Positions 1-64,000 of a stretch of DNA of 64,000 bases are shown one piece after another. The notes beneath the pieces were generated by a model. That model did no database searches, was not told the DNA's origin, and worked only from the letters and a program-made list of their open reading frames with translations. The position numbers and the translations under genes were made by a program. The stretch comes from Gammaproteobacteria bacterium (lineage in GTDB: Bacteria > Pseudomonadota > Gammaproteobacteria > Pseudomonadales > Pseudohongiellaceae), in assembly GCA_002731775.1 (NCBI GenBank), contig PCCP01000121.1, forward strand, positions 1 through 64,000, written 5' to 3'. Every line of letters begins with the position of its first letter. The first letter of the stretch is position 1.

Positions 1-266
1 ATTGGCTAGAGTCTATGGCATTTTCTTACAATCCTGGTCTTTGCTGTTGCAAATGCATGGTCAGAAACCGGCAAATGGTGTGTGAAGCAATGATTCTGTA
101 TTGTATTTTTATCCTCCAGAGATAGAAGCTAATTGCATAGTAAATGGGGTCAGGGTAAAAATACAATACAGAATCATTGCTTCACACACCATTTACCGGT
201 TTCTGACCATGCATTTGCAACAGCAAAGACCAGGATTGTAAGAAAATGCCATAGACTCTAGCCAAT
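1..266. repeat. Large near-perfect inverted repeat, ~113-bp arms
   Basis: Arms 1-114 and 153-266 are reverse complements with about two mismatches and a 38-base spacer. The element may continue left of the window. The spacer/right-arm junction carries GGGGTCAGGGTAAAAATAC (146-164), a motif that recurs at 18702. No open reading frame of note lies inside. The arm length and symmetry suggest a MITE-like or REP-derived element. It lies about 60 bases upstream of the NHL lipoprotein gene, so its transcript could form a very long hairpin in front of that gene. Confidence 0.9.
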
Positions 267-328
267 ATTGCTTTTATTCTTCCAATGCACACTGCCTATC
301 GACAACAATTCTAAATAAAGGAGCTGCC

Positions 329-1522
329 ATGTCTTACTCACGTTTTTTTCTATACGCGCTATTTGCTTCCGTTTCCGGCCTGCTGACAGCTTGTTCCGAC
401 CCCGGGCCCGCGACTCCATCGGCCGCACCAGCATCGACTGCGCCAGCAACGACCGCATCGATGCCCACGGCCATGGGCAATCCCATTTCCGGTGAAGGCG
501 TGCCGAATCCGGCGCCGATCATCAGCAAGAACTGGGGCAATCTGCCCGCTGGAAGAGAGTGGGGATCAACTGCCGGCATCGACATCGACCCTATTGATGG
601 CAACATCTGGGCCTACGAGCGCTGCGGTGCAGGCAGTTTTGGCGGTGACGTGCCCATCAACTGTGATAGCAACCCCGTCGATCCAATCTTCAAGTTTGAC
701 CGCAACACCGGTGAGATGCTGGCGAACTTCGGCGGCGGCATCATGATGACGCCTCACGGCATCCACGTGGATGACGATGGCAATGTTTGGGTGACGGACT
801 TCGCCAATAACGCGTCCGGCACCAAGGGCCACCAGGTACACAAGTTCCGCTCCACGGGTGAACTGCTCATGAGCCTCGGCACCGCCGGACAACCGGGCAG
901 CGGGCCAAACCAGTTTAACCAACCCAATGATGTCATCGTCGGACCCGATGGAAGTATCTATGTCTCCGATGGTCACAATGGTCAGGGCATGACCAGCAAT
1001 GCGGCCATGGCGGAGGGTCTGGCGGCAGGCTCCACGGCACGGATCATCAAGTTCTCCCCCGATGGCACGCGCCTAACGGAGTGGGGACAGATCGGCGTAC
1101 GCCACGGTGAGTTCCGCACGCCCCATGCCATGGAATTCGACTCCCAGGGTCGCCTCTGGGTCGCCGATCGTGGCAATCACCGCATCGAGATCTTCGACCA
1201 GCAGGGCAACTATCTCGAGTCACGCTACATGTATGGTCGCATCAGCGGCCTCTACATCACCGCCGATGACATGGTGTATGCGATCGACTCCGAGTCTAGC
1301 CCAACCGGCCACGTGGGCTGGAGGAATGGCGTCCGTATCGGACACATAGACGAGGACCGCATCGTCGGTTTCATCCCACCCCACGAACAGGAAAACCGGG
1401 TTTACCAGGGCGCTGCCGGTGAAGGTGTTGCGGTTGACGCCGACGGTAACGTCTATGCTGCCGAAGGACCGAATTCGCTGGCCTCGGCGGGTGGTGCTTT
1501 TACCAAGTACTCGGTACGGTAG
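329..1522 (+). CDS. NHL-repeat lipoprotein, peptidyl-alpha-hydroxyglycine lyase (PAL)-like
   Basis: 397 residues. The N-terminus is a lipoprotein signal with lipobox LTAC (Cys22), followed by a low-complexity Ala/Pro/Thr linker (about 24-55) and an NHL six-bladed beta-propeller. Blades carry PHGIHVDDDGNVWVTDF (from 142) and a second PHAMEFDSQGRLWVADRGN-type blade (from 265). The layout, with histidines at blade starts and GHQVHKF and FSPDGTRLTEWG segments, resembles the PAL half of eukaryotic peptide-amidating monooxygenase, where such histidines bind zinc. Substrate is unknown. AAAGGAG lies 7 bases before the ATG. Three related propellers are at 25066, 26195 and 37977. Confidence 0.75.
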   Translation: MSYSRFFLYALFASVSGLLTACSDPGPATPSAAPASTAPATTASMPTAMGNPISGEGVPNPAPIISKNWGNLPAGREWGSTAGIDIDPIDGNIWAYERCGAGSFGGDVPINCDSNPVDPIFKFDRNTGEMLANFGGGIMMTPHGIHVDDDGNVWVTDFANNASGTKGHQVHKFRSTGELLMSLGTAGQPGSGPNQFNQPNDVIVGPDGSIYVSDGHNGQGMTSNAAMAEGLAAGSTARIIKFSPDGTRLTEWGQIGVRHGEFRTPHAMEFDSQGRLWVADRGNHRIEIFDQQGNYLESRYMYGRISGLYITADDMVYAIDSESSPTGHVGWRNGVRIGHIDEDRIVGFIPPHEQENRVYQGAAGEGVAVDADGNVYAAEGPNSLASAGGAFTKYSVR

Positions 1523-1541
1523 AGCAGAGAACAGAGTAGAG

Positions 1542-1582
1542 GGCCAGGTCTCCATCTGCGGGTGACAGATAGAGGCCTGGCC
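1542..1582. repeat. Imperfect hairpin between convergent genes
   Basis: GGCCAGGTCTCCATCTG is mirrored by CAGATAGAGGCCTGGCC with a short loop. It sits in the 107-base gap between two convergent genes. It could act as a bidirectional terminator, and its CCAGG/CCTGG ends resemble the GGTCAGG repeat family. Confidence 0.5.
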
Positions 1583-1629
1583 ACTTCCTTATTCTCTTTC
1601 CACTACAGAGGGACACCTGGCCCCGTATA

Positions 1630-2124
1630 TTACTTTTCAGCCAGATCCCTTATAGCCCCCAGGGCCCTTTCGAAAGTCGCACGCCGCCTGGCGATGTCGG
1701 CATCCTTGGCGGCCTGATCGGCCAGATTGGAGACATCTAGAACCAGTGTGTAGTAAAGCTTTGAGCTGGTAGCACTAACAGGCCTGGCTTCCATGAAGCC
1801 ATGGTAGAGATTATAGAATGCGCCTTCCTGTGCCGGTTGGGTATAGCCATAGGAGAGTTCGGTTTGGGCAACCATGATTTCCACTATACGACCACCCGCC
1901 AGTGCCCGTACCGATCCCATGTCACCGTCTCCGAAAGTGAGCTCGCAGTCGATACCCAGCCACTCACTGATATCACAGTAGCCCCCGGCCATGGCCCACA
2001 CCTCTGTGGCCGGTTTAGCAACGTCGATTTCCATTTCTATGGTGACATATTCTGGCTGAGCGCTAACCGCGGCCGAGGCCAATAGCGTTGGTATGGCGAA
2101 AAAACCAAGCAAAAAGCGTTTCAT
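1630..2124 (-). CDS. Exported SRPBCC (Bet v1-like) protein
   Basis: 164 residues with a clear signal peptide (MKRFLLGFFAIPTLLASAAVSA). The mature part begins with a hydrophobic strand and AKPATEVWAMAGGYCDISEW, the usual start of the polyketide cyclase/dehydrase (SRPBCC) fold: strand, then helix pair. It later has GRIVEIMVAQTELSYGY and a long C-terminal helix with many Arg and Ala. These domains bind hydrophobic ligands; a secreted one may carry or sense a lipid-like molecule. AGGA lies 7 bases before the ATG. It stands alone and converges on the NHL gene. Confidence 0.65.
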   Translation of the reverse strand: MKRFLLGFFAIPTLLASAAVSAQPEYVTIEMEIDVAKPATEVWAMAGGYCDISEWLGIDCELTFGDGDMGSVRALAGGRIVEIMVAQTELSYGYTQPAQEGAFYNLYHGFMEARPVSATSSKLYYTLVLDVSNLADQAAKDADIARRRATFERALGAIRDLAEK

Positions 2125-2543
2125 GTAATTGTCCTTATTTGTTATGTACTAACTTTGAATAGCAAATAGTGCCGGATTGATTTAACCAGAAGCAACTGAA
2201 TTTATCCCCTTTGCTTAGCCCCCCGATTTGCAACTATTTGTTTCTGGGCAGGCGGCTTATGATGTATTCTAATATAGTCACGAAGCATGAACAGGCAAGG
2301 AGATACTGGAAACTGGAACGTTTAGTTGGCTGAATAGCGTCGCCAGGGGCCAGGAAATTCATAAACTGATCGGTGGAGCTTAGCTCGGGAATGAGGCAAA
2401 GAAAACCGGTGCGGAATAGCTTTTATTCTGTCTATACACGGCCCGCGGCCCGGACTAGTATTGGAACTCAATTGACATATAGAGTTTGTAGTGAGCAGCA
2501 GCTGCCTCCACACTTCTTCTCGCAGGTATACAGGGGGTATCGA

Positions 2544-3383
2544 ATGAAGGCATTGGTGGGAATTTTCGCCCAGATTCTGGCACTGTTAGTCGCTGTGTCC
2601 CCGATTGCCGCGCAGGATTTGCCGCGGCTGTCCAACGGACGTCCCGATCTGAGCGGCATCTGGCAGGTATTGAACGAGGCGAACTACGATCTCGAACCTC
2701 ACATCGCCCGTCACTCGATGCAGATGCGCGAAGGGCCGGTGAACCCGGTGCCGGCGATCCCCACCTTGCGCCTCGGGGCAGTCGGTGCCGTGCCTGGTGG
2801 GATGGGAGTCATCGTCGGTGGTGGCGAAATTCCCTACACCCCGGAAGCGCGGGCGCTTAAGGAAGAGAACAGGGCGAACTGGATCGACCGCGACCCCGAA
2901 GTGAAGTGTTTCCTGCCCGGAGTACCGCGTGCTACCTATATCCCCATGCCGTTCCAGATCGTGCAGAGCGAAGAAGATTTCTTTATCGCCTACCAGTTCG
3001 CGGGTGCGATACGTGATATTTACCTGGACAATCCGGGGCCCTCGCAAGTTGATTCGTGGATGGGATGGTCGGTAGGCACCTGGGAGGGCGACACCCTGGT
3101 GGTCGATGTGACCGGTCTACACGATGGATCCTGGCTGGATCGGGCGGGCAGCCACCACAGTTACCAGCTGCACGTGGTAGAACGGTACACGATGATCGGC
3201 CCGAACCATATCGACTACGAGGCCACCATCGAAGACCCCGGAGTGCTGACCGAGCCGTTTACCATCAAGATGCCGATCTATCGTCGCATCGAGGAGAACG
3301 CCCGGATAATGGATTTCCGCTGTGTGGAATTCGTGGAAGAGTTAATTTATGGCGAGGCACGCAGATATCCGCTGCCGCGTTGA
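2544..3383 (+). CDS. Secreted protein of the six-member YACHEGNY-related family, short variant
   Basis: 279 residues. Start chosen at ATG 2544 because AGGGGG lies just upstream and the product then begins with a signal peptide (MKALVGIFAQILALLVAVSPIAAQ); a longer frame to 2373 has no such signal. The mature protein opens with NGRPDLSGIWQVLNEAN and carries the family signature WSVGTWEGDTLVVDVTGLHD, then YTMIGPNHIDYEATIEDP. It lacks the C-terminal YACHEGNY block, ending with MDFRCVEFVEELIYGEARR. Function unknown. First gene of a tight operon with 3409 and 4592. Confidence 0.7.
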   Translation: MKALVGIFAQILALLVAVSPIAAQDLPRLSNGRPDLSGIWQVLNEANYDLEPHIARHSMQMREGPVNPVPAIPTLRLGAVGAVPGGMGVIVGGGEIPYTPEARALKEENRANWIDRDPEVKCFLPGVPRATYIPMPFQIVQSEEDFFIAYQFAGAIRDIYLDNPGPSQVDSWMGWSVGTWEGDTLVVDVTGLHDGSWLDRAGSHHSYQLHVVERYTMIGPNHIDYEATIEDPGVLTEPFTIKMPIYRRIEENARIMDFRCVEFVEELIYGEARRYPLPR

Positions 3384-3408
3384 ATAAGTGAGTTTGAGGA
3401 GCTTGGAA

Positions 3409-4545
3409 ATGCGCAATCAAATCAAAACCGAAATAAAGACCTTAAGCCTCGGCATGCTGACCTGTGTCGGTATAGTGCTAGCGCCAATCGCCATGGCCCA
3501 GGGCGGAGGTATTCCCCGTACGCCCAGCGGTCATCCAGATCTGTCCGGCACTTACGACGTATCGACCCTGACGCCAATGCAGCGGCCGACAGCATTTGGC
3601 GACAAACAATTTCTGACTAACGATGAGGCAGCTGTCATTGCCGCTGAGGAATTGCAACGCAGCACCGATCGCCAGCAGGACAGCGATCCCAATCGAAGCG
3701 CTCCGCCACAGGGTGGCGATGGCTCCACCGGCGCCTCCGGCAATGTCGGTGGCTACAATACCTTCTGGATCGATCGCGGCACCGGCGCCTATCAGGTCGA
3801 CGGTCAATGGCGTACTTCGATACTGATTGACCCGCCAGATGGCCGCATGCCGGCAGTCACCGATGAAGCCCGTGCGGCACGCCGTGCCCGGTTTAGCGCT
3901 GGCGAGGGCGCCGCTCCCCGGCGCGAGGGAGGTCAAAACGATGGTACCGCCTACTGGCTGAATGCCGGTCTGGATGCACCCGGGCCCTATGACAACATGG
4001 AACAGCGATCCTTTGCCGAACGCTGCCTGCTGACATTCGGTTCGACTTCGGGCCCACCGATGCTGCCGACGCTATACAACAACCACAAGAGAATCGTACA
4101 GAGCGAGGATACCGTGCTGATCCACATCGAGATGGTGCACGAGGCGAGAATTGTGAGGATGAACGCCGAGCATGATCCCGCGGTAATTCGTAAATGGCTG
4201 GGTGATTCCATCGGTTGGTGGGAGGGCGACGCCCTGGTGGTCGAGACCATCAATTTCAATGACACACCGGCGTTCAGTCAAGGCTCCAGTAACATGAAGG
4301 TGACCGAGCGTTTCCGCATGGAGAGTGCGGACAAGCTGATTTACAGCTTCACCGTGGAGGACCCCTCGATCTGGACCGCGCCCTTCACCGGTGAATATGC
4401 CTGGCCACGCAGCCCCAACAAGGTGTTCGAGTATGCCTGCCACGAGGCGAATTACGCGCTCGAGGGCATCATGAAGGGCGCGCGCCTGCTGGAGGCGGTG
4501 TTCCGTGGCGAGGATCCCGAAGGGGTGCCGAACCCGACCCGCTAA
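3409..4545 (+). CDS. Secreted YACHEGNY-family protein of unknown function
   Basis: 378 residues; GAGGAG at 3396-3401 supports ATG 3409 over an upstream in-frame ATG. Signal peptide ends near VLAPIAMAQ. Family landmarks in order: GHPDLSGTYDVSTLTPMQRP, FWIDRGTGAY, ILIDPPDGRMP, ERCLLTFG, IEMVHEARIVRM, DSIGWWEGDALVVETINFND, FTVEDPSIWTAPF and FEYACHEANYALEGIMKGAR. A Gln/Asp/Pro-rich insertion lies at about 95-125. Twenty-five bases after the previous gene and close to DUF6152, so probably co-transcribed. No catalytic motif recognised. Confidence 0.7.
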   Translation: MRNQIKTEIKTLSLGMLTCVGIVLAPIAMAQGGGIPRTPSGHPDLSGTYDVSTLTPMQRPTAFGDKQFLTNDEAAVIAAEELQRSTDRQQDSDPNRSAPPQGGDGSTGASGNVGGYNTFWIDRGTGAYQVDGQWRTSILIDPPDGRMPAVTDEARAARRARFSAGEGAAPRREGGQNDGTAYWLNAGLDAPGPYDNMEQRSFAERCLLTFGSTSGPPMLPTLYNNHKRIVQSEDTVLIHIEMVHEARIVRMNAEHDPAVIRKWLGDSIGWWEGDALVVETINFNDTPAFSQGSSNMKVTERFRMESADKLIYSFTVEDPSIWTAPFTGEYAWPRSPNKVFEYACHEANYALEGIMKGARLLEAVFRGEDPEGVPNPTR

Positions 4546-4591
4546 TCGGCGTGCAGGAAAGGCGAATATCAACAACGTCAGGAGAAATACG

Positions 4592-5044
4592 ATGCGCAAG
4601 CAAACCCCTGTGATGTTCAGAATCGGTGTGGCGACGCTGGCCCTGACGGGCCTCGTTTTAACCGCCTACGTGCCGGCTGTCGCCCATCATGCCTTCAGCG
4701 CCGAATTCGATCCGAATCGCCCGGTGGTGCTGCGAGGTCCGGTGGTGAGGGTGGAATGGGTGAATCCCCACACCTGGATCCATCTTGAGGTTACCAACGA
4801 GGACGGCAGCAAGACGGTATGGATGGTTGAGGGCGGTACGCCGAACACACTATTGCGGCGAGGTCTGTCCCGCGGCTCGATTCCCATCGGCGCGATGATC
4901 ATCGTCGACGGCTACCAGAGCAAGGACCGCAGTGCCCGCGCCAACGGGCGTGACGTTACCTTCGCGGACGGACGCAAGTTCTTCATGGGTTCATCCGGCA
5001 CCGGCGCGCCACAAGATGGGCGCGACGCCACCGAGCGGAATTAG
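4592..5044 (+). CDS. Secreted DUF6152 family protein
   Basis: 150 residues. AGGAGA at 4580-4585 sets the start at ATG 4592. Signal peptide MRKQTPVMFRIGVATLALTG... ends at VAHHAFSAEFD; the HHAFSAEFD start and the VRVEWVNPHTWIHLEV strand are the hallmark of DUF6152, a small OB-like beta-barrel of unknown function. It often accompanies the secreted proteins encoded just upstream. Last gene of the 2544-5044 operon. The next gene is on the opposite strand. Confidence 0.75.
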   Translation: MRKQTPVMFRIGVATLALTGLVLTAYVPAVAHHAFSAEFDPNRPVVLRGPVVRVEWVNPHTWIHLEVTNEDGSKTVWMVEGGTPNTLLRRGLSRGSIPIGAMIIVDGYQSKDRSARANGRDVTFADGRKFFMGSSGTGAPQDGRDATERN

Positions 5045-5067
5045 CCAACCTGTCAACTTCGCCGGGG

Positions 5068-5604
5068 TCAGGTTTTCGGCGAGTTCACCAGGATCAGATC
5101 TCGAATTGAGTCGAGTGCAGAACGGGCGCACGTCTCAAGTTCTGCATCTGATGCGCTGCTTACCGGGTGATCTATAATGGCAAATTTGTAATCTGGCATA
5201 CCCAGAACCTTGGCCATCAGTTCGGCAGCGCCGACAAAATTGGTGGTCATAATAGCCAACGCAGGGGTACCTGTTCGTTCGCTGCTAATGGCGTCATGCA
5301 AACTGCACGACGAGCAGCTGCCTCAGTCACCGAGCCCTGTAATGGCCAGGTCCCAGTTTTTGGCCTCGTCGATAATCGACTCTTCTGCGGGCGCACTGTA
5401 GTTTGATTTCATGCGCAGCACGACGTTGGCAACTTCATAGCGCTCTCGCAACAGTCTATCCAGGTGAGCAAAGAATCCAGCCGTTCCTTCTTTGCCGTTG
5501 GAAATAAAACCAACTGTTTTGCCGCTTAGGGATTTCAGGCGCGCAGCCGGTTTTATCTCTTGTGGATTGGCTTCACTAGTAGGGTCAAGTACGCGAATTG
5601 TCAT
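5068..5604 (-). CDS. UGSC-family selenoprotein with in-frame TGA as selenocysteine
   Basis: 178 residues if TGA at 5323-5325 is read as selenocysteine 94. The two halves, seen separately as 119- and 77-residue frames, are in the same frame and join as GLGD-U-GSCSSCSLHDAISS. That is the UGSC redox motif known from marine selenoproteomes: Sec94-Gly-Ser-Cys97, with Cys100 close by. The first half has KTVGFISNGKEGT and LDRLLRERYEV, a Rossmann-like start. Start ATG 5604 is preceded by GGAG at 7 bases. A SECIS-like hairpin follows the TGA. The final stop TGA (5068-5070) lies inside a GGGGTCAGG repeat motif. Probable cytosolic thiol/selenol oxidoreductase; substrate unknown. Confidence 0.88.
5281..5318 (-). 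promoter_or_regulatory. Predicted bacterial SECIS hairpin
   Basis: Read on the minus strand just after the TGA: lower stem GCTGCT (5318-5313) pairs with AGCAGC (5286-5281), with a 5-base bulge on the 3' side. Upper stem CGTCGTGCA (5312-5304) pairs with TGCATGACG (5300-5292), 9 pairs with one G-U. The loop is GTT (5303-5301). The loop G is 19 bases after the TGA, inside the spacing known for bacterial SECIS elements that bind SelB. The structure is read by eye; no folding energy was computed. Confidence 0.75.
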
Positions 5605-5644
5605 CAACATGCTCCAATTAGTTAACTCATACCTGATGCGATAC

Positions 5645-6703
5645 TCAAGAGTTCCCGGGTGGCTCACAATCAACACAGGCACCGATGGCTACCGTGACGG
5701 CCAGGCTCTTGCTGCCAAGCCATGGCGGAATAATTACACCGAAGCCACCGGCTGGCCCGCCGGCAGCGACCACAAGCAGATGATCGGGGGAAGGTAGCGC
5801 TGTGTATTCGATATCGCCCTTTCCCCGAACCACTGATCCCTTGCCGACGTTAGACCATTCGCCTCGCTTGATTCTGGCGGTACGAAACAGGTATTCCGCA
5901 ATGTCTGATTTTGTCCAGCCAGCACTCTGAAGATGGTCACGATGTTGTTTGGGAATTACGACTACATAGTTGCCTGACCAAATCGAATAATTGCGCATAT
6001 TGGCACGCATCTCTGCGGCATAGGTATCGAGAATTTCTTCCGGTTTAGTGGTCCATTCATTCATGATTTGTCGCGGCGCTCCAGAAGCAAAGACGGTAAC
6101 GGCTGAGGCGTCGCCTGGAATATCTCTGGTCTCGGCGACGGATTGCCACCGGGTGCCTTCTTCATCTTCCGCAATGCAGTAACTTATCTTGCCGGGATGG
6201 CCGAGGGTTGATCTGTCGATGGCGCCAGGACTCACTTCCAGTATATTAATTAGCCCGAGGCGAATGGCCCTGCCAATGACCGAAGTGGCCCTGTCGCTGC
6301 TTCCCAGGACATTGAAATCGCTACGGGTGTCGATCTCTTTTCTTATCGGGCCGTTGAGAATAATCAATATTGCACAACCGCCCGTACTTGCAGTAGCCCC
6401 ATGTAATAGAAACTCTGGCTTCAACATCGCCACCCATGCCGCGACCACAACCGGAAAATGGTTTGGCAAACAACCTGCCATTACCGCGTTTATTGCCAAC
6501 TTTTCTGCGATAACTGGGCGTTCTCTAACAGGCTCAACACCGATCAACTCTTCGGCTGGCATGTTCACCCAGTCAAGACAGGCTTTTACAGCTTCGGGAG
6601 TTGGCGGCACGATGGGAAAGCCATCGGTCCAGCCCCGACTGTGGTAAAACTCCTGGACATCGCAAGAAGCATTCAAATCATAATATTTCGATAACAGATT
6701 CAT
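5645..6703 (-). CDS. Conserved partner of the UGSC selenoprotein, C-terminal CxxC
   Basis: 352 residues, no signal peptide, so cytosolic. Features: FYHSRGWTDGFPIVPPTPE near the N-terminus, LAINAVMAGCLPNHFPVV at about 70-88, GATASTGGCAILIILNGP, DHLLVVAAGGPAGGFGVIIP near the end, and a terminal CVDC (Cys343, Cys346). I do not recognise a characterised enzyme family. It ends 40 bases upstream of the selenoprotein start on the same strand, so the two are probably one operon and one reaction system. Its ATG overlaps the stop of a remnant frame (ATGA). Confidence 0.65.
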   Translation of the reverse strand: MNLLSKYYDLNASCDVQEFYHSRGWTDGFPIVPPTPEAVKACLDWVNMPAEELIGVEPVRERPVIAEKLAINAVMAGCLPNHFPVVVAAWVAMLKPEFLLHGATASTGGCAILIILNGPIRKEIDTRSDFNVLGSSDRATSVIGRAIRLGLINILEVSPGAIDRSTLGHPGKISYCIAEDEEGTRWQSVAETRDIPGDASAVTVFASGAPRQIMNEWTTKPEEILDTYAAEMRANMRNYSIWSGNYVVVIPKQHRDHLQSAGWTKSDIAEYLFRTARIKRGEWSNVGKGSVVRGKGDIEYTALPSPDHLLVVAAGGPAGGFGVIIPPWLGSKSLAVTVAIGACVDCEPPGNS

Positions 6704-6888
6704 AAAATTCTTTTAGAATTAACTGTATAAGTCTGACCATCAGGAATTCGCCGACTAAGTAAAAAAGGGTCCACGTCGAGAACCGGGGTCAATGTAAGTA
6801 TACCGGCCTGTGTAGTGACTCTGACCTTAATTTTCCATTTTGGCAACTGCTGCTCAATTTTGTCGAGAAATTGCTGAGTGAACCATAA
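6700..6888 (-). pseudogene. 3' remnant of a gene translationally coupled to 5645-6703
   Basis: An open frame of 62 codons with no usable start codon follows an in-frame TAA and ends in a TGA that overlaps the ATG of the next gene. It encodes QQLPKWKIKVRVTT, then LTLTPVLDVDPFLLSRRIPD and YTVNSKRIL. The ATGA overlap and protein-like composition suggest the tail of a former first gene of the operon, cut away on the side where the transposase remnant now lies. Family not recognised. Confidence 0.45.
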
Positions 6889-6978
6889 TTACATACCTGC
6901 CCGTGAAATCTTGCCGAGGCACGCTCATAGCAAGTAACTGAAATTCGTAGGCTCGTCGCGCTATGGTTTTGTAATAGT

Positions 6979-7653
6979 TTAGAGGGTCTGGTGTTCAATT
7001 CCACAACTATAACAAGAGGTCATGACGCTCCTGGCCTTCTGGATTGCTCTCCCCCTCAGCAGTGTATCGCCGTCATGGTCTTTGAAAGCATAGCTTGGGG
7101 CCACTCCTGCCTCAAGAAACTGTCGGTAGTTTCACCGCGCATTGCGTCTTTGACTTCCAAATAGCAAGAGCACAAACTCAGCATCCAGGAATTCTGACCC
7201 ATGTTTTCCCATGAGGGCGGCGTGTCCTGTCCAGCGCTAAGCTTCCAGCGAATGCAAATCGGGGACCATATGAGCTTTGAGTGGATCAAGATGGATATAG
7301 CGAATTAATTCGAGAAGATACGGATCTTCCTCACATAAGATCGAGCGATATCTTCCGTGATAAAGATATCCGACTCTCTCGTTCCTTCGGTTATAGCCCT
7401 GGGCATATGCGCCCAGCAATAGCCCCGTCATCTCTGGCAAGCTCCTCGAGCCCTGCCTCGGCAACAGATGATAATGATTGTCCATCAAAGCCGAGGCCTA
7501 ACAATTATCCTCACCTGAGCGCAGACCATTTCCCAGCCTAATAAGGAAGTCCCGTTTATCGACATCGGCGGAAAATATCTGACGTCGGTCAATAGCTCTT
7601 CCAATTATGTGGATTAATCCACCGGGAAAACTCAATGTGCCTATCCTTGGCAT
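6979..7653 (-). pseudogene. Decayed REP-associated (IS200-like, Y1) transposase
   Basis: A single reading frame from ATG 7653 to TAA 6979-6981 is broken by three nonsense codons and no frameshift. The N-terminus (FPGGLIHIIGRAIDRRQIF, DVDKRDFLIRL) fits the RAYT family. The middle has MDNHYHLL, the HxH of the Y1 active site, then GYLYHGRYRS and LLELIRYIHLDPLKA. The C-terminus has ALMGKHG and NYRQFLEAGVAP. Stops replace Tyr before MDNHYH, Tyr after HSLEA and probably Trp after RRNAR. RAYTs mobilise REP repeats, which fits the GGTCAGG repeats around the window. Confidence 0.85.
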
Positions 7654-7745
7654 AACGATTATCCATAAGTACTAATTATGTAATTGGCATAGCTAATACT
7701 AAAACCTTGCCTCATAATCAACATTAAGCAATTTTTGGCAAGATT

Positions 7746-7821
7746 CTTAAGTTGTTAAGTTGCAGGCGCCCCCAACTATTCCTTTCCCCTTAAGTCGCTA
7801 AGTTGCAGGCGTCCCTAACTT
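7746..7821. repeat. 33-base direct repeat, two copies
   Basis: CTTAAGT(T/C)G(T/C)TAAGTTGCAGGCG (7746 on) recurs at 7789 on, 43 bases apart, and both copies end in a CCC-AACT-like tail. The second copy reaches the stop codon of the serine hydrolase. A related AAGGGACGCCTGC core occurs at 20761. Meaning unknown; possibly a degraded REP array. Confidence 0.7.
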
Positions 7822-9254
7822 TATTCGTCGATCGTCTTCAGCACCTCTCGGGTCAGGCTCCAGCGGTCGAAGCCCTGGCGTCCGTAATCGAGGCCACGGC
7901 GAACGATGACCATATTGTGAGAGGGTACCACCACAGTATATTGACCGCGGTTGCCGGAGGTCGAGTAGGCATCCGTCGGTACGTCATCCCGACCCTCGGG
8001 TACCAACCACCACTGGCCACCATAGTGACCGCCCTTGCCAACCGTTGCCGGGGCTGGCGTACGCACGAAATCGATCCAGTCTTCAGAAATCAGGCGCTCG
8101 CCATCCCACATGCCGTTCTGTAGGTAGAGCAGGCCGAATCGCGCCAGGTCTCTCGCGTTGGTATACACCTGGCTGCTGAGGATGAAGTCGCCGAAGCGAT
8201 CCGTGCTCACCAGCGTATTGCGCATACCAATCCGGTCCAGCAGCGCTCGCCTGGGAAACTCCGCGTAGGCTTTTTCACCCCCCAGTGCCAGCTTCATGGC
8301 GTACACAGCGAGCAAGGTGTCGTAATTCTCGTAGTCCCAGTAGGTACCGGGCTCCCGAATCAGGGCTCGACTGCGGGCGCCGACAACCGAACTCGCGCCT
8401 GCCCAATAGGACAAGCCGGACCCTGTAGCATACTCGCGGCCGCGATTGTCTATGGTGTCCAGGCCGCTGGACATATTGAGCACATGGCGAAGGGTAATCT
8501 GCTTGCGGGGATCCGTCTCCGCAGACCGGTTCATTGGATACCAATCGAATCCCAGCGGTTCATCCAGCGACATCCTGCCCTCGTCAACCAGCATGCCGAT
8601 GAGTGTAGTGGCAATACTCTTGGCCGTAGACCAAGTGCGGGTACGAGTGGTGGCGTCGAAGCCGGTTGCGTAGCGCTCGTGAATTATATCGCCGTTGTAT
8701 ACCACGATCAGGCTCAGTGTGACCTGCTCTTTGGAGTCTCGATCGAAGGCCCAGTCGGAAGCGGCCTGCAGGGCAGCAGCATCGACTCCTGCGGGCAGTC
8801 CACTGCTGTTGACGAGATCACCATTGGGCCATGGAATCCGGGCGGGATCGCCTGGTGGTAGTGGCAGGGTCAGCTCCGGCAGGCTGTCGATATCCGCAAG
8901 CGTCTGGTCGGGAGGCAGGATCACACAGCCGATGCCCTCGCGAAAAACGGCCCGCATTACCGGTACCGCGCCGCTGGCGCCGATTTCTACGGCACGTCGA
9001 TTCCAGTCGATGTTGTAGTCGCCGCCGTCGGCGCTACCGATAGGCTCACGGAAGAAGGCCAGTTCCTGGGCGAAAATCTGTTCCAGGCTGCGGTTGGACG
9101 TGAACAGTCCGTTGCACATGAATACCGCCTGTTGGCCACGTTGCACCATAGCCCGCTGCGGCTGCCAGTAATCGTAGTTTTCCTCCTGTTGCGCCAAGGT
9201 GGAGACCGGCAGCAGGAGCGTGAGAGTGAATAGCGAAATCGCGAGGTGCTTCAT
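7821..9254 (-). CDS. Exported serine hydrolase, class C beta-lactamase-like
   Basis: 477 residues with signal peptide MKHLAISLFTLTLLLPVSTLA. ATG 9254 is preferred: GGAGGG lies 7 bases upstream and the alternative TTG at 9269 overlaps that site. The catalytic SxxK is STAKS (Ser209, Lys212), followed by GMLVDEGRMSLDEPL and a YEN-type motif in WDYENYDTLL, then SSQVYTNARDLARFGLLYL. These mark the beta-lactamase/penicillin-binding-protein transpeptidase fold, often acting as an esterase or D-amino peptidase. The long 170-residue N-terminal extension is unassigned. Not evidence of drug resistance. Confidence 0.85.
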   Translation of the reverse strand: MKHLAISLFTLTLLLPVSTLAQQEENYDYWQPQRAMVQRGQQAVFMCNGLFTSNRSLEQIFAQELAFFREPIGSADGGDYNIDWNRRAVEIGASGAVPVMRAVFREGIGCVILPPDQTLADIDSLPELTLPLPPGDPARIPWPNGDLVNSSGLPAGVDAAALQAASDWAFDRDSKEQVTLSLIVVYNGDIIHERYATGFDATTRTRTWSTAKSIATTLIGMLVDEGRMSLDEPLGFDWYPMNRSAETDPRKQITLRHVLNMSSGLDTIDNRGREYATGSGLSYWAGASSVVGARSRALIREPGTYWDYENYDTLLAVYAMKLALGGEKAYAEFPRRALLDRIGMRNTLVSTDRFGDFILSSQVYTNARDLARFGLLYLQNGMWDGERLISEDWIDFVRTPAPATVGKGGHYGGQWWLVPEGRDDVPTDAYSTSGNRGQYTVVVPSHNMVIVRRGLDYGRQGFDRWSLTREVLKTIDE

Positions 9255-9391
9255 AGGAGGTCCCTCCAATTGAGTAGGCAGATCATAGAAGCTAGCCGGG
9301 CTTATGTCTACGCCACGCTGTAGTCACTGTCTTTGCTGGCGGATAAGAAGCGTCTATCGCGATATGGTGCTTTTCCCCCCATGGCGCCGCA

Positions 9392-9465
9392 GGGTCAGGT
9401 CTTGCAAGTTAGCGCGAGTTTAGTTGTCGATTTGTCAGGGACGCTAACACGCAAGACCTGACCCC
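9392..9465. repeat. Inverted repeat of the GGTCAGGTCTT family
   Basis: GGGTCAGGTCTTGC (9392-9405) pairs with GCAAGACCTGACCCC (9451-9465), and GTTAGCG pairs with CGCTAAC further in. It fills the divergent gap between the serine hydrolase and the MoxR operon. Half-copies with the same GCTAAC...GCAAGACCTGACCCC order occur at 31866 and 57675. Confidence 0.9.
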
Positions 9466-9525
9466 AATGATGGTAAGATGGCGCCGTTACGCACAATCTA
9501 GTAACACAACTCCAGGAATTAGGCA

Positions 9526-10491
9526 GTGAATACGATGCAGCAAACAGAGCACGACGATATCAGTGAGTTGCTGTCTTTATTGGAGCAGGCTCACCGGGCC
9601 CTGGCGCGGCACTGGTTGGGAGATGATTTTGCTATCGAGTTGTTGCTGGCCAGCGTGATAGCGAAGGGACATGTGCTGATAGTGGATGTGCCAGGGGTTG
9701 GCAAGACCACACTGGCGAAAAGCATGGCGCAGATTCTCGGTCTCGATTTCAACCGCATTCAGTTTACCAACGACATCCTGCCTGCAGATATACTGGGCGG
9801 GAGTATTTATAACTCAGCCGAAGGCAAATTTTCGTTTTCCCCGGGACCCATATTTACGGATTTTTTGTTGGCAGATGAAATTAACCGGGGGCCTACGCGC
9901 AGCCAATCGGCTTTTCTGCAGGCCATGGAAGAAGGCTATGTCGCGACCGACGGTGTGAATCATCCGCTGTCTCCCTTATTCACGGTGATCGCGACCCAGA
10001 ACCCCATCGACTTCGATAGCACCAACCCATTACCGGAAGCGCAGTTAGATCGCTTCCTTACTTCTATCAAGCTGGGCTATCCCGCTGTCGATGACGAATT
10101 CCACCTGCTAAATGATTATGGCGATAGCGTGCGCCATGATCCCGCAGCCGTGCTCACCAAGGAGTCGGTTACGGTATTGCGTGAGGCCTGTGAAGAAGTC
10201 TATTTGCACGAAGACCTGGCCCGATACATCATTGAAATCTCCAGGGCCAGCCGGGAAGACCCGCAAATTAAATTAGGGATCTCACCCCGTGGCTCGATGC
10301 ACCTGGCCATGGCATGCAAGGCCTTCGCCCTGGTCAAGGGCAGGCGTCAGGTTATCGCCGAAGATATACAGCGATTAATACCCCCGGTATGGGATCACCG
10401 CATCTTGCCCCGACACGGGCGCGACAACGACAGTGTCCATGCCCATGAATTATTACAGACTATCCTCGAAAACATTGCCGTACCACGGTAG
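9526..10491 (+). CDS. MoxR-family AAA+ ATPase
   Basis: 321 residues. Walker A DVPGVGKTTLAKS at about 54-66, Walker B FLLADEINRGP at about 113-123, then sensor and AAA lid segments including ISPRGSMHLAMACKAFA. MoxR ATPases act as chaperones that help assemble or activate partner proteins, here probably the DUF58 protein that follows. Start GTG 9526 is kept (AGGAA 8 bases upstream), although ATG 9535 is possible. First gene of a three-gene operon found widely in proteobacteria. Confidence 0.93.
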   Translation: MNTMQQTEHDDISELLSLLEQAHRALARHWLGDDFAIELLLASVIAKGHVLIVDVPGVGKTTLAKSMAQILGLDFNRIQFTNDILPADILGGSIYNSAEGKFSFSPGPIFTDFLLADEINRGPTRSQSAFLQAMEEGYVATDGVNHPLSPLFTVIATQNPIDFDSTNPLPEAQLDRFLTSIKLGYPAVDDEFHLLNDYGDSVRHDPAAVLTKESVTVLREACEEVYLHEDLARYIIEISRASREDPQIKLGISPRGSMHLAMACKAFALVKGRRQVIAEDIQRLIPPVWDHRILPRHGRDNDSVHAHELLQTILENIAVPR

Positions 10492-10536
10492 CAACATTCG
10501 CCCTCGACACGCTCGCCACGGCAGCGGGTAGCAGCT

Positions 10537-11865
10537 ATGTATGAGATGGCCGACCGACCGCTGCGAGTTTCCGAGGAGGCAAACTATCTTCATTGGTGGC
10601 GCACGGCGCGCTGGTTTGCGAATCTACGCCTGATTCCACGCTGGTCCAGTCGCTATGAGATTGCCAGTAAACCACTGACCCGTGTGTATCGGCAGTTTTT
10701 CCACGATGGATTAACCAGAAGTGGCAAGATAATTCTAGTTTGCTCCCTTCTCGTTTTTCTGCTGAGTTATCGAGATAGAAGCAACTTTCTGTTACTCACC
10801 GCTGCGCTGGGTATTTCCTTGCTGCTATGGAGTGCAGTGCTGGGTTTCTTCTACCGGCCCCGGGTCAGTGTCCAGCGCACGACACCTAAGACCGCAGTCG
10901 TAGGCCAGCCTTTAATTTCACAAATCAGTATTACCAATGAAGCCAATCATGGGCTGTATAATTTTTCGGTGAGGGAGCTGATCGTGCCGGCTGGGCGCTG
11001 GCCCCGAGAGTGGCGGCGCCCACACCGAACGACACTCGCGCCGGGTCAGCGCACGACTCTCACGGTCAGTTTCGAACCGCAGATCAGGGGCGTGTTATCG
11101 CTGTCGGGGCTAGCGGTTCAGAGCTACTTCCCGTTCTTTCTAAGCCGTCATTCCCTGAGGCTCAAAGATGCAGCAGAAGTTTACGTGTTACCGCCAACTC
11201 TCAAGGTCGCGGTGCCGTCTCTACGTCATATTGCGGAACAAGCCAGCAAGCGCATGGCCCAGGGTAGTAATAATGCGCCCCAGGGAGCGGCGCTGGAATA
11301 TGCATACTCACGCCAATATCAGGTCGGGGATTCACTCCGGCGCCTCGACCATCGAGCCAGTAGTCGGCGCGGTGAACCTATGAGTAAGATATTCGAAGGC
11401 GCCGATGAGATTCGTCGCGATAAGGTCTACCTGCTCGTCGATACAACCCTGGCAGATTTTGAACCCTGGCAGCGACGTCCCCGCAACGAGAAGGCTCTGG
11501 ATGAGCGCCTCGCACTGGCGGTGGAAATAGGTCTGTCGGCCCAGAACGAAGGCTTCAATCTGGCGGCGCTTGCTACCGGCGAACAGTGGCAACCGATAGC
11601 AAACTTATTGGAATTTTACCGGCAGATCGCTACCTGCAAACCCCGCAACCGAAGTGCACTCACCAGCAAATCACTGCCAGATACCGCTTTGGCAGACAAT
11701 GGACTCTATATACTGGTGATCGGGCGCTGGCACGATGAAACCCGGCAGTTGGTGGAACGATGGCAACAGGCGGGCGTGCTGGTGCTGGTATTTCTGTTGG
11801 CAGAATCTGAGGCGAAAATCGGCAGCTTACCGACCGGCGTTCAATATATCGAGGTACAGCGTTGA
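10537..11865 (+). CDS. DUF58 protein (MoxR-associated, vWA-like)
   Basis: 442 residues. Two membrane spans near the N-terminus (IILVCSLLVFLLSY; LLLTAALGISLLLWSAVLGFF), then an immunoglobulin-like stretch, then the DUF58 signature YQVGDSLRRLDHRASSRRGE and a vWA-like region with YLLVDTT. The usual Trp of the IDW motif is His here (LDH). DUF58 proteins are inner-membrane partners of MoxR. Its TGA overlaps the TTG start of the next gene, which indicates translational coupling. Confidence 0.9.
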   Translation: MYEMADRPLRVSEEANYLHWWRTARWFANLRLIPRWSSRYEIASKPLTRVYRQFFHDGLTRSGKIILVCSLLVFLLSYRDRSNFLLLTAALGISLLLWSAVLGFFYRPRVSVQRTTPKTAVVGQPLISQISITNEANHGLYNFSVRELIVPAGRWPREWRRPHRTTLAPGQRTTLTVSFEPQIRGVLSLSGLAVQSYFPFFLSRHSLRLKDAAEVYVLPPTLKVAVPSLRHIAEQASKRMAQGSNNAPQGAALEYAYSRQYQVGDSLRRLDHRASSRRGEPMSKIFEGADEIRRDKVYLLVDTTLADFEPWQRRPRNEKALDERLALAVEIGLSAQNEGFNLAALATGEQWQPIANLLEFYRQIATCKPRNRSALTSKSLPDTALADNGLYILVIGRWHDETRQLVERWQQAGVLVLVFLLAESEAKIGSLPTGVQYIEVQR

Positions 11866-13820
11866 TCACTTTGAGCAATCTATTTCTAGCCCTGTTCCTT
11901 GCCCTGATCTCCCTGCAACTCGGCCTTTATGTGGAATTTCCCATCGTCACCCTGATGGGCTGTGGCCTGAGTGTCCTCGGCGGCCTCAGGCTTTTTACCA
12001 TCGAGCGGCCGACGTGGGGATTGCTCTTCGTCATGGTCGCAAGCGTCGGATTTGTGGGCAGCGAGTTGCTGGAAGATTGGGCCGTGGAAGGCTCGTGGGT
12101 ACAATCCTCCAGCCTTTATGCTGCCTTTCTTTTATCCATCCTGGTCTATTTACTCTGGCTGTTCGCTGCCAGGGGCAGCGCTAGCGCGCAAGCTCCATTG
12201 GAGAGAGATACACAGACGATATTGGTGATGGGCTTGATCCTCCTGCTCCTCATCCCGCCACCCCAGGCAGCGGTCGTCTGTCTGTTTGGAATACCCATTG
12301 CCATGCTAACCGTTGCTGGAATGTTACTGGCAAGCATAGTCCTGATTGCAGACCGCTGCGCCGGCGTTTTACTGTCCCGGCTGTTGCTAATGCTGCCCCT
12401 ATTTCTAATCGTCCCGGTGATGCTGGTTCTGTTAGGGACTGCGCAAGGACCCATTGTTGCGGCGCTGGGATCCATATTTCCCGATTCAGATGGCTACTCA
12501 AATATTGGATTCTCACCCTACCAGCGGCTGGATGCATCGGTGTTTTTGCGCCCCTCCACCAGTCCCGTCATGCGCATCGAAGCAGCGACTCTGCCCAGCC
12601 GTTACCTGGCGGGGAATCGACTGGTGAGGTTAGATACAAACATGGTTTGGCAGCCCGCATTGCAGCCACGACTGTTTCTTAGCAATTTTGACGCCCAGAG
12701 CCTGCCCACGGGGGAGTTGCACTATTCCATAGACAACCACCATGCCATCGCTGCAAATGAGGGTGTTCAAAATCTGACGATTCACAGTTTGAAAAGAGAC
12801 GGCTATATTTTCCTTAGCCCCGGTACTCACGGCGTCACCGGCACATTTTCTGCTTTGAGCAAGGACTCCGCCGGTGTATGGACCCCCGCCTATGAACGCG
12901 GCGCCGACAGGCGTTGGCGCCTGGAGACGGGTAGCGATTCCGTGCCCGAAACCCTCAACACCGAGGATTTACAGTTACCCGAATTCTGGGACCAATCCTT
13001 GCGGGAAAAAAGTGCGGGATTTCTCGGTAGTGGGCGGGTCCAGACCGTAAACAATGTGTTAGAGCATTTCCAGGAACGAGGATATTCCCTGCAGACCAAC
13101 TTCGATTCTACACAGCCCTTCCATGATTTTTTCCTCAATGAAAAAGCTGGCTACTGTTTCTGGTTTGCATCTGCCACCACCCTGGCATTAAGAGCGAACG
13201 GGATTCCAAGCAAGCTGGTTAGTGGCTACATGGTTCACGAACGCCTCTCCTCGCAACTGTGGCTGGTGCGAGAACGGGACGCTCATAGTTGGGTGGAGTG
13301 GCAGGACGCCAACGGATATTGGCACACCGTCGACCCCACCCCGATCAGCATCAATGCCTTTTTTGGAGACTACGACTCCTTCAAAATGAGTACCTGGTAT
13401 CACTACCTCGCTGGCCAGTGGCAGATCATGATAGCCCGAATCCTCGCCGATGAACTCGCAGCCAATGTCGTGCGCTATGGTGGCTTATTAGTACTGCTGT
13501 TTCTGTTCGTGCGGGAATATCGCCGGGTTGCGGGCCATAAAACCGGGATCGACGGTAAACATCGACAATGGCAGAAGTTATGGCAGCGTTTTTTGAGCAA
13601 GGCCAAATTACCGGCAAATAGTTCCTGGACCGCAAGCACCTATGCTGAGAATCTGCCAGCAAGCTGGCCGGCGGGCTCGGCGCAGGCGGTAAGGGAGTTT
13701 TTGCGAAGCTATAATCTGCACAGATTTTCGCACAATGACGAGCGGGCGATCGAGGATGTGGAGAGTGCGCTGGAAAAATGTCTGCGAGTCATCTCGAGGC
13801 CCAATTCTAAAACCAGCTAG
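11862..13820 (+). CDS. TgpA-like membrane transglutaminase
   Basis: 652 residues. Multiple membrane segments in the first 200 residues, a periplasmic transglutaminase-like core with GYCFWFASA (Cys432), DAHSWVEW (His475) and WHTVDPTP (Asp491), then one more membrane span and a cytoplasmic tail resembling DUF4129. The Cys-His-Asp triad is complete. TgpA family proteins are periplasmic; the Pseudomonas homologue is important for growth. Starts with TTG inside the end of the DUF58 gene. Third gene of the MoxR operon. Confidence 0.9.
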   Translation: MITLSNLFLALFLALISLQLGLYVEFPIVTLMGCGLSVLGGLRLFTIERPTWGLLFVMVASVGFVGSELLEDWAVEGSWVQSSSLYAAFLLSILVYLLWLFAARGSASAQAPLERDTQTILVMGLILLLLIPPPQAAVVCLFGIPIAMLTVAGMLLASIVLIADRCAGVLLSRLLLMLPLFLIVPVMLVLLGTAQGPIVAALGSIFPDSDGYSNIGFSPYQRLDASVFLRPSTSPVMRIEAATLPSRYLAGNRLVRLDTNMVWQPALQPRLFLSNFDAQSLPTGELHYSIDNHHAIAANEGVQNLTIHSLKRDGYIFLSPGTHGVTGTFSALSKDSAGVWTPAYERGADRRWRLETGSDSVPETLNTEDLQLPEFWDQSLREKSAGFLGSGRVQTVNNVLEHFQERGYSLQTNFDSTQPFHDFFLNEKAGYCFWFASATTLALRANGIPSKLVSGYMVHERLSSQLWLVRERDAHSWVEWQDANGYWHTVDPTPISINAFFGDYDSFKMSTWYHYLAGQWQIMIARILADELAANVVRYGGLLVLLFLFVREYRRVAGHKTGIDGKHRQWQKLWQRFLSKAKLPANSSWTASTYAENLPASWPAGSAQAVREFLRSYNLHRFSHNDERAIEDVESALEKCLRVISRPNSKTS

Positions 13821-14025
13821 TGCTGTATCTCAACGCTCCCGAGGTGCAATTTGCAGAAGGTTCGAAGGTTTTCCTGTACCCTGGCCATCGTGTATTTACT
13901 TGACAGTTGGCCTGTATCCTCATTATCCTTTTTTGAACCGATCTTTAATTCAATAAAAAGCATATCTCGACGACGCCGCCTTCTGTAACGGGTCTGAGCG
14001 CCGCAAATATGCAGGAGGTTGCCAG

Positions 14026-15357
14026 GTGTTCAGGATAAACAGCAAGGCAGTTTCGAAGCGGCGGCAGAACCGGTTATCAGGCGCAATCGGAGCCGCATTC
14101 ATCATGCTGGCAACGGCATTCCCCGTTTTCGGCCAGCAGGCGAGCGACACAACTCTGACCTTCGCCGATCATGTCGCACCCATCATCTATAACAAATGCG
14201 TGGAATGTCATCGACCGGGCTCTATCGCACCCATGTCCCTGATCGATTACGCGACGGTCAGAGCCTGGGCGCCGATTATCAAGGACAGAGTCATCAATCG
14301 CAAGATGCCACCCTACTTCATCGATAAGACCGTGGGGGTTCAAGCTTTTAAGGATGATCGTTCATTAACTGACGAAGAGATTGCCACGATAGTGCGCTGG
14401 GTGGATCACGGCGCGTTGGAAGGGGATCCGGATAATTTACCCCCGGCCCCGAGTTTCTCGGACAATTTGGCCTGGACGATTGAGGGTGAGATGGGACGTC
14501 CACCGGACTTGATCGTACCCATCCCGGAACCCTTTACGGTACCGCCGGATAGCCCCAACTGGTGGATGACATTTTTTAGCGACACGGGTCTCACCGAAGA
14601 TCGCTGGATACAGGCCTTCGAGACCAAGCCCTCGGCGGAGGGATTCCCGGTGGTACATCATGCGGTCACCTCGATGGAGTTCCCCGAAGGTGGCGGAGGA
14701 TTTCTCAGCGAGTACGCCCTCGGCAAGACATCCGACATCAACCCACCCGGGACCGGTCAGCTGATCAAGGCAGGCACTAGGCTACGCTGGAATATTCATT
14801 ACGCCAGCAGCCCTGACGGCCAGGCCCACACCGACAAGACCAGGCTGGCGCTGTGGTTTCTGCCCGAGGGGGAAGAACCGGAGCACGTACTGATCCGCTC
14901 CCACATGGCTGACAACGAAGACCTGGATCTTCCCGGGGGGGAAGATTCTATTCGTACCGACGGTTATGAATTCCTCGACAAGAACATCCGTATTACCACC
15001 TTCCAGCCGCATCTTCACAACCTGGGCACACGTCAGTGTATCGAGGTAATCTACCAGGACAATCGTAGACAGACACTGAGTTGTGCCTTTTGGGATTTCG
15101 GCTGGCACATTGCCTACCATTACGCGGAGGAGGCACAGCCGTTGATCCCGAAGGGATCCATGCTGCACGTTACCAGTTGGTACAACAATTCCAACAGCAA
15201 TCCCTGGGCGTCAGATGCCCGCAACTGGGTCGGTTTTGGCCAGCGTTCCACGGATGATATGTCGTTCTCATGGATCAGTTATTACGACCTCAGCGATGAG
15301 GAATATGAGGAAGCCGTAAGCGAGCGTATGGCGCAGACGGTTTCGAGCGACGACTAG
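14026..15357 (+). CDS. Cytochrome c - copper type II (PHM-like) monooxygenase fusion, copy A
   Basis: 443 residues; AGGAGG 7 bases before GTG 14026. Signal segment to about residue 37, then a haem c motif CVECH (58-62) with MPP downstream. The rest matches the copper type II ascorbate-dependent monooxygenase fold: HH pair at 211-212, His258 (NIHYA), HxH at 329/331 in FQPHLHNLGTRQC and Met412 in RSTDDMSFSW. In PHM the equivalents are His107/108/172, His242/244 and Met314. All six positions appear present. Such enzymes hydroxylate a substrate with O2; the fused haem may supply electrons. Substrate unknown. Followed by 15380 at 22 bases. Confidence 0.8.
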   Translation: MFRINSKAVSKRRQNRLSGAIGAAFIMLATAFPVFGQQASDTTLTFADHVAPIIYNKCVECHRPGSIAPMSLIDYATVRAWAPIIKDRVINRKMPPYFIDKTVGVQAFKDDRSLTDEEIATIVRWVDHGALEGDPDNLPPAPSFSDNLAWTIEGEMGRPPDLIVPIPEPFTVPPDSPNWWMTFFSDTGLTEDRWIQAFETKPSAEGFPVVHHAVTSMEFPEGGGGFLSEYALGKTSDINPPGTGQLIKAGTRLRWNIHYASSPDGQAHTDKTRLALWFLPEGEEPEHVLIRSHMADNEDLDLPGGEDSIRTDGYEFLDKNIRITTFQPHLHNLGTRQCIEVIYQDNRRQTLSCAFWDFGWHIAYHYAEEAQPLIPKGSMLHVTSWYNNSNSNPWASDARNWVGFGQRSTDDMSFSWISYYDLSDEEYEEAVSERMAQTVSSDD

Positions 15358-15379
15358 GATAAATGGGAGCCAATCGATC

Positions 15380-16363
15380 ATGGTGAATCAGAACAGGCAA
15401 GTGCTTTGCAGCAAGCTTGTGGCGCTGTCGTTGGCACTGTGGTTAGCGACTGTCAGCGGCGTGGCGACGGCCCAGATCCTGCATCGATTCGGCCAGAGTA
15501 TCCAGCCGATCTTCGAGGGCTTTGAGAAGAATCCCGACGGCAGCTTTACGATGTGGTTCGGCTACCTGAACCGTAACTACGATGAGTTACCCAATGTTGC
15601 CATCGGGGTTAACAACTCTTTCCAGGCAGCCGACGGCGTAACCGATGCAGGACCAATTAGCGAAGACTTGTTACTGGACGACCCCGGCCCCACCGATCGG
15701 GGACAGCCCACGTACTTCTACCCAAGACGGCAACAGTTCGTCTTCGGGGTGCAGGTGCCGGCGGACTTTGTCGGCAAGGAACTGGTCTGGAATCTGACTT
15801 ACAATGGTGAAACCCGCGTTGCCGTGGGCACACTCGAGCAGGGCAATATCTGGAGTGTCGACGAAGGCGTGTGGAGTGCCAATCGTGGCCGGGGAGTCGG
15901 CGGTCGCTCCGGCGTGGCCTATGCAAATCAACCGCCAACGGTGCGCATGGTCGGTGTCGAGGGGCAGCTATCTACGACTGTAGGTCGTCCCGTTACGCTA
16001 CGGACCTTCGCCAGCGATGACGGGCTTCCCGGGGCCAGGGAGAATCCGCGCAGACGCCCGCAGCAGGATCCTCTTCCAAACGATCTCCCGGTAGTCGGCG
16101 GAGGCCTGGGCAGGAATTCGCCAAAATCGCAGGGCATCATTAACTACACCGCCGCAGACGAGACCGGATTGGCCATTACCTGGGTCAAATACCGCGGACC
16201 GGGCCAGGTGAAGTTCGATTCGGCGGTGACCAGCCTGGTCGCCAGCGGAGAAGAGACGGCTGCCTCGGCGAGCTTTAGCCAAAGCGGTACCTACGTGTTG
16301 CGCGCCTATGCGGACGACGGCGCCTACACCAGATCCGCTGATGTGACGGTGGTGGTGCAATAG
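15380..16363 (+). CDS. Secreted Ig-like partner of the copper monooxygenase, copy A
   Basis: 327 residues. Signal peptide (ending near SGVATAQ), an N-terminal domain with PIFEGFEKNPDGSFTMWFGY, GQPTYFYPRRQQFVFGVQVP and KELVWNLTYNG, then an Ig-like domain from NQPPTVRMVG to GTYVLRAYADDGAY. The same order and motifs occur in 45065-45997, again next to the copper monooxygenase. Not a family I can name. The conserved pairing suggests it binds or supports that enzyme in the periplasm. Confidence 0.7.
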   Translation: MVNQNRQVLCSKLVALSLALWLATVSGVATAQILHRFGQSIQPIFEGFEKNPDGSFTMWFGYLNRNYDELPNVAIGVNNSFQAADGVTDAGPISEDLLLDDPGPTDRGQPTYFYPRRQQFVFGVQVPADFVGKELVWNLTYNGETRVAVGTLEQGNIWSVDEGVWSANRGRGVGGRSGVAYANQPPTVRMVGVEGQLSTTVGRPVTLRTFASDDGLPGARENPRRRPQQDPLPNDLPVVGGGLGRNSPKSQGIINYTAADETGLAITWVKYRGPGQVKFDSAVTSLVASGEETAASASFSQSGTYVLRAYADDGAYTRSADVTVVVQ

Positions 16364-16434
16364 CTCGATAAATGGGTAGCCTGAACGACAGGGCTGTATT
16401 GGTAGGCTGCCGTTCAATCAGGAGGAGTTAAATC

Positions 16435-17448
16435 ATGAAATTGCGTTTATTTCCTGTATTTTCCACACTTGCGATTGTTTCAGGCCTCGCCGCCGCACAG
16501 CTTGGCGATGATTACAGAGTCCCGCGCACGGAATACGACCAACCCGATTTTCAAGGCGTCTGGAATTTCAGTTCAAATACACCCCTGCAGCGACCAGAAA
16601 ATTTGGGTGATAAGGAATTTTTCACGCCTGAGGAAATCGCCACGAGGCGAGAGCAAACCGTCGCTGCGACAGAGGCCGGTGTCGATTTTAGTGACGGCGT
16701 TGGCGCCTACAACACGTTTTGGTTTGAGATGGCCGGTCGTGGTGATAATTATCGCACCTCACTCATCACCTACCCGCGCAACGGCAGATTTCCCACCGCA
16801 GTCGAGGGCGTGCAGGCGATAGCGGGTGGTTTGGGAGATGATGTCACCGGTACCCGCCCGGTTCGTTTTTCGGTCGGTGGCATCGCCAAGGACGGTCCGG
16901 AGGATCGCGGTCTCTCCGAGCGCTGCCTGGTGGGCTTCAACGCCGGACCGCCGTTCATACCCAGCGGCTACAACAACAACGTGCAGATATTTCAAAGCAG
17001 AGACAATATCGTGATCATGACCGAGATGGTGCACGACGCCAGGATCGTACCCCTCGATCGCAGTGCCCACGTCGATGACAATATCCGTCTCTGGTCGGGT
17101 GATTCCCGCGGTTACTGGGAGGGAGACACCCTAGTGGTCGAAACCAGGAACTTTAACGATCTGACCCAGAGTTTCGGGTCTTTCGGTGCCGCTCCGCTGG
17201 GAACCGCCTATGACAAGTTCCTAACCGAGCGGTTCACCCGCATCAATGAATTTACCCTCAATTATGAATTCACCATCGAAGACCCTTCCACCTTCACCGA
17301 CAAAATTTCGGTGCTGGTACCGATGGCGAAGGTGGACGGCTTGCTGTACGAGTACGCCTGCCACGAAGGCAACTACGGCCTGCTGAATACCCTGCGCGGT
17401 GCCCGCCAGGAGGAACGTGACCTGCTTGCAGCAGAGGGTTCACAATAG
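16435..17448 (+). CDS. Secreted YACHEGNY-family protein, copy A of the duplicated locus
   Basis: 337 residues, AGGAGGAG before the ATG, signal peptide ending ASGLAAA-like (SGLAAAQ). Landmarks: PDFQGVWNFSSNTPLQRP, YNTFWFEMAGRG, SERCLVGFNAGPPFIPSGYN, TEMVHDARIVPL, GDSRGYWEGDTLVVETRNF, FTIEDPSTFTDK and YEYACHEGNYGLLNTLRGAR. Closest in-window relative is 43380-44399, which shares GFNAGPPF and the NFSS...QRP start. Third gene of a CuMO - Ig-like - YACHEGNY run. Conserved His, Cys and Trp residues could form a binding site, but none is proven. Confidence 0.72.
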   Translation: MKLRLFPVFSTLAIVSGLAAAQLGDDYRVPRTEYDQPDFQGVWNFSSNTPLQRPENLGDKEFFTPEEIATRREQTVAATEAGVDFSDGVGAYNTFWFEMAGRGDNYRTSLITYPRNGRFPTAVEGVQAIAGGLGDDVTGTRPVRFSVGGIAKDGPEDRGLSERCLVGFNAGPPFIPSGYNNNVQIFQSRDNIVIMTEMVHDARIVPLDRSAHVDDNIRLWSGDSRGYWEGDTLVVETRNFNDLTQSFGSFGAAPLGTAYDKFLTERFTRINEFTLNYEFTIEDPSTFTDKISVLVPMAKVDGLLYEYACHEGNYGLLNTLRGARQEERDLLAAEGSQ

Positions 17449-17515
17449 ATGAGGTCAGAGTCTGGTGTTTCCTCAGACAATATTTAGGGAGCGTCCAATC
17501 GTAGGATACTTTCCC

Positions 17516-17680
17516 GGCGAAGATCCTCTACCCTACTTTCCTTGCGACCATTCGCGCTTCCATTTTTTCAGCGCTACGGGAACTCGCCTGCGGCTCAAAC
17601 AGCCCTTGCTTCATCTGAAAAAATGAAAGCGCGAAAGCATGGTCTGATTTGCAAGGCAAGTAGGGTAGAGGATCTTCGCC
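17516..17680. repeat. Long inverted repeat, ~55-base arms
   Basis: GGCGAAGATCCTCTACCCTA... (17516-17570) is mirrored near-perfectly with small indels by the arm ending ...TAGGGTAGAGGATCTTCGCC (17680). It fills the gap after the copy A operon together with the next hairpin. No coding sequence seen. It differs from the GGTCAGG family. Confidence 0.85.
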
Positions 17681-17760
17681 TCAATTCAGTGAAATCCTGC
17701 AGCAAATGGTTTTAAACTATATTGAAAGCACTGACTTGTCGTTTATCACATAATCACGCG

Positions 17761-17920
17761 AATTTGAGTTGCCTAGTCCCCTTGCGCACAATCAGGCCAT
17801 GTCTATATCCTTTACTTTAGACAGGTTGAGCGAGGACTGTCTGAGCGAAGCGAGTTCCGCAGCGCTGGCTAAAGTGAGGGATATATGGTCGTGCGCAAGG
17901 GGACTAGGCAACTCAAATTT
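17761..17920. repeat. Second long inverted repeat, ~55-base arms
   Basis: AATTTGAGTTGCCTAGTCCC... (17761 on) pairs with GGGACTAGGCAACTCAAATT ending near 17920; inner parts CTTTACTTTAG / CTAAAGTGAGGG also pair with a few mismatches. The loop holds GAGCGAGGACTG...AGCGAAGCGAG. No gene. Two distinct giant hairpins within 400 bases is unusual. Confidence 0.88.
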
Positions 17921-17980
17921 GCGGACAAACTACACAAATGATCGGCCTGGACCAGGCATGCTCTTTCGCTAGAAATTAGT

Positions 17981-18109
17981 TTAGCGGGCAGCGCGCCCCA
18001 GGTAGCGTTGAAAAGTTTGTTCTACAAAGTCGTCCACACCGGGAACGAATAGAACGGCTATTACCGTAGCAAGCACAGCGATTGCGATAAACACGTAGAA
18101 GAATTTCAT
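17981..18109 (-). CDS. Small single-span membrane protein (42 aa)
   Basis: Sequence begins MKFFYVFIAIAVLATVIAVLF, a single membrane helix, followed by a short polar tail VPGVDDFVEQTFQRYLGRA. GGA lies 8 bases before ATG 18109. It sits 40 bases downstream of the split-barrel-like gene 18150-18668 on the same strand, so the two are likely co-transcribed. Function unknown. Confidence 0.55.
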   Translation of the reverse strand: MKFFYVFIAIAVLATVIAVLFVPGVDDFVEQTFQRYLGRAAR

Positions 18110-18149
18110 GTTTTATTTCCTTATGACTAGCGACTGGCTTCCATGGAGG

Positions 18150-18668
18150 TTAGTTTCGCGGTGCCGCCTCGAAGAGCCAGGTTTCGCCGGCTTCGACTGT
18201 TGCCCGGGTGGTCTGTGACGGATATTTATTTCTGATGGCAGTGCTGATTCCATCCAGTATCGGACCGGATTTGATGCGCACCAACTGGCGTTCATAGCGC
18301 TTGCCATCGATACGCATCATGGCACGACCGTCCCGCTCGGCCTGCAACGGCCAACGTTTCCACACGCGCCCGACGGCTGTAGCCATATAGCCTGACCAGA
18401 CATAGATTTTGCCATCGTATTCCGCAGTCCAGATGCGCCGCGACTTGGGTGGATCCAGTAACTGCATCTCGATAGTCGATATCTCGCTGACGAAGCGCCA
18501 ATCTGGCTCCGCGCCGGTGTGCAGTTCACCGGCTTCCAGTGCCCCGCCGGAGAAAACCCGGTTAGGGCCGTCGGCGAATCGTTGTTTCGCGGCTGCGGTG
18601 GCGATCGCAGCTACCGGTATCAGCACCAGGCACAGCGCAATAACTATTATTCTTATGAGCATTTTCAT
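18150..18668 (-). CDS. Membrane-anchored split-barrel-like protein, copy A
   Basis: 172 residues. One N-terminal membrane helix (MKMLIRIIVIALCLVLIPVA), then a short beta-rich domain with WRFVSEISTIEMQ, RIWTAEYDGKIYVWSGYMA, KRWPLQAERDGRAMMRIDGK. It aligns by eye with 44510-45001 (CVEYNGNFYLFSAYYTGG, GWNRNVMRDPRVRLKIGG). The strand pattern and R-DPRV-L-I-G motif resemble the pyridoxamine-phosphate-oxidase/deazaflavin split-barrel fold; flavin binding is not shown. Lies between copy A of the monooxygenase cassette and the PQQ gene. Confidence 0.6.
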   Translation of the reverse strand: MKMLIRIIVIALCLVLIPVAAIATAAAKQRFADGPNRVFSGGALEAGELHTGAEPDWRFVSEISTIEMQLLDPPKSRRIWTAEYDGKIYVWSGYMATAVGRVWKRWPLQAERDGRAMMRIDGKRYERQLVRIKSGPILDGISTAIRNKYPSQTTRATVEAGETWLFEAAPRN

Positions 18669-18701
18669 AATAATCTCTTAAAAATAGGTGGAGTAATATT
18701 C

Positions 18702-18720
18702 GGGGTCAGGGTAAAAATAT
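18702..18720. repeat. Half-copy of the GGGGTCAGG repeat
   Basis: GGGGTCAGGGTAAAAATAT matches the motif at 146-164 inside the window-start inverted repeat. It lies in the 114-base divergent gap between the split-barrel-like gene and the PQQ dehydrogenase, where promoters would be expected. Confidence 0.7.
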
Positions 18721-18782
18721 AACAGATTTAATGCTATCCCAAATATCATTTGTCCAAAATGGGCATAAAAAAGAAGAATAAA

Positions 18783-20729
18783 ATGAAAAACCAAATTTTC
18801 CTTTGCGTACTGTCTACTCTGATCCTGAGTTGCTCACCGGCGATCGACGAAGTGCCGAGCGCAGTGGTAGGTGAATGGCATCACCAGGGAGGCAATCACG
18901 CCTCGGCCAAGTATGCGGCGCTGGACCAGATAGACGCCAACAATTTTGCCGACCTGGAAATTGTCTGGCGCTACCAGTCCGCCGATCTACGCATTCCGGA
19001 AGACCTCTACTATGCGACCGGTGACTATCGGGCTGTGCCCCTGGTCATCGATGGCATCATGTACACCAATACTAATCATGGTCAGGTCGTGGCGCTGGAT
19101 CCAGCCAATGGCGAGGAATTGTGGGTTTTCGATCCCGAGAGCTATCTGTTGGGTCCGCCGCTGTTCTCGCCGGCACAAACCCGGGGCATCGAGTATTGGA
19201 CCGACGGCGATATCCAGCGCATCTTCCTGGCGACACTAGGCAAGCAGCTGGTTTCGATCGATATCGAAACCGGCCTGCCGGATCCAAATTTTGGTGAAAA
19301 CGGTTTCGTCGATCTCAAGAATGACCTGGGCAAGTTGGAGTTCGAGATGAACAATATCACCCACGGTGCACCACCCATCGCCGTGGGATCATCGGTCATC
19401 GTCGGCTCGAAGATCTTCGACTACACCATGCTGAATCGAAGTCCCCCGGGCCATGTGCGCGCATATGATGCCTACACCGGCGCGTTCAAGTGGCGCTTCA
19501 ACACGATTCCACAGGCGGACGAGGATTTTGTTGAAACCTGGGAAGACGATTCCTGGCGCATCGCCGGCAATACCAATGTGTGGACCTTCATGTCAGCCGA
19601 CGATGAGGCGGGTTTGGTCTACCTGCCAGTGTCGACGCCGACCAATGATTACTGGGGTGGCTTTCGCCTGGGTGAGAATGTCTACGCGGAATCCCTGGTA
19701 GCACTGAATGCCGAAACCGGCGAGCGGGTGTGGCACTTTCAAACCGTGCATCACGGCTTGTGGGATTACGACATCGCCTCGGCGCCCAACCTGATGGACA
19801 TCGTCGTCGACGGACGCGCGATCAAGGCGGTAGCCCAGGTATCCAAGACCGGTTTCACCTATGTCTTCGATCGACTCAGCGGCGAGCCGGTCTGGCCCAT
19901 CGAAGAACGACCGGTGCCGCCGAGTAATGTACCCGGTGAACGCGCGCATCCGACCCAGCCACACCCCACCTGGCCGCTGCCTTTCGAGCGCCAGGGCATG
20001 AGCGAAGCTGACCTTATCGATTACACGCCCGAGATCCTCGCGCAGGCACAGGAGCTGGCGAAGGAATTCGTGATGGGTCCAATCTTTACCCCGCCGATCG
20101 TGCAAGGCAGCAACGGCAAGCGCGCCACCATCTTTCTGCCTGGTGCCGGCGGAGGTGCCAGCTTTCCCGGCGCCAATGTGGATCCGGAAACCGGTATTCT
20201 CTACATTCCATCCCAGACCCGGCCCTACGCCATGTCGCTGGTGGAACCGCCTGCAGGTACCTCAGACTGGCCCTACGTCATTCAGGTGCAGCGCAATGTG
20301 GGGCCCATGGGCTTGCCGCTGGTAAAACCACCTTATCGTCGCATCACCGCAATCGACATGAACACCGGCGAACACCTATGGCAGGTTCCATTCGGGAAGG
20401 GACCGGCCAATCATCCTGCGCTGGCACACCTTAACCTGCCACCATTGGGCAGTGCGTTTTCGGATGTCTCTTCCGAGGGCGGTATGCTGATTACCAAGAC
20501 GCTGTTGATTTCCTACCTGGCACAGAAAGACGAGATCGATCCCGCTGCCCATGGCTCGATCCTGGTGGCCCATGACAAGATGACCGGTGAAATAATTGCC
20601 GAAATCATGGTAGAGCAACGACTGCACGGGCCACCCATGAGTTATATGCACGCAGGCCGCCAGTACATCGTCGTTGCCGGCGGAGGCAGGGACAGGGATG
20701 ACGAATTAATCGCTTTCGCTTTGCCTTAG
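18783..20729 (+). CDS. PQQ-dependent dehydrogenase, 648-aa lipoprotein form, copy A
   Basis: 648 residues. ATG 18783 gives a lipoprotein signal MKNQIFLCVLSTLILSC; an ATG at 18750 is less likely. Repeated propeller motifs: GEELWVFDPES, GAFKWRFNTIP, GERVWHFQTVHHGLWDYD, GEPVWPIEERPVPPS, GEHLWQVPFGKGP. The WPIEERPVP and HHGLWDYD blocks place it with soluble or membrane-bound PQQ glucose/alcohol dehydrogenases lacking a cytochrome domain. It oxidises an alcohol or sugar in the periplasm, passing electrons to quinone or cytochrome. Closest in-window relative is 41323-43269, also 648 residues. Confidence 0.85.
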   Translation: MKNQIFLCVLSTLILSCSPAIDEVPSAVVGEWHHQGGNHASAKYAALDQIDANNFADLEIVWRYQSADLRIPEDLYYATGDYRAVPLVIDGIMYTNTNHGQVVALDPANGEELWVFDPESYLLGPPLFSPAQTRGIEYWTDGDIQRIFLATLGKQLVSIDIETGLPDPNFGENGFVDLKNDLGKLEFEMNNITHGAPPIAVGSSVIVGSKIFDYTMLNRSPPGHVRAYDAYTGAFKWRFNTIPQADEDFVETWEDDSWRIAGNTNVWTFMSADDEAGLVYLPVSTPTNDYWGGFRLGENVYAESLVALNAETGERVWHFQTVHHGLWDYDIASAPNLMDIVVDGRAIKAVAQVSKTGFTYVFDRLSGEPVWPIEERPVPPSNVPGERAHPTQPHPTWPLPFERQGMSEADLIDYTPEILAQAQELAKEFVMGPIFTPPIVQGSNGKRATIFLPGAGGGASFPGANVDPETGILYIPSQTRPYAMSLVEPPAGTSDWPYVIQVQRNVGPMGLPLVKPPYRRITAIDMNTGEHLWQVPFGKGPANHPALAHLNLPPLGSAFSDVSSEGGMLITKTLLISYLAQKDEIDPAAHGSILVAHDKMTGEIIAEIMVEQRLHGPPMSYMHAGRQYIVVAGGGRDRDDELIAFALP

Positions 20730-20774
20730 GGCACCCAGGTCCCTTTCGCTATTTGACACTAAGGGACGCCTGCC
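20730..20774. terminator. Imperfect hairpin after the PQQ gene
   Basis: GGCACCCAGGTCCCTT and AAGGGACGCCTGCC are imperfect inverted halves directly after the stop codon, in the convergent gap before the next gene. No clear T-run. It may be a terminator or a degraded repeat (compare AGTTGCAGGCGTCCC at 7801). Confidence 0.35.
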
Positions 20775-20924
20775 ATTGCAGAAAGTTGGCAACCCGTTGA
20801 CTGATGCTGTGTAGCAATTCAGTGAGTTTCTCTACGGCGGGAGCTTTGTTGTAATGAAAACGAAACTCCCTACTCCATCCCGCACACACAGCAGAGCGGT
20901 GGAATTCATTTAGTTGCCCGAGTG

Positions 20925-23036
20925 TTATCTTCCTGCAGCCAGTGCTATTTCTGCCTGTTGCCTTATATAGTGTCGCATTTGATTCAACTCAGCATCGCTG
21001 AAATCAGCAAAAGGCGGCATACCACGACTTGCCAGCGCCCCGCCTCTGACCACTTGCTCAAATGTATCAGCCGAAAGTATGACACCTGACGCTCGTAAAT
21101 CTGGCGCCATACCTGCCGCGACAGCAGCACCCCCATGACAGAAACTACAGATGGATTCATAGTCGAGCTCCCCGGATTCTGCAGTAGCACCATCGACAAT
21201 AAAATCAGACGTGGCCAATGGTGTCGGCACACGAGGAGGAGCAGACACCGGCACAGTGCGGGTACCGTCGAGTGAAAAAGCCAGCAAGCGCCGGGTATGA
21301 TCTCCATAGGCCCAGCCGTAGTCCGCCATTTCCTGGCCTCCAAGCGCTGACATGGCACCACCCCAACCTACCAGGATCGCCAGATATTGTCTGCCGTTAA
21401 CAGAATAGGTAATTGGCGGCGCCGATATCCCCAGCCCCAGGTTTTCGTCCCACAGCTGTTCACCAGTCAATGCGTTAAAGGCGCGCAGATGTCCGTTCGC
21501 CTTTCCCTGGAATACCAGGTTGGAGGCCGTGGTCAAGGTACCCGCATCCCAGGCCCCTTCGGCGGGAATTTCCCAAATCTGCTGTTGTCGTACCGGATCC
21601 CATGCCTGCAGGGTACCCGTCGCACCATCATCACGGGTCGATGCACCGAATTCGTAACCGACTCCCAACTCGATGCGCCAGCCTTCAGCTTGAAAATTTT
21701 CCAGATCGACATCGGCATCCGTGAAGCGATTCTGCCAGTGTATGGTTGGAATGTAGACCAGACCGGTTCCAGGGTTGTAAGACATCGCATGCCAGCTGTG
21801 CCCGCCGATAGGCGTAGGCGCGATATCTACCGGTTCTAACTCATAGCGCACACCCGGATTTTCTATCGGTCTGCCAGTTTCCAAATCTACTTCACTCGCC
21901 CAGGTCACTTCTGTATAGTTCTCGGCCGAAATCAATTCACCGTTTTCCCGGTTGATTACGTAGAAGAAACCATTCTTCGGTGCATGCATTAGGGCTTTTA
22001 CTTGCTCGCCTTCAATAGTTAGATCCGCCAGCACGATATCCATGGTGGAGGTGTAGTCCCAGGTGTCGCCCGGTGCGGTTTGGTAATGCCACAGGTATTC
22101 ACCGGTATCAGGATCCAGCGCCACGATCGAGCTGAGAAACAGGTTATCGCCACCACCCGGGCTGCGGATCTTTCGATTCCAGGGAGAGCCGTTACCGGTG
22201 CCTATGTATAACTGGTCTAGCTCGGCATCGTAGGTAAATCCGTGCCAGGCATTGCCACCGCCACCATGGCGCCACCATTCCCCGGTCCAGGTCTCGGCCG
22301 CCATTTCCATGGCGGCGTCTTCGAAGCCATCGGCCGGGTTGCCCGGCACGATCCAGAAGCGCCAGGCGTATTCACCGGTGTCGGCATCATAGGCGGTGAT
22401 ATAGCCCCGGTTCGGACCGTTCTCGGTACCGCCGTTGCCAATCAGCACCTTGCCCTTGAAAATCTTTGGCGCGCCGGTGATGTACATAGCCAGTTCCGGA
22501 TCGATAGTCTGCACGCTCCATAATTCCCTGCCATCATTTCGATCGATGCCGATCAGGCGCCCATCCCAGGTGGCGACGAAGACCTTGTCTTCCCAGATTC
22601 CAATGCCACGGCTGTTATCCCAACCCGCCCGCATTCTGCGTGACGCGTATTGTGCGACCTGGGGATCATATCGCCATAACTCTTCTCCTGAGGCGGCATC
22701 CACAGCGCGTACAATATTCATGCTGCTGATGAAGTACATGATGCCATCCACTACCAGAGGTGTAGACACCAAGCTACGACTGTTAGGCAAATCGACATAC
22801 CAGTCCAGCTCCAGGCCCCCTACATTGGACTGATTAATCTGGGTAAGCGGGCTGAATCGCTGTTCGCTATAGGTGCGACCGAAGGCCAGCCAGTTCTCAC
22901 CCTGGGATTCATCTGCCATGGCGGGATCGTTAACTAAAGTTGAACTGGATTGTTGTGCTGACACAAATGAGCAAAGCAAGCTGGCTAATATGACTCCCAG
23001 CAGATACACAGGACGGAAAGGTAGTGTCATCTTCAT
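20925..23036 (-). CDS. Quinohemoprotein alcohol dehydrogenase, PQQ propeller plus cytochrome c
   Basis: 703 residues. ATG 23036 is supported by GGGA 8 bases upstream and a signal peptide that ends near SFVSAQQ. An eight-bladed PQQ propeller (GEELWRYDP, GEYAWRFWIVPGNP, GEYLWHYQTAPGDTWDYT, GEQLWDENLGLGIS) is followed by a C-terminal cytochrome c domain with CSFCH and a later GMPPF methionine ligand motif. This is the layout of type II quinohemoprotein alcohol dehydrogenases. The adjacent-Cys disulphide of classic enzymes was not seen. Periplasmic; oxidises a primary alcohol. Converges on 18783. Confidence 0.9.
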   Translation of the reverse strand: MKMTLPFRPVYLLGVILASLLCSFVSAQQSSSTLVNDPAMADESQGENWLAFGRTYSEQRFSPLTQINQSNVGGLELDWYVDLPNSRSLVSTPLVVDGIMYFISSMNIVRAVDAASGEELWRYDPQVAQYASRRMRAGWDNSRGIGIWEDKVFVATWDGRLIGIDRNDGRELWSVQTIDPELAMYITGAPKIFKGKVLIGNGGTENGPNRGYITAYDADTGEYAWRFWIVPGNPADGFEDAAMEMAAETWTGEWWRHGGGGNAWHGFTYDAELDQLYIGTGNGSPWNRKIRSPGGGDNLFLSSIVALDPDTGEYLWHYQTAPGDTWDYTSTMDIVLADLTIEGEQVKALMHAPKNGFFYVINRENGELISAENYTEVTWASEVDLETGRPIENPGVRYELEPVDIAPTPIGGHSWHAMSYNPGTGLVYIPTIHWQNRFTDADVDLENFQAEGWRIELGVGYEFGASTRDDGATGTLQAWDPVRQQQIWEIPAEGAWDAGTLTTASNLVFQGKANGHLRAFNALTGEQLWDENLGLGISAPPITYSVNGRQYLAILVGWGGAMSALGGQEMADYGWAYGDHTRRLLAFSLDGTRTVPVSAPPRVPTPLATSDFIVDGATAESGELDYESICSFCHGGAAVAAGMAPDLRASGVILSADTFEQVVRGGALASRGMPPFADFSDAELNQMRHYIRQQAEIALAAGR

Positions 23037-23261
23037 CGCGCGATTCCCTTTGTTATTGATTATTTGAGAGCGGGCTAAGAACACAGTGAACGCAAAACAC
23101 TCACTACGCCATAATAGAAGCAATTAGAGTCTGTTCACACTATTTTCGCGCAATATCGGGTATAGGAACAATAGAGGCTATCTCGATCGAGTAGAAAGGG
23201 GAATGAACGGTTAGATCATTACAACATTCAGCGATCTAGAGAGATTTCCAGTAGGGAGAAA

Positions 23262-23332
23262 GGGGTCAAATCTTGACTTAGCAGATAATGCCTCGATTCG
23301 CTCCCAAGTAAATTAAGTCAAGATTTGACCCC
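23262..23332. repeat. Inverted repeat GGGGTCAAATCTTGACTTA family variant
   Basis: GGGGTCAAATCTTGACTTA (23262-23280) is a perfect mirror of TAAGTCAAGATTTGACCCC (23314-23332). It occupies most of the recognisable structure in the 315-base gap 23037-23351; the rest of that gap shows no gene. Confidence 0.92.
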
Positions 23333-23351
23333 AATCTTTTCCCGCGCCGCC

Positions 23352-23831
23352 CTACTTCCCTTTCGTTATTTGCCACTGGGCTAAGGCTTCGTGGGCGGTT
23401 GCCGAATCGAAAGTTGTTGAGTTATGGCTGCTGGTTTTGGCCGTGAGCTCGATCACATAGCCATTGGGGTCGCGGAAATAGATGGACTGAATGAAATCGT
23501 GATCGGAAATCCCCCGGGTTTCTATGCCTGCCTGCTCGCCTTTCTGCATCATCTCTAACAAGTGATCGTGCTCCACTTCCAGGGCGATATGCAGATCGAA
23601 GTCACGCTGCTGCTTGAAGTCAAAGGGGGCATCGGGCTCTTCGAAAAAAGCCAGGAAGGAGCCATCTGCCATCTGGTAGAAACTGTGCAACACCTTGCTT
23701 TCTCGGCCGGTGATGGTGTGTTTGATCTCGAAGGCCAATTGTAATGGCAGGCCAAGAAAATCTTCATAAAACCTTCGAGTTTGTTCCGAGTCGCGGCAAC
23801 GATAGGCGTTATGGTGTAGACCTTTGATCAT
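23352..23831 (-). CDS. VOC-family (glyoxalase/dioxygenase fold) protein
   Basis: 159 residues. ATG 23831 has AGGA 5 bases upstream. Starts MIKGLHHNAYRCRDSEQTRR with FYEDFLGLPL, the first vicinal-oxygen-chelate module, and ends with IYFRDPNGYVIELTAK, the second module with its metal-ligand Glu. Members include extradiol dioxygenases and glyoxalase I; the short length suggests a single-domain dimer. Cytosolic. Followed on the same strand, 70 bases on, by the secreted gene at 23903 only in coordinate order; the secreted gene is in fact upstream of it in transcription. Confidence 0.85.
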   Translation of the reverse strand: MIKGLHHNAYRCRDSEQTRRFYEDFLGLPLQLAFEIKHTITGRESKVLHSFYQMADGSFLAFFEEPDAPFDFKQQRDFDLHIALEVEHDHLLEMMQKGEQAGIETRGISDHDFIQSIYFRDPNGYVIELTAKTSSHNSTTFDSATAHEALAQWQITKGK

Positions 23832-23902
23832 AATAGTCCTAGTTGACTGACTTCTCACAGCGAGGAAGGGGTTGATTCAATCCCTATCCCGCCTTATATG
23901 CA

Positions 23903-24883
23903 CTAATTATTTTCACGGGCTGCCTTCGCCGCCGCTTCCTGTACCCGGGCTCCGCGCAGAATATTGAACATCGCGTAATTCCCTTCGTGACAGGCATACT
24001 CGTAGATTTTGTAATCATCCAGCGCCGGCATTGGGCGCACAGCGGTCCAGGCGCTGGTATAAACCTCCGGATCCTCGATGGTAAATTCATAGTCGATGAG
24101 TTGATCGCTAACCCGGGTAAAGCGTTCCACCGAGCGCATATTTCTTGAAGAAGGAAATCGGTGTCGCGACTTCTCACTAAAATTGGCGGTCTCGACCACC
24201 AGGGTATTACCTTCCCAATGGCCGCGGGAATCGCCGTTCCACTGTCGAATGTTTGCATGCAATTGCGGCCGCCCATCCAACGGGATGATGCGCACATCGT
24301 GGATATTTTCTACCACAATAGCGACGAAATCGGGGTTCTGTAGAATCTGGTAGGTGTTGTTATAGCCGGTGGAGATCGGCGGTACCCCGTGGTAGCTGAT
24401 GCAACGGACCCAGTTGGTACGATCCAGCCATGAGTCCGAGGGATGTTCGCGCCTATAGGCCGCTGCCTCTGCCTGTCTCCGGCGCGTCTCCTGCGTTAAG
24501 GGTAAACGACCATCGGCCGGATCGACAATCAGCGAAGTCCTGAGGTCGGAGGAAACATTGCCGCGGTCGTACCAGACGATATTATAGTCTCCGACTACTC
24601 CCGGCGTGAGAGGCCGTTCGCGGACGACTTGTGCATTGATATCGGCGGCTTCCGCGTCGGTGTAAAACTCCTTTTCCTCCAGTCGCAGCGGGCGTTGCAG
24701 CGGGGTGAGGCTGGCATAGGACCAGGTGCCCTGCAGATCGGGATCGCCCCAGGGGGTGAGCACAGTGTAATTTCCCGCCGCCGTGGCGCTGCCAGACTGA
24801 GCCGCAGAGCCCATGCCAGCCAGAGAGAATATCCCTGCCGTTACCAGCAAGCGAGCCAATATTGTGAGAAATTTGTCTGTCAT
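23903..24883 (-). CDS. Secreted YACHEGNY-family protein
   Basis: 326 residues from ATG 24883 (GGAGAG 5 bases upstream); longer frame to 24970 lacks a signal peptide at its start. Signal segment ends near LAGMGSAAQ. Landmarks: DPDLQGTWSYASLTPLQRP, YNIVWYDRGN, RTSLIVDPADGRLPL, VENIHDVRIIPLDG, GDSRGHWEGNTLVVETANF, FTIEDPEVYT, YEYACHEGNYAMFNILRGAR. Function unknown. Transcribed just ahead of the VOC gene, 71 bases apart, and divergent from the NHL pair. Confidence 0.72.
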   Translation of the reverse strand: MTDKFLTILARLLVTAGIFSLAGMGSAAQSGSATAAGNYTVLTPWGDPDLQGTWSYASLTPLQRPLRLEEKEFYTDAEAADINAQVVRERPLTPGVVGDYNIVWYDRGNVSSDLRTSLIVDPADGRLPLTQETRRRQAEAAAYRREHPSDSWLDRTNWVRCISYHGVPPISTGYNNTYQILQNPDFVAIVVENIHDVRIIPLDGRPQLHANIRQWNGDSRGHWEGNTLVVETANFSEKSRHRFPSSRNMRSVERFTRVSDQLIDYEFTIEDPEVYTSAWTAVRPMPALDDYKIYEYACHEGNYAMFNILRGARVQEAAAKAARENN

Positions 24884-25065
24884 AATTGCTCTCCGCCAAC
24901 CCGAAGGAATCCCTAGAATACCAGCTTGCCGCCGACTTGGAACCGCCGGTTTAATTATGGGACAGAACATCAGCTAGGGTAAAAAAACCTGCCCTGTCCC
25001 CTATTGCCTCATTTATGGGTTATTCTCAAAAACCTGGCCCGTTCACGCATGCTATGGAGCAAAAC

Positions 25066-26121
25066 ATGAACAGTTCAAGCACCTCGGAAACCAAGCCCCG
25101 GTACACCTCGATTGGTTTTTGCACTCTTGCATTCGCTGCCGTGCTTGCGGGAGCTGCGAATGCACAGGAAAACCCCTACCAGGTCATAACCCACTGGGGT
25201 GAACTGCCCGGCGGACGCGAGATGGGCGTTGTTACCGGAGTCCAGCCCGACCCCGATGGTGAACATATCTGGATCATTGAGCGCTGCGGCAGCAATCAGT
25301 GTGCGGGCTCTTCCCTAAACCCGATTCACAAACTGGATAGCGACGGCAATACGGTCAAGAGTATCGGTGCGGGCCTGTTTGCCTGGCCCCATGGCTTCGA
25401 CATGGATGCGGATGGCAATCTGTGGATTACCGAGGGTGCGCCGGCTGGAGATGCACGCGGTGAGCCGGGAATGGAAAGAGGCATGGGCCATCAGGTACTG
25501 AAGTTGAACCAGGATGGCGAGGTGCTCATGCGTCTGGGTGAGGCCGGCGTGGCCGGTGACGATACCAGTCATTTCAACGGGCCGGCCGCGGTGCTGGTGG
25601 CGCCCAACGGCGAGATCTGGATTGGCGACGGACATCGCGGTGGCAACAACCGCGTGCTGAAATTCTCCGCGGACGGGGAATTGCTGTTACAACTTGGTGG
25701 TGGCATCGACTCGATAAGTCGGGAGAGCGGACGTTTTAATGACCCCCATGATCTGAAGATGGACTCCCAGGGTCGGCTGTTCGTGGCCGACCGGGGCAAC
25801 AACCGGATACAGATCTTCAGCCAGGATGGCGAGTTACTGGATATCTGGACCCAGTTCGGTCGCCCCAGCGGCATCTGGATCGATCCCAGCGATACGATCT
25901 ACGTCGCCGATGGCATGTCTGGCGCACAGTGGAATCGGGGATGGCAGCGGGGCATTCGCATCGGCGATGCGAACACCGGCTGGATTACCGAATTTATTCC
26001 CGACTACGAAGTGCCTACCGGCAGCGGCATCGAGTTCCTCGCTGCGGATGGCGATGGCAATATTTTTGCAGGCCAGGTTGGCCGGCAGCGCTTCGAGAAG
26101 TATGTGCGGGTAAGACCATGA
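25066..26121 (+). CDS. NHL-repeat propeller, PAL-like
   Basis: 351 residues; GGAGC before ATG 25066. Signal peptide ending near AGAANAQ after a polar N-terminus. Propeller blades include FAWPHGFDMDADGNLWITEG, FNGPAAVLVAPNGEIWIGDG, FNDPHDLKMDSQGRLFVADRG and RPSGIWIDPSDTIYVADG, with HQVLKLNQDGEVLM between them. These resemble peptidyl-alpha-hydroxyglycine lyase blades. The pattern ELPGGREMG...IIERCG near residue 46 matches the lipoprotein at 329. Followed by another NHL gene 73 bases on. Confidence 0.75.
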   Translation: MNSSSTSETKPRYTSIGFCTLAFAAVLAGAANAQENPYQVITHWGELPGGREMGVVTGVQPDPDGEHIWIIERCGSNQCAGSSLNPIHKLDSDGNTVKSIGAGLFAWPHGFDMDADGNLWITEGAPAGDARGEPGMERGMGHQVLKLNQDGEVLMRLGEAGVAGDDTSHFNGPAAVLVAPNGEIWIGDGHRGGNNRVLKFSADGELLLQLGGGIDSISRESGRFNDPHDLKMDSQGRLFVADRGNNRIQIFSQDGELLDIWTQFGRPSGIWIDPSDTIYVADGMSGAQWNRGWQRGIRIGDANTGWITEFIPDYEVPTGSGIEFLAADGDGNIFAGQVGRQRFEKYVRVRP

Positions 26122-26194
26122 TCTATTCCGATTAACCCGGCGCTATATCGCCATTCGGCTTGCAGTTCAATAAAAATAACAAGTGAGGCGCATC

Positions 26195-27262
26195 ATGTCA
26201 TCGACGGTCCGAACCGGCGCACCTGTGGCGGCCCTGCTGGCCTTGATTGTGTTCACCACGGCAGCGCTAGCACAGACCAATCCCTATAGCCGCGTCGACC
26301 CCCCGCTGCCGCCGCCACAGATGAACGGTGGCGAGTGGGGGGAGATGATCCAGGTGCGTATCGGGCCTGGGGGAAATGTCTACGTTTTCCATCGCTGCTT
26401 CAAGGTGGTACTGGGTGATCCTAATGTGGCCCCCGGGCACTCCGACGGACTCAGCGCGAACTGCTTCGGCAGGTGGGCAGAGCATCCGCCGATTCTGAAG
26501 TTCGCAGCATCGGGCGAATTCCTTAACGCCTTCGGCACCGGCCTGGTGGGCAGACCCCACGGCTTCACGGTGGATCACGAGGGCAATATGTGGCTCACCG
26601 ATGTGTCCCTTGTCGCCAATGAAATGGGTGCCGTCGTGCTCAAGCTGAGTCCGCAGGGCGAACTCCTGTTAACCCTTGGCGTACCCGGTGTCACCGGCGA
26701 AGGACGAAACACTTTCAATCGACCCAGCAGCGTGGCGATTGCCGCCAACGGTGATATTTACGTGGCGGACGGCGAGGGTCCCAATAACCGCATCGTCATA
26801 TTTTCAGCAGATGGAACATACACCGGTGAATGGGGCAGTACAGGATCCGGGCCAGGCCAGTTTAATACCCCCCATGACATCGCCATCGATTCCCGCGGCC
26901 GTGTTTTTGTGGGCGATCGGGGCAACAGTCGGATACAGATCTTTGCGGCTGATGGCAGCTTCATCGAGCAGTGGCGTAATTTTGGCCGTCCCAGTGGCAT
27001 CTTCATCAATCGCGAGACCGACACACTCTATGTCACCGACTCCACGTCGAATGTGAGTAACAATCCCGGAGTAAAGCGAGGCATTTACATCGGCAGCGCG
27101 CGCAGCGGTGAAGTCAGCTATTTCATTCCCGACCCCGACCTGGAGCTGGCAGACCGGACCCGGATTTCCGGTGCCTCGGGAATCACGGCCAGCCCCGATG
27201 ATGCCGTGATCTACGCTGCGGATGTGGCTCCCAGGCAGCTACGCAAGTACCTGCGAGACTAA
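26195..27262 (+). CDS. NHL-repeat propeller, PAL-like
   Basis: 355 residues; GAGG 6 bases before ATG 26195, so the upstream GTG is part of the ribosome site. Signal peptide ends near TTAALAQ. Blades: GRPHGFTVDHEGNMWLTDV, FNRPSSVAIAANGDIYVADG, FNTPHDIAIDSRGRVFVGDRG, RPSGIFINRETDTLYVTDS. Paralogous to 25066 with which it forms an operon. Likely periplasmic; ligand or substrate not known. Confidence 0.75.
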   Translation: MSSTVRTGAPVAALLALIVFTTAALAQTNPYSRVDPPLPPPQMNGGEWGEMIQVRIGPGGNVYVFHRCFKVVLGDPNVAPGHSDGLSANCFGRWAEHPPILKFAASGEFLNAFGTGLVGRPHGFTVDHEGNMWLTDVSLVANEMGAVVLKLSPQGELLLTLGVPGVTGEGRNTFNRPSSVAIAANGDIYVADGEGPNNRIVIFSADGTYTGEWGSTGSGPGQFNTPHDIAIDSRGRVFVGDRGNSRIQIFAADGSFIEQWRNFGRPSGIFINRETDTLYVTDSTSNVSNNPGVKRGIYIGSARSGEVSYFIPDPDLELADRTRISGASGITASPDDAVIYAADVAPRQLRKYLRD

Positions 27263-27288
27263 ATCTGCCTCTACCTTTCAGCGTTGGA

Positions 27289-29466
27289 CTAGTGCGCCAG
27301 GGGGTCTGGCCGAATCTGGAATTTTACCAGGTTGCCCTGGCTACCCTTGCCGCCCTCGTTGTGCCACACCGCGTTGGTGCCGTAGTCGGCCCAGACGCCG
27401 CGGCCTTTCCAACCGCCATCGGGATCATCGATGCGCCCGTCCATGCCCCGCGAGTAGAACCCCAACGGATAGGGAACGCGCATGATGACGTAGTCATCCT
27501 CCTCCGGCAGGAATGCCAGTAGGGAATCCGATGTGCTACCAGTAGCGATCGGTATGTTGCGGCCGAGTCCCAAAGTGTCGTGCTGGTCCACCCAACTGTA
27601 ATAGTGGAAGTCGGCACTGCCATTTTCGGTGACTCCCTTCATCTGCGGCCCCGGAGTCGCATGCAGGGTCCAGCCTGCGGCGCAGTGCTGGCCGGTGGCG
27701 GTGGGACCACTGAGCACGCTGCACTTGCTGCGGTCGAAGCTGGCCAGGTGGCCGCTGCCAGACAGCGCCGTCCAGATGATGCCGTCGGAAGTGATGTCGA
27801 TGCCGCGGGGTGAGTAGCCCTGAATCGGCGCATCGGCATTATCGAACGGCGGCTGATAGTATTCGGCGAGGCAAGTAAGTGGCGGGTTATTGCCAAGATC
27901 GAGGCGCACAATCTGTCCCGGCACACCGCCCGAGGCAGCCCAGACCACATGGTCCTCAGTGGGGTCCGGCACAATCCCGTACCAGCCGCCGCCCATCTCC
28001 TTGTCCTTGCTGGGGTCAAACTCGCCGCTGCGACTCACCCACTCGGTGATGCGGCCGTCGCCGTTGGTATCTACAATCAGCGGGCACCAGCCCTGCGCCG
28101 CCTGTGCATCACCGGTGCGTTCATAGACCTCGACATCGAGCCAGCCAATGACCGGACCCACGGAACTGAAATACAGCCGTTCACTGTCCTCGAAGCCGAA
28201 TTGCAGATGGTGGGTGTTGAAACAGCTATCTATCAGCTCCACTTCCTCTTCGGCCGGGTCATAGAAAGCGATGTGCCGGGCGGCACGGTTCAAAGGATAG
28301 TGTTGGGCATAGGGATTACTCGAACCCTGCCTGCACCAATCCGGATTGCCTGGTCCGCGGATCTGATGGGTCATCCAAACCCGGCCCTTGCCGTCCATCA
28401 TCGGGTTGTGCGGGTTGCCCGGATTGTTCCAGACTAGCTCATCGCCCCAGACCATAGAGGGTTCCAGGTTACTCTGGTCGATGTAAGATCTGAAATCGCC
28501 TTCGCCGGGCTTGTCCCTCACGGGAATACTGATATCCCGCACCACGTTCGTGGTGGGGTCGACCCAGACTAGCTTGTCGTTAGCGAAGCCGACGCCATAG
28601 ATCGGGCCACCGCCGTTGACACTCGGATCGCGCTTATCGCTGGAGACCTCATCATGGATATAGCCGGTCTCGCCACCCCATTCCCACATGGTCAGTACCA
28701 CGTTGCGCTCCAGACCCTGCGGTCGCGGCGGCATCGGCGGCACTTCGCCGTCCATGATGCGGTCGGTCCAATCGGCATACATGTCTATCACGTGATCGGC
28801 ACCGAAGCGGCGCAGCCCGGCACTCATCAGGCCTCCCCGTTGACCGGCCCGGGTGCGATGAACCCAGGCCGCCTCAGTGGTCTCGAATTCGGCAAGATTG
28901 GCGACTTCGCGAGTAGCCAGATTGCCAAGTTGGTGACAAAGTTGGCAGCCCTGCTTGAGGCCGTCGATCCAGTTAGCCTGGCTGCGCATAGCTGGTGAGA
29001 TGCCGTTGCCCTCTTCTCCCGTACCTGGAAACTCGCTCTCCGGCGGCACCTCCACCAGCGAATACCAGTAGTTGGCCGGATAGACCTGGGCGGCCTCGCG
29101 AGGGTTCGCTGCCTGCACCGCCCTCAGGTCTAGAGTGGACCCCGGTGTACTCCTTACCGGTTCGGAATCCCTTAGTCCGTAGCCACGGACCCAGACAAAG
29201 TAGTCGGCATTGGGCAGGTCCGGCAGCACATAGCGACCATCGTCATCGGTCACCACGATCTTGCGGAAAAGGCTGTCGAAATCGTCAGTTTCGGCGATAA
29301 CCCAGGCGCCGGCTTCGGGACCATTGATACCGCTCACCACGCCACCGATGTCGTCATTATCGATCACTACCTGGGCGTTAAGCCCAGGTGTCAACCAGAA
29401 CAGACTGCCGAGAAGCAGTGCTGCCGTGCCTCTGAATCCACGCCGCCAATGTCGTTGCATTCCCAT
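27289..29466 (-). CDS. Exported propeller with carboxypeptidase-regulatory-like domain and CxxCH
   Basis: 725 residues from ATG 29466 (GGGGAGGGG 7 bases upstream). Signal segment to about residue 31 (LTPGLNAQ), then a carboxypeptidase-regulatory-like domain (GGVVSGINGPEAGAWVIAET, DDGRYVLPDLPNADYFVWV), then CQLCH (Cys174, Cys177, His178), a single haem c motif, and a long C-terminal half with streptogramin-lyase-like blades (NPHNPMMDGKGRVWMTHQIR, GYSPRGIDITSDGIIWTALSG). An unusual mix of a carrier domain, haem site and propeller. Converges on the NHL pair at 26 bases. Confidence 0.7.
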   Translation of the reverse strand: MGMQRHWRRGFRGTAALLLGSLFWLTPGLNAQVVIDNDDIGGVVSGINGPEAGAWVIAETDDFDSLFRKIVVTDDDGRYVLPDLPNADYFVWVRGYGLRDSEPVRSTPGSTLDLRAVQAANPREAAQVYPANYWYSLVEVPPESEFPGTGEEGNGISPAMRSQANWIDGLKQGCQLCHQLGNLATREVANLAEFETTEAAWVHRTRAGQRGGLMSAGLRRFGADHVIDMYADWTDRIMDGEVPPMPPRPQGLERNVVLTMWEWGGETGYIHDEVSSDKRDPSVNGGGPIYGVGFANDKLVWVDPTTNVVRDISIPVRDKPGEGDFRSYIDQSNLEPSMVWGDELVWNNPGNPHNPMMDGKGRVWMTHQIRGPGNPDWCRQGSSNPYAQHYPLNRAARHIAFYDPAEEEVELIDSCFNTHHLQFGFEDSERLYFSSVGPVIGWLDVEVYERTGDAQAAQGWCPLIVDTNGDGRITEWVSRSGEFDPSKDKEMGGGWYGIVPDPTEDHVVWAASGGVPGQIVRLDLGNNPPLTCLAEYYQPPFDNADAPIQGYSPRGIDITSDGIIWTALSGSGHLASFDRSKCSVLSGPTATGQHCAAGWTLHATPGPQMKGVTENGSADFHYYSWVDQHDTLGLGRNIPIATGSTSDSLLAFLPEEDDYVIMRVPYPLGFYSRGMDGRIDDPDGGWKGRGVWADYGTNAVWHNEGGKGSQGNLVKFQIRPDPLAH

Positions 29467-29768
29467 CGCTGCCCCTCCCCGCCAATATTCAGTTTTATTT
29501 CCGAGAGTTAGACGCCCCGCCGCGGCTGAACCGAGACTTCGCCTCGAATACGGAGTATTCAAAGTATTTGGAAAATCAGCTTGTAATACTCCAGCGTCAA
29601 GGCACAAAATATAGTCCACATCCGTCATGATGTCGATGCCGCCCGTTGGAGAAGGACAGCTTATGGGGCGCTGGCAATTGGGGGGTACACACAGCAACAT
29701 GGGGCGGCGGTTGCGGTCAGCGTCTGCAATCCAACTCCAATACACGAACTCACAGACAGAGGTGAATT
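29467..29768. other. 302-base divergent gap, no gene seen
   Basis: Separates the minus-strand propeller gene from the small plus-strand gene at 29769. It must hold both promoters. The stretch is rich in short G runs near 29660-29710. I see no open frame or repeat of note. Confidence 0.5.
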
Positions 29769-29975
29769 ATGGGGGGAAGAAAGACACAGCAGGAGTTTGA
29801 ACTCAATGATGACCACGTCGCCTGGTTGCAGAAGATGACTGAAAAGTATGGCCTATTCGACGAAGACAAGGCCCTACGAGTCGTCCTCGACTACGTGATG
29901 GAGGAGACCGAGCAATCTACTGTTTTTGAAAATATACGCTGCAACCATTGTGGCGATACTTCAAACCAGGACTGA
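29769..29975 (+). CDS. Small protein with helical region and C-terminal CxxC
   Basis: 68 residues. GAGGTG lies just before the ATG. Acidic, helix-rich start (FELNDDHVAWLQKMTEKYG) that resembles a ribbon-helix-helix module (DEDKALRVVLDYVMEE), then IRCNHCGD. CxxC may bind zinc. Possibly a small DNA-binding protein; not firmly assigned. A perfect hairpin starts 3 bases after its stop. Confidence 0.6.
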   Translation: MGGRKTQQEFELNDDHVAWLQKMTEKYGLFDEDKALRVVLDYVMEETEQSTVFENIRCNHCGDTSNQD

Positions 29976-29978
29976 GAG

Positions 29979-30011
29979 TGTAAGCATCCCCTATTCTAGG
30001 GGATGCTTACA
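29979..30011. terminator. Perfect 15-bp hairpin after 29769-29975
   Basis: TGTAAGCATCCCCTA and TAGGGGATGCTTACA flank the 3-base loop TTC, starting 3 bases after the stop codon. There is no T-run, so this may be an RNA-stabilising hairpin or factor-dependent terminator instead of an intrinsic one. Confidence 0.7.
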
Positions 30012-30261
30012 ATTCAACTCAGATATTTTTCGGTAAGTTTGACTTCCAACAATACGTCTAACTGGATACAGAATATCGTTAAGTGAATAAACATCAGATA
30101 GCCTGGTGCCGTAAATAATTCACTGACTGTTGCCAAAGCCGCCTGAGTTCACATAAGACATTGCTAACTCGGGCACCTGTGCTGCGGCAAACAGAGCCGA
30201 CAAACTTGGGAACCCAGCCAAATTCCGGCCACTCCTACCCCAGACTTATTAACTATTTTCG

Positions 30262-30702
30262 CTACTCTTGAGTCGAATAGTCGGCGACTGTTCGATATTG
30301 TCTTGGAGGTACACCATGACTTTCCTTAAATGATTTGTTGAATGCGGAAAGTGAATTGTATCCAACCTCCATGGCAATTTTAGAAATGGGTTCTTCGGAA
30401 TTTGAGAGTAGCTGCGTCGCCTCCCTGATTCGGTAATGGTTAATGAACTGGTTGAAATTTCGAAAAACCAATTTTCGGTTAATCGTGGTTCTCAGTCGCT
30501 GTTCGGGCACTGTCAATATTGCCGCAAGATTGGTTATCGTGAAACCTGTCTCCTTATAAAGATATTGCTCTTCCATCGCTTGCTTGATTCTTCCCACCAA
30601 TTTGTTGTTCTTGTTCGCCATTGAGACTTCATTGTTCTCGTATACCTGATCTAAATTTATACGAGGTACATTTTGCAGTAGCAATTCAGCCTCATCATCC
30701 AT
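30262..30702 (-). CDS. AraC-type DNA-binding protein, short or truncated
   Basis: 146 residues. The C-terminal two-thirds is an AraC double helix-turn-helix: FTITNLAAILTVPEQRLRTT for the first and EPISKIAMEVGYNSLSAFNKSF for the second. Full-length relatives carry an N-terminal sensor, often membrane helices; here the frame meets an in-frame stop 7 codons before the ATG, so that part is missing or was never there. GGGAGG sits unusually close to the ATG. Regulated genes unknown. Confidence 0.8.
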   Translation of the reverse strand: MDDEAELLLQNVPRINLDQVYENNEVSMANKNNKLVGRIKQAMEEQYLYKETGFTITNLAAILTVPEQRLRTTINRKLVFRNFNQFINHYRIREATQLLSNSEEPISKIAMEVGYNSLSAFNKSFKESHGVPPRQYRTVADYSTQE

Positions 30703-30984
30703 TCCTCCCGGGATAACGATGAGCTAAAAGTGTCTCTTAAACAATCAGGTGATTATGTCCAACTGGGACTGACGGCGTACATTATTAGACACCCACAAAT
30801 TGGAGTTAATAAAAGCAATGAGTTAGCTCAATATTTTGGTGGGTGGCTAAGTTTTTCCCTGGTAGATCGGCTGGATACACGCTTAGGAATATAGACGCTA
30901 AGATCCAGAGCTTGCCGTACTTCCCTATCCTTGAGAACATCATCGATTTTATGCCATGTAAAACACTGAATTCGGGAGAAAATC

Positions 30985-31776
30985 ATGATCGTCGAACAAA
31001 TCTGGACGGGTAATGCCTATCGAAATTTTAACTACCTGGTAGCGTGCCCGGAAACCGGAGACGCCCTGGCGATAGATCCCCTGGATCACGAGAAGTGTCT
31101 GAACACCGCAGCAGAAAATGGCTGGACCATCACCCAGGTCCTCAATACTCATGAACATGGAGATCACATCGGCGGCAACAGGAAAGTGATCGCCGCCACC
31201 GGCGCCAGCTTACTGGCTCATCAGAACGCCAGCAACAGCATCCCCGACATGGACGTGGGTTTATTCGCAGGAAATGTGGTCAAGGTAGGTAAGACCGTGG
31301 AGCTGCTGGTGTTGGACACACCGGGCCACACCATGTCTCACATTTGCCTGCTGGCACAGACGGATGATCCCGGATTATTTAGTGGCGACACCCTGTTCAA
31401 TGCAGGCGCAGGCAATTGCCACAACGGCGGCCATCCTATCGAGCTTTATGAAACCTTCGCCAGCCAGCTTTCGAAACTGGCGGACAATACCAAAATCTAT
31501 CCGGGTCACGATTACATCACCAACAATCTGGAATTTACGTTGGCCCGGGAAGCTGATAATGCACGCGCCAAATCCTTGCTCGCGGACATTAAGGATCAGG
31601 ATCCTGCTGCCGCACTGGTCTCGACGATCGGCCTGGAAAGAGAGATCAACACTTTTTTCAGATTACAAAATCCGACTGTGATCGCCACGCTGAAGGCGGA
31701 GTTCCCTGACATGCCCGATGATCCCGACCCACAAATTGTGTTTCTCAAACTGCGGGAACTGAGGAATACATGGTAA
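30985..31776 (+). CDS. gloB: Hydroxyacylglutathione hydrolase (glyoxalase II), MBL fold
   Basis: 263 residues. THEHGDHIGG (His56, His58, Asp60, His61) is the metallo-beta-lactamase binuclear metal motif. TPGHTMSHIC, SGDTLF and YPGHDYITNN supply the remaining ligands. The C-terminal FFRLQNPTV...LRELRNTW tail is typical of glyoxalase II. Hydrolyses S-lactoylglutathione to lactate and glutathione in methylglyoxal detoxification; cytosolic. Neighbours are not glyoxalase genes. The start follows a GGGAGAAAATC-type site. Confidence 0.9.
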   Translation: MIVEQIWTGNAYRNFNYLVACPETGDALAIDPLDHEKCLNTAAENGWTITQVLNTHEHGDHIGGNRKVIAATGASLLAHQNASNSIPDMDVGLFAGNVVKVGKTVELLVLDTPGHTMSHICLLAQTDDPGLFSGDTLFNAGAGNCHNGGHPIELYETFASQLSKLADNTKIYPGHDYITNNLEFTLAREADNARAKSLLADIKDQDPAAALVSTIGLEREINTFFRLQNPTVIATLKAEFPDMPDDPDPQIVFLKLRELRNTW

Positions 31777-31865
31777 AACGCAGTACCGGTGATCCGTACC
31801 GGTGAAACGACGCAGAGATTCCGGTTGAGCCAATTTGATCATGGTCTGTCACCCTTAATCCTTGC

Positions 31866-31889
31866 CGCTAACGTGCAAGACCTGACCCC
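31866..31889. repeat. Half-copy of the GGTCAGG repeat
   Basis: CGCTAACGTGCAAGACCTGACCCC matches the right arm at 9442-9465 with 2 differences. It lies between the glyoxalase II gene and YjiH, which converge. Confidence 0.8.
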
Positions 31890-31899
31890 GTTGGTCCTG

Positions 31900-33369
31900 T
31901 TAATAAACAACGAATCGTGCAAATGCCATGACAATAGGCAAGCCGATAAGCGTACGTAGCAGGAAAATAATTAGCAGATGACTGAAGCGCAGGGGAATCT
32001 CGCACTTAATCATCAGGATACCCACTTCGGACATGTAGATGAGCTGCGTTACCGAAATCACGCCGATGACAAAGCGGGTTATTTCGGCGTCAATATTCGC
32101 CGCCAGCAGTGCCGGCAGGAACATATCGAGAAAGCCGGCAATCAGTGCAGGCGCAGCCGCAGATGCCTCGGGTAAACCGAAGAACTCCAATACCGGCACG
32201 ATAGGTGCGGTGAGTATGCCAAGCACCGGCGTGTACTCTGCCAATATCAGGCCCGCCCCGCCAACCGCGATCACCGCGGGCACCAGCCCAAACCAGATAT
32301 CGAGGATGTGGCCACTGGCTGTGCGCATTTGTTCTCTCAACGGTGGCGCCAGTGCCGCGCGACCAACCGCAAGGCTAATGGCTTCGTGAATGAGGGACTC
32401 ATCACCGCTGCTTTGCTTCTCGCGCAGGGGATGTAACTTGTCATATGGCTTGTCTTCGAAGCGCGATAGCGGTGGTATGCGCGGCATGATCATCGCTATT
32501 ATCACACCGGTGATAACCACGGCGAGATAGTATTCGGGGAAGCGGTGACCAATGCCGGCGGTATTGGCTACGAGCAGGGCGAAGGGTACGGAAACCACAG
32601 AAAAATTCGTCGCAATTACCGCCGCTTCCCTGCCAGTGTAGTGTCCGAATACATATTGTCGAACGGTAATGAGGACACCAACCGGGGCAGAAGACATCCA
32701 CGAGGCCAGGGCATCGATAGCCGAACGCCCCGGCAAGGTAAACAGGCGACGAAATAGCCGTTTCACCAACGTGCCGATAAATTCCATCAGGCCATAGTCA
32801 GTCAAGAACGGCATTAACAGGCCGGCAAACAGGAATATGGGCACAATGTTCACCGCCAGTTCGTTCATCACCGTGCCACCGGTAATCGGGTGCCAGAACA
32901 TCTCCGGACCCAGCTGAAACATCGTCATCGTGCCCATGATGAATCCGGTAAGCCGCAATACTATCCATGTTGGAGCGACTTGAAATAGTCTGGCGAACAG
33001 TGATCCTGCTGCGAATCGATTAGGTCCCAGAGTTTTCGCGTACACCGACCCGCTCGCACTGACACATAACAAACCGTAGACGACCCACGGCATCCCTGCG
33101 CCCACAAGGTCTCTCCCGGTATCGGCGATCAGACCCATGAGGATGGTCCAGTTTCCATCCACGCGAACGGGTGTCAGAAACGTCAGGATGCCAAGCAGGG
33201 AAGGCAGGGCAAATTTGCGGATCGCTGCGCCGTCAGGCTTTGTCTCGATGCGCCTTTCTCCTTCATTCACTAACAATGGGTAAAGATGGGGGACATCACC
33301 AGCAGGATAATTCTTGAAATAATCGCTCTCATCGAAATCTCCTTCTGCTGCAGCAGGGATCAGATTCAT
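31900..33369 (-). CDS. yjiH: YjiH-family nucleoside recognition (GATE) membrane protein
   Basis: 489 residues, about ten membrane helices. Motifs: GMPWVVYGLLCVSASGSVYA, MFWHPITGGTVMNELAV, VPIFLFAGLLMPFLTDYGLM, SSAPVGVLITVRQYVFG, YTGREAAVIATNFSVVSVPFA. This is the GATE-domain layout of YjiH proteins, which resemble nucleoside transporters or spore maturation proteins; the transported solute is not known. Hydrophilic 50-residue N-terminus precedes the first helix. Monocistronic. Confidence 0.8.
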   Translation of the reverse strand: MNLIPAAAEGDFDESDYFKNYPAGDVPHLYPLLVNEGERRIETKPDGAAIRKFALPSLLGILTFLTPVRVDGNWTILMGLIADTGRDLVGAGMPWVVYGLLCVSASGSVYAKTLGPNRFAAGSLFARLFQVAPTWIVLRLTGFIMGTMTMFQLGPEMFWHPITGGTVMNELAVNIVPIFLFAGLLMPFLTDYGLMEFIGTLVKRLFRRLFTLPGRSAIDALASWMSSAPVGVLITVRQYVFGHYTGREAAVIATNFSVVSVPFALLVANTAGIGHRFPEYYLAVVITGVIIAMIMPRIPPLSRFEDKPYDKLHPLREKQSSGDESLIHEAISLAVGRAALAPPLREQMRTASGHILDIWFGLVPAVIAVGGAGLILAEYTPVLGILTAPIVPVLEFFGLPEASAAAPALIAGFLDMFLPALLAANIDAEITRFVIGVISVTQLIYMSEVGILMIKCEIPLRFSHLLIIFLLRTLIGLPIVMAFARFVVY

Positions 33370-33495
33370 CGAAGTTATAACACTTGCACAAAACTTTCCC
33401 CCTTTAAAGCTGTCTGCCGGGCCCCTAATTTTATTCCCAACCCTGTGGAATTAGCATAAAGTACGTGATCCCAGTGACAAATGGAGAGATCCCCC

Positions 33496-35331
33496 ATGCT
33501 TCGAGGACTGAAATGGATCATCGCCTCCTGTACCGTCGTACTCATGACGGTTCTGACATCGGCGCCAGGCTTTGCACAGAAAGCCGGGGCTAGCTTGTGG
33601 CAGGACGATCTCGCGCCGATTGCGGCGACAGCCTGGAACTACGACCGGGCCGCGCACCTGCTCGAACGTGCCGGCTTCGGCGGCACCTCTGAACAGATTG
33701 CGGTCCTCGCCGCGATGTCGCCAGCCGAGGCTGTCAATCACCTGGTCTATTTCGACGGCGTCGACAACTCCCATCTGCTGCCGTTCGAGCATTCCGGTAT
33801 TCATGATCCTGGACTGGAACCCTTTCCGCCCAGCCGGCCCGCCACCACCGAACTGGCCAAGGCAACTGGCGAGGCCCTGGGAATCAAGGTCAGGGCCACT
33901 GGCAACCGTCGCCTGCAAGCTGTAGTAAACAAATTCTTCTATTGGCTGCGTGCCAGCGTGCTGGAGACTAACCGCGTGGCCTACTGGTGGGCAAACCGGA
34001 TGGTTGCGTCCAACAGTCCCCTGCAGGAAAAGATGGCCTTGTTCTGGCACGGGCATTACGCGATCAACGAGAGCAAGGTTCGGGATTATCGCAAACTGCT
34101 GACGGAGTTAGAGCTATTTCATGACATGGGGACCGGCAGCTTCCGCGACCTCATGGTGGCGATTGCCCAGGATCCGGCGATGCTGTCTTTCCTCGATGCC
34201 GGCGTTAACGTCAAGGGCGCGCCGAACGAGAATTTTGCCCGGGAAATCATGGAATTATTCACCATGGGCGTGGGCAACTACAGCGAAACCGATATCCGCG
34301 AGGCCGCTCGCGCCTTCACCGGCTGGAACTACGTCGATCTCGATTTCGTGATCAACGAAGATCTGCATGACGATGATTCGAAATCGTTTCTTGGTCACAG
34401 CGGAGACTTCGACGGTGTCGAAATTATCGACATCATCATGGCGCAAGCGGTGACTGCCGAGTATATCGCCGGCAAGATCTACCGCTACTTCGTGCGCCAG
34501 GAGCTTGGTGCGGAGCTTGCGGCAGAGTTGGGTGATATTTTGAGGAATGCAGACTACGAGGTGGCTGTGCTGCTTGAAACCATCTTCATGTCGAAGGATT
34601 TCTACAGTGCCGCCTCCGTCGGCACTCAGATCAAATCTCCGGTACAACTGACAATCTCCACCTATCGGAAACTCGGTCTGGAGAATGTGCCTGGTGTGCC
34701 GGATTTCAACCGCGCCACCGGCGCCCTGAGCCAGTCGCTGTTCCGCCCGCCGACGGTTGCCGGATGGGCCGGAGGCCGTAGTTGGGTAACACCGGGGCTG
34801 TTGCTGGAGAGGGGAAATTTTGCACGAGATGTGCTGTTTCCGGATATTAACTTTATCCCGCCGGACCGACGCAACGGCAGCAGGGAAATCCAGAGCGTTG
34901 CTGCCCGCATTCGTCAGGGCATGGACATTACTTCGGCGACGCAACCGTCCTCCCTGGGTGACGGTCGAATCATGGCCGAATCCAACATGCTGGCCGACCG
35001 TGATGAAGACTTCAATACCCGCTATGGCAGCTTTCGCGGTTGGCAGATGGCCATCGAGCGGGTGAAGCCGATCCCTCGCCACACCGCCAGACTCAACCTG
35101 AGCCAGATGGTTATGGAACAAGGACTTCAGAGCACCAGCGAAGTCGTCGACTATTTTATTGGCCGCTTCATGCGGGTCGCACCGGGGACCGACTCCCGGG
35201 CGATGTTAGTCAGGTTTCTCGATACCGACCTGGGCACCTCTGATATCGACTCCGCACAGACCTATATGGAAGATTCCCTCAGGCTGGTGCTGCATCTGAT
35301 CATGAGCCAGCCCGAATACCAACTGGGTTAA
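33496..35331 (+). CDS. DUF1800 family exported protein
   Basis: 611 residues from ATG 33496 (GGAGAG 7 bases before). Signal peptide ends near TSAPGFAQ. Hallmarks of DUF1800: AAHLLERAGFGGTSEQI, FWHGHYAINESKVRD, NENFAREIMELFTMGVGN, YSETDIREAARAFTGW, IKSPVQLTISTYRKLG, FRPPTVAGWAGGRSW. DUF1800 and DUF1501 genes almost always occur together; the function is not established. 27 bases before the DUF1501 start codon. Confidence 0.9.
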   Translation: MLRGLKWIIASCTVVLMTVLTSAPGFAQKAGASLWQDDLAPIAATAWNYDRAAHLLERAGFGGTSEQIAVLAAMSPAEAVNHLVYFDGVDNSHLLPFEHSGIHDPGLEPFPPSRPATTELAKATGEALGIKVRATGNRRLQAVVNKFFYWLRASVLETNRVAYWWANRMVASNSPLQEKMALFWHGHYAINESKVRDYRKLLTELELFHDMGTGSFRDLMVAIAQDPAMLSFLDAGVNVKGAPNENFAREIMELFTMGVGNYSETDIREAARAFTGWNYVDLDFVINEDLHDDDSKSFLGHSGDFDGVEIIDIIMAQAVTAEYIAGKIYRYFVRQELGAELAAELGDILRNADYEVAVLLETIFMSKDFYSAASVGTQIKSPVQLTISTYRKLGLENVPGVPDFNRATGALSQSLFRPPTVAGWAGGRSWVTPGLLLERGNFARDVLFPDINFIPPDRRNGSREIQSVAARIRQGMDITSATQPSSLGDGRIMAESNMLADRDEDFNTRYGSFRGWQMAIERVKPIPRHTARLNLSQMVMEQGLQSTSEVVDYFIGRFMRVAPGTDSRAMLVRFLDTDLGTSDIDSAQTYMEDSLRLVLHLIMSQPEYQLG

Positions 35332-35358
35332 ACAGCTTAAATGCATAAGAGGAATGTT

Positions 35359-36633
35359 ATGAAAAAGCATAGTCTGATTCGAGCTGAGCCATTTAAGAGT
35401 AAGCTGAACCGCAGAAGCCTGCTTCGAAGGGGCATGGCTGGTCTCGGACTCAGCGCCGGTATTGGCGCCCTGGGCTCGACATTTATCGCCCCGTCCCTGT
35501 TTGGGCGCGTCGCTGAAGCGGCGGCGCAGGCGGCGGCTAACGGCAAGGTGCTGGTGATATTGGAACTGTCCGGCGGCAACGATGGACTCAACACGGTGGT
35601 GCCCTACGGTGATGATGCCTACTACCGACACCGGCCCAACATCGGCCTGCCCAAGAGCGAATTACGAATCCTCGATGACCACTTCGGTCTCAATCCGGGA
35701 ATGGCTGGCTTTGAACGCCTCTACAAGGACGGCAAGATGGCCATCGTCCATGGCTGCGGCTACGATAACCCATCGTATTCGCACTTTACCTCGATGGCTT
35801 ACTGGCATACCGCTGCGCCCAATAGTGGCGAAGCCTATGGCTGGGTCGGACGACTGGCGGATGCGATGGCGCCTGCTGCACCTGCGAACTACCTGGTAAA
35901 CATCGCCGCGCGGCAATCCCTTGCGGTACGCAGCGCCAGACACGTGCCAGTGGTGTTCGATGCCCCCAATAGATTCATGCGCGAATCCTTTTATGAAGAA
36001 AAGGAGGCCCTGGCCATGGTTGCGGATATCGGTGAGGTCGAGAACCCATCGCGCCGTTATCTGCTGGATATCGCCCGCAGCGCCAACGATGCCTCGGCGC
36101 TGGTGCGAGAGGCCTGGTCTAACTACAGCTCGCCAGTGGACTATGGCGTCAATGGCCTGGACCTGCCCAAGGTCGTGGCGCTCCTGGATGCCGGTATGCC
36201 AACCCACATCTACTATGTTTCGTACCGCAACAACGCTTTCGATACCCACGTGTTTCAGAACGACCTGCACCGCAGGTTACTGACCTATACTTCCGACGCC
36301 GTGTCTGCGTTTATGCAGGACCTGGAACGCATCGGCCGGGCCGACGATGTCGCCCTGATGATCTTCTCGGAATTTGGCCGCCGGGTGCCGGAAAATGTCA
36401 GCCTGGGCACGGATCATGGTGCTGCCAACGCCATGTTCGTAGTTGGCAAGACTGTGGAGGGCGGCCACTACGGTGAGTTGCCAAGCTTGACCCAGTTGAC
36501 GGCAGGCGACAACCTTCCCTATACCACAGATTTCCGCCGGGTCTATCGAACCATGATCAAGGAGTGGCTCGGACACGAAAACACCGGCGCATTACTCAAT
36601 GGCGATTTTGAGTCGTTTGACCTGTTCACATAA
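35359..36633 (+). CDS. DUF1501 family protein with Tat-type signal
   Basis: 424 residues; AGAGGA precedes ATG 35359, so a start 18 bases earlier is less likely. Twin-arginine signal with NRRSLLRRGMAGLGLS. Family motifs: LVILELSGGNDGLNTVVPYG, MAIVHGCGYDNPSYSHFTSM and SEFGRRVPENVSLGTDHGAA. The fold is alkaline-phosphatase-like with HxxD metal ligands; substrates of this family are unknown. Operon with the DUF1800 gene. Confidence 0.9.
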   Translation: MKKHSLIRAEPFKSKLNRRSLLRRGMAGLGLSAGIGALGSTFIAPSLFGRVAEAAAQAAANGKVLVILELSGGNDGLNTVVPYGDDAYYRHRPNIGLPKSELRILDDHFGLNPGMAGFERLYKDGKMAIVHGCGYDNPSYSHFTSMAYWHTAAPNSGEAYGWVGRLADAMAPAAPANYLVNIAARQSLAVRSARHVPVVFDAPNRFMRESFYEEKEALAMVADIGEVENPSRRYLLDIARSANDASALVREAWSNYSSPVDYGVNGLDLPKVVALLDAGMPTHIYYVSYRNNAFDTHVFQNDLHRRLLTYTSDAVSAFMQDLERIGRADDVALMIFSEFGRRVPENVSLGTDHGAANAMFVVGKTVEGGHYGELPSLTQLTAGDNLPYTTDFRRVYRTMIKEWLGHENTGALLNGDFESFDLFT

Positions 36634-36760
36634 GAAAACGTAATAGGAGGACAGATTTAGTTAATTGAAAGTGATGGCTGGCCCCGCATCACTACTTGAA
36701 GTTAATTATGCCTGTCCTCTCTTCGCTTCAGATTTCCAGAATGAAAACAAGGAGAACTCC

Positions 36761-37396
36761 ATGAATAAGTACATCAAATTCCTGCTCGTCGCACCGGCAC
36801 TAGCAGTCTCCGCCGGGGCAATGGCGCAGAGTGACCAGACCTACGCTACCTACATCACCGAGGAACAGTGGCAGATGGTGAACGAACTGCCCGGTGTGGA
36901 CAGGCAGATCGTCAGCCGCGATATTGGCAAGCTAAACCTCTCGGTTGGCATCATCCACCGGGGCGCGGTTGAAAGAGGCAGCGCCAGGGCCAATCAAAAT
37001 CCGGCACGACCCTGTGGCGTCACCAGCACCAATCGAAACTCCGGGGCGCGGGGCATCATGCACATTCACCAGACCGAGACTTATTACATCGCATCAGGCT
37101 CGGGTACCCTGGTCACCGGCGGTGAGATCATGAACGGCAATCTGTCGGCCGCCGACGGCGTGGTGACGAACGTTTTGAACGGCCCCTCCTGCAGTGGCAT
37201 GATCGTGGGCAACTGGATCTCCAAGCACGTGAAAGAAGGCGACATCATCATTATCCCTGCCGGCACCCCACACGGCTGGCTCGAGGTTCCAGTGCATGTG
37301 GACTACCTGAGCGTGCGTCCCGATCCCGATCGGGTGCTGGCAGACGACTACATCAATCCGGCACTGGGTTCGGAGTTTAAAATACGGACCGAGTAA
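36761..37396 (+). CDS. Secreted cupin-domain protein
   Basis: 211 residues. ATG 36761 has AAGGAGAACTCC before it and yields signal peptide MNKYIKFLLVAPALAVSAGA. Cupin motif 1 is MHIHQTETYYIASGSGTLV and motif 2 is IIIPAGTPHGWLEVP. His and Glu residues would bind a metal. Cys pair in ARPCGVTS and GPSCSG. The enzyme reaction is unknown. Downstream of DUF1501 with a 127-base gap. Confidence 0.8.
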   Translation: MNKYIKFLLVAPALAVSAGAMAQSDQTYATYITEEQWQMVNELPGVDRQIVSRDIGKLNLSVGIIHRGAVERGSARANQNPARPCGVTSTNRNSGARGIMHIHQTETYYIASGSGTLVTGGEIMNGNLSAADGVVTNVLNGPSCSGMIVGNWISKHVKEGDIIIIPAGTPHGWLEVPVHVDYLSVRPDPDRVLADDYINPALGSEFKIRTE

Positions 37397-37424
37397 TCAA
37401 CAATTGAACCGCATCCAATCACCT

Positions 37425-37462
37425 GGGCCAGAGTAAATCTACCGCAGATTTACTCTGGCCCC
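37425..37462. terminator. Strong 16-bp hairpin, GGCCAGAGTAAATCT
   Basis: GGGCCAGAGTAAATCT pairs with AGATTTACTCTGGCCCC around the 5-base loop ACCGC. It follows the cupin gene and precedes YchJ. It shares the GG(T/C)CAG...CTG(A/G)CCCC ends of the repeat family and may double as a terminator. Confidence 0.75.
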
Positions 37463-37472
37463 ACTTGTGCCT

Positions 37473-37856
37473 ATGTCATCAGACCTCTGCCCCTGTACTT
37501 CCGGCAAGCCCTTCGCGAGCTGTTGCGGACCCTACCTGGCTCGCAGCAGCAAAGCCAAAACCGTCAAACAACTGATGCGTTCCCGCTACAGCGCCTTTGC
37601 ACTGGGGGGTCATGGGGACTATTTACTGGAGACCTGGCACCCGGGATCAGCAGGCGCCCTCACTGCCGAGTCTCTGTCTGCAAAGACCTTCAACTGGCAG
37701 GACCTGACGATTCTGGATTTTCGCCATAAGGGCGATGAGGGGATGGTGAAGTTTGAGGCCCGGTATCTGGACCATGAGGGCAAGCCTGGACTCCTGCAGG
37801 AGGTATCACGATTCATCCGGGTGAGTGGCCTGTGGCTTTATCTCGATAGTGAGTAG
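37473..37856 (+). CDS. ychJ: YchJ/UPF0225 SEC-C protein
   Basis: 127 residues (GTG 37467 would add two). Starts MSSDLCPCTSGKPFASCCGP, the zinc-binding SEC-C motif, followed by the NTF2-like domain with LMRSRYSAFALG, YLLETWHPG and SRFIRVSGLWLYLD. Cytosolic; biochemical role unknown in E. coli. No strong ribosome site. Confidence 0.85.
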   Translation: MSSDLCPCTSGKPFASCCGPYLARSSKAKTVKQLMRSRYSAFALGGHGDYLLETWHPGSAGALTAESLSAKTFNWQDLTILDFRHKGDEGMVKFEARYLDHEGKPGLLQEVSRFIRVSGLWLYLDSE

Positions 37857-37949
37857 AATCAGCAAGGTCCCATTTATTCACGCCATTTAATCCGTATGCT
37901 ATAGTTTTCGGGTTAACCACCCCCAGCCCGTCCCGCGGGCATCACTTGA

Positions 37950-37967
37950 CCCCCCCCCAAAAAAAAA
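37950..37967. repeat. C9-A9 homopolymer run before an NHL gene
   Basis: Nine C followed by nine A lie immediately before the AGAGGTG ribosome site of the gene at 37977. Such tracts slip during replication and could alter expression by changing spacing, but could also be an assembly error. Confidence 0.7.
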
Positions 37968-37976
37968 GAGGTGTTT

Positions 37977-39125
37977 ATGAAACGTTTACTTCTTGTGGCC
38001 GTATTATTCGGCCTTGGCTTTACCCCGGCGTTCGCGCAGACTGTTCCCGAACTTCCCTTCGAGTCGGTACCCAATCCACTAAAGTTGCCTAACGATATTC
38101 ACTTCGGTGAGATCGCTGGCGTCGCCGTCAATTCGCACGGGCACGTCTTCGTGTTCTCCCGCGGTAACTCGGTGGGGCCGGCCTACATGGCCACGGCTTC
38201 CCAACTACTCGAATTCGATGCCCAGGGCAATTTCGTCCGCGAGATAGGCAAAAACCTGAACGCCTGGTCCTATGCTCATGCCGTGCGCATCGATCCCCAG
38301 GACAACATCTGGATCGTTGACAAGGGCTCCAACATGATCCTCAGATTCACTCCCGAGGGACATGTGGATTGGGTCTTTGGCCGCAAAGGCGAGGCGTCGC
38401 ACATTCAAGTACCACCCGATTACGAGACTGTGATGGCCAGAAGGCTCTCGCGCATGGGTGTGGATGTGGATATTCCTGAGAACAACAATCCGCGCTGGCC
38501 CATCCCGGTGCATCGGGACAACGTCTTCAATCAGCCCACCGATGTCGCCTGGGACTCCCAGGGCAACTCCTACTTCAGCGACGGCTACATCAATTCCAGG
38601 GTTGGCAAGGTAAACGCCCGCGGCGAATGGGTTGCTAGCTGGGGCTCGCTTGGCAGTGGGCCGGGCCAGTTCGATACGCCCCACGGCATCGCGGTGTCAC
38701 CCGCGGACGAAATCTACGTGGCCGATCGCGGCAATCGCCGGGTTCAAGTGTTCGATGCCGACGGTAACTACATTCGTGAATTCACCGTCGACGTACCGGT
38801 GGACACGACGCGGGGCAAGATTGTGTATGGGCGTGAAAATCCTAACGGAACTACTGGCTCCCAAGCTCCAGGTGCTCCCGACGCGCTATGTATGACGTCT
38901 GGGCCCAATCCTGTGCTCTTTATCGGCGACCTGTATCCGAGTCGCATCTATAAAGTTTCGCTCGAGGGCGAGGTACTTGGGGTCTACGGTCAGCCCGGCC
39001 GCAACCTCGGCGAGTTTGGTTGGATTCATGGCATTGCCTGCCCGTCGGAAGATGAAATCTGGGTAGCCGAACTAATCAACTGGCGCGTGCAAAAACTGGT
39101 CACCAGGGACAGAGGCGGCGAATAG
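37977..39125 (+). CDS. NHL-repeat exported propeller, PAL-like
   Basis: 382 residues; AGAGGTG is close to ATG 37977 (the GTG at 37971 lies inside this site). Signal peptide MKRLLLVAVLFGLGFTPAFAQ. Blades: YAHAVRIDPQDNIWIVDKG, FNQPTDVAWDSQGNSYFSDG, FDTPHGIAVSPADEIYVADRG and FGWIHGIACPSEDEIWVAE. These match the peptidyl-alpha-hydroxyglycine lyase pattern (compare rat PAL VHGVAVDPQDNVWVTDVG). About 40 residues with MARRLSRMGVDVDIPENNNP interrupt two blades. Likely zinc-binding. Confidence 0.78.
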   Translation: MKRLLLVAVLFGLGFTPAFAQTVPELPFESVPNPLKLPNDIHFGEIAGVAVNSHGHVFVFSRGNSVGPAYMATASQLLEFDAQGNFVREIGKNLNAWSYAHAVRIDPQDNIWIVDKGSNMILRFTPEGHVDWVFGRKGEASHIQVPPDYETVMARRLSRMGVDVDIPENNNPRWPIPVHRDNVFNQPTDVAWDSQGNSYFSDGYINSRVGKVNARGEWVASWGSLGSGPGQFDTPHGIAVSPADEIYVADRGNRRVQVFDADGNYIREFTVDVPVDTTRGKIVYGRENPNGTTGSQAPGAPDALCMTSGPNPVLFIGDLYPSRIYKVSLEGEVLGVYGQPGRNLGEFGWIHGIACPSEDEIWVAELINWRVQKLVTRDRGGE

Positions 39126-39142
39126 AATAGCGTTGACGCTGA

Positions 39143-39175
39143 GAAGGCATTAAAAGACAGAGGCTTAATGCCTTC
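39143..39175. terminator. Hairpin after the NHL gene
   Basis: GAAGGCATTAA pairs with TTAATGCCTTC around an 11-base loop, 18 bases after the stop. No T-run, so an RNA hairpin with termination role only presumed. Confidence 0.5.
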
Positions 39176-39272
39176 ACTACCTCTAATCTGCGTTTGTATA
39201 CTGGCCAGGACTGCACTAAAACTTTGCTCTTACGCGAATACCATTAACCAACACTTAGTGAGGATCTTATCG

Positions 39273-39869
39273 ATGCAAAAAACTTCCGCTTCACCCAAAT
39301 TTTTCATTCTGCTCTGGTTAGGCTTATCCAGTACCCTGGCCTATAGCGCCGATAACGAGTGGGTCACGCTCATAGATGGCACTAGCGGGATGGATAATTT
39401 TACCGTTCTCGGGGACGCCAACTGGTCGGCACAGATGGGCGCCATTGAGGCCACGGCGGGTAATGGTGCTTCTTTTCTGGTCTCCAGAGAAAGTTATAGC
39501 GATTTCTCTCTGCGTATAGAATTCTGGGCCAGCGATGATGCCAACAGCGGCATCTTCATGCGCTGCCAGGACCCATCCGCAGTCAATGACAGAAATTGCT
39601 ACGAAGCAAATATCTTTGATCAACGCCCCGATCCTGCCTACGGCACCGGCGGCATCGTCCACATCGCGCCAGTCGCTGAGCCCAGGCCCAAGGCCGGTGG
39701 TAAATGGAATATTTACCTGCTCACCCTGCAGGGCGATCACCTGGTCGTGGAATTAAATGGCGAAAAAACGGTCGACGTCCGCGACAGCCTGTTCTCGAGT
39801 GGGCCCTTCGCTCTACAGTGGGGACGAGGCACCTTGCGTTTCCGCAAAGTCGAGATCATGGAATTGTAA
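39273..39869 (+). CDS. Secreted DUF1080 (3-keto-disaccharide hydrolase-like) protein
   Basis: 198 residues; GAGG 9 bases before ATG 39273, after which a signal segment ending LAYSA is found. DUF1080 motifs: WVTLIDGTSGMDNFTVLGD, FSLRIEFWASDDANSGIFMR, YEANIFDQRPDPAYGTGGIV, HLVVELNGEKTVDVRD and FALQWGRGTLRFRKVEI. A concanavalin-like beta-sandwich; family members include 3-keto-glycoside hydrolases in the periplasm. Stands alone. Confidence 0.85.
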   Translation: MQKTSASPKFFILLWLGLSSTLAYSADNEWVTLIDGTSGMDNFTVLGDANWSAQMGAIEATAGNGASFLVSRESYSDFSLRIEFWASDDANSGIFMRCQDPSAVNDRNCYEANIFDQRPDPAYGTGGIVHIAPVAEPRPKAGGKWNIYLLTLQGDHLVVELNGEKTVDVRDSLFSSGPFALQWGRGTLRFRKVEIMEL

Positions 39870-40230
39870 ATACTCAGGGGCAGTCCCGTCTAACTGGCAA
39901 CTGTTATTCCAGTATCGGGCTGTCCCTCATCGATCGAGTGACTGCTCCCTGTACAAAATTATTGCAATAAAAACGATAGTACCGAAACCGGGTTTTGGCC
40001 AAACTCTCGCTTAATCGGTTATCAGGGCACCCTTTGTAGATTGCCGAAACAACAATTGGTTATCAATTCAAGTGTTACAGGTTCGGCTGCTACAGATAGA
40101 GGAAACCCCATAACCGGGATACATGGTCTCGCATTCCAAAATATGAGGCCCCCTCGCTTTGTTCTGTCCAGAATGGCCGACAGCATGACAAGCTATTCCA
40201 ATTCAAGGAGTTGCGGGATAGACTTGCGGC
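39870..40230. other. Gene-free stretch before decayed genes
   Basis: About 360 bases with no convincing frame, repeat or RNA motif that I can name. It leads into a run of pseudogene fragments, so it is probably decayed former coding DNA. Confidence 0.45.
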
Positions 40231-40365
40231 TTGGAAATGACAAAGGGCGCATGCGCGGTATACACATGCGTAGACCTTGACGAAGCCATCGAACTAGCCA
40301 GCCAAATCCCGTCGGCAAGATGGGGCTCGATCGAAGTGCGACCGATCATGCTATTCGATCAGTAG
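40231..40365 (+). pseudogene. C-terminal remnant of a YciI/DGPF-type protein
   Basis: The frame reads TKGACAVYTCVDLDEAIEL then ASQIPSARWGSIEVRPIM and stops at 40363-40365. DLDEAIELA..IPSAR.GSIEVRPIM is the conserved C-terminus of YciI-related DGPF proteins; the N-terminal DGPF part is absent and an in-frame stop lies just upstream. Such genes sit next to ECF sigma factor genes of the ECF42 type, matching the next fragment. Confidence 0.55.
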
Positions 40366-40641
40366 TAGCTAGCGTAGTTCGATGAAATCGACCCTCACTG
40401 ACCAACGCAACAAAATTCCGATCGGCAGTTCTTGCATGAGAGGATGCAGGCGTGGTTGATAAGCACCTGCATGAATAGTTTTCGTGATCGATATCGGAAG
40501 GACTCCCGTCTGCAGCCGCTTGCAGGCAACGAAATCGATCCCTCAGCGCCAAATCTGATGATCGAAAGCAGGGGCCCCGATATTGTAGACTCTGACCTCA
40601 TTCAAGCCAATAGTCATCGAAAATCCCGGTCTCGCCAATAA
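40366..40641 (+). pseudogene. Possible ECF sigma factor remnant
   Basis: A frame at 40432-40641 reads MQAWLISTCMNSFRDRYRK and then DSRLQPLAGNEIDP. This resembles the AWL.ST.RN.FIDR.RR block of region 2 to 3 in ECF42-like sigma factors, and the partner DGPF fragment is directly upstream. Most of the protein is missing. Assignment by eye only. Confidence 0.4.
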
Positions 40642-40754
40642 ATGAAATTACCGACAGACAGCGAAGCTTTAAACAAGCAAAACACGCCGCCTATCAATAT
40701 GATAGACCTGATTCCAAGCTGACACCGCATCTAATGCCTATTCAAACTTTTGCT

Positions 40755-41158
40755 TCAGGTTACTTTTAGACGCCGATTGAATTCACCCGCCTTGTAGCTT
40801 CCTTTCCCCACTACCTTCGCCAAAATTTCCACGCTGCGCCAGATATCCTCGTAGGTAAGAATCAACGGTGAGAAGCCAAGCCGCAACAAGTCCGGGCTGC
40901 GAAAGTCGGCGATGACGCCTTCGGCACTCAGGGCGCGACAGATAGCGTAGGCCTGAGGATGTGAAAAAGCCAGCTGGCAACGATATCCTCTCCCCACTGA
41001 CGCTCGACGTCTTCCTGGGCGCGCTGTTTTGCGCTTCGAGGCAAGGGCCCCAAGGAATTGCCATTAAGATAGATGCGTCTACTCGGTAGGTGAAATTCGT
41101 TGCGCTTGTGGGCGAGCCTGTCGTTCCTGTCCTTATCTTTGATTTGCTGAAAATTCAA
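40755..41158 (-). pseudogene. kynU: Kynureninase with large internal deletion
   Basis: The first part reads FHLPSRRIYLNGNSLGPLPR, then VERQWGEDIVASW, the start of kynureninase. The second part, one frame over, reads CQLAFSHPQAYAICRALSAE, GVIADFRSPDLLRLGF and SPLILTYEDIWRSVEIL, its last ~70 residues. About 290 central codons, including the PLP-lysine region, are lost at about 40980-40995, and the junction is frame-shifted. A complete kynureninase is about 400 residues. Non-functional. Confidence 0.85.
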
Positions 41159-41322
41159 ACTTGAATGCTTCCTGTACGGATGAGTCAGAGCCCCGATTCT
41201 TTCACGGCGAATTCGATTTGTTCCGATCTATTGGTGCTGGGGGTTTCAGATTCTGACTCGAAGGGCACTGTCCTACAGCTCTCGGTGATGGTGTATTGCG
41301 CCGCCACCTGTGGCAGCAAGTA

Positions 41323-43269
41323 TCAGGGTAGCGTCAGCGCCATGAGGCGCTCCGCGGACCCGCTCACGCCGCCCCCCAGCGCCAGCACGATATACTGCTT
41401 GCCGCCAGCCATGTAGGTGATCGGTGCAGCGTGAAATCTAGCCGGCAACTGCATCCACCACAGTTCCTCGCCGGTTTGCTTGTCATACACGCCGAGTCGG
41501 TTGGTCTCGAAGCCCTGGCCGATGAACAACAGGGTTCTGGTGAGCAGTGGGCCGCCGAGTTTTTCGAAATTGCCGAGTGGCGGCAGTTCCAGTCCTTGCA
41601 GGGCCTCGTGATCTCGTGGGCCTTCGCCTACCGGTACGCCCCAGAGCTTCTCACCCGCATTCATATCGAAGGCGACGAGCTGCGAGTAGGGAGGTTTGAA
41701 CAGGGGCAGGCCATCGGGGCCGGTGAGATTGCGCACCCGCGGTCGAATCATCAGATCCGATGCCGGATCTTGCGGCGGATTGATATGCACCAGGGAAAAA
41801 TGCGCCCAGCTCGGTACGAACAGGTGTCCGCTGTCCGGATCGAAGGCGGCACCCCACCAGTTCGCGCCACCACTCCAGCCGGGTCGAATAATATTGTCAC
41901 CCGGGGTCGGCGGCGTATACAGCGGACCGGCCTGATACTGACGAAAGATTTCCAGCCCCTGAGCCCTTAACTCCGGCGTAAAATCGATAACATCGTTCTC
42001 GGTCGCCCCGTTAGTCAGAAATAGCGGTGGCCTGGTGGGATAGGGTTGGGTGGGCGCAGTCTGCTCACCGATCACGATTGACTGCGGCACCGGACGCTCT
42101 TCGATCGGCCAGACTGGCTCGCCGGTGGCGCGATCGAAGACGAAGGTAAAGCCCTGCTTGGTGATTTGGGCGACGGCCTTGATCGGACGGCCATCGACAA
42201 CGATGTCGATGAGATTGGGGGCAGCGGGCGGATCGTAATCCCACACCGAATGGTGTACAAATTGAAAATGCCAGACCCGTTCCCCGGTACGGGCATCGAG
42301 CGCCACCAGTGAATTGGCAAACAGGTTGTCCCCCAGGCGATGGCCGCCGTAATAGTCCGGGACTGGCGTACCCACCGGCAGGTAAACATAACCGAGTTCC
42401 TCATCGGCGCTCATCAGGGTCCAGACATTGGCGCCGCCGGTAACTCTCCAGGCCTCATCCGGCCAGGTGTCGGCGCCGTACTCGCCGGGTTGGGGGATGG
42501 TGTGGAATATCCACTGCATTGCGCCGGTGCGCACATTAAACCCGCGCACATGCCCCGGCGGAGCTTCCCGGAAGTCGGTGCCTTCGGTCATGGCGGAGCC
42601 TATTACTACCACGTCGCCAACCACGATCGGTGGTGAGCTCACCGCATAGAGGCTGGGATCGATGGTGCGGCCGAGCCCTTTTTTTAAATCAACCCTACCG
42701 GCGTTGCCAAATTCCGGATCCGGCCGACCAGTTTTCGGGTCGATGGAGAGCAGGAAGGTTCGGCCTGAGGCGTAAAACAAGCGTTCTGCTTCACCGTCAC
42801 TCCAGTAGGCTAATCCCCGGGTCATGAAACCGTGAACCGCCGGTCTGCCGTCCACATACAACACCGGGTCAAAGCTCCACAGGGTTGCGCCGGAGGCCGG
42901 ATCGATGGCCGCGATCTGGCCGAGAGAAGTTGTCGTGTACAAAACTCCATTTACCATCAATGGAGTCACCTCATAGGCATAACTTCGAAACGAGCCCCGT
43001 TGCCTGATTATCTCGTTCTTCGCCCTGATGTCTTCGTCGACCGAGGTCCAGGTCCAGGCTACCTGCAGGCGTTGGACGTTATCGGCGTTAATCTGGGATA
43101 GCGGCGAATACTTGGTGTTGCCGGTGTCTCCGCCGTAACTATGCCACTCACCATCGGTGGCGCCCGACTGTGCGATGGCGGTGACATGATAGAAACAGAC
43201 AAGCGAGACAAGAACATTAAGGGAAATTGAGCACACTCTACCTGCAATCGAGGAGAATTCTAATTTCAT
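41323..43269 (-). CDS. PQQ-dependent dehydrogenase, 648-aa, copy B
   Basis: 648 residues from ATG 43269; start uncertain (43284 and 43323 also possible, no strong ribosome site). Signal segment MKLEFSSIAGRVCSISLNVL..AIAQ. Motifs GATLWSFDPVL, GERVWHFQFVHHSVWDYD, GEPVWPIEERPVPQS, GEKLWGVPVGEGP, and GGGVSGSAERLMAL near the end. Same subfamily and length as 18783-20729. Differs in lacking a lipobox. Last gene of the minus-strand copy B locus. Confidence 0.85.
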   Translation of the reverse strand: MKLEFSSIAGRVCSISLNVLVSLVCFYHVTAIAQSGATDGEWHSYGGDTGNTKYSPLSQINADNVQRLQVAWTWTSVDEDIRAKNEIIRQRGSFRSYAYEVTPLMVNGVLYTTTSLGQIAAIDPASGATLWSFDPVLYVDGRPAVHGFMTRGLAYWSDGEAERLFYASGRTFLLSIDPKTGRPDPEFGNAGRVDLKKGLGRTIDPSLYAVSSPPIVVGDVVVIGSAMTEGTDFREAPPGHVRGFNVRTGAMQWIFHTIPQPGEYGADTWPDEAWRVTGGANVWTLMSADEELGYVYLPVGTPVPDYYGGHRLGDNLFANSLVALDARTGERVWHFQFVHHSVWDYDPPAAPNLIDIVVDGRPIKAVAQITKQGFTFVFDRATGEPVWPIEERPVPQSIVIGEQTAPTQPYPTRPPLFLTNGATENDVIDFTPELRAQGLEIFRQYQAGPLYTPPTPGDNIIRPGWSGGANWWGAAFDPDSGHLFVPSWAHFSLVHINPPQDPASDLMIRPRVRNLTGPDGLPLFKPPYSQLVAFDMNAGEKLWGVPVGEGPRDHEALQGLELPPLGNFEKLGGPLLTRTLLFIGQGFETNRLGVYDKQTGEELWWMQLPARFHAAPITYMAGGKQYIVLALGGGVSGSAERLMALTLP

Positions 43270-43379
43270 ATGGGTGCCGCTCATGTTATGGCCCGAGGAG
43301 CATAGGGATGTGAAGGCAAACAAGCAGTGATCTATTCGTAACCCATTGTCTGTTTACCTTGAGCAATTGCAAACGAGGC

Positions 43380-44399
43380 CTACTGCGAGTCGGCAAGCGT
43401 TTCCTGAACTCGGGCACCACGCAGGATGTTCACCATGCCATAGTTGCCCTCATGGCAGGCGTACTCGTAAAGCTGACCTGCCACCTTGGTCATGGAGACG
43501 ATGGCGGTGAACTTATCGGAGAAGGTCGAGGGATCATCGATGGTGAATTCATAGTCGACTGTATAGGGACCTACGCGGGTAAATCGCTCCGTGAGCACTT
43601 TGTCTTCGGAGGTGCCGGCGGTACCGAAGCTCGCGGTGAGGTCATTGAAATTACGAGTAACGACTACCAGGGTGTCGCCATCCCAGTGGCCACGGGAATC
43701 TCCTGACCACAGCCTCACATCGGCGTCTAGTGCCGCCTGATCAGCCGCGGATTCGAAGATCTGCACGATGCGAGCGTCGTGGATCATTTCGGTGAGGATC
43801 ACCGCATGGTCTTTGTTCTGGAAAATCTGTACATTGTTGTTGTATAGACTCGGCACAAACGGTGGGCCGGCGTTGAAGCCAACCAGACAGCGCTCGGAAA
43901 GACCACGGTCTTCCGGGCCGTCGGTACCAATACCGCCGGCTGCAAGACGCACGGGGCGCAAATCACCGGTGGTGGCGCCGCCATAAACGCCTCTCTGTCT
44001 TACTGCACCTTCCGCCAGCTCCGGCAGGCGTCCATCGGCAGGATAGACGATATGTGAGGTCCGGGCGTTGCTGCCGATGCCGGCGTTCTCGATCCAGAAA
44101 TCATTGTAGGAACCATCGACGCCCTCGATCGGCAGGGCACCATCTGAGTTAGCATCGGCTTCGGCCCGGCGGGCCTGGGCCTCGGCTATCTCGTCCGCCG
44201 TGAGAAATTGGCGATCGCCAAACCGCGACGGGCGCTGCATCGGTATATTGGAAGAAAAATTCCAAACCCCCTGTAGATCTGGTTGTCCCCACTGGGTGCG
44301 GGGCGCCACATAGTCATCGGCGGCGAAACTGATGACAGAGAAAGACCCGGCAAAGACCAGGGCGAAGCATGAAAGCATCAGCGAGTTAGTTTTTTCCAT
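43380..44399 (-). CDS. Secreted YACHEGNY-family protein, copy B of the duplicated locus
   Basis: 339 residues, signal peptide ending near SVISFAAD. Landmarks: QPDLQGVWNFSSNIPMQRP, YNDFWIENAGIG, SERCLVGFNAGPPFVPSLYN, TEMIHDARIVQI, GDSRGHWDGDTLVVVTRNF, FTIDDPSTFSDK, YEYACHEGNYGMVNILRGAR. Its best match in the window is 16435-17448, showing a shared origin. Lies between the split-barrel-like gene and the PQQ gene on the same strand. Confidence 0.75.
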   Translation of the reverse strand: MEKTNSLMLSCFALVFAGSFSVISFAADDYVAPRTQWGQPDLQGVWNFSSNIPMQRPSRFGDRQFLTADEIAEAQARRAEADANSDGALPIEGVDGSYNDFWIENAGIGSNARTSHIVYPADGRLPELAEGAVRQRGVYGGATTGDLRPVRLAAGGIGTDGPEDRGLSERCLVGFNAGPPFVPSLYNNNVQIFQNKDHAVILTEMIHDARIVQIFESAADQAALDADVRLWSGDSRGHWDGDTLVVVTRNFNDLTASFGTAGTSEDKVLTERFTRVGPYTVDYEFTIDDPSTFSDKFTAIVSMTKVAGQLYEYACHEGNYGMVNILRGARVQETLADSQ

Positions 44400-44509
44400 A
44401 ACGTGATCCGAGTGAGAATTAAATGAGCTTGCTAAAAGGTAGCTTATTCAGACAATTAGGGACAGGGTTATTTGTGCAGGCGCTCGAGCGTAATTCTCGA
44501 GGCCAACTC

Positions 44510-45001
44510 TTATTGCACCAGGAAAATATGCACATTCTCGTTACCCGGGCTTTCCCATTCCGGGTACTTGCTCTCAAACCGCCGTATGACCGGTTCGGTC
44601 GTGGACGCGTCGGTGACATGGCTTAAGGTGTGGTCATAGAGTCGACCGCCTATTTTCAGTCGCACCCGGGGATCCCGCATCACGTTCCTGTTCCAGCCCC
44701 TGGTGTCGGGAAAGACACCACCGGTGTAGTAGGCGGAGAACAGGTAGAAATTGCCGTTGTACTCCACACAGTAAGTAGTGATGGAATGCGGAATGCCATA
44801 GCGGGTATTGGTCTGTACGAATATTTCCCCGACCTGATCGGTAAAGGTCCAATCCGAGACCGCCTCCGTCACCAGATCCCCCACCAGCCACAGTCCGGGG
44901 CGCCGATCTTGCGGCTCAAAACCGAAGGTGCGCAGTGACACCAGTGCGACCAGCAACAGCAGCAGCAGGCTTAAGCCAGCTCGCTTCATGAGTTTTTTCA
45001 T
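44510..45001 (-). CDS. Membrane-anchored split-barrel-like protein, copy B
   Basis: 163 residues. N-terminal membrane helix MKKLMKRAGLSLLLLLLVAL, then GLWLVGDLVTEAVSDWTF, CVEYNGNFYLFSAYYTGG, GWNRNVMRDPRVRLKIGGRL. Same pattern as 18150-18668. R-DPRV-L-I-G is typical of split-barrel flavin or F420 proteins, though no cofactor is shown. A positive-inside N-terminus indicates that the domain faces the periplasm. Confidence 0.6.
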   Translation of the reverse strand: MKKLMKRAGLSLLLLLLVALVSLRTFGFEPQDRRPGLWLVGDLVTEAVSDWTFTDQVGEIFVQTNTRYGIPHSITTYCVEYNGNFYLFSAYYTGGVFPDTRGWNRNVMRDPRVRLKIGGRLYDHTLSHVTDASTTEPVIRRFESKYPEWESPGNENVHIFLVQ

Positions 45002-45018
45002 ATGCTTATTATCTTGGC

Positions 45019-45060
45019 AGGTCAGCTTGTCGGTGCCGAAATATCTCAGTCTCTGACCCC
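45019..45060. repeat. Weak inverted GGTCAG...CTGACC repeat
   Basis: AGGTCAG (45019-45026) faces CTGACCCC (45053-45060). It sits in the 63-base gap between two genes of copy B and looks like a short, decayed copy of the dispersed repeat. Confidence 0.45.
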
Positions 45061-45064
45061 ATTT

Positions 45065-45997
45065 CTACTCGCTTACGTTAACCGTAATGTAGCCATCGTC
45101 ATAGAGCCCACCGTCATCGGCGCGTACCCATAGCACATAGGTACCGAGTTCATTGAATGTCGCAGTTACTTCAACCATGCCATCGTCCGGAATTTCTGGC
45201 GGCAACCACAAGGAACCCCAGGGGGAGTTGGCTGACACACGAGTGTCTTCCCATACCTTGGTTTGCGGCGGATCGAAAGTAACTCCGCCTTCCCCACGAT
45301 AGACATTCCAGCTCATGTACAGGGCATTAATTTTGTTTACCGTAGGTTTTTGAGGAGCGCGAAACATACCGCGTAGCAGATCGCTTTCACTCCTGGTAGA
45401 ACTGATTCTGGTTCTCGGCAGCCCATCATCCTCAAGCTGAACCACCAGGGTAATCGCCCCACCAACCTTGGCCGTGCGAACTTCATCGCCCTGAATTGTG
45501 AGTACCGGAGGGATATTGGCTCTGGATTCAGGACTACTGACCCCAATACCCAAAGACCCGGTTTCAGACGCAATTACCATATTATCCACCAGGTAATCCG
45601 GTTTCAGCGTCCCATAAGCCTTGGTTTCTACACCATTAACATTCAGCGTCCACACCAATTCACGATCACCCCAATCGGCGGGCACCGATACTTCGAAAGT
45701 GAAGCGATTGCGGCGCGGGAAAAAATTGGTCGGTTGACCCTGGTCTGGTTCACCCGGTGAGAAAAAATTATTATCTCCAATTTCTACGAAGGGCTGTTGT
45801 TCCCAATTTTCGTTCATGTAACCGAACATAAGATTGAACGTTCCATCAGGATTGGGATGCCAACCCTCGAAGGCAGGCCAGACAGGTCTGCTTTGCATAA
45901 ATGTTTCTGCCTGCAGCATAGGAGTTGTAACCAGGAACAACAGGCCGAGCAGTAGAAATTTCATACCCATGCTCAATTCATTGGCTAATAGTTTCAT
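45065..45997 (-). CDS. Secreted Ig-like partner of the copper monooxygenase, copy B
   Basis: 310 residues from ATG 45997; nearby ATGs at 45970 and 45964 are alternatives. Signal peptide core MGMKFLLLGLLFLVTTPMLQA. Motifs VWPAFEGWHPNPDGTFNLMF, GQPTNFFPRRNRFTFEVSVP, DRELVWTLNVNG, then Ig-like VRTAKVGGAITLVVQLEDDG and LGTYVLWVRADDGGLY. Clear relative of 15380-16363, and equally placed directly after the copper monooxygenase. Function not known; probably a periplasmic binding or scaffolding subunit. Confidence 0.72.
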   Translation of the reverse strand: MKLLANELSMGMKFLLLGLLFLVTTPMLQAETFMQSRPVWPAFEGWHPNPDGTFNLMFGYMNENWEQQPFVEIGDNNFFSPGEPDQGQPTNFFPRRNRFTFEVSVPADWGDRELVWTLNVNGVETKAYGTLKPDYLVDNMVIASETGSLGIGVSSPESRANIPPVLTIQGDEVRTAKVGGAITLVVQLEDDGLPRTRISSTRSESDLLRGMFRAPQKPTVNKINALYMSWNVYRGEGGVTFDPPQTKVWEDTRVSANSPWGSLWLPPEIPDDGMVEVTATFNELGTYVLWVRADDGGLYDDGYITVNVSE

Positions 45998-46048
45998 TTC
46001 CTCTAATATCCTCAATTTGTATAAATGAAAACCGTGGTCTGTCCTCAT

Positions 46049-47443
46049 TTAATCTTCAACTTCGATCGGTGACACCAAAGTTGCACCGCACAGAGGGCAA
46101 CCAATGACATGGTCATTCGGTCCCATATTGAGTACCTCACGCCTCTCCGCCATGGCTTCCAGGAATTGCTCCTGATTCATGGAAACCCGAATGCCGAGAT
46201 CGAGAAACATGTTCTGCGTAGATCGGTTACCGGATCCCTGCCAGTTGCGCGGGTCCGGGATATTCATATTGGTGTCCGTGTTGTTCATATAACCAGTGAT
46301 ATGAAGAATGGTGCCTTCGGGTAAAAGTGGTGCCGCGGAATCCTCAAATTGATAGGTACGCACCCAGTTATGGTCGTAGCCTGCACAGGTCAGCGTTTCG
46401 ACCTGATGACCCCAGATCGCTTCCAGACACATACGAGTTCCAGGGGCATGCAAATGGGGTTCGAAAGAGACGATCTTGGTATGGGCTGGGAGAATACTGT
46501 AGGCATGCAGTTCCTGATCTGTCTGATTCGGAACCACGCTTATATCGACACCATTGCCGGTAAAATTGATCGAATCTCTATACTTGGGCTCGAAGTCCCT
46601 GTCTTGGAAGATGAAACCAATCTCCAGGTGGCCGGTAGTATCTCTGCCGTTGGAGTGCAAATGAATTGAGTCAGAAACAATCGCAGATCCTGCCCGTAAA
46701 AGACGCCCCGTATTATCATCGAAAATATCCGCATTACGCCCGACTTCATGTACCGGCCATGGCGGAGTGAAGCCACGCTGAACGTTTCCTTCGCTATCCA
46801 TTTGTGCCGTAAACCAGAGCATATGGTGGAAGATATAACGACCGCCGACGGTGCCAGAGAGTTTTGTCATGTCGACGTCGTTTACCTCAATGACTTCCGC
46901 CGATTTTACATAGCGGTCCTCGGTCATCCCGGTTGACACCGGCTCAATCTCGCCCCACCAGTCGGCAGTTCCAGCCAACTTGGTAAGCTCACCCAGTTTG
47001 ACGACCAGATCCGGGGTGCCGGCTTTCCATTTTATGCTGTCGTCGAAAACCAGGGGCTCCGGTGCATCCCCAGGGTCTCCTTTCGGTGTTCCGCTTCTCG
47101 CCCAGGTAGATATGGCAGCAATTTCTTCATCATTCAGGGAGGTGTCATTCTTAAAACTCTGTATGCCGATGTTCTTCTCGACATACCACGGAGGCATGGC
47201 ACCGGCCCGGTCACGCAAACCGGTCTTAAATTCAATCAACCCAGCGAAAGGCGCCACTTCATCGTAAGTTACCAGGGGCATCGGACCGCCGCCGCCAATC
47301 CGGTGGCAGTTCTGGCAGCTACGCTGCAAGATAGGTTCGATGTCTTTGTGGAATGTAATTTCGTCGGTCTGGCCGAATGAGATCGCCGGAAACGCAAGCA
47401 AAGCCAGCAGCCCCGTAAACAGTATCTTATTAGAATCTTTCAT
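46049..47443 (-). CDS. Cytochrome c - copper type II (PHM-like) monooxygenase fusion, copy B
   Basis: 464 residues, signal peptide ending AISFGQ. Haem c motif CQNCH (43-47). Copper-ligand pattern: HH at 206-207 (YIFHHMLWF), His261/His263 in SIHLHSNG, HxH at 330/332 (FEPHLHAPGTRMC), Met412 in RSTQNMFLDLG. An extra C-terminal CPLC (449-452) is absent from copy A. Both His and Met groups correspond to the CuH and CuM sites of PHM. The gene leads the copy B run. Substrate and electron donor unknown. Confidence 0.8.
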   Translation of the reverse strand: MKDSNKILFTGLLALLAFPAISFGQTDEITFHKDIEPILQRSCQNCHRIGGGGPMPLVTYDEVAPFAGLIEFKTGLRDRAGAMPPWYVEKNIGIQSFKNDTSLNDEEIAAISTWARSGTPKGDPGDAPEPLVFDDSIKWKAGTPDLVVKLGELTKLAGTADWWGEIEPVSTGMTEDRYVKSAEVIEVNDVDMTKLSGTVGGRYIFHHMLWFTAQMDSEGNVQRGFTPPWPVHEVGRNADIFDDNTGRLLRAGSAIVSDSIHLHSNGRDTTGHLEIGFIFQDRDFEPKYRDSINFTGNGVDISVVPNQTDQELHAYSILPAHTKIVSFEPHLHAPGTRMCLEAIWGHQVETLTCAGYDHNWVRTYQFEDSAAPLLPEGTILHITGYMNNTDTNMNIPDPRNWQGSGNRSTQNMFLDLGIRVSMNQEQFLEAMAERREVLNMGPNDHVIGCPLCGATLVSPIEVED

Positions 47444-47740
47444 AGTTCCATCCCCGTTTTGAGATTGGTGTTCCAGGCCTGGCTCTGCATCGCTGCCCCT
47501 TACTGCGGGTGCCGCCTCTGGAAGTTTCTCGGATCGGCTCCAAATGTAGCACTTTTATATGCACAAGGTGCTAAAAAGAGGACTTATTTACTATTTTCAG
47601 CGACCGTGTTGGTGATCTCCGCAAGCCCCGGTGTGCTCTCATTCTGAAACAGGTCTGGCCCCCAAAGTCGGATGTTCCTGCCGCGGCTCTGGCCAAGCCT
47701 CAGGCTTCAAGGACTTCGGGTCTCTCTCAGGGCTGACCCT
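47444..47740. other. 297-base gap, no gene seen
   Basis: Lies between copy B and the flavoprotein gene on the same strand. It should hold the promoter for the copper monooxygenase operon near 47444-47560. CAGGTCTGGCCCC near 47649 loosely resembles the repeat ends. Nothing else was recognised. Confidence 0.4.
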
Positions 47741-48982
47741 CTACGCAACCTGCCCCGCCACATACCCGGAGGACCAGGCCCACTGAAAATTAAAGCCGCC
47801 CAGATGACCGCTGACATCCAGTACTTCACCCACGAAATAGAGCCCCGCCTGTGCCTTTACTTCCATTGTCCTGGAACTGATGGCATCAGTGTCGACGCCA
47901 CCCAGCGTTACTTCGGCGGTTCGGTAGCCTTCCGTAGCCGATGGCTTCAGCCGCCAGTCATTAATTTGCTGGCCTATGGTCCGCAACCGGGTGGCAGAAA
48001 TTTCAACTATTGGAGTATGGGCAAACCGTGGCCACCATAGCGCCTCTAGTTCATTTACCAGTGATTTAGCGAGCTTCTGTCGCAACAAGGTTTTTAATCG
48101 GATTTTTATTTTTTCCTGCCTGGCCTGCAATAGCCACTCGCTGACATCGGTTGCAGGCGAAAGATTGATTCTGATTTCATCGCCCGCACGCCAGTAATTG
48201 GATATTTGCAATATGGCTGGGCCACTGATACCGCGGTGAGTAAATAGCAACTGCTCGATAAAGACCTGGCCATTGCATCTGACTTCAACTTCGAGGGACG
48301 ACCCAGACAGACGCGCGCACAGGAGCTTCATGGAATCGGTAAACATAAACGGCACCAGTCCGGCTCGCCGCTCGATAAGGGGCAGGGAAAACTGCCTGGC
48401 AAGTTTGTAACCAAACCCACTGCCGCCTAAAGAGGGTACTGACAGAGCGCCACTGGCCACCACCAGTGACTGACAATTCAGTCCTGATAATTTCCTTGCT
48501 GCGGCCAGGCCTTGCTCCACTACAACCCGATAGTGAGGGTTTTTAGAAACCTGTTCCAGAACCTCGACACGATTGATATCACAGTGGGTTTTTATCTCTA
48601 TGCAGGCCAGTTCACATTCGTCAACCAGCATGGTCAGGATGTCTTTAGCCGAATGCCGGCAAAATAATTGACTGTGTCGGCGTTCTTCATACTCGATACC
48701 ATGTTTCTCGACCAGGGCGATGAAATCCCACGGCGTATAAGCACTCAATGCCGATTTGCAAAAATGCGGGTTATTGGAAATAAAGTTCTCGGCCTCCACA
48801 GAGCGGTTGGTAAAATTGCAGCGCCCGCCGCCAGACATCAATATTTTTTTGCCAATTTTATTCGCTTTCTCCAGCACCAACACGCGCCGACCACGATTCG
48901 CGGCCGTAATTGCACACAGCAAACCGGCGGCACCTGCACCCAGGATGATGACATCGTAATCGTGGGAAGCGTTATTGGACAT
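47741..48982 (-). CDS. HI0933/BaiN-like flavoprotein
   Basis: 413 residues. FAD-binding start VIILGAGAAGLLCAITAANR (Gly-rich dinucleotide motif), then NKIGKKILMSGGGRCNFTNR, typical of the HI0933/YhiN family, an insert domain with hydrophobic strands, and the C-terminal TLGGVDTDAISSRTMEVKAQ, VGEVLDVSGHLGGFNFQWAW. Cytosolic flavoenzyme; substrates of most family members are unknown. No strong ribosome site. Not linked to copy B. Confidence 0.92.
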   Translation of the reverse strand: MSNNASHDYDVIILGAGAAGLLCAITAANRGRRVLVLEKANKIGKKILMSGGGRCNFTNRSVEAENFISNNPHFCKSALSAYTPWDFIALVEKHGIEYEERRHSQLFCRHSAKDILTMLVDECELACIEIKTHCDINRVEVLEQVSKNPHYRVVVEQGLAAARKLSGLNCQSLVVASGALSVPSLGGSGFGYKLARQFSLPLIERRAGLVPFMFTDSMKLLCARLSGSSLEVEVRCNGQVFIEQLLFTHRGISGPAILQISNYWRAGDEIRINLSPATDVSEWLLQARQEKIKIRLKTLLRQKLAKSLVNELEALWWPRFAHTPIVEISATRLRTIGQQINDWRLKPSATEGYRTAEVTLGGVDTDAISSRTMEVKAQAGLYFVGEVLDVSGHLGGFNFQWAWSSGYVAGQVA

Positions 48983-49165
48983 GTGGGAGGAGACGACCTT
49001 AGTTCAAGAATTTCAAGTTCGATGACACGAAAATGGACTCGTCAGTAGGCAGCGTAACTCTGCCCATTAAACGTGAACTGCTGCAGACTGGCTTGCCTAT
49101 TTTATTATCTACGGTTTGGCAGGGGGTTCAGTTACAACTGTGCAGAACGCGCTGGGTAAGAGGCT

Positions 49166-50662
49166 CTATTCGTGGGCGCCTAGCTGCCGCAGAAATTCGG
49201 CGATCTCGGGACGTGTTCCCCGCAGGCCATTGGTGCCGGGGATGGTCTGGGTGGTGGCGGCCAGCAGTAGCGGCGTCTGTTGGCGCTGGTTCGTGGCGTT
49301 GATGGCGGCACCCTGTGCAACCAAGTAGTGGACTACGGATTCGAAGTCTTTGAGTACCGCGTGGTGTAGCGCGGTTTGACCCCGATTGTCGGCGGCGTTG
49401 ACGTCGACGCCGAGCTCGATGAGGATGCGTGCCAGTTCCAGGGTCCGACGTTCTTCGCCTTCCCAGTCCGGCGCGGCGTTGCCGATGCGATCGCGGCGAT
49501 GATCCAGGGAAGAGCCGGAATTACCCATCGCCACCTGCAGTGTAGTCACCCCATTGCTGCTGACGAAAAATGGATCGGCGCCGCGTGCGAGCAGCGTTCG
49601 CAGAATTTCAACCTCGCCATATTTTGCGGCTAGCCAGAATGCGTTCATACCGATTAATTGGGCACGGATACTAAAGTCTGCGCTGAAGCGACGACCGGCT
49701 GTGCCATGTTCGATGAGCGCATTCAGGGCGGCATCGTTGTCGAGCAAGGCCGCCACCAACTCGACTTCGCTACGCAGCACAGCCGCGTGCAGCACGGTGT
49801 ATCCGGCTATGGCGGCATTAGGATCGGCACCCTGCTGCAGCAAATAGATCGCCAGCGACTCGTGCCCGCTATGCGCCGCGATGACCAGTGCGCTGGCGCC
49901 GGAAGCCTCGGTATCCTGAACGTCGGCACCGGCTTTCACGAGTACGCGAGCGGTGTCAATATCACCGTTGCGGGCCGCAAACAACAGCGGCGTCGAACCA
50001 CCGTGGGCCATGCGGAAGTTGCCGTTGGGATTGGTGTTGCCTGCCGTATTTTCCAGTTGATACCACACCTCCGTGCGGGCATGAAGGTCGGCGTTATTCT
50101 CGATCAGCAAAGCCACGATATCGGCATGGCGTTGGGCCACTGCCCACATGAGAGCAGTCTGCCCACGTTCATCCTCGGCGGTATTAACATTGGCGCCCTG
50201 CTCAAGCAGCAGCGCCACAGTCTGCAGGTTACCCGACCGCGACGCGGTCATCAGGGGCGTTTCGCCCCTCTTCAGCGCTGCATTCGGGTCAGCCCCCGCT
50301 GCCAGCAGCTGCCCTGCCATAAAATAACTACCGTTGATTGCTGCCAACCACAAGGGGGTCGCACCGAGTTCGTTGGCGGTGTTGACATCGGCGCCGGCCC
50401 CGATCAGCAACCCGGCCGCGTCGAGATCATCGCGATACGCAGCCCAGTGCAATGCGGTGGAGCCGTCGCCCTGGGCTGCGTTGATGTCGGCGCCCGAACG
50501 GATCAGTGTGCGCACTTGCTCGCTATCTCCGGCCCTCAATGCTGTAATAATTTTCGGCGCAGAGATTGACGCTGAAGATTGCCCGAGTGCAACAATTGGC
50601 CAGGCCAGCATGGCGGTCAGCGCGGCGACAATCGGTATTGTGGACCCTGGTCTCTTAGTCAT
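49166..50662 (-). CDS. Exported ankyrin-repeat protein
   Basis: 498 residues with signal peptide (ends near VALGQSS). About ten ankyrin repeats, for example GSTALHWAAYRDDLDAAGLL, GATPLWLAAINGSYFMAGQL, GETPLMTASRSGNLQTVALL, GQTALMWAVAQRHADIVALL, GQTALHHAVLKDFESVVHYL. Two repeats carry inserts. Ankyrin genes of this kind regularly border DUF1592-DUF1552 pairs; here that pair is divergent, 167 bases away. Probably binds a protein partner in the periplasm. Confidence 0.88.
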   Translation of the reverse strand: MTKRPGSTIPIVAALTAMLAWPIVALGQSSASISAPKIITALRAGDSEQVRTLIRSGADINAAQGDGSTALHWAAYRDDLDAAGLLIGAGADVNTANELGATPLWLAAINGSYFMAGQLLAAGADPNAALKRGETPLMTASRSGNLQTVALLLEQGANVNTAEDERGQTALMWAVAQRHADIVALLIENNADLHARTEVWYQLENTAGNTNPNGNFRMAHGGSTPLLFAARNGDIDTARVLVKAGADVQDTEASGASALVIAAHSGHESLAIYLLQQGADPNAAIAGYTVLHAAVLRSEVELVAALLDNDAALNALIEHGTAGRRFSADFSIRAQLIGMNAFWLAAKYGEVEILRTLLARGADPFFVSSNGVTTLQVAMGNSGSSLDHRRDRIGNAAPDWEGEERRTLELARILIELGVDVNAADNRGQTALHHAVLKDFESVVHYLVAQGAAINATNQRQQTPLLLAATTQTIPGTNGLRGTRPEIAEFLRQLGAHE

Positions 50663-50829
50663 CTCGATCCATGCTAAGGCATCTGCTCCCGCATTGACAG
50701 CCCGGTAAGACGGTGGCAGATTAGGGTGGGCCGCAGGGACTGAAGTCCATAGTATTAGAATGTCCCACTTAGTGCCAAGAAAGTTAGTTCCGAAAATGCT
50801 TTAGCCCGAAAATAACAAGGCTCTGACAG

Positions 50830-53322
50830 ATGATGACATCCAGGCTGCCTCTAGCTCCCTGCTTCAGATCGTCGTTACCCGCGATCGCCCTGGCCTATCT
50901 CGTTGCGTTGCCTGGGGGCGCTACTTTCTCTCTCGACATCCGGGCCCAGGCGGCTACGGCGGATGAACTTTATGCTTACCAGCTCACCCTGGGCGAGTAT
51001 TGCGTCACCTGTCATAACGACCAGATCTATGCCGGTGAACTCACCTTCGATGGCCTCAACCTGAGCGAGATCGGTGAATACGAGGAAATCCCGGAAAAGA
51101 TCCTGGCGCAGCTACGCTCCGGACAGATGCCCCCAACCGGTATGCCGAGGCCGCCGCCAGCAGAGTACGAAGCCCTCGCCAACTGGCTGGAATCCGCGCT
51201 CGACCAGTTCGCGCTGGACCATCCCAATCCCGGGCGCACCGAATCATTTCATCGCCTCAATCGCGCCGAATACGCCAACGCCGTGCGTGATCTGCTGGCG
51301 CTGGATGTAGATGTGGAGGCGCTGTTACCGGCAGACGACATCGCCGAGAATGGTTTCGACAACATGGCCGATGTGTTGACGGTCTCGCCGGCGTTGATGG
51401 AGCGCTACCTGTCGGCGGCGCGAAAGACAGCAAGACTGGCGGTGGGAGCGCCGCCGCCGGGTCCGGTATCCGAGACCTACGAGGTACCGATTCTGCTTAT
51501 TCAAAACGACCGCATGGGCGATGATCTCCCGTTTGGCTCCCGTGGCGGCGTTGCCGCCCGCCATTATTTCCCGGTGGATGGACACTACGACCTCGCCATT
51601 CGACTGCATCGCAATTATGTGAATTACATTCGCGGCATGGGTTCGCGCCATGAGTTGGAGGTGCGATTCGACGGAGTACTGGTGCAATCATTCAGCTTCG
51701 GTGGCGAGGAGCCGGATGTGCTGCAGGCGCCCGCGGGTTATGGTGGCAACCAGTTCGGCGATCCGGAATGGGAAGAATACATGCTTTTCGCCGACGCCAA
51801 TCTGCGGCTACGGTTCAGCGCTGCGGCAGGACCCCACGTCGTCGGCGTCTCCTTCGTACGCAAGTTTACCGAGCCCGAAGGTGTGCTGCAGCCGCCACAG
51901 AGTGTGTTCGCAGCGGCCGTCAACGAGATGCGTGACGGTGATGCGGCGGTGGAACAGATCGCAATTACCGGTCCATTTGAAGGCGGCGATGCGGGTGACA
52001 CCCCCAGTCGCCGCGCGGTGTTCAACTGCCGGCCCGCCGATAACACACAGGCTGGCGAAGACGCCTGTGCCAGGGAGATCTTGTCGGCGTTGGGGCGGCG
52101 GGCCTACAGAAGGCCGCTGGAGCCAGTAGATCTTGACACACTGATGGAATTCTATCGCCGGGGTCGGGGCGACGGCAGATTGAGCTTCGATGCCGGCATC
52201 CAGCTTGCGCTTGAGCGCCTGCTGATTTCGCCCGATTTCCTATTTCGCGTTGAGCGTGACCCGGCCGCTATTGAACCCGGCAGCGTCTATGAGTTGAGCG
52301 ATCTCGAACTGGCCTCGAGGCTATCTTTCTTTCTATGGAGCAGTATTCCGGATGCGGAACTCCTGACGGCGGCCGAGGCAGACGGGCTGCAAGACCCGGA
52401 GTTGCTGGAACAACAAACCCGGCGCATGTTGGCATACCCGCGTTCCAGGGCCCTGGTACAGAACTTCGCCGGCCAGTGGCTGTACCTGCGCAACTTGCCT
52501 GCGCTGGTGCCCGACGCGGTAGCCTTTCCCGAGTTTGATGAAAACCTCAGGGACGCGTTTCGACAGGAGAGCGAGATGTTCTTCGAGAATTTGATTCGCG
52601 AAGATGGTAGCGTGCTCGACCTGCTGGGCAGTGACTACGCCTATGTCAACGAACGCCTGGCGGAGCACTATGGCATTCCCGGCGTCTATGGCAGTCACTT
52701 TCGCCGGGTGCAGCTGGATGCCGAGTTGGCCGAACAGCGCGGCGGCATCCTCGGACAGGGCAGCCTACTAATGGCCACGTCCTACGCCAATCGGACCTCG
52801 CCGGTGCTGCGTGGTAAGTGGGTGCTGACCAACATCCTGGGAACGCCGCCACTGGCGCCGCCTCCCGATGTGCCGGATCTACCGGATACGGGAGCAGACG
52901 GCCAGCCGGCCACGGTGCGCGATCGCATGCTGCAGCATCGGGCCAACCCCGTGTGCAGGACCTGCCACGCACCCATGGACCCACTGGGCCTGGTGCTGGA
53001 GAACTACGATGCCATCGGCAGGTGGCGCACTACCGGAGAGGCGAACCTGGCGATCGACGCCTCGGGGCAACTGCCCAACGGTAGGCAGTTTTATGGGCCC
53101 CAGGGCCTGCGGACGCTGCTGCTGGAGCGCCGGCAGGCATTCAGCAGTACCGTGACCGAGAAGCTGCTAGAATATGCGATTGGTCGCGGTACCGAATACT
53201 ACGACAAACCCGTTGTACGGGGCATCACCCGCACGGCGGCATTGGATAACTTCAGTTGGTCGTCTATTATTGTGGGCATAGTCCAAAGTGTCCCGTTTCG
53301 AACGCGGAGGTCTGCGTTATGA
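50830..53322 (+). CDS. DUF1592-family exported cytochrome-like protein
   Basis: 830 residues. After a signal region, YCVTCHNDQIYAGELTFDGL carries a cytochrome c CxxCH (58-62), then DUF1587-like RLNRAEYANAVRDLLALDVD, DUF1592/1588 segments including LGRRAYRRPLEPVDLDTLM and LISPDFLFRVERDP, and CRTCHAPMDPLGLVLENYDA with a second CxxCH plus DUF1585 terminal part. It is the PSD-like 'planctomycete-type' protein family that partners DUF1552. Overlaps the next gene by 4 bases (ATGA). Confidence 0.88.
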   Translation: MMTSRLPLAPCFRSSLPAIALAYLVALPGGATFSLDIRAQAATADELYAYQLTLGEYCVTCHNDQIYAGELTFDGLNLSEIGEYEEIPEKILAQLRSGQMPPTGMPRPPPAEYEALANWLESALDQFALDHPNPGRTESFHRLNRAEYANAVRDLLALDVDVEALLPADDIAENGFDNMADVLTVSPALMERYLSAARKTARLAVGAPPPGPVSETYEVPILLIQNDRMGDDLPFGSRGGVAARHYFPVDGHYDLAIRLHRNYVNYIRGMGSRHELEVRFDGVLVQSFSFGGEEPDVLQAPAGYGGNQFGDPEWEEYMLFADANLRLRFSAAAGPHVVGVSFVRKFTEPEGVLQPPQSVFAAAVNEMRDGDAAVEQIAITGPFEGGDAGDTPSRRAVFNCRPADNTQAGEDACAREILSALGRRAYRRPLEPVDLDTLMEFYRRGRGDGRLSFDAGIQLALERLLISPDFLFRVERDPAAIEPGSVYELSDLELASRLSFFLWSSIPDAELLTAAEADGLQDPELLEQQTRRMLAYPRSRALVQNFAGQWLYLRNLPALVPDAVAFPEFDENLRDAFRQESEMFFENLIREDGSVLDLLGSDYAYVNERLAEHYGIPGVYGSHFRRVQLDAELAEQRGGILGQGSLLMATSYANRTSPVLRGKWVLTNILGTPPLAPPPDVPDLPDTGADGQPATVRDRMLQHRANPVCRTCHAPMDPLGLVLENYDAIGRWRTTGEANLAIDASGQLPNGRQFYGPQGLRTLLLERRQAFSSTVTEKLLEYAIGRGTEYYDKPVVRGITRTAALDNFSWSSIIVGIVQSVPFRTRRSAL

Positions 53323-54635
53323 TCATTAGCAAGAAGGTAATACCGCGCCGCACCATGCTGCGCGGGCTGGGTGCGGCACTGGCCTTGCCACTGCTTGACT
53401 CGATGGTGCCGGCGCTGGCGAGTGCGAGTGAGACAGCCGTCGGGCAAACGCGACGACTCGGGATCGTCTATGTCCCCAACGGCATGCGCATGGACCACTG
53501 GACCCCGGCCACCACCGGCAGCGACTTCAAACTGCCCTCTATTCTGCAGCCGCTGCAACCATTTCGTAGCCAGCTCAATATCCTCACCGGCCTGCGGGGC
53601 GTGGACGGCGAGGGGCCCCACGCACGTGCCTCCACCCGCTTTCTCACCGGCGTCGCTTCGAAGCGGGATGATGGATCGAATCTCCGGGCCAGCATCTCCA
53701 TGGATCAGATCGCCGGCCGCTTGCTGGGCCGGGAGACACAGCTGGGCACGCTGGAGCTCGCCATCGACGGCCGTGACTTTGCCGGTTCCTGTGACGAAGG
53801 CTTCAGCTGCGCCTATACCAACACCATTTCCTGGGCCAACGAGACCACACCACTGCCCATGGAGAACAATCCCCGCGCTGTTTTTGAACGACTATTCGGC
53901 GACAGTGGCAGTACCGATCCCCAGGTCCGCAAGGCACGCCTGGCAAAAGACGCGAGCCTGCTGGATTCCGTCACCGAGCGCGCCCATGAACTGTCACGTC
54001 AACTCGGGGCTGGTGACCAGGCCAAGTTGAACCAGTATCTCGACGCCGTACGCGACATCGAGCGGCGCATCCAGATGGCGGAAGCACAGAGTGACCGGGA
54101 ATTGCCGGTGTTCGAGCAACCGGCGGGGATACCGGACACCTTCAGCGAACACGCCACACTCATGTTCGACCTGATGGCGCTGGCGTTCGAGACCGACATG
54201 ACCCGGGTTGTCACCTTCATGATGGGTCGGGAAATAACCGGCCGCACCTACGCCGAAATTGGCATCGCCGACGCCCACCATCCGATTTCCCATCATCAGA
54301 GAGACCCGGTGAAACTGGAGAAACTACTCAAGATCAACCAGTACCACATGACCTTCTTCGCCAAATTCCTCGAGCGCCTGCGCTCGACAACGGCTGGGGA
54401 TGGATCGCTGCTGGACAACTCCATGATTGTCTACGGCGCCGGCATGGCGGATAGCAACTCCCATTGGTCTTCAGACCTGCCGGTGCTCTTAGCCGGGGGA
54501 GCCGCGGTAACTGGAGGACGTCACACGAAGTACCCTGAAAACACGCCGCTTTCGAATTTGCACCTGAGTTTGCTCGACAGGATGGCGGTGCCGATAGAGT
54601 CACTGGGTGATTCGACGGGTCGGTTGCCGATCTGA
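53319..54635 (+). CDS. DUF1552 family protein with Tat-like signal
   Basis: 438 residues; GCGGAGG before ATG 53319, which overlaps the stop of 50830-53322. Twin-arginine signal VIPRRTMLRGLGAALALPL. Motifs: LGIVYVPNGMRMDHWTP, DQIAGRLLGRETQLGTLELA, MEIGIADAHHPISHHQ-like block (EIGIADAHHPISHHQ), YGAGMADSNSHWSSDLPVLL, and GRHTKYPENTPLSNLHLSLL. Strict partner of DUF1592 proteins; function unknown. Confidence 0.9.
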   Translation: MIISKKVIPRRTMLRGLGAALALPLLDSMVPALASASETAVGQTRRLGIVYVPNGMRMDHWTPATTGSDFKLPSILQPLQPFRSQLNILTGLRGVDGEGPHARASTRFLTGVASKRDDGSNLRASISMDQIAGRLLGRETQLGTLELAIDGRDFAGSCDEGFSCAYTNTISWANETTPLPMENNPRAVFERLFGDSGSTDPQVRKARLAKDASLLDSVTERAHELSRQLGAGDQAKLNQYLDAVRDIERRIQMAEAQSDRELPVFEQPAGIPDTFSEHATLMFDLMALAFETDMTRVVTFMMGREITGRTYAEIGIADAHHPISHHQRDPVKLEKLLKINQYHMTFFAKFLERLRSTTAGDGSLLDNSMIVYGAGMADSNSHWSSDLPVLLAGGAAVTGGRHTKYPENTPLSNLHLSLLDRMAVPIESLGDSTGRLPI

Positions 54636-54685
54636 ATATTTGACAAATAGCCCAAGCAGAAATTCACAATCGAGGGTATTGCAGT

Positions 54686-55690
54686 ATGAAAACAATTTTA
54701 AGGGTTTCCAGCTCGTTGTTATTGTTACTGCTGATAACGAGTCCTGCCTTGGCCCAATCCGATGGTGACTGGCAACTACCCAGAACCATAGACGGGCATC
54801 CCGACTTCCAGGGGGTGTGGGAGAACAACACCATAACCCCGGTGGAGCGACCCGAGGTTTTCGGTGACAAGGAAATTCTCACCGACGAAGACGTGGCGTT
54901 TTTGCGGCGACGACTTGCGGAAATCACTGCGGCAGGAGCCGATGCACTATTCGGTGAAGGGGTGCTGGCCGCCGCCTTTGCCGGTGAGATCGTGTCATAC
55001 GATCCCACCACCGGCAACTACGATTCGCAGTGGATGGTTGACCGCACCATCCACAGGCGTACCTCCCAGATTATAGACCCGCCCGATGGCAAATATCCGC
55101 CGCGCACCGAACGTGCCATCGCCGCGGCCAGGGAACTGAGAGAACACCGAGAGGCACATCCGGCTGACACATGGCTCGACCGCCACCTGGGCGAGCGCTG
55201 TGTCTCATTCGGTGCCCCGCGCCTCGGCTCCGGCTACAACAGTTATCAGCAGATCGTGCAAACTCGGGATACAGTAGCGATCATCCAGGAGATGGCCCAC
55301 GATGTGCGCATCATTCCCCTGGTCGCGAAGCCGCATGTCGACGCGAACATACAACTCTGGCATGGCGATTCCCGCGGCTGGTGGGATGGTGATACCCTGG
55401 TGATCGAAACCACCAACTATTCTGCCCAGAGCAGTTCCGGACCCGACACGGTTAAGAAAGTGAATGTGGAACGCCTGACTCGAATCAGTGAGTCGGAAAT
55501 TCTGTACCAGTTTACGTCTAACGATCCGGGTACATTTACAGCCCCTTATACCCGCGAGATTACTTTTGATAAAACCCCGGACAAGATTTATGAGTATGCC
55601 TGCCACGAAGGCAACTACGGCATGATGAATATTCTGTCCGGGCATCGTCAGCTGGAGAGAGTAGCCGCGGCAGCAGCGAACGAAAATTAG
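54686..55690 (+). CDS. Secreted YACHEGNY-family protein
   Basis: 334 residues; GAGGG 8 bases before the ATG. Signal peptide ends near SPALAQ. Landmarks: GHPDFQGVWENNTITPVERP, FGDKEILTDEDVAF, YDSQWMVDRTIHRRTSQIID, QEMAHDVRIIPLVAKPHVDA, GDSRGWWDGDTLVIETTNY, YEYACHEGNYGMMNILSGHR. Follows DUF1552 by 50 bases and may be co-transcribed with it. Function unknown. Confidence 0.72.
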   Translation: MKTILRVSSSLLLLLLITSPALAQSDGDWQLPRTIDGHPDFQGVWENNTITPVERPEVFGDKEILTDEDVAFLRRRLAEITAAGADALFGEGVLAAAFAGEIVSYDPTTGNYDSQWMVDRTIHRRTSQIIDPPDGKYPPRTERAIAAARELREHREAHPADTWLDRHLGERCVSFGAPRLGSGYNSYQQIVQTRDTVAIIQEMAHDVRIIPLVAKPHVDANIQLWHGDSRGWWDGDTLVIETTNYSAQSSSGPDTVKKVNVERLTRISESEILYQFTSNDPGTFTAPYTREITFDKTPDKIYEYACHEGNYGMMNILSGHRQLERVAAAAANEN

Positions 55691-55726
55691 ACGACTAACT
55701 GGCTCAGATTATCGGAACCAGCTACA

Positions 55727-55798
55727 TGGGGTCAGCGTATTGTGATTTGGAGATTTCCGATTAACTGGATGGATTCCAATCACAATGCGCTGGCCCCA
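55727..55798. repeat. Inverted repeat GGGGTCAGCGTATTGTGAT
   Basis: TGGGGTCAGCGTATTGTGATT (55727 on) is mirrored by AATCACAATGCGCTGGCCCCA (to 55798) with a few mismatches. Same terminal GGGGTCAG/CTGGCCCC pattern as the dispersed family. Lies between the YACHEGNY gene and the PQQ gene. Confidence 0.85.
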
Positions 55799-55835
55799 TT
55801 TTTCCTGTTTAGACCTCCCCCATAGGAGTCCTGCA

Positions 55836-57647
55836 ATGCCTGGACAGTTTCCCCGCGCAACGTGGCGTAGAGTCATCCCGGCGACGGCCCTTCTACTAAT
55901 TGCCGCAATCGCCGCACTGCAGCCCGGGGCTTGGGCGCAGTCTGCCGACGACTTCATCCCGGTCACCGACGAGATGCTGCAAAACCCGGCAGCTTCGGAC
56001 TGGCTGATGTGGCGGCGAACACTGGACAGTTGGGGCTATAGCCCGCTGGATCAGGTTGATCGGCAGAACGTCGGCGAGTTGCGCATGGTGTGGACCCGGG
56101 ACCTGGCAATCGGCACCGGTGAGATAACACCATTGGCCTATAACGGCGTCCTCTATGTGCCGCAGGCCAGTGATGTCATCCAGGCCCTCGATGCGGTGAG
56201 CGGTGACCTGATCTGGGAGTATCGCCGCGACATCCCGGAGGATCTCTACGAGATGGTTGGAGGCAATGCCCGCAACAACAGAAATCTCGCCATCTTTGAA
56301 AATTTAATCATCAACACCAGCGACGACAACTACGTGTTCGCGCTGGACGCCGCCAGCGGCGAGACCGTCTGGGAAACCCGCATCTTCGACTACCAGGTCA
56401 ACTCCGCCACCCACAGCTCGGGTCCGATCATCGCCGATGGCAGGGTGATCTCGGGACGCAGTTGCCGGCCCTGGGGTGGACCCGATGCCTGTATCATTGC
56501 TGCCCACGATGCCCGCAGCGGCGCCGAGCTATGGCGCCGACGCCTGATTCCGGCACCGGGGGAACCGGGCGACGAGACTTGGGGCGACATACCCTTCGAG
56601 CAGCGCCAACACGTGGGTTCCTGGATGGTGCCAAGTTACGATCCAGAATTAGAACTCATTATTCTGGGCACGTCAGTTACTTCGCCGGCACCGAAATTTT
56701 TTCTGGCCGGCACCGAGAACACCCACCTCTATCACAACTCCACACTGGCGCTGGAGGTAGAGACGGGAGAGATCAGGTGGCACTATCAACACTTGAACGA
56801 TCACTGGGACCTGGACCATCCCTTCGAGCGGCTGTTGGTTGAGACGCGGGTCGCGCCCGATCCTGACGCTGTCACCTGGATCAATCCGCGTTTGCAGCCA
56901 GGGGAAATTCGTCAGGTAATAACCGGTATCCCCGGCAAGACTGGAATCGTCTACACCCTCGACCGCGCCACCGGCGAGTTTCTATGGGCGACGCCGACGG
57001 TTTTCCAGAACGTGATCGAGAGTATCGATGTTGCCACGGGAGTGGCGACGGAAAATCCGGAAGTCATCTTCAGGGAATCGGAGCAGGTGGTGTTCGTCTG
57101 CCCCACCTGGACCGGGGGCAAGGACTGGGAGGCCGGTGCCTATAGTCCACTCACCAATACCATGTATTACCCACTGCGTAACACCTGTGCGCAGATGCTG
57201 GCTACCGCCAACTTCGACAGCGACACGGCGCAGGCCCTGACCGCCGGTGGACAGGGCGGGCTCGCCATTTATTCGTTGGCCGCCCGTCACCAGATCACCC
57301 CCGGCACCAACAACCTCGGCACGGTGCGGGCGATTTCCGCAGAGACCGGCGAGACGAAATGGCTCTATGAACAGCGGGCAGGCACCATGTCACTGGTGGC
57401 GACCGGCGGCGGGCTCATCTTCGGCGGCGATGCCAATGGCCGCTTCCGCGCCTTCGATCACGAGACCGGCGAGGTATTATGGGAAGTTAATCTCGGCTCA
57501 TCGGTGAGCGGCTATCCCATTACCTACGCTGTCGATGGTGTGCAGTACGTGGCGGTTAACACCGGCGGTGGACAGATTAATTTGACGCCGGAACTTCGCC
57601 CCAGCAGAGGCACGAACTTATTCGTATTTGCACTCCCAAACAGGTAG
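55836..57647 (+). CDS. PQQ-binding beta-propeller dehydrogenase, alcohol-dehydrogenase type
   Basis: 603 residues from ATG 55836 (AGGAG 7 bases upstream); a longer frame would run through the inverted repeat. Signal segment ends LQPGAWAQ. Blade motifs DLIWEYRRDIPEDLYE, GETVWETRIFDYQ, GEIRWHYQHLNDHWDLDHPFE, GEFLWATPTVF, GETKWLYEQRAG, GEVLWEVNLGSSV. No cytochrome domain. Similar to quinoprotein ethanol dehydrogenases but the catalytic Asp was not confirmed. Followed by another propeller at 68 bases. Confidence 0.82.
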   Translation: MPGQFPRATWRRVIPATALLLIAAIAALQPGAWAQSADDFIPVTDEMLQNPAASDWLMWRRTLDSWGYSPLDQVDRQNVGELRMVWTRDLAIGTGEITPLAYNGVLYVPQASDVIQALDAVSGDLIWEYRRDIPEDLYEMVGGNARNNRNLAIFENLIINTSDDNYVFALDAASGETVWETRIFDYQVNSATHSSGPIIADGRVISGRSCRPWGGPDACIIAAHDARSGAELWRRRLIPAPGEPGDETWGDIPFEQRQHVGSWMVPSYDPELELIILGTSVTSPAPKFFLAGTENTHLYHNSTLALEVETGEIRWHYQHLNDHWDLDHPFERLLVETRVAPDPDAVTWINPRLQPGEIRQVITGIPGKTGIVYTLDRATGEFLWATPTVFQNVIESIDVATGVATENPEVIFRESEQVVFVCPTWTGGKDWEAGAYSPLTNTMYYPLRNTCAQMLATANFDSDTAQALTAGGQGGLAIYSLAARHQITPGTNNLGTVRAISAETGETKWLYEQRAGTMSLVATGGGLIFGGDANGRFRAFDHETGEVLWEVNLGSSVSGYPITYAVDGVQYVAVNTGGGQINLTPELRPSRGTNLFVFALPNR

Positions 57648-57674
57648 CTGGGATCAGCCCGAAGATCGGAGAAT

Positions 57675-57697
57675 GCTAATATGCAAGACCTGACCCC
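57675..57697. repeat. Half-copy of the GGTCAGG repeat
   Basis: GCTAATATGCAAGACCTGACCCC, very close to 9443-9465 and 31867-31889. It sits 19 bases before the start of 57716 and immediately upstream of its AGGAG ribosome site. Confidence 0.75.
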
Positions 57698-57715
57698 AAT
57701 ACAGGAGATACACCG

Positions 57716-58813
57716 ATGCGCAAATTTCTACCCCTCACAATCCTCTGTTTTCTGACATTCGCGTCGGCTCTATACGCGCAGAATCAATCAGACATCAGAC
57801 GCTACCTCTATCTCAGCACTCCGGATGCGGCCCAGGTTGAAGGCCAGGCCGACGGCGCCGGCATTCTGATCTTCGATATCGATGACGGCCACAAGTTGGT
57901 GCGACGAATCAATATCCCGATCTTCGAAGAAGGCCTGCGCGGCTTCGCTGCCAACCTCGAGACCCACAGCGCCTACTTCTCCACCCAGCATCCCCGCATC
58001 GGCGCCTTCGATCTGGAGACCGGGCAGATCAGTTGGCAACAGACCTATACCTTGGGCAGCGATCGATCCTCGGTCACCCTGGACGGCAAGAAGGTTTATG
58101 TTCCTACCGGCTGGTGGGTTTCCGGCGAGGAAAGCGGCGTGCTGGTTCTCGACGGGGCTAACGGCGAACTCATCAAGCAGGTCCACGTCGGCAGCAAGGC
58201 ACACAATTCCCTAGTGAGTGTCGACGGTCGCTACCTCTATCTCGGCACCTCCATGATGCTGACGGTGCTCGATACCGAGGATGAGAGCGTGGTTTACCAG
58301 ATCGAGCCCGTGGGCGAACCCGGGGGCCAGGGAGTCTTCCCCTTCACCGTGGATAGCGCCAACCGCATCGCCTATGTGAGTCTGGGCAGTCATGTGGGTT
58401 TTGACGTGGTCGACCTGCAACAGGAGCGGATAATACACCAGGTGCTGGTGGGCGATGAGCCCATCCTCCATCGTACCCACGGCGTTGCCCTCAACCCCGA
58501 TGAAACCGAGTTGTGGATCAGCGATCAAGAAAGCCAGAAGCTGTTTATTTTCGACGCCACTCAGATGCCACCAGCACTAACCGGTGAAGTCGACTTGTCC
58601 CAGGGCGGTCATGGCTGGGTGACATTCAGCCTGGATGGTCGCTACGTCTGGACACACACTCCCGACGTCTTCGATGCAAAAACCCATGAGCGTGTCGCCG
58701 TGCTGCGGGATGAAAACGGCAAACCGGTAAGCGGTTCGAAGTATATCGAAGTGCACTTCCGTGACGGCAAAGTCGTGGCCGTGGGCAACGAGTTCGGGCT
58801 AGGGCGCAAATAG
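57716..58813 (+). CDS. Exported YVTN-type beta-propeller protein
   Basis: 365 residues; AGGAG at 57703-57707. Signal peptide MRKFLPLTILCFLTFASALYAQ. Propeller-like repeats: ILIFDIDDGHKLVRRI, IGAFDLETGQISWQQTY, VLVLDGANGELIKQVHVG, LTVLDTEDESVVYQI, FDVVDLQQERIIHQVLVG, GVALNPDETELWISDQESQK. Resembles the propeller subunit of quinohemoprotein amine dehydrogenase and YncE-like proteins. Cofactor not shown. Next to a PQQ enzyme, with which it may act. Confidence 0.72.
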   Translation: MRKFLPLTILCFLTFASALYAQNQSDIRRYLYLSTPDAAQVEGQADGAGILIFDIDDGHKLVRRINIPIFEEGLRGFAANLETHSAYFSTQHPRIGAFDLETGQISWQQTYTLGSDRSSVTLDGKKVYVPTGWWVSGEESGVLVLDGANGELIKQVHVGSKAHNSLVSVDGRYLYLGTSMMLTVLDTEDESVVYQIEPVGEPGGQGVFPFTVDSANRIAYVSLGSHVGFDVVDLQQERIIHQVLVGDEPILHRTHGVALNPDETELWISDQESQKLFIFDATQMPPALTGEVDLSQGGHGWVTFSLDGRYVWTHTPDVFDAKTHERVAVLRDENGKPVSGSKYIEVHFRDGKVVAVGNEFGLGRK

Positions 58814-58837
58814 ATCATCTCGAAAAAGAAAAACAGG

Positions 58838-58910
58838 GGGTCAGGTCTTTCTTGTTAGCGTCCTCGGCGGCAAAAAATCATAATCTACGCTAACAAGAAA
58901 GACCTGACCC
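58838..58910. repeat. Perfect inverted repeat GGGTCAGGTCTTTCTTGTTAGCG
   Basis: A 23-base arm at 58838-58860 is perfectly mirrored at 58888-58910. The loop contains TCCTCGGCGGCAAAAAATCATAA, nearly identical to 61558-61580, which is the right half of another copy. It lies between two convergent genes and could end transcription of both. Confidence 0.93.
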
Positions 58911-58912
58911 AC

Positions 58913-60169
58913 CTAAGCAAATCGGAACACGATGGGTAAGGCGATCATGACAATTATTGCCCAGGCACCGTATATGGGCAGATAGGCTACGGTCGCCTCA
59001 ATCAACTTCTCGGCTCTAATTTTCCCACGGAAGACATCGCTATAGGCTTTTAGTATCTGGATCAGGTGTCCGAATATTAGAACATTTGCCCCCAACACCA
59101 CTACGCGGTTTGGACTCAATCCCCATTCTGAGAAGCGATAGAGGATGGCCGCCAGGGCAATAAAATTCACCATCAGGGTGACGCAAACAAGGGCCAGATT
59201 AATCGAATCGACCAAGCGCGACGGTTGATCATGGTTGCGACCGCAGACAGAAAACACCGTCATGCCGAGAACCAAAATTAGCAATCCGTTAAACAGGATG
59301 AGGAATTCACGATCTGAAAACGGGCTTTTTTGTTGAATAGCCATTGTTAACAGGTAGATCACCACTGTGATCAGAAACAATGGGGTAAAGATATTCGCGA
59401 TAGTGCTGGCGAATCGACTTTTCCGGCCCAGAATTTCATTATACAAGAAAGTCGCCAGAATCGGCGCTGAGACTAATCCGGCGAGTACCACGTTGTTGAG
59501 GTACCACTGTCCAATATTTAACTGAATGAGACCAAACAGTGCGATCGTTAAACCCGTCAAAACGATACCACCTAGAAAAATCATTGCGATAAAGATACAT
59601 ACTTCCCCGTTGTAGCGAAGATAATCGAGTCGCGTGTTAGCGCTGCGCCAGGCATTTGATGTGAAAGCCAAGCCGAGCAGTGACCACATCACCAGGGGTG
59701 CGTGAATTATCGCCATGACGACACTCGATGACTGATAGTTGTCAGGCAACCAAGCCATGGCAATGCCAGTGGTCATTACGCCGCCGATCATAAAAACTTT
59801 GATTGATTTGCGGTGAGAAGTTTGATGAGAGAAATAGAAAATCAGGGCTGCAAAAACGATAAGCGGTGCGAAGCGTGTGTAGAACCAGAATTCGTTAACT
59901 TCGAATAAGGCTGGGATCCTCACTAACAATACTGCCAGCAGACATAGCAGCGCTGGATAACAGATCTGCCTCCCGGTGACTGCCATCGATATCGCTCTGA
60001 CCGGCTCGGTATATTCAAGTCGTGCCTGCCAGAACTTCAATATCGGTGCTTCGGGATTATGCTGCAACGCCTGCTCCAGATGACCTGCAAATTTTGCAGG
60101 ATCGCTGCGATACAAACGTTCGAGTCCGAGGCTGTCCTCGCCTCTAATGAGAATTTTATTAGCTAACAT
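58913..60169 (-). CDS. Polytopic membrane protein, unknown function
   Basis: 418 residues from ATG 60169 (AGGGGA 7 bases upstream). A hydrophilic N-terminal stretch of about 60 residues (LANKILIRGEDSLGLERLYR) precedes roughly eleven membrane helices, for example ICYPALLCLLAVLLVRIPAL, FAPLIVFAALIFYF, VCIFIAMIFLGGIVLTGLTI, VVLGANVLIFGHLIQIL. No motif of a known transporter found. Divergent from a membrane protein and regulator pair. A GGGGTCAGG motif lies upstream at 60206. Confidence 0.6.
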   Translation of the reverse strand: MLANKILIRGEDSLGLERLYRSDPAKFAGHLEQALQHNPEAPILKFWQARLEYTEPVRAISMAVTGRQICYPALLCLLAVLLVRIPALFEVNEFWFYTRFAPLIVFAALIFYFSHQTSHRKSIKVFMIGGVMTTGIAMAWLPDNYQSSSVVMAIIHAPLVMWSLLGLAFTSNAWRSANTRLDYLRYNGEVCIFIAMIFLGGIVLTGLTIALFGLIQLNIGQWYLNNVVLAGLVSAPILATFLYNEILGRKSRFASTIANIFTPLFLITVVIYLLTMAIQQKSPFSDREFLILFNGLLILVLGMTVFSVCGRNHDQPSRLVDSINLALVCVTLMVNFIALAAILYRFSEWGLSPNRVVVLGANVLIFGHLIQILKAYSDVFRGKIRAEKLIEATVAYLPIYGAWAIIVMIALPIVFRFA

Positions 60170-60298
60170 GGTTTGATCCCCTGCTGGAAAAGCCTGGCTT
60201 TTTCTGGGGTCAGGAAGAATGTTGCCACGTCGGCCATGACACAGCGGCACAAATAGAGCCCGGATGTCAGGATAAGAATCCCCTAAATTGAATCGATA

Positions 60299-60324
60299 TA
60301 CTTTATAATACAAAGTACTTTATA
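60299..60324. promoter_or_regulatory. Candidate operator with AAAGTACTTT palindrome
   Basis: TACTTTATA occurs at 60299 and 60316, and AAAGTACTTT (60312-60321) is a perfect 10-base palindrome, in an AT-rich stretch upstream of 60382. The adjacent operon encodes a winged-helix regulator, so self-control through this site is plausible. Not shown experimentally. Confidence 0.4.
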
Positions 60325-60381
60325 TTACAATAGTAATAATTAAAATAGTTCAATCTAAAGCCCAAACTGGACAGAACTACT

Positions 60382-60984
60382 ATGCAAACAAACCAGCAAG
60401 ACCTGGAAAATCTGCAGTTCATCCGCAAGACCATGGAGCGCTCCAGCACCGTTACCAGCGTCTCCGGCATTGGCGTGATGGCTATGGGTGTCATCGGCTC
60501 GATCGGAGCCTACCTGGCACCACTACAAACTCGCGAGGAAGCCTGGGTCTATACCTGGCTGGCAATAGCGGCGCTTGGCTGCGTCACCGGCTTTGGCTCT
60601 ACCTGGTATCAGTCCAGATCCCGAGCGCCGGCGACAAGACTGAGTGCACTCCGGCGCTTCGGCCTGGCACTGGCCCCACCGATACTTGCGGCCTGCGTAC
60701 TGACCGACATCTTTATTCGCACCGGGCAATTTGAGCTGATGCCTGGAACCTGGATGCTGCTATACGGAGCCGGCGTTATAACCGCTGGTGCGCTTTCAAT
60801 TAGTCTGATTCCGGTCATGGGCTTGGTGTTTATGCTACTGGGGGCAATTGGCCTGTACTTCGCCGATGCTTGGAATGTGCCGGTGTGGCAACATATGGCG
60901 TCGATGGATTTTTACCTTGCCGCAGTTTTTGGCGGAATTCACTTATTATTTGGTGCCATTATCGCCGTGAAGTGCAACAGCTGA
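60382..60984 (+). CDS. Small polytopic membrane protein, regulator-linked
   Basis: 200 residues, about six membrane helices (GIGVMAMGVIGSIGAYLAPL, TWLAIAALGCVTGFGSTW, LALAPPILAACVLTDIFI, MLLYGAGVITAGALSISLIP, GLVFMLLGAIGLYFAD). N-terminal 25 residues are polar and lie in the cytoplasm. Its TGA overlaps the ATG of the regulator gene, so the pair is translationally coupled. Possibly senses or counteracts a membrane signal; function not known. Confidence 0.7.
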   Translation: MQTNQQDLENLQFIRKTMERSSTVTSVSGIGVMAMGVIGSIGAYLAPLQTREEAWVYTWLAIAALGCVTGFGSTWYQSRSRAPATRLSALRRFGLALAPPILAACVLTDIFIRTGQFELMPGTWMLLYGAGVITAGALSISLIPVMGLVFMLLGAIGLYFADAWNVPVWQHMASMDFYLAAVFGGIHLLFGAIIAVKCNS

Positions 60985-61295
60985 TGGGACGAAAAACACA
61001 CGACACACCTCGCGACTTGATCAGTGAACGTACGCGACTCGCAATCATCAGTGCACTCGCGGTGAATCCAAGTTTATCATTCGGCGAGCTAAAGCAATTG
61101 TTAGAGCTAAGCGATGGCAACCTCAGTGTTCACGCCCGCAAGCTGGAGGATGCGAATTTAATCCAGTGTAAAAAATCGATTGCCAATCGCATGTCCAGAA
61201 CTGTCTACCGAATTACCCGCAGTGGACGAGTCGCCCTGGAAGATTATCTGAACGATATGGAAGAATTGATTCGCAGTATCCGCGGCAAAAAATAA
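60984..61295 (+). CDS. Winged-helix transcriptional regulator
   Basis: 103 residues from ATG 60984; the longer frame to 60870 runs through the preceding gene and is rejected. Single winged helix: ERTRLAIISALAVNPSLSFG, ELKQLLELSDGNLSVHARKL then RTVYRITRSGRVALEDYLND, the strand-turn-strand wing. Resembles the HTH_34/MarR-like small regulators that repress a linked membrane gene. Coupled to 60382-60984. Confidence 0.88.
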   Translation: MGRKTHDTPRDLISERTRLAIISALAVNPSLSFGELKQLLELSDGNLSVHARKLEDANLIQCKKSIANRMSRTVYRITRSGRVALEDYLNDMEELIRSIRGKK

Positions 61296-61405
61296 GTGCT
61301 TAGCCTGGCAACATCGTAATGCGTTAATTGGATCGGCGTATTTTGCATTCCCAGCTTACTAAGATTGCTACGATTTCTGAGGGATCCTGAAAACTACGGC
61401 CTTTT

Positions 61406-61557
61406 ATGAAAGCGATCATCTGGACCAGATACGACCCCCCAGAAGTACCTCAGCTTAAAGAAGTGGATAAGCCGGTACCGGCGGTCGATGAAGTATTTAT
61501 AAAGGTTGCTGCCAACGTTTTCCCAGGCGACGGTGAAACACACAGGTTTCAAATCCA
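61406..61557 (+). pseudogene. 5' fragment of a zinc-type alcohol dehydrogenase/quinone reductase
   Basis: Reads MKAIIWTRYDPPEVPQLKEV then DKPVPAVDEVFIKVAANVF and PGDGETHRFQIHP, the standard N-terminus of medium-chain dehydrogenases of the NADPH:quinone reductase/ADH type. Homology ends where a GGTCAGG half-repeat begins (61558), and the frame stops after PRWQKP. All of the catalytic Rossmann part is missing. Confidence 0.8.
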
Positions 61558-61607
61558 TCCTCGGTGGCAAAAACCATAATCTACGCTAACAAGAAAGACC
61601 TGACCCC
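61558..61607. repeat. Right half of the GGTCAGG inverted repeat
   Basis: TCCTCGGTGGCAAAAACCAT and CTACGCTAACAAGAAAGACC then TGACCCC repeat the loop and right arm of 58861-58910 with about three differences. The left arm is absent. The right half lies exactly at the break of the ADH fragment. Confidence 0.85.
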
Positions 61608-61680
61608 GCCTATTTGGTGATAGACAGGAATTATGGAACGGCAGCGAGCCTACCTTGTCTGGAAGCGCCGCTCTAATGAT

Positions 61681-63138
61681 CTAATTGGTGAGCCGGCGCC
61701 AGCCGATGACGACAGCGCTTATGGAAAAAACGAAACCGACCAGGCTCAATGAAATGACCACGATATCCCAAAGTGGCCTGCGCTGAAGTAGAAATTGAAA
61801 ATCGAAACTATGAAGGCCATTAAACAGCCAGCGTTCCCAGCGATTGGCATCGGTTACACGATTTACCAGCTCTCCGCTCAGTGGATCGATGTGATACCAG
61901 GTGGATTCAACATCGTCAAACTTCGCGCGATAAATGGGAAGCGGTCTATAGTGATGACGACGAGAGTAATAATAATTATCTTGCTGTCGTACTAATTCCA
62001 GGCTCAGCAAAGTGGCGTCGGGAAGCAGCTGGGGAACTGCTTCTTCTATCATTGCCAACAGCCGTGGTAATTGCTTCCCACTGCTGCCCTCGCCAAATCC
62101 CACAACTCGACTGTCGGGTGCTGTGATTAAGGAGTAATAGGGTGCACTCACAATTTTGTGCCACTCAACTTCTTTAATTGCTCCATCGATAGTCCTGAAG
62201 TCGGGCAAAGGGAGGTTGGACAGGCGCAACACATTGCCACCCGTGTAACGGTTAATCTGAGCCTGGGCGGAGGTGGCTGGGTTGAATATTCCCCAGGGTC
62301 CCATCGACATTAGTCCACTAAAGATAAATGTAAAGACGAACACAAGCGACACCAGGCCCAGTATATGGTGCCAATTCATCATGCCTTCATAGGGGCTAAT
62401 ACCCGTGGCGCGGGAAGAAGCGCCAAGGCGAATTTTCATGAATCCGATTATGCCACCGGTCACCACAGTGACGATTCCAATAAGCGAGACATAGATGATT
62501 AGCTTATTCCACAAAGACCCGATTTGCCGAAGTTGTAAGGGATAGATCCAGTGAACAGTTGAGCCGAGCCAATTCCAAAAACGTTCATTTCTATGGGTGT
62601 CCAGAACAATCTGCCCACTGTGATCAGATACGTATACTACGGTACCGGCCGGGTCATTAATCTTTACGCGGTGCAGTGGACGAAATCTGTTTAGACCCGC
62701 TGTTATGCTCCATTGATCCATTGTTATCAGTGCATCATAGGCTGGCATCGAACCGCTATGGGAAAATCCCGATGCGGCGGCCACCGCAATTGCTGACTCT
62801 CGGTCCAGTCCTGTGAACACTTTGCCCGTGTCCGCGAAGACTGTCTTATTGCTGCCGTCGATAACTTGAAACTGGTAAGCGGGTCTATCCAGTACGGTAG
62901 AGAGTTTCACCGCTGCAAAAACACGCTCTGTGTGGATCGATGCGGCGGCCGCGAGGGGTGGGATCAAAACCTGCGAAGTATTGAGGTCGGGCAACTTGCC
63001 CAAGCGCTCCGCTTCGGTGAGTTGGGGATATTCGACATACATCATGATAATGCCGCTAGCGAACCACAGTGCGAACAACAAAGCCATACCGATACCTAGC
63101 CAGCGATGGACAGAGAAGAGTATGGGCTTAAGTCTCAT
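61681..63138 (-). CDS. PepSY-domain membrane protein
   Basis: 485 residues. N-terminal helix IGMALLFALWFASGIIMMYV after KPILFSVHRWLG, the standard PepSY-associated membrane start. PepSY-like segments in the periplasm (WSITAGLNRFRPLHRVKIND, VYVSDHSGQIVLDTHRNERF), membrane helices at about 215-240 (LIIYVSLIGIVTVVTGGIIG) and 275-300, and a final helix VISLSLVGFVFSISAVVIG. Related proteins are found with TonB receptors and iron uptake or reductase systems; none is adjacent here. Confidence 0.85.
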   Translation of the reverse strand: MRLKPILFSVHRWLGIGMALLFALWFASGIIMMYVEYPQLTEAERLGKLPDLNTSQVLIPPLAAAASIHTERVFAAVKLSTVLDRPAYQFQVIDGSNKTVFADTGKVFTGLDRESAIAVAAASGFSHSGSMPAYDALITMDQWSITAGLNRFRPLHRVKINDPAGTVVYVSDHSGQIVLDTHRNERFWNWLGSTVHWIYPLQLRQIGSLWNKLIIYVSLIGIVTVVTGGIIGFMKIRLGASSRATGISPYEGMMNWHHILGLVSLVFVFTFIFSGLMSMGPWGIFNPATSAQAQINRYTGGNVLRLSNLPLPDFRTIDGAIKEVEWHKIVSAPYYSLITAPDSRVVGFGEGSSGKQLPRLLAMIEEAVPQLLPDATLLSLELVRQQDNYYYSRRHHYRPLPIYRAKFDDVESTWYHIDPLSGELVNRVTDANRWERWLFNGLHSFDFQFLLQRRPLWDIVVISLSLVGFVFSISAVVIGWRRLTN

Positions 63139-63193
63139 GAAATCTAATCATAACAAGAGGAAGAAGGCTGAGACATCCCCAGTGTAATAAGGA

Positions 63194-63223
63194 GACGGAG
63201 GGATATTGTTTAATCCCTCCGTC
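63194..63223. terminator. Bidirectional hairpin GACGGAGGGAT
   Basis: GACGGAGGGAT (63194-63204) pairs with ATCCCTCCGTC (63213-63223). A T-rich run CCTTTTCCTCTTTTTTC follows on the plus strand. It separates the acyl-CoA dehydrogenase remnant from the PepSY gene. The T-run favours plus-strand termination, but minus-strand transcription also passes it. Confidence 0.65.
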
Positions 63224-63239
63224 CCTTTTCCTCTTTTTT

Positions 63240-63464
63240 CTAGGAATACTGCTTCAGTATCTGCTTCGCCGCACTGATCTTATGCACCTCGTCGGCGCCA
63301 TCATAGATGCGAGCCGCCCGCTCGCTGCGATAGTAGCCCGCGATCGGAAAGTCATCGGTCATGCCGGCTGCGCCTAGAGATTGCAAGGCCCGGTCGATTA
63401 CCTTGTTGAGAACGTTGGCGCAATAGAATTTGATCAGACTTGCATCAGGGAAATTGCGTTCGAT
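63240..63464 (-). pseudogene. C-terminal fragment of an acyl-CoA dehydrogenase
   Basis: From ERNFPDASLIKFYCANVLNK through VIDRALQSLGAAGMTDDFPI and RIYDGADEVHKISAAKQILK this matches the last ~75 residues of acyl-CoA dehydrogenases, including the RIYDGADEVHK flavin/CoA helix. Nothing recognisable precedes it; codons from 63465 to 63551 do not match. Over 300 N-terminal residues are lost. Confidence 0.85.
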
Positions 63465-63557
63465 CAAACTAATTGGAGACAGAGTAAAATACAGGACCCG
63501 CGATGGATCCGGTGCAGCTTGGTGGGTTAAAGATGACGGAATAAGATCCAAAGCTGT

Positions 63558-64000
63558 TCAAGCAATAATCTGCGGAATGGGTTTTCCTTCGATATCTGAT
63601 AGCCGATAGTCCCGACCACTGTAGCGGTAGGTGAGCTTCTCGTGATCCAGCCCCAGTAAGTGCAGTATGGTGGCGTGCATGTCGTGGGCGGAAATGGGTT
63701 GCTCCAGAGCCTTGTAGCCCCATTCGTCGGACGCGCCGATTGCCTGTCCTCCCTGAATGCCGGCCCCGGCCATCCAGGCAGTCTGGGTTCCGGGATTGTG
63801 GTCACGCCCCACACCTCGCTGTGATATCGGCATGCGTCCAAACTCGCCGTGCCAGACGATGAGGGTGGTATCGAGCAAGCCTCGAGCCTTCAGGTCGGTC
63901 AGCAGGCCGGCGATAGGAAGATCAGACTCGGCTGCGTGCAGCGTGTGATTCTCTACCAGATTGCTGTGTGCGTCCCAGGTATCGGTGTTCTGGACCCCTA
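63558..64000 (-). CDS. DUF1501 family protein, partial (runs off the right edge)
   Basis: The visible C-terminal 147 codons include NTDTWDAHSNLVENHT, IVWHGEFGRMPISQRGVGRD, HNPGTQTAWMAGAGIQGG and a terminal Y.YSGRDYRLSDIEGKPI. This is the C-terminus of DUF1501 alkaline-phosphatase-like proteins, more typical of the 'GEFGRMP..GRDHNP' subgroup than 35359. In-frame coding continues upstream to the window end, so the true start lies outside. Confidence 0.88.
   Translation of the reverse strand, partial: GVQNTDTWDAHSNLVENHTLHAAESDLPIAGLLTDLKARGLLDTTLIVWHGEFGRMPISQRGVGRDHNPGTQTAWMAGAGIQGGQAIGASDEWGYKALEQPISAHDMHATILHLLGLDHEKLTYRYSGRDYRLSDIEGKPIPQIIA

Follow-up and report, generated by a model that had tools for sequence, protein, structure and literature searches.

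A UGSC-family gene with a predicted selenocysteine codon, its near-constant neighbour and its probable kinship with GrdB

A bacterial SECIS element is a hairpin that lies just 3' of the UGA, with its apical loop about 16–37 nt off and a G in the first two bases of the loop. UGSC is an already known protein family (PF24696 in Pfam, NF041046 in NCBIfam), with a GD-U-GSC motif in which the U position is held by Sec or Cys. In the GOS paper (PMC2398784) UGSC is most frequent in nonmarine samples, and the protein is supposed, there and in PMC13188914, to be thioredoxin-like in fold. The window analysed here, which is the whole 64,000-nt stretch of a Pseudohongiellaceae genome, adds one member to this family. 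We describe its in-frame TGA and, beyond what the original prediction named, a conserved upstream neighbour that we call NB and a probable relationship to the Sec domain of the GrdB/PrdB reductases.

The UGSC gene and its in-frame TGA

The ORF list made with translation table 11 shows two separate frames at this locus, 5323..5682 (119 aa) and 5068..5301 (77 aa). When the TGA at 5325..5323 is taken as a residue, both frames merge into one protein of 178 aa, MTIRVLDPTSE...WDLAITGLGD-U-GSCSSCSLHDAI...NSPKT, which starts at the ATG at 5604 behind a GGAG (Table 1); the first TGA is residue 94 and the second is the end. The original prediction held that two hypothetical frames hide a single gene whose read-through yields GLGD-U-GSCSSC. 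Translation of the minus strand agrees, giving the motif GLGD-TGA-GSCSSC of the (U/C)GSC type, and the joined protein is UGSC by PF24696 (E 6.4e-49, 166.8 bits against a cut-off of 25, residues 4–171). NF041046 gave 125.7 bits, so that the gene is a family member by Pfam and, narrowly, by NCBIfam (cut-off 125). Both this gene and NB terminate in TGA and, therefore, TGA is not generally reassigned here.

Table 1. Coordinates of the features described, as positions in the window
Feature	Position	Strand	Basis
UGSC-family selenoprotein gene (predicted), 178 aa	5068..5604	minus	read-through translation, PF24696, NF041046; stop TGA 5070..5068
In-frame TGA, predicted Sec94	5323..5325	minus	same-codon TGA in close and more distant relatives
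Putative bacterial SECIS hairpin, 6 + 9 pairs, GUU loop 19 nt after TGA	5281..5318	minus	fold, shuffles, stem conservation
GGAG, possible ribosome-binding site of the UGSC gene	5612..5615	minus	inference from sequence
Partner NB, 352 aa	5645..6703	minus	ORF; directly upstream of UGSC gene, same orientation; linkage

Five relatives were compared, each with TGA at this codon, and the same-codon TGA recurs in relatives at 59–94% protein identity as well as in more distant ones. Differences from the window in one relative (L029), counted at codon positions 1, 2 and 3, were 2, 1 and 9 downstream of the TGA and 4, 4 and 14 upstream of it. Changes downstream of the TGA favour third codon positions, as they do upstream of it, and this together with the five shared codons upholds the earlier judgement that a chance stop is unlikely. 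In a tree of 52 rows (window included), 45 have Sec and 7 have Cys at position 94, as expected if homologues carry U or C at this residue; the tree needs three changes at this position, two of them forced by well-supported branches. A single open-frame exception was found: in L087, a divergent protein that joins UGSC and NB in one ORF, the Sec position is Met, and this row was left out of the counts. Also left out were L024, which has Cys at the position but is a frameshifted gene with TGA elsewhere, L061 and L047, both truncated at a contig end, L048, which is frameshifted, L035, whose sequence contains an N, and, as duplicates, L021, L028 and L056-L059. Four of these, L035, L047, L048 and L061, carry TGA where Sec is predicted. 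C100 is variable among relatives (Trp, Tyr, Ser and others) and C97 is better kept.

Folding of 5325..5276 produced the 15-pair two-part hairpin with a G-first loop 19 bases past the TGA that had been predicted, with six lower and nine upper pairs, a bulge of 5 nt in the 3' strand between them and a GUU loop. The loop distance and the first loop base agree with the bacterial SECIS rule. The minimum free energy of this 50-nt cut is -21.5, compared to -14.5 ± 2.5 for shuffled sequences (z -2.83), and none of 200 shuffles was as stable, which answers the RNA folding check proposed for the region near the TGA. Three further cuts gave z -2.33 (4/200 shuffles as stable), -2.57 (2/200) and -1.04 (27/200), the last being the shortest and too short for the lower stem. 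An Rfam search of 4600-6000 returned no SECIS family and two unrelated matches (E 1.1 and 4.4).

Conservation of the stem was counted in 43 distinct Sec sequences, the window included; this count takes in L035 and L048 and leaves out L047 and L061. All of the upper seven pairs are present in 36 sequences and six of the seven in a further 4, and the remaining three, all divergent, keep 0 (L086), 2 (L095) and 5 (L094). The observed mean of 6.6 pairs compares to 4.2 in synonymously recoded sequences (maximum 4.8 in 1000), a null that ignores relatedness. Cys forms keep a mean of 3.3 of the seven pairs (seven distinct sequences), and the 7-bp upper stem is not kept in them. In L027, L069 and L078 pair 20-26 is flipped from C-G to G-C, and Cys100 is Trp in these three; from the sequences, such a flip is the kind of compensatory change that would be expected for a selected stem. 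Folding energies of individual sequences against synonymous recoding were mixed, with z from -3.5 to +1.56 (48 Sec windows, two duplicates, the window itself left out), and the SECIS case therefore rests on the stem pairs. The Sec-type genes of L094, L095 and L086 depart from the CGTGCA-GTN-TGCACG hairpin pattern, and their SECIS, if any, is differently built.

The Sec machinery, named beforehand as a check, was detected as a full set in the window's genome. Profile searches of that genome gave selA at 518 bits (cut-off 22.8), selB at 408 bits (cut-off 242) and selD at 277 bits (cut-off 125). The tRNA-Sec (selC) scored 63.7 bits (gathering threshold 47), with anticodon tca by ARAGORN; this search is the least specific of the four, since 5 of 14 control genomes pass its cut-off as compared to 2 of 14 for each of selA, selB and selD. 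The two separate frames of the plain ORF list would also be seen if the TGA were a real stop, arising from a pseudogene or a sequencing error, with the downstream frame a remnant. However, the same codon is TGA in separate assemblies of diverged relatives, changes downstream of it are biased to third codon positions, the SECIS stem is kept with a compensatory flip, and the sel genes are in the genome; the chance of a real stop is negligible. The comparisons of sequence indicate that 5604..5068 almost certainly encodes Sec, with the UGA at 5325..5323 decoded as Sec94.

The partner NB and its thioredoxin fusions

Up to E 1, the NB protein of the window had no match in Pfam or NCBIfam, and 26 NB members searched against families gave scattered single-member matches only (best E 0.049). 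NB lies on the same strand as UGSC in 54 of 57 UGSC loci (window not counted; many loci are close relatives). It is upstream in 48 of the 54, within 265 nt in 47 and at 2,170 nt in one, and downstream in 6, two of which (L086 and L087) are fusions that share one ORF with UGSC. At L042 no NB lies within 5 kb, but that genome has one on the same strand, ~6 to 10 kb upstream, and at L061 and L095, both at contig ends, no NB was seen. L088 and L089 stand outside the locus count, having no UGSC match to the profile built here.

Among 296 genomes of Actinomycetota (the phylum of G398), UGSC exceeded the cut-off in 22, and NB is present in all 22. NB occurs in 24 of the 296; the two without a detected UGSC are G584 and G690 (weak match). 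G597 and G672 have a UGSC match below the cut-off and no NB. In the window's own phylum UGSC and NB are both found in the same 5 of 398 genomes, the window's genome included, so that NB accompanies UGSC in 27 of 27 sampled genomes with UGSC over the cut-off (22 + 5). The NB profile derives from genes that neighbour UGSC and may therefore miss some NB elsewhere. The original prediction had described UGSC as known from marine selenoproteomes; the family identity stood, and the family is not limited to marine samples, given the nonmarine samples of the GOS paper and these Actinomycetota genomes. On one contig of 9.2 kb (L148, G584:C272), two proteins each consist of tandem NB-NB, and no UGSC match was found on it. 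The NB family extends beyond its pairing with UGSC. This pattern of linkage and co-occurrence makes it very likely that NB and UGSC act together.

Six NB residues, D27, C78, T107, R145, D163 and E179, are near-invariant (55 or 56 of 56 sequences) and, by their conservation, are candidates for the NB active site. Such residues could also be read to mean that NB alone does the chemistry and that UGSC is a regulatory or redox-sensing subunit, a reading to which the tandem NB-NB proteins without a UGSC match on their contig and the Met at the Sec position of fused L087 lend some weight. However, Sec is a costly residue and it is kept in 45 of 52 rows, and UGSC probably shares its descent with a Sec domain of reductases (see below). 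We consider a purely regulatory UGSC unlikely and favour an active role for both proteins.

No clear match to a known fold emerged for NB. Class I fumarases and cyclic-amide hydrolases reach TM-scores of 0.20-0.25 to the query. VIA-align returned no Z of 8 or more for NB, and its rows fell mostly on residues 177-329. The NB profile showed no detectable relation to the GrdE, GrdB or UGSC profiles (its comparison with 12 GrdE-like proteins gave probability 0.15 and E 0.39), and PDB sequence searches with UGSC, NB and both profiles gave nothing meaningful. The neighbourhoods of 33 loci held no near-constant third gene; antisense frames of GC-rich DNA clutter the clustering. By eye, ATP-binding transport proteins, acyl-CoA dehydrogenase-like proteins and enoyl-CoA hydratase-like proteins come back in some neighbourhoods. 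In the window, three genes on the plus strand (2373-5041) converge on the UGSC gene; one is DUF6152, and the other two, of 336 and 385 aa, have no Pfam family. L029 has a similar convergent set by eye. Upstream of the UGSC-NB pair are, on the minus strand, two adjacent short frames at 7237-7653, which resemble a broken REP-associated transposase and have no Pfam match, and a serine beta-lactamase-like hydrolase at 7824-9269 (PF00144, E 9.3e-31).

An N-terminal domain is common to 15 NB proteins, which were chosen by eye because a CxxC precedes their NB domain and which include a paralogue from the window's own genome. It has an invariant C-x-T-C, a V-P-T motif and, further on, PGCGS. A profile of these 15 domains matched PDB thioredoxins (best E 7.5e-7), and single searches with three of the proteins gave one Pfam thioredoxin match, below cut-off. 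The NB of the window is without this domain. The genome holds a second UGSC gene with one TGA on another contig (C50:6667-7161). It forms part of a second UGSC-NB pair (L062:5158-7161), with the TGA and a SECIS stem (L026 in the stem count). The NB of this pair carries the thioredoxin domain at its N-terminus, with CPTC. A set of genes that by eye resembles an ABC transporter of the branched-chain amino acid type follows at a distance of 3-8 kb.

Fold of UGSC and kinship with GrdB

In the AlphaFold2 model of UGSC (pLDDT 88.7) strand and helix alternate five times in a Rossmann-like arrangement, and residue 94 lies just before helix 95-110. On this prediction UGSC is a single alpha/beta domain of Rossmann-like type, in which Sec94 opens the helix that follows strand three, and C97 and C100 come shortly after it. 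The best PDB structural matches of the model are Rossmann-like alpha/beta folds from many families (Z 10.9 and down), and thioredoxin is absent among the 50 matches listed in each of two structural searches. These results bear on the supposition in the literature that UGSC is a thioredoxin-fold thiol oxidoreductase with a UxxC active site. The UxxC-type motif agrees with it, but the modelled fold and its listed matches do not, the UGSC profile matches GrdB, and thioredoxin occurs instead as a domain fused to NB. A thioredoxin fold for UGSC appears, on this evidence from a predicted model, improbable.

A second alternative is that the (U/C)GSC region binds a metal or an Fe-S cluster, the protein serving as carrier or scaffold and not as a reductase. 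Weak matches to CIAPIN1, a protein of Fe-S biogenesis, were obtained in 11 of 25 UGSC members (best E 0.048), and NifU matches in 2 of 25 (best E 5.5e-7). Two Cys-type Actinomycetota UGSC genes, L049:4998-5768 and L050:4989-5816, have a C-terminal extension that contains a NifU-like domain (in L049 E 5e-4, below cut-off). The top structural match (Z 10.9) is to the methyl-coenzyme M reductase activation complex, known by the label chain H alone; according to PMC12176620, McrC and Mmp7 of this complex hold Fe-S clusters. However, C100 is not kept among relatives, which leaves only U94 and C97 as shared ligands. We regard a cluster-binding role as improbable, and a redox-active Sec domain as the better reading.

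In an hhalign comparison, 56 UGSC sequences matched 20 GRDB-family sequences with probability 94 and P 1.5e-7 over 127 columns, Sec falling on Sec. The score of 57.5 compares to a maximum of 26.5 in 200 column-shuffled controls, 21.3 for the reversed profile and no more than 21.3 in 46 that were reversed and rotated; a Rossmann-family null is not among these controls. The match persisted against 13 full GrdB sequences only (E 7.8e-5) and with 5 Cys-type relatives only (E 7.3e-4). A first, shallow comparison had given P 0.055, and the later signal needed deep alignments. Single-sequence searches with 25 UGSC proteins gave no match to PF07355; they matched TIGR01917 in 5 (best E 0.0032), GrdF in 4 (0.0024) and GrdH in 1 (0.0015), and WcaK, an unrelated family, in 12 (best E 5.8e-4), at least as well as the GrdB families. 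A phmmer search with one GrdB (L098) found no PDB relative, so the comparison is one of sequence profiles only. From the profile match we take it as likely that UGSC and the C-terminal Sec domain of the GrdB/PrdB reductases share an ancestor.

The GrdB-type loci have a TGA of their own. It stands at the Sec position in 13 of 13 GrdB-type genes and in two PrdB-like genes (L098-L110, L116, L117); an example of GrdB-family read-through, from the phylum of G398, is ...AAILTST-U-GTGTRCGSTLAKELERAGIPT...IPYPAGDP. Two full-length GrdB proteins tested were selenoprotein B by TIGR01918 (439 and 462 bits). A GrdE-like frame accompanies 12 of the 13 GrdB loci and is upstream in the four listed.

A possible two-protein reductase and its place among known systems

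The whole explanation that we propose, a UGSC selenoprotein with Sec94 inserted through a SECIS element, a GrdB-like Sec domain and a two-protein enzyme formed with NB, is probable. A somewhat less firm step, drawn by analogy and still rather likely, is that NB and UGSC would form a selenol-based reductase fed by thioredoxin. The SECIS hairpin just past the UGA would recruit SelB with Sec-tRNA, placing Sec at residue 94. NB may bind or activate the substrate, and the Sec94 selenolate would then attack it and take over a group or electrons. The resulting intermediate could be resolved as a selenenylsulfide by C97, the better kept of the two cysteines, or by C100. Thioredoxin, which many NB paralogues carry as a fused domain and which would here be a separate protein, may re-reduce UGSC. 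Glycine reductase has a Sec-bound intermediate, which is the source of the analogy. Its chemistry is not simply transferable, because NB is not detectably related to GrdE; the substrate, therefore, need not be an amino acid.

Searches of the literature on UGSC, GrdB, PrdB and thioredoxin returned no title or abstract opening that links UGSC with GrdB. As far as these searches reach, the partner NB, the thioredoxin link and the GrdB kinship are new here. With the placement beside GrdB, the near-constant partner and the thioredoxin fusion, what was a 'Trx-like protein of unknown function' becomes the subject of an enzyme hypothesis that can be tested. More tentatively, and with the odds slightly against it, NB and UGSC may represent an undescribed class of selenium-dependent reductases in Pseudomonadota and Actinomycetota. 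In such a class the GrdB-type Sec domain would be re-used without GrdE, with NB as a new substrate subunit and direct coupling to thioredoxin, for the reductive cleavage of a substrate.

Compared to the described UGSC family, the gene itself shows no difference: it shares the near full-length match, the GD-U-GSC motif, the Sec/Cys position and the SECIS. The UGSC/Unknown_1 fusion in the GOS paper joins UGSC to another domain, as do L086 and L087. The comparison with GrdB, GrdF, GrdH and PrdB (PF07355, TIGR01918) is more divided. At 178 aa, UGSC is without the N-terminal part of GrdB, and there is no detectable relation between the neighbour of GrdB, GrdE, and the neighbour of UGSC, NB. UGSC keeps a Cys at +3 from Sec, unlike the eight GrdB listed, whereas 7 of these eight have a Cys at +6, where UGSC has C100. 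The two nevertheless align Sec on Sec in their profiles, and they have in common E and G-(I/T)-P in the helix that follows and a P within the end of a late strand.
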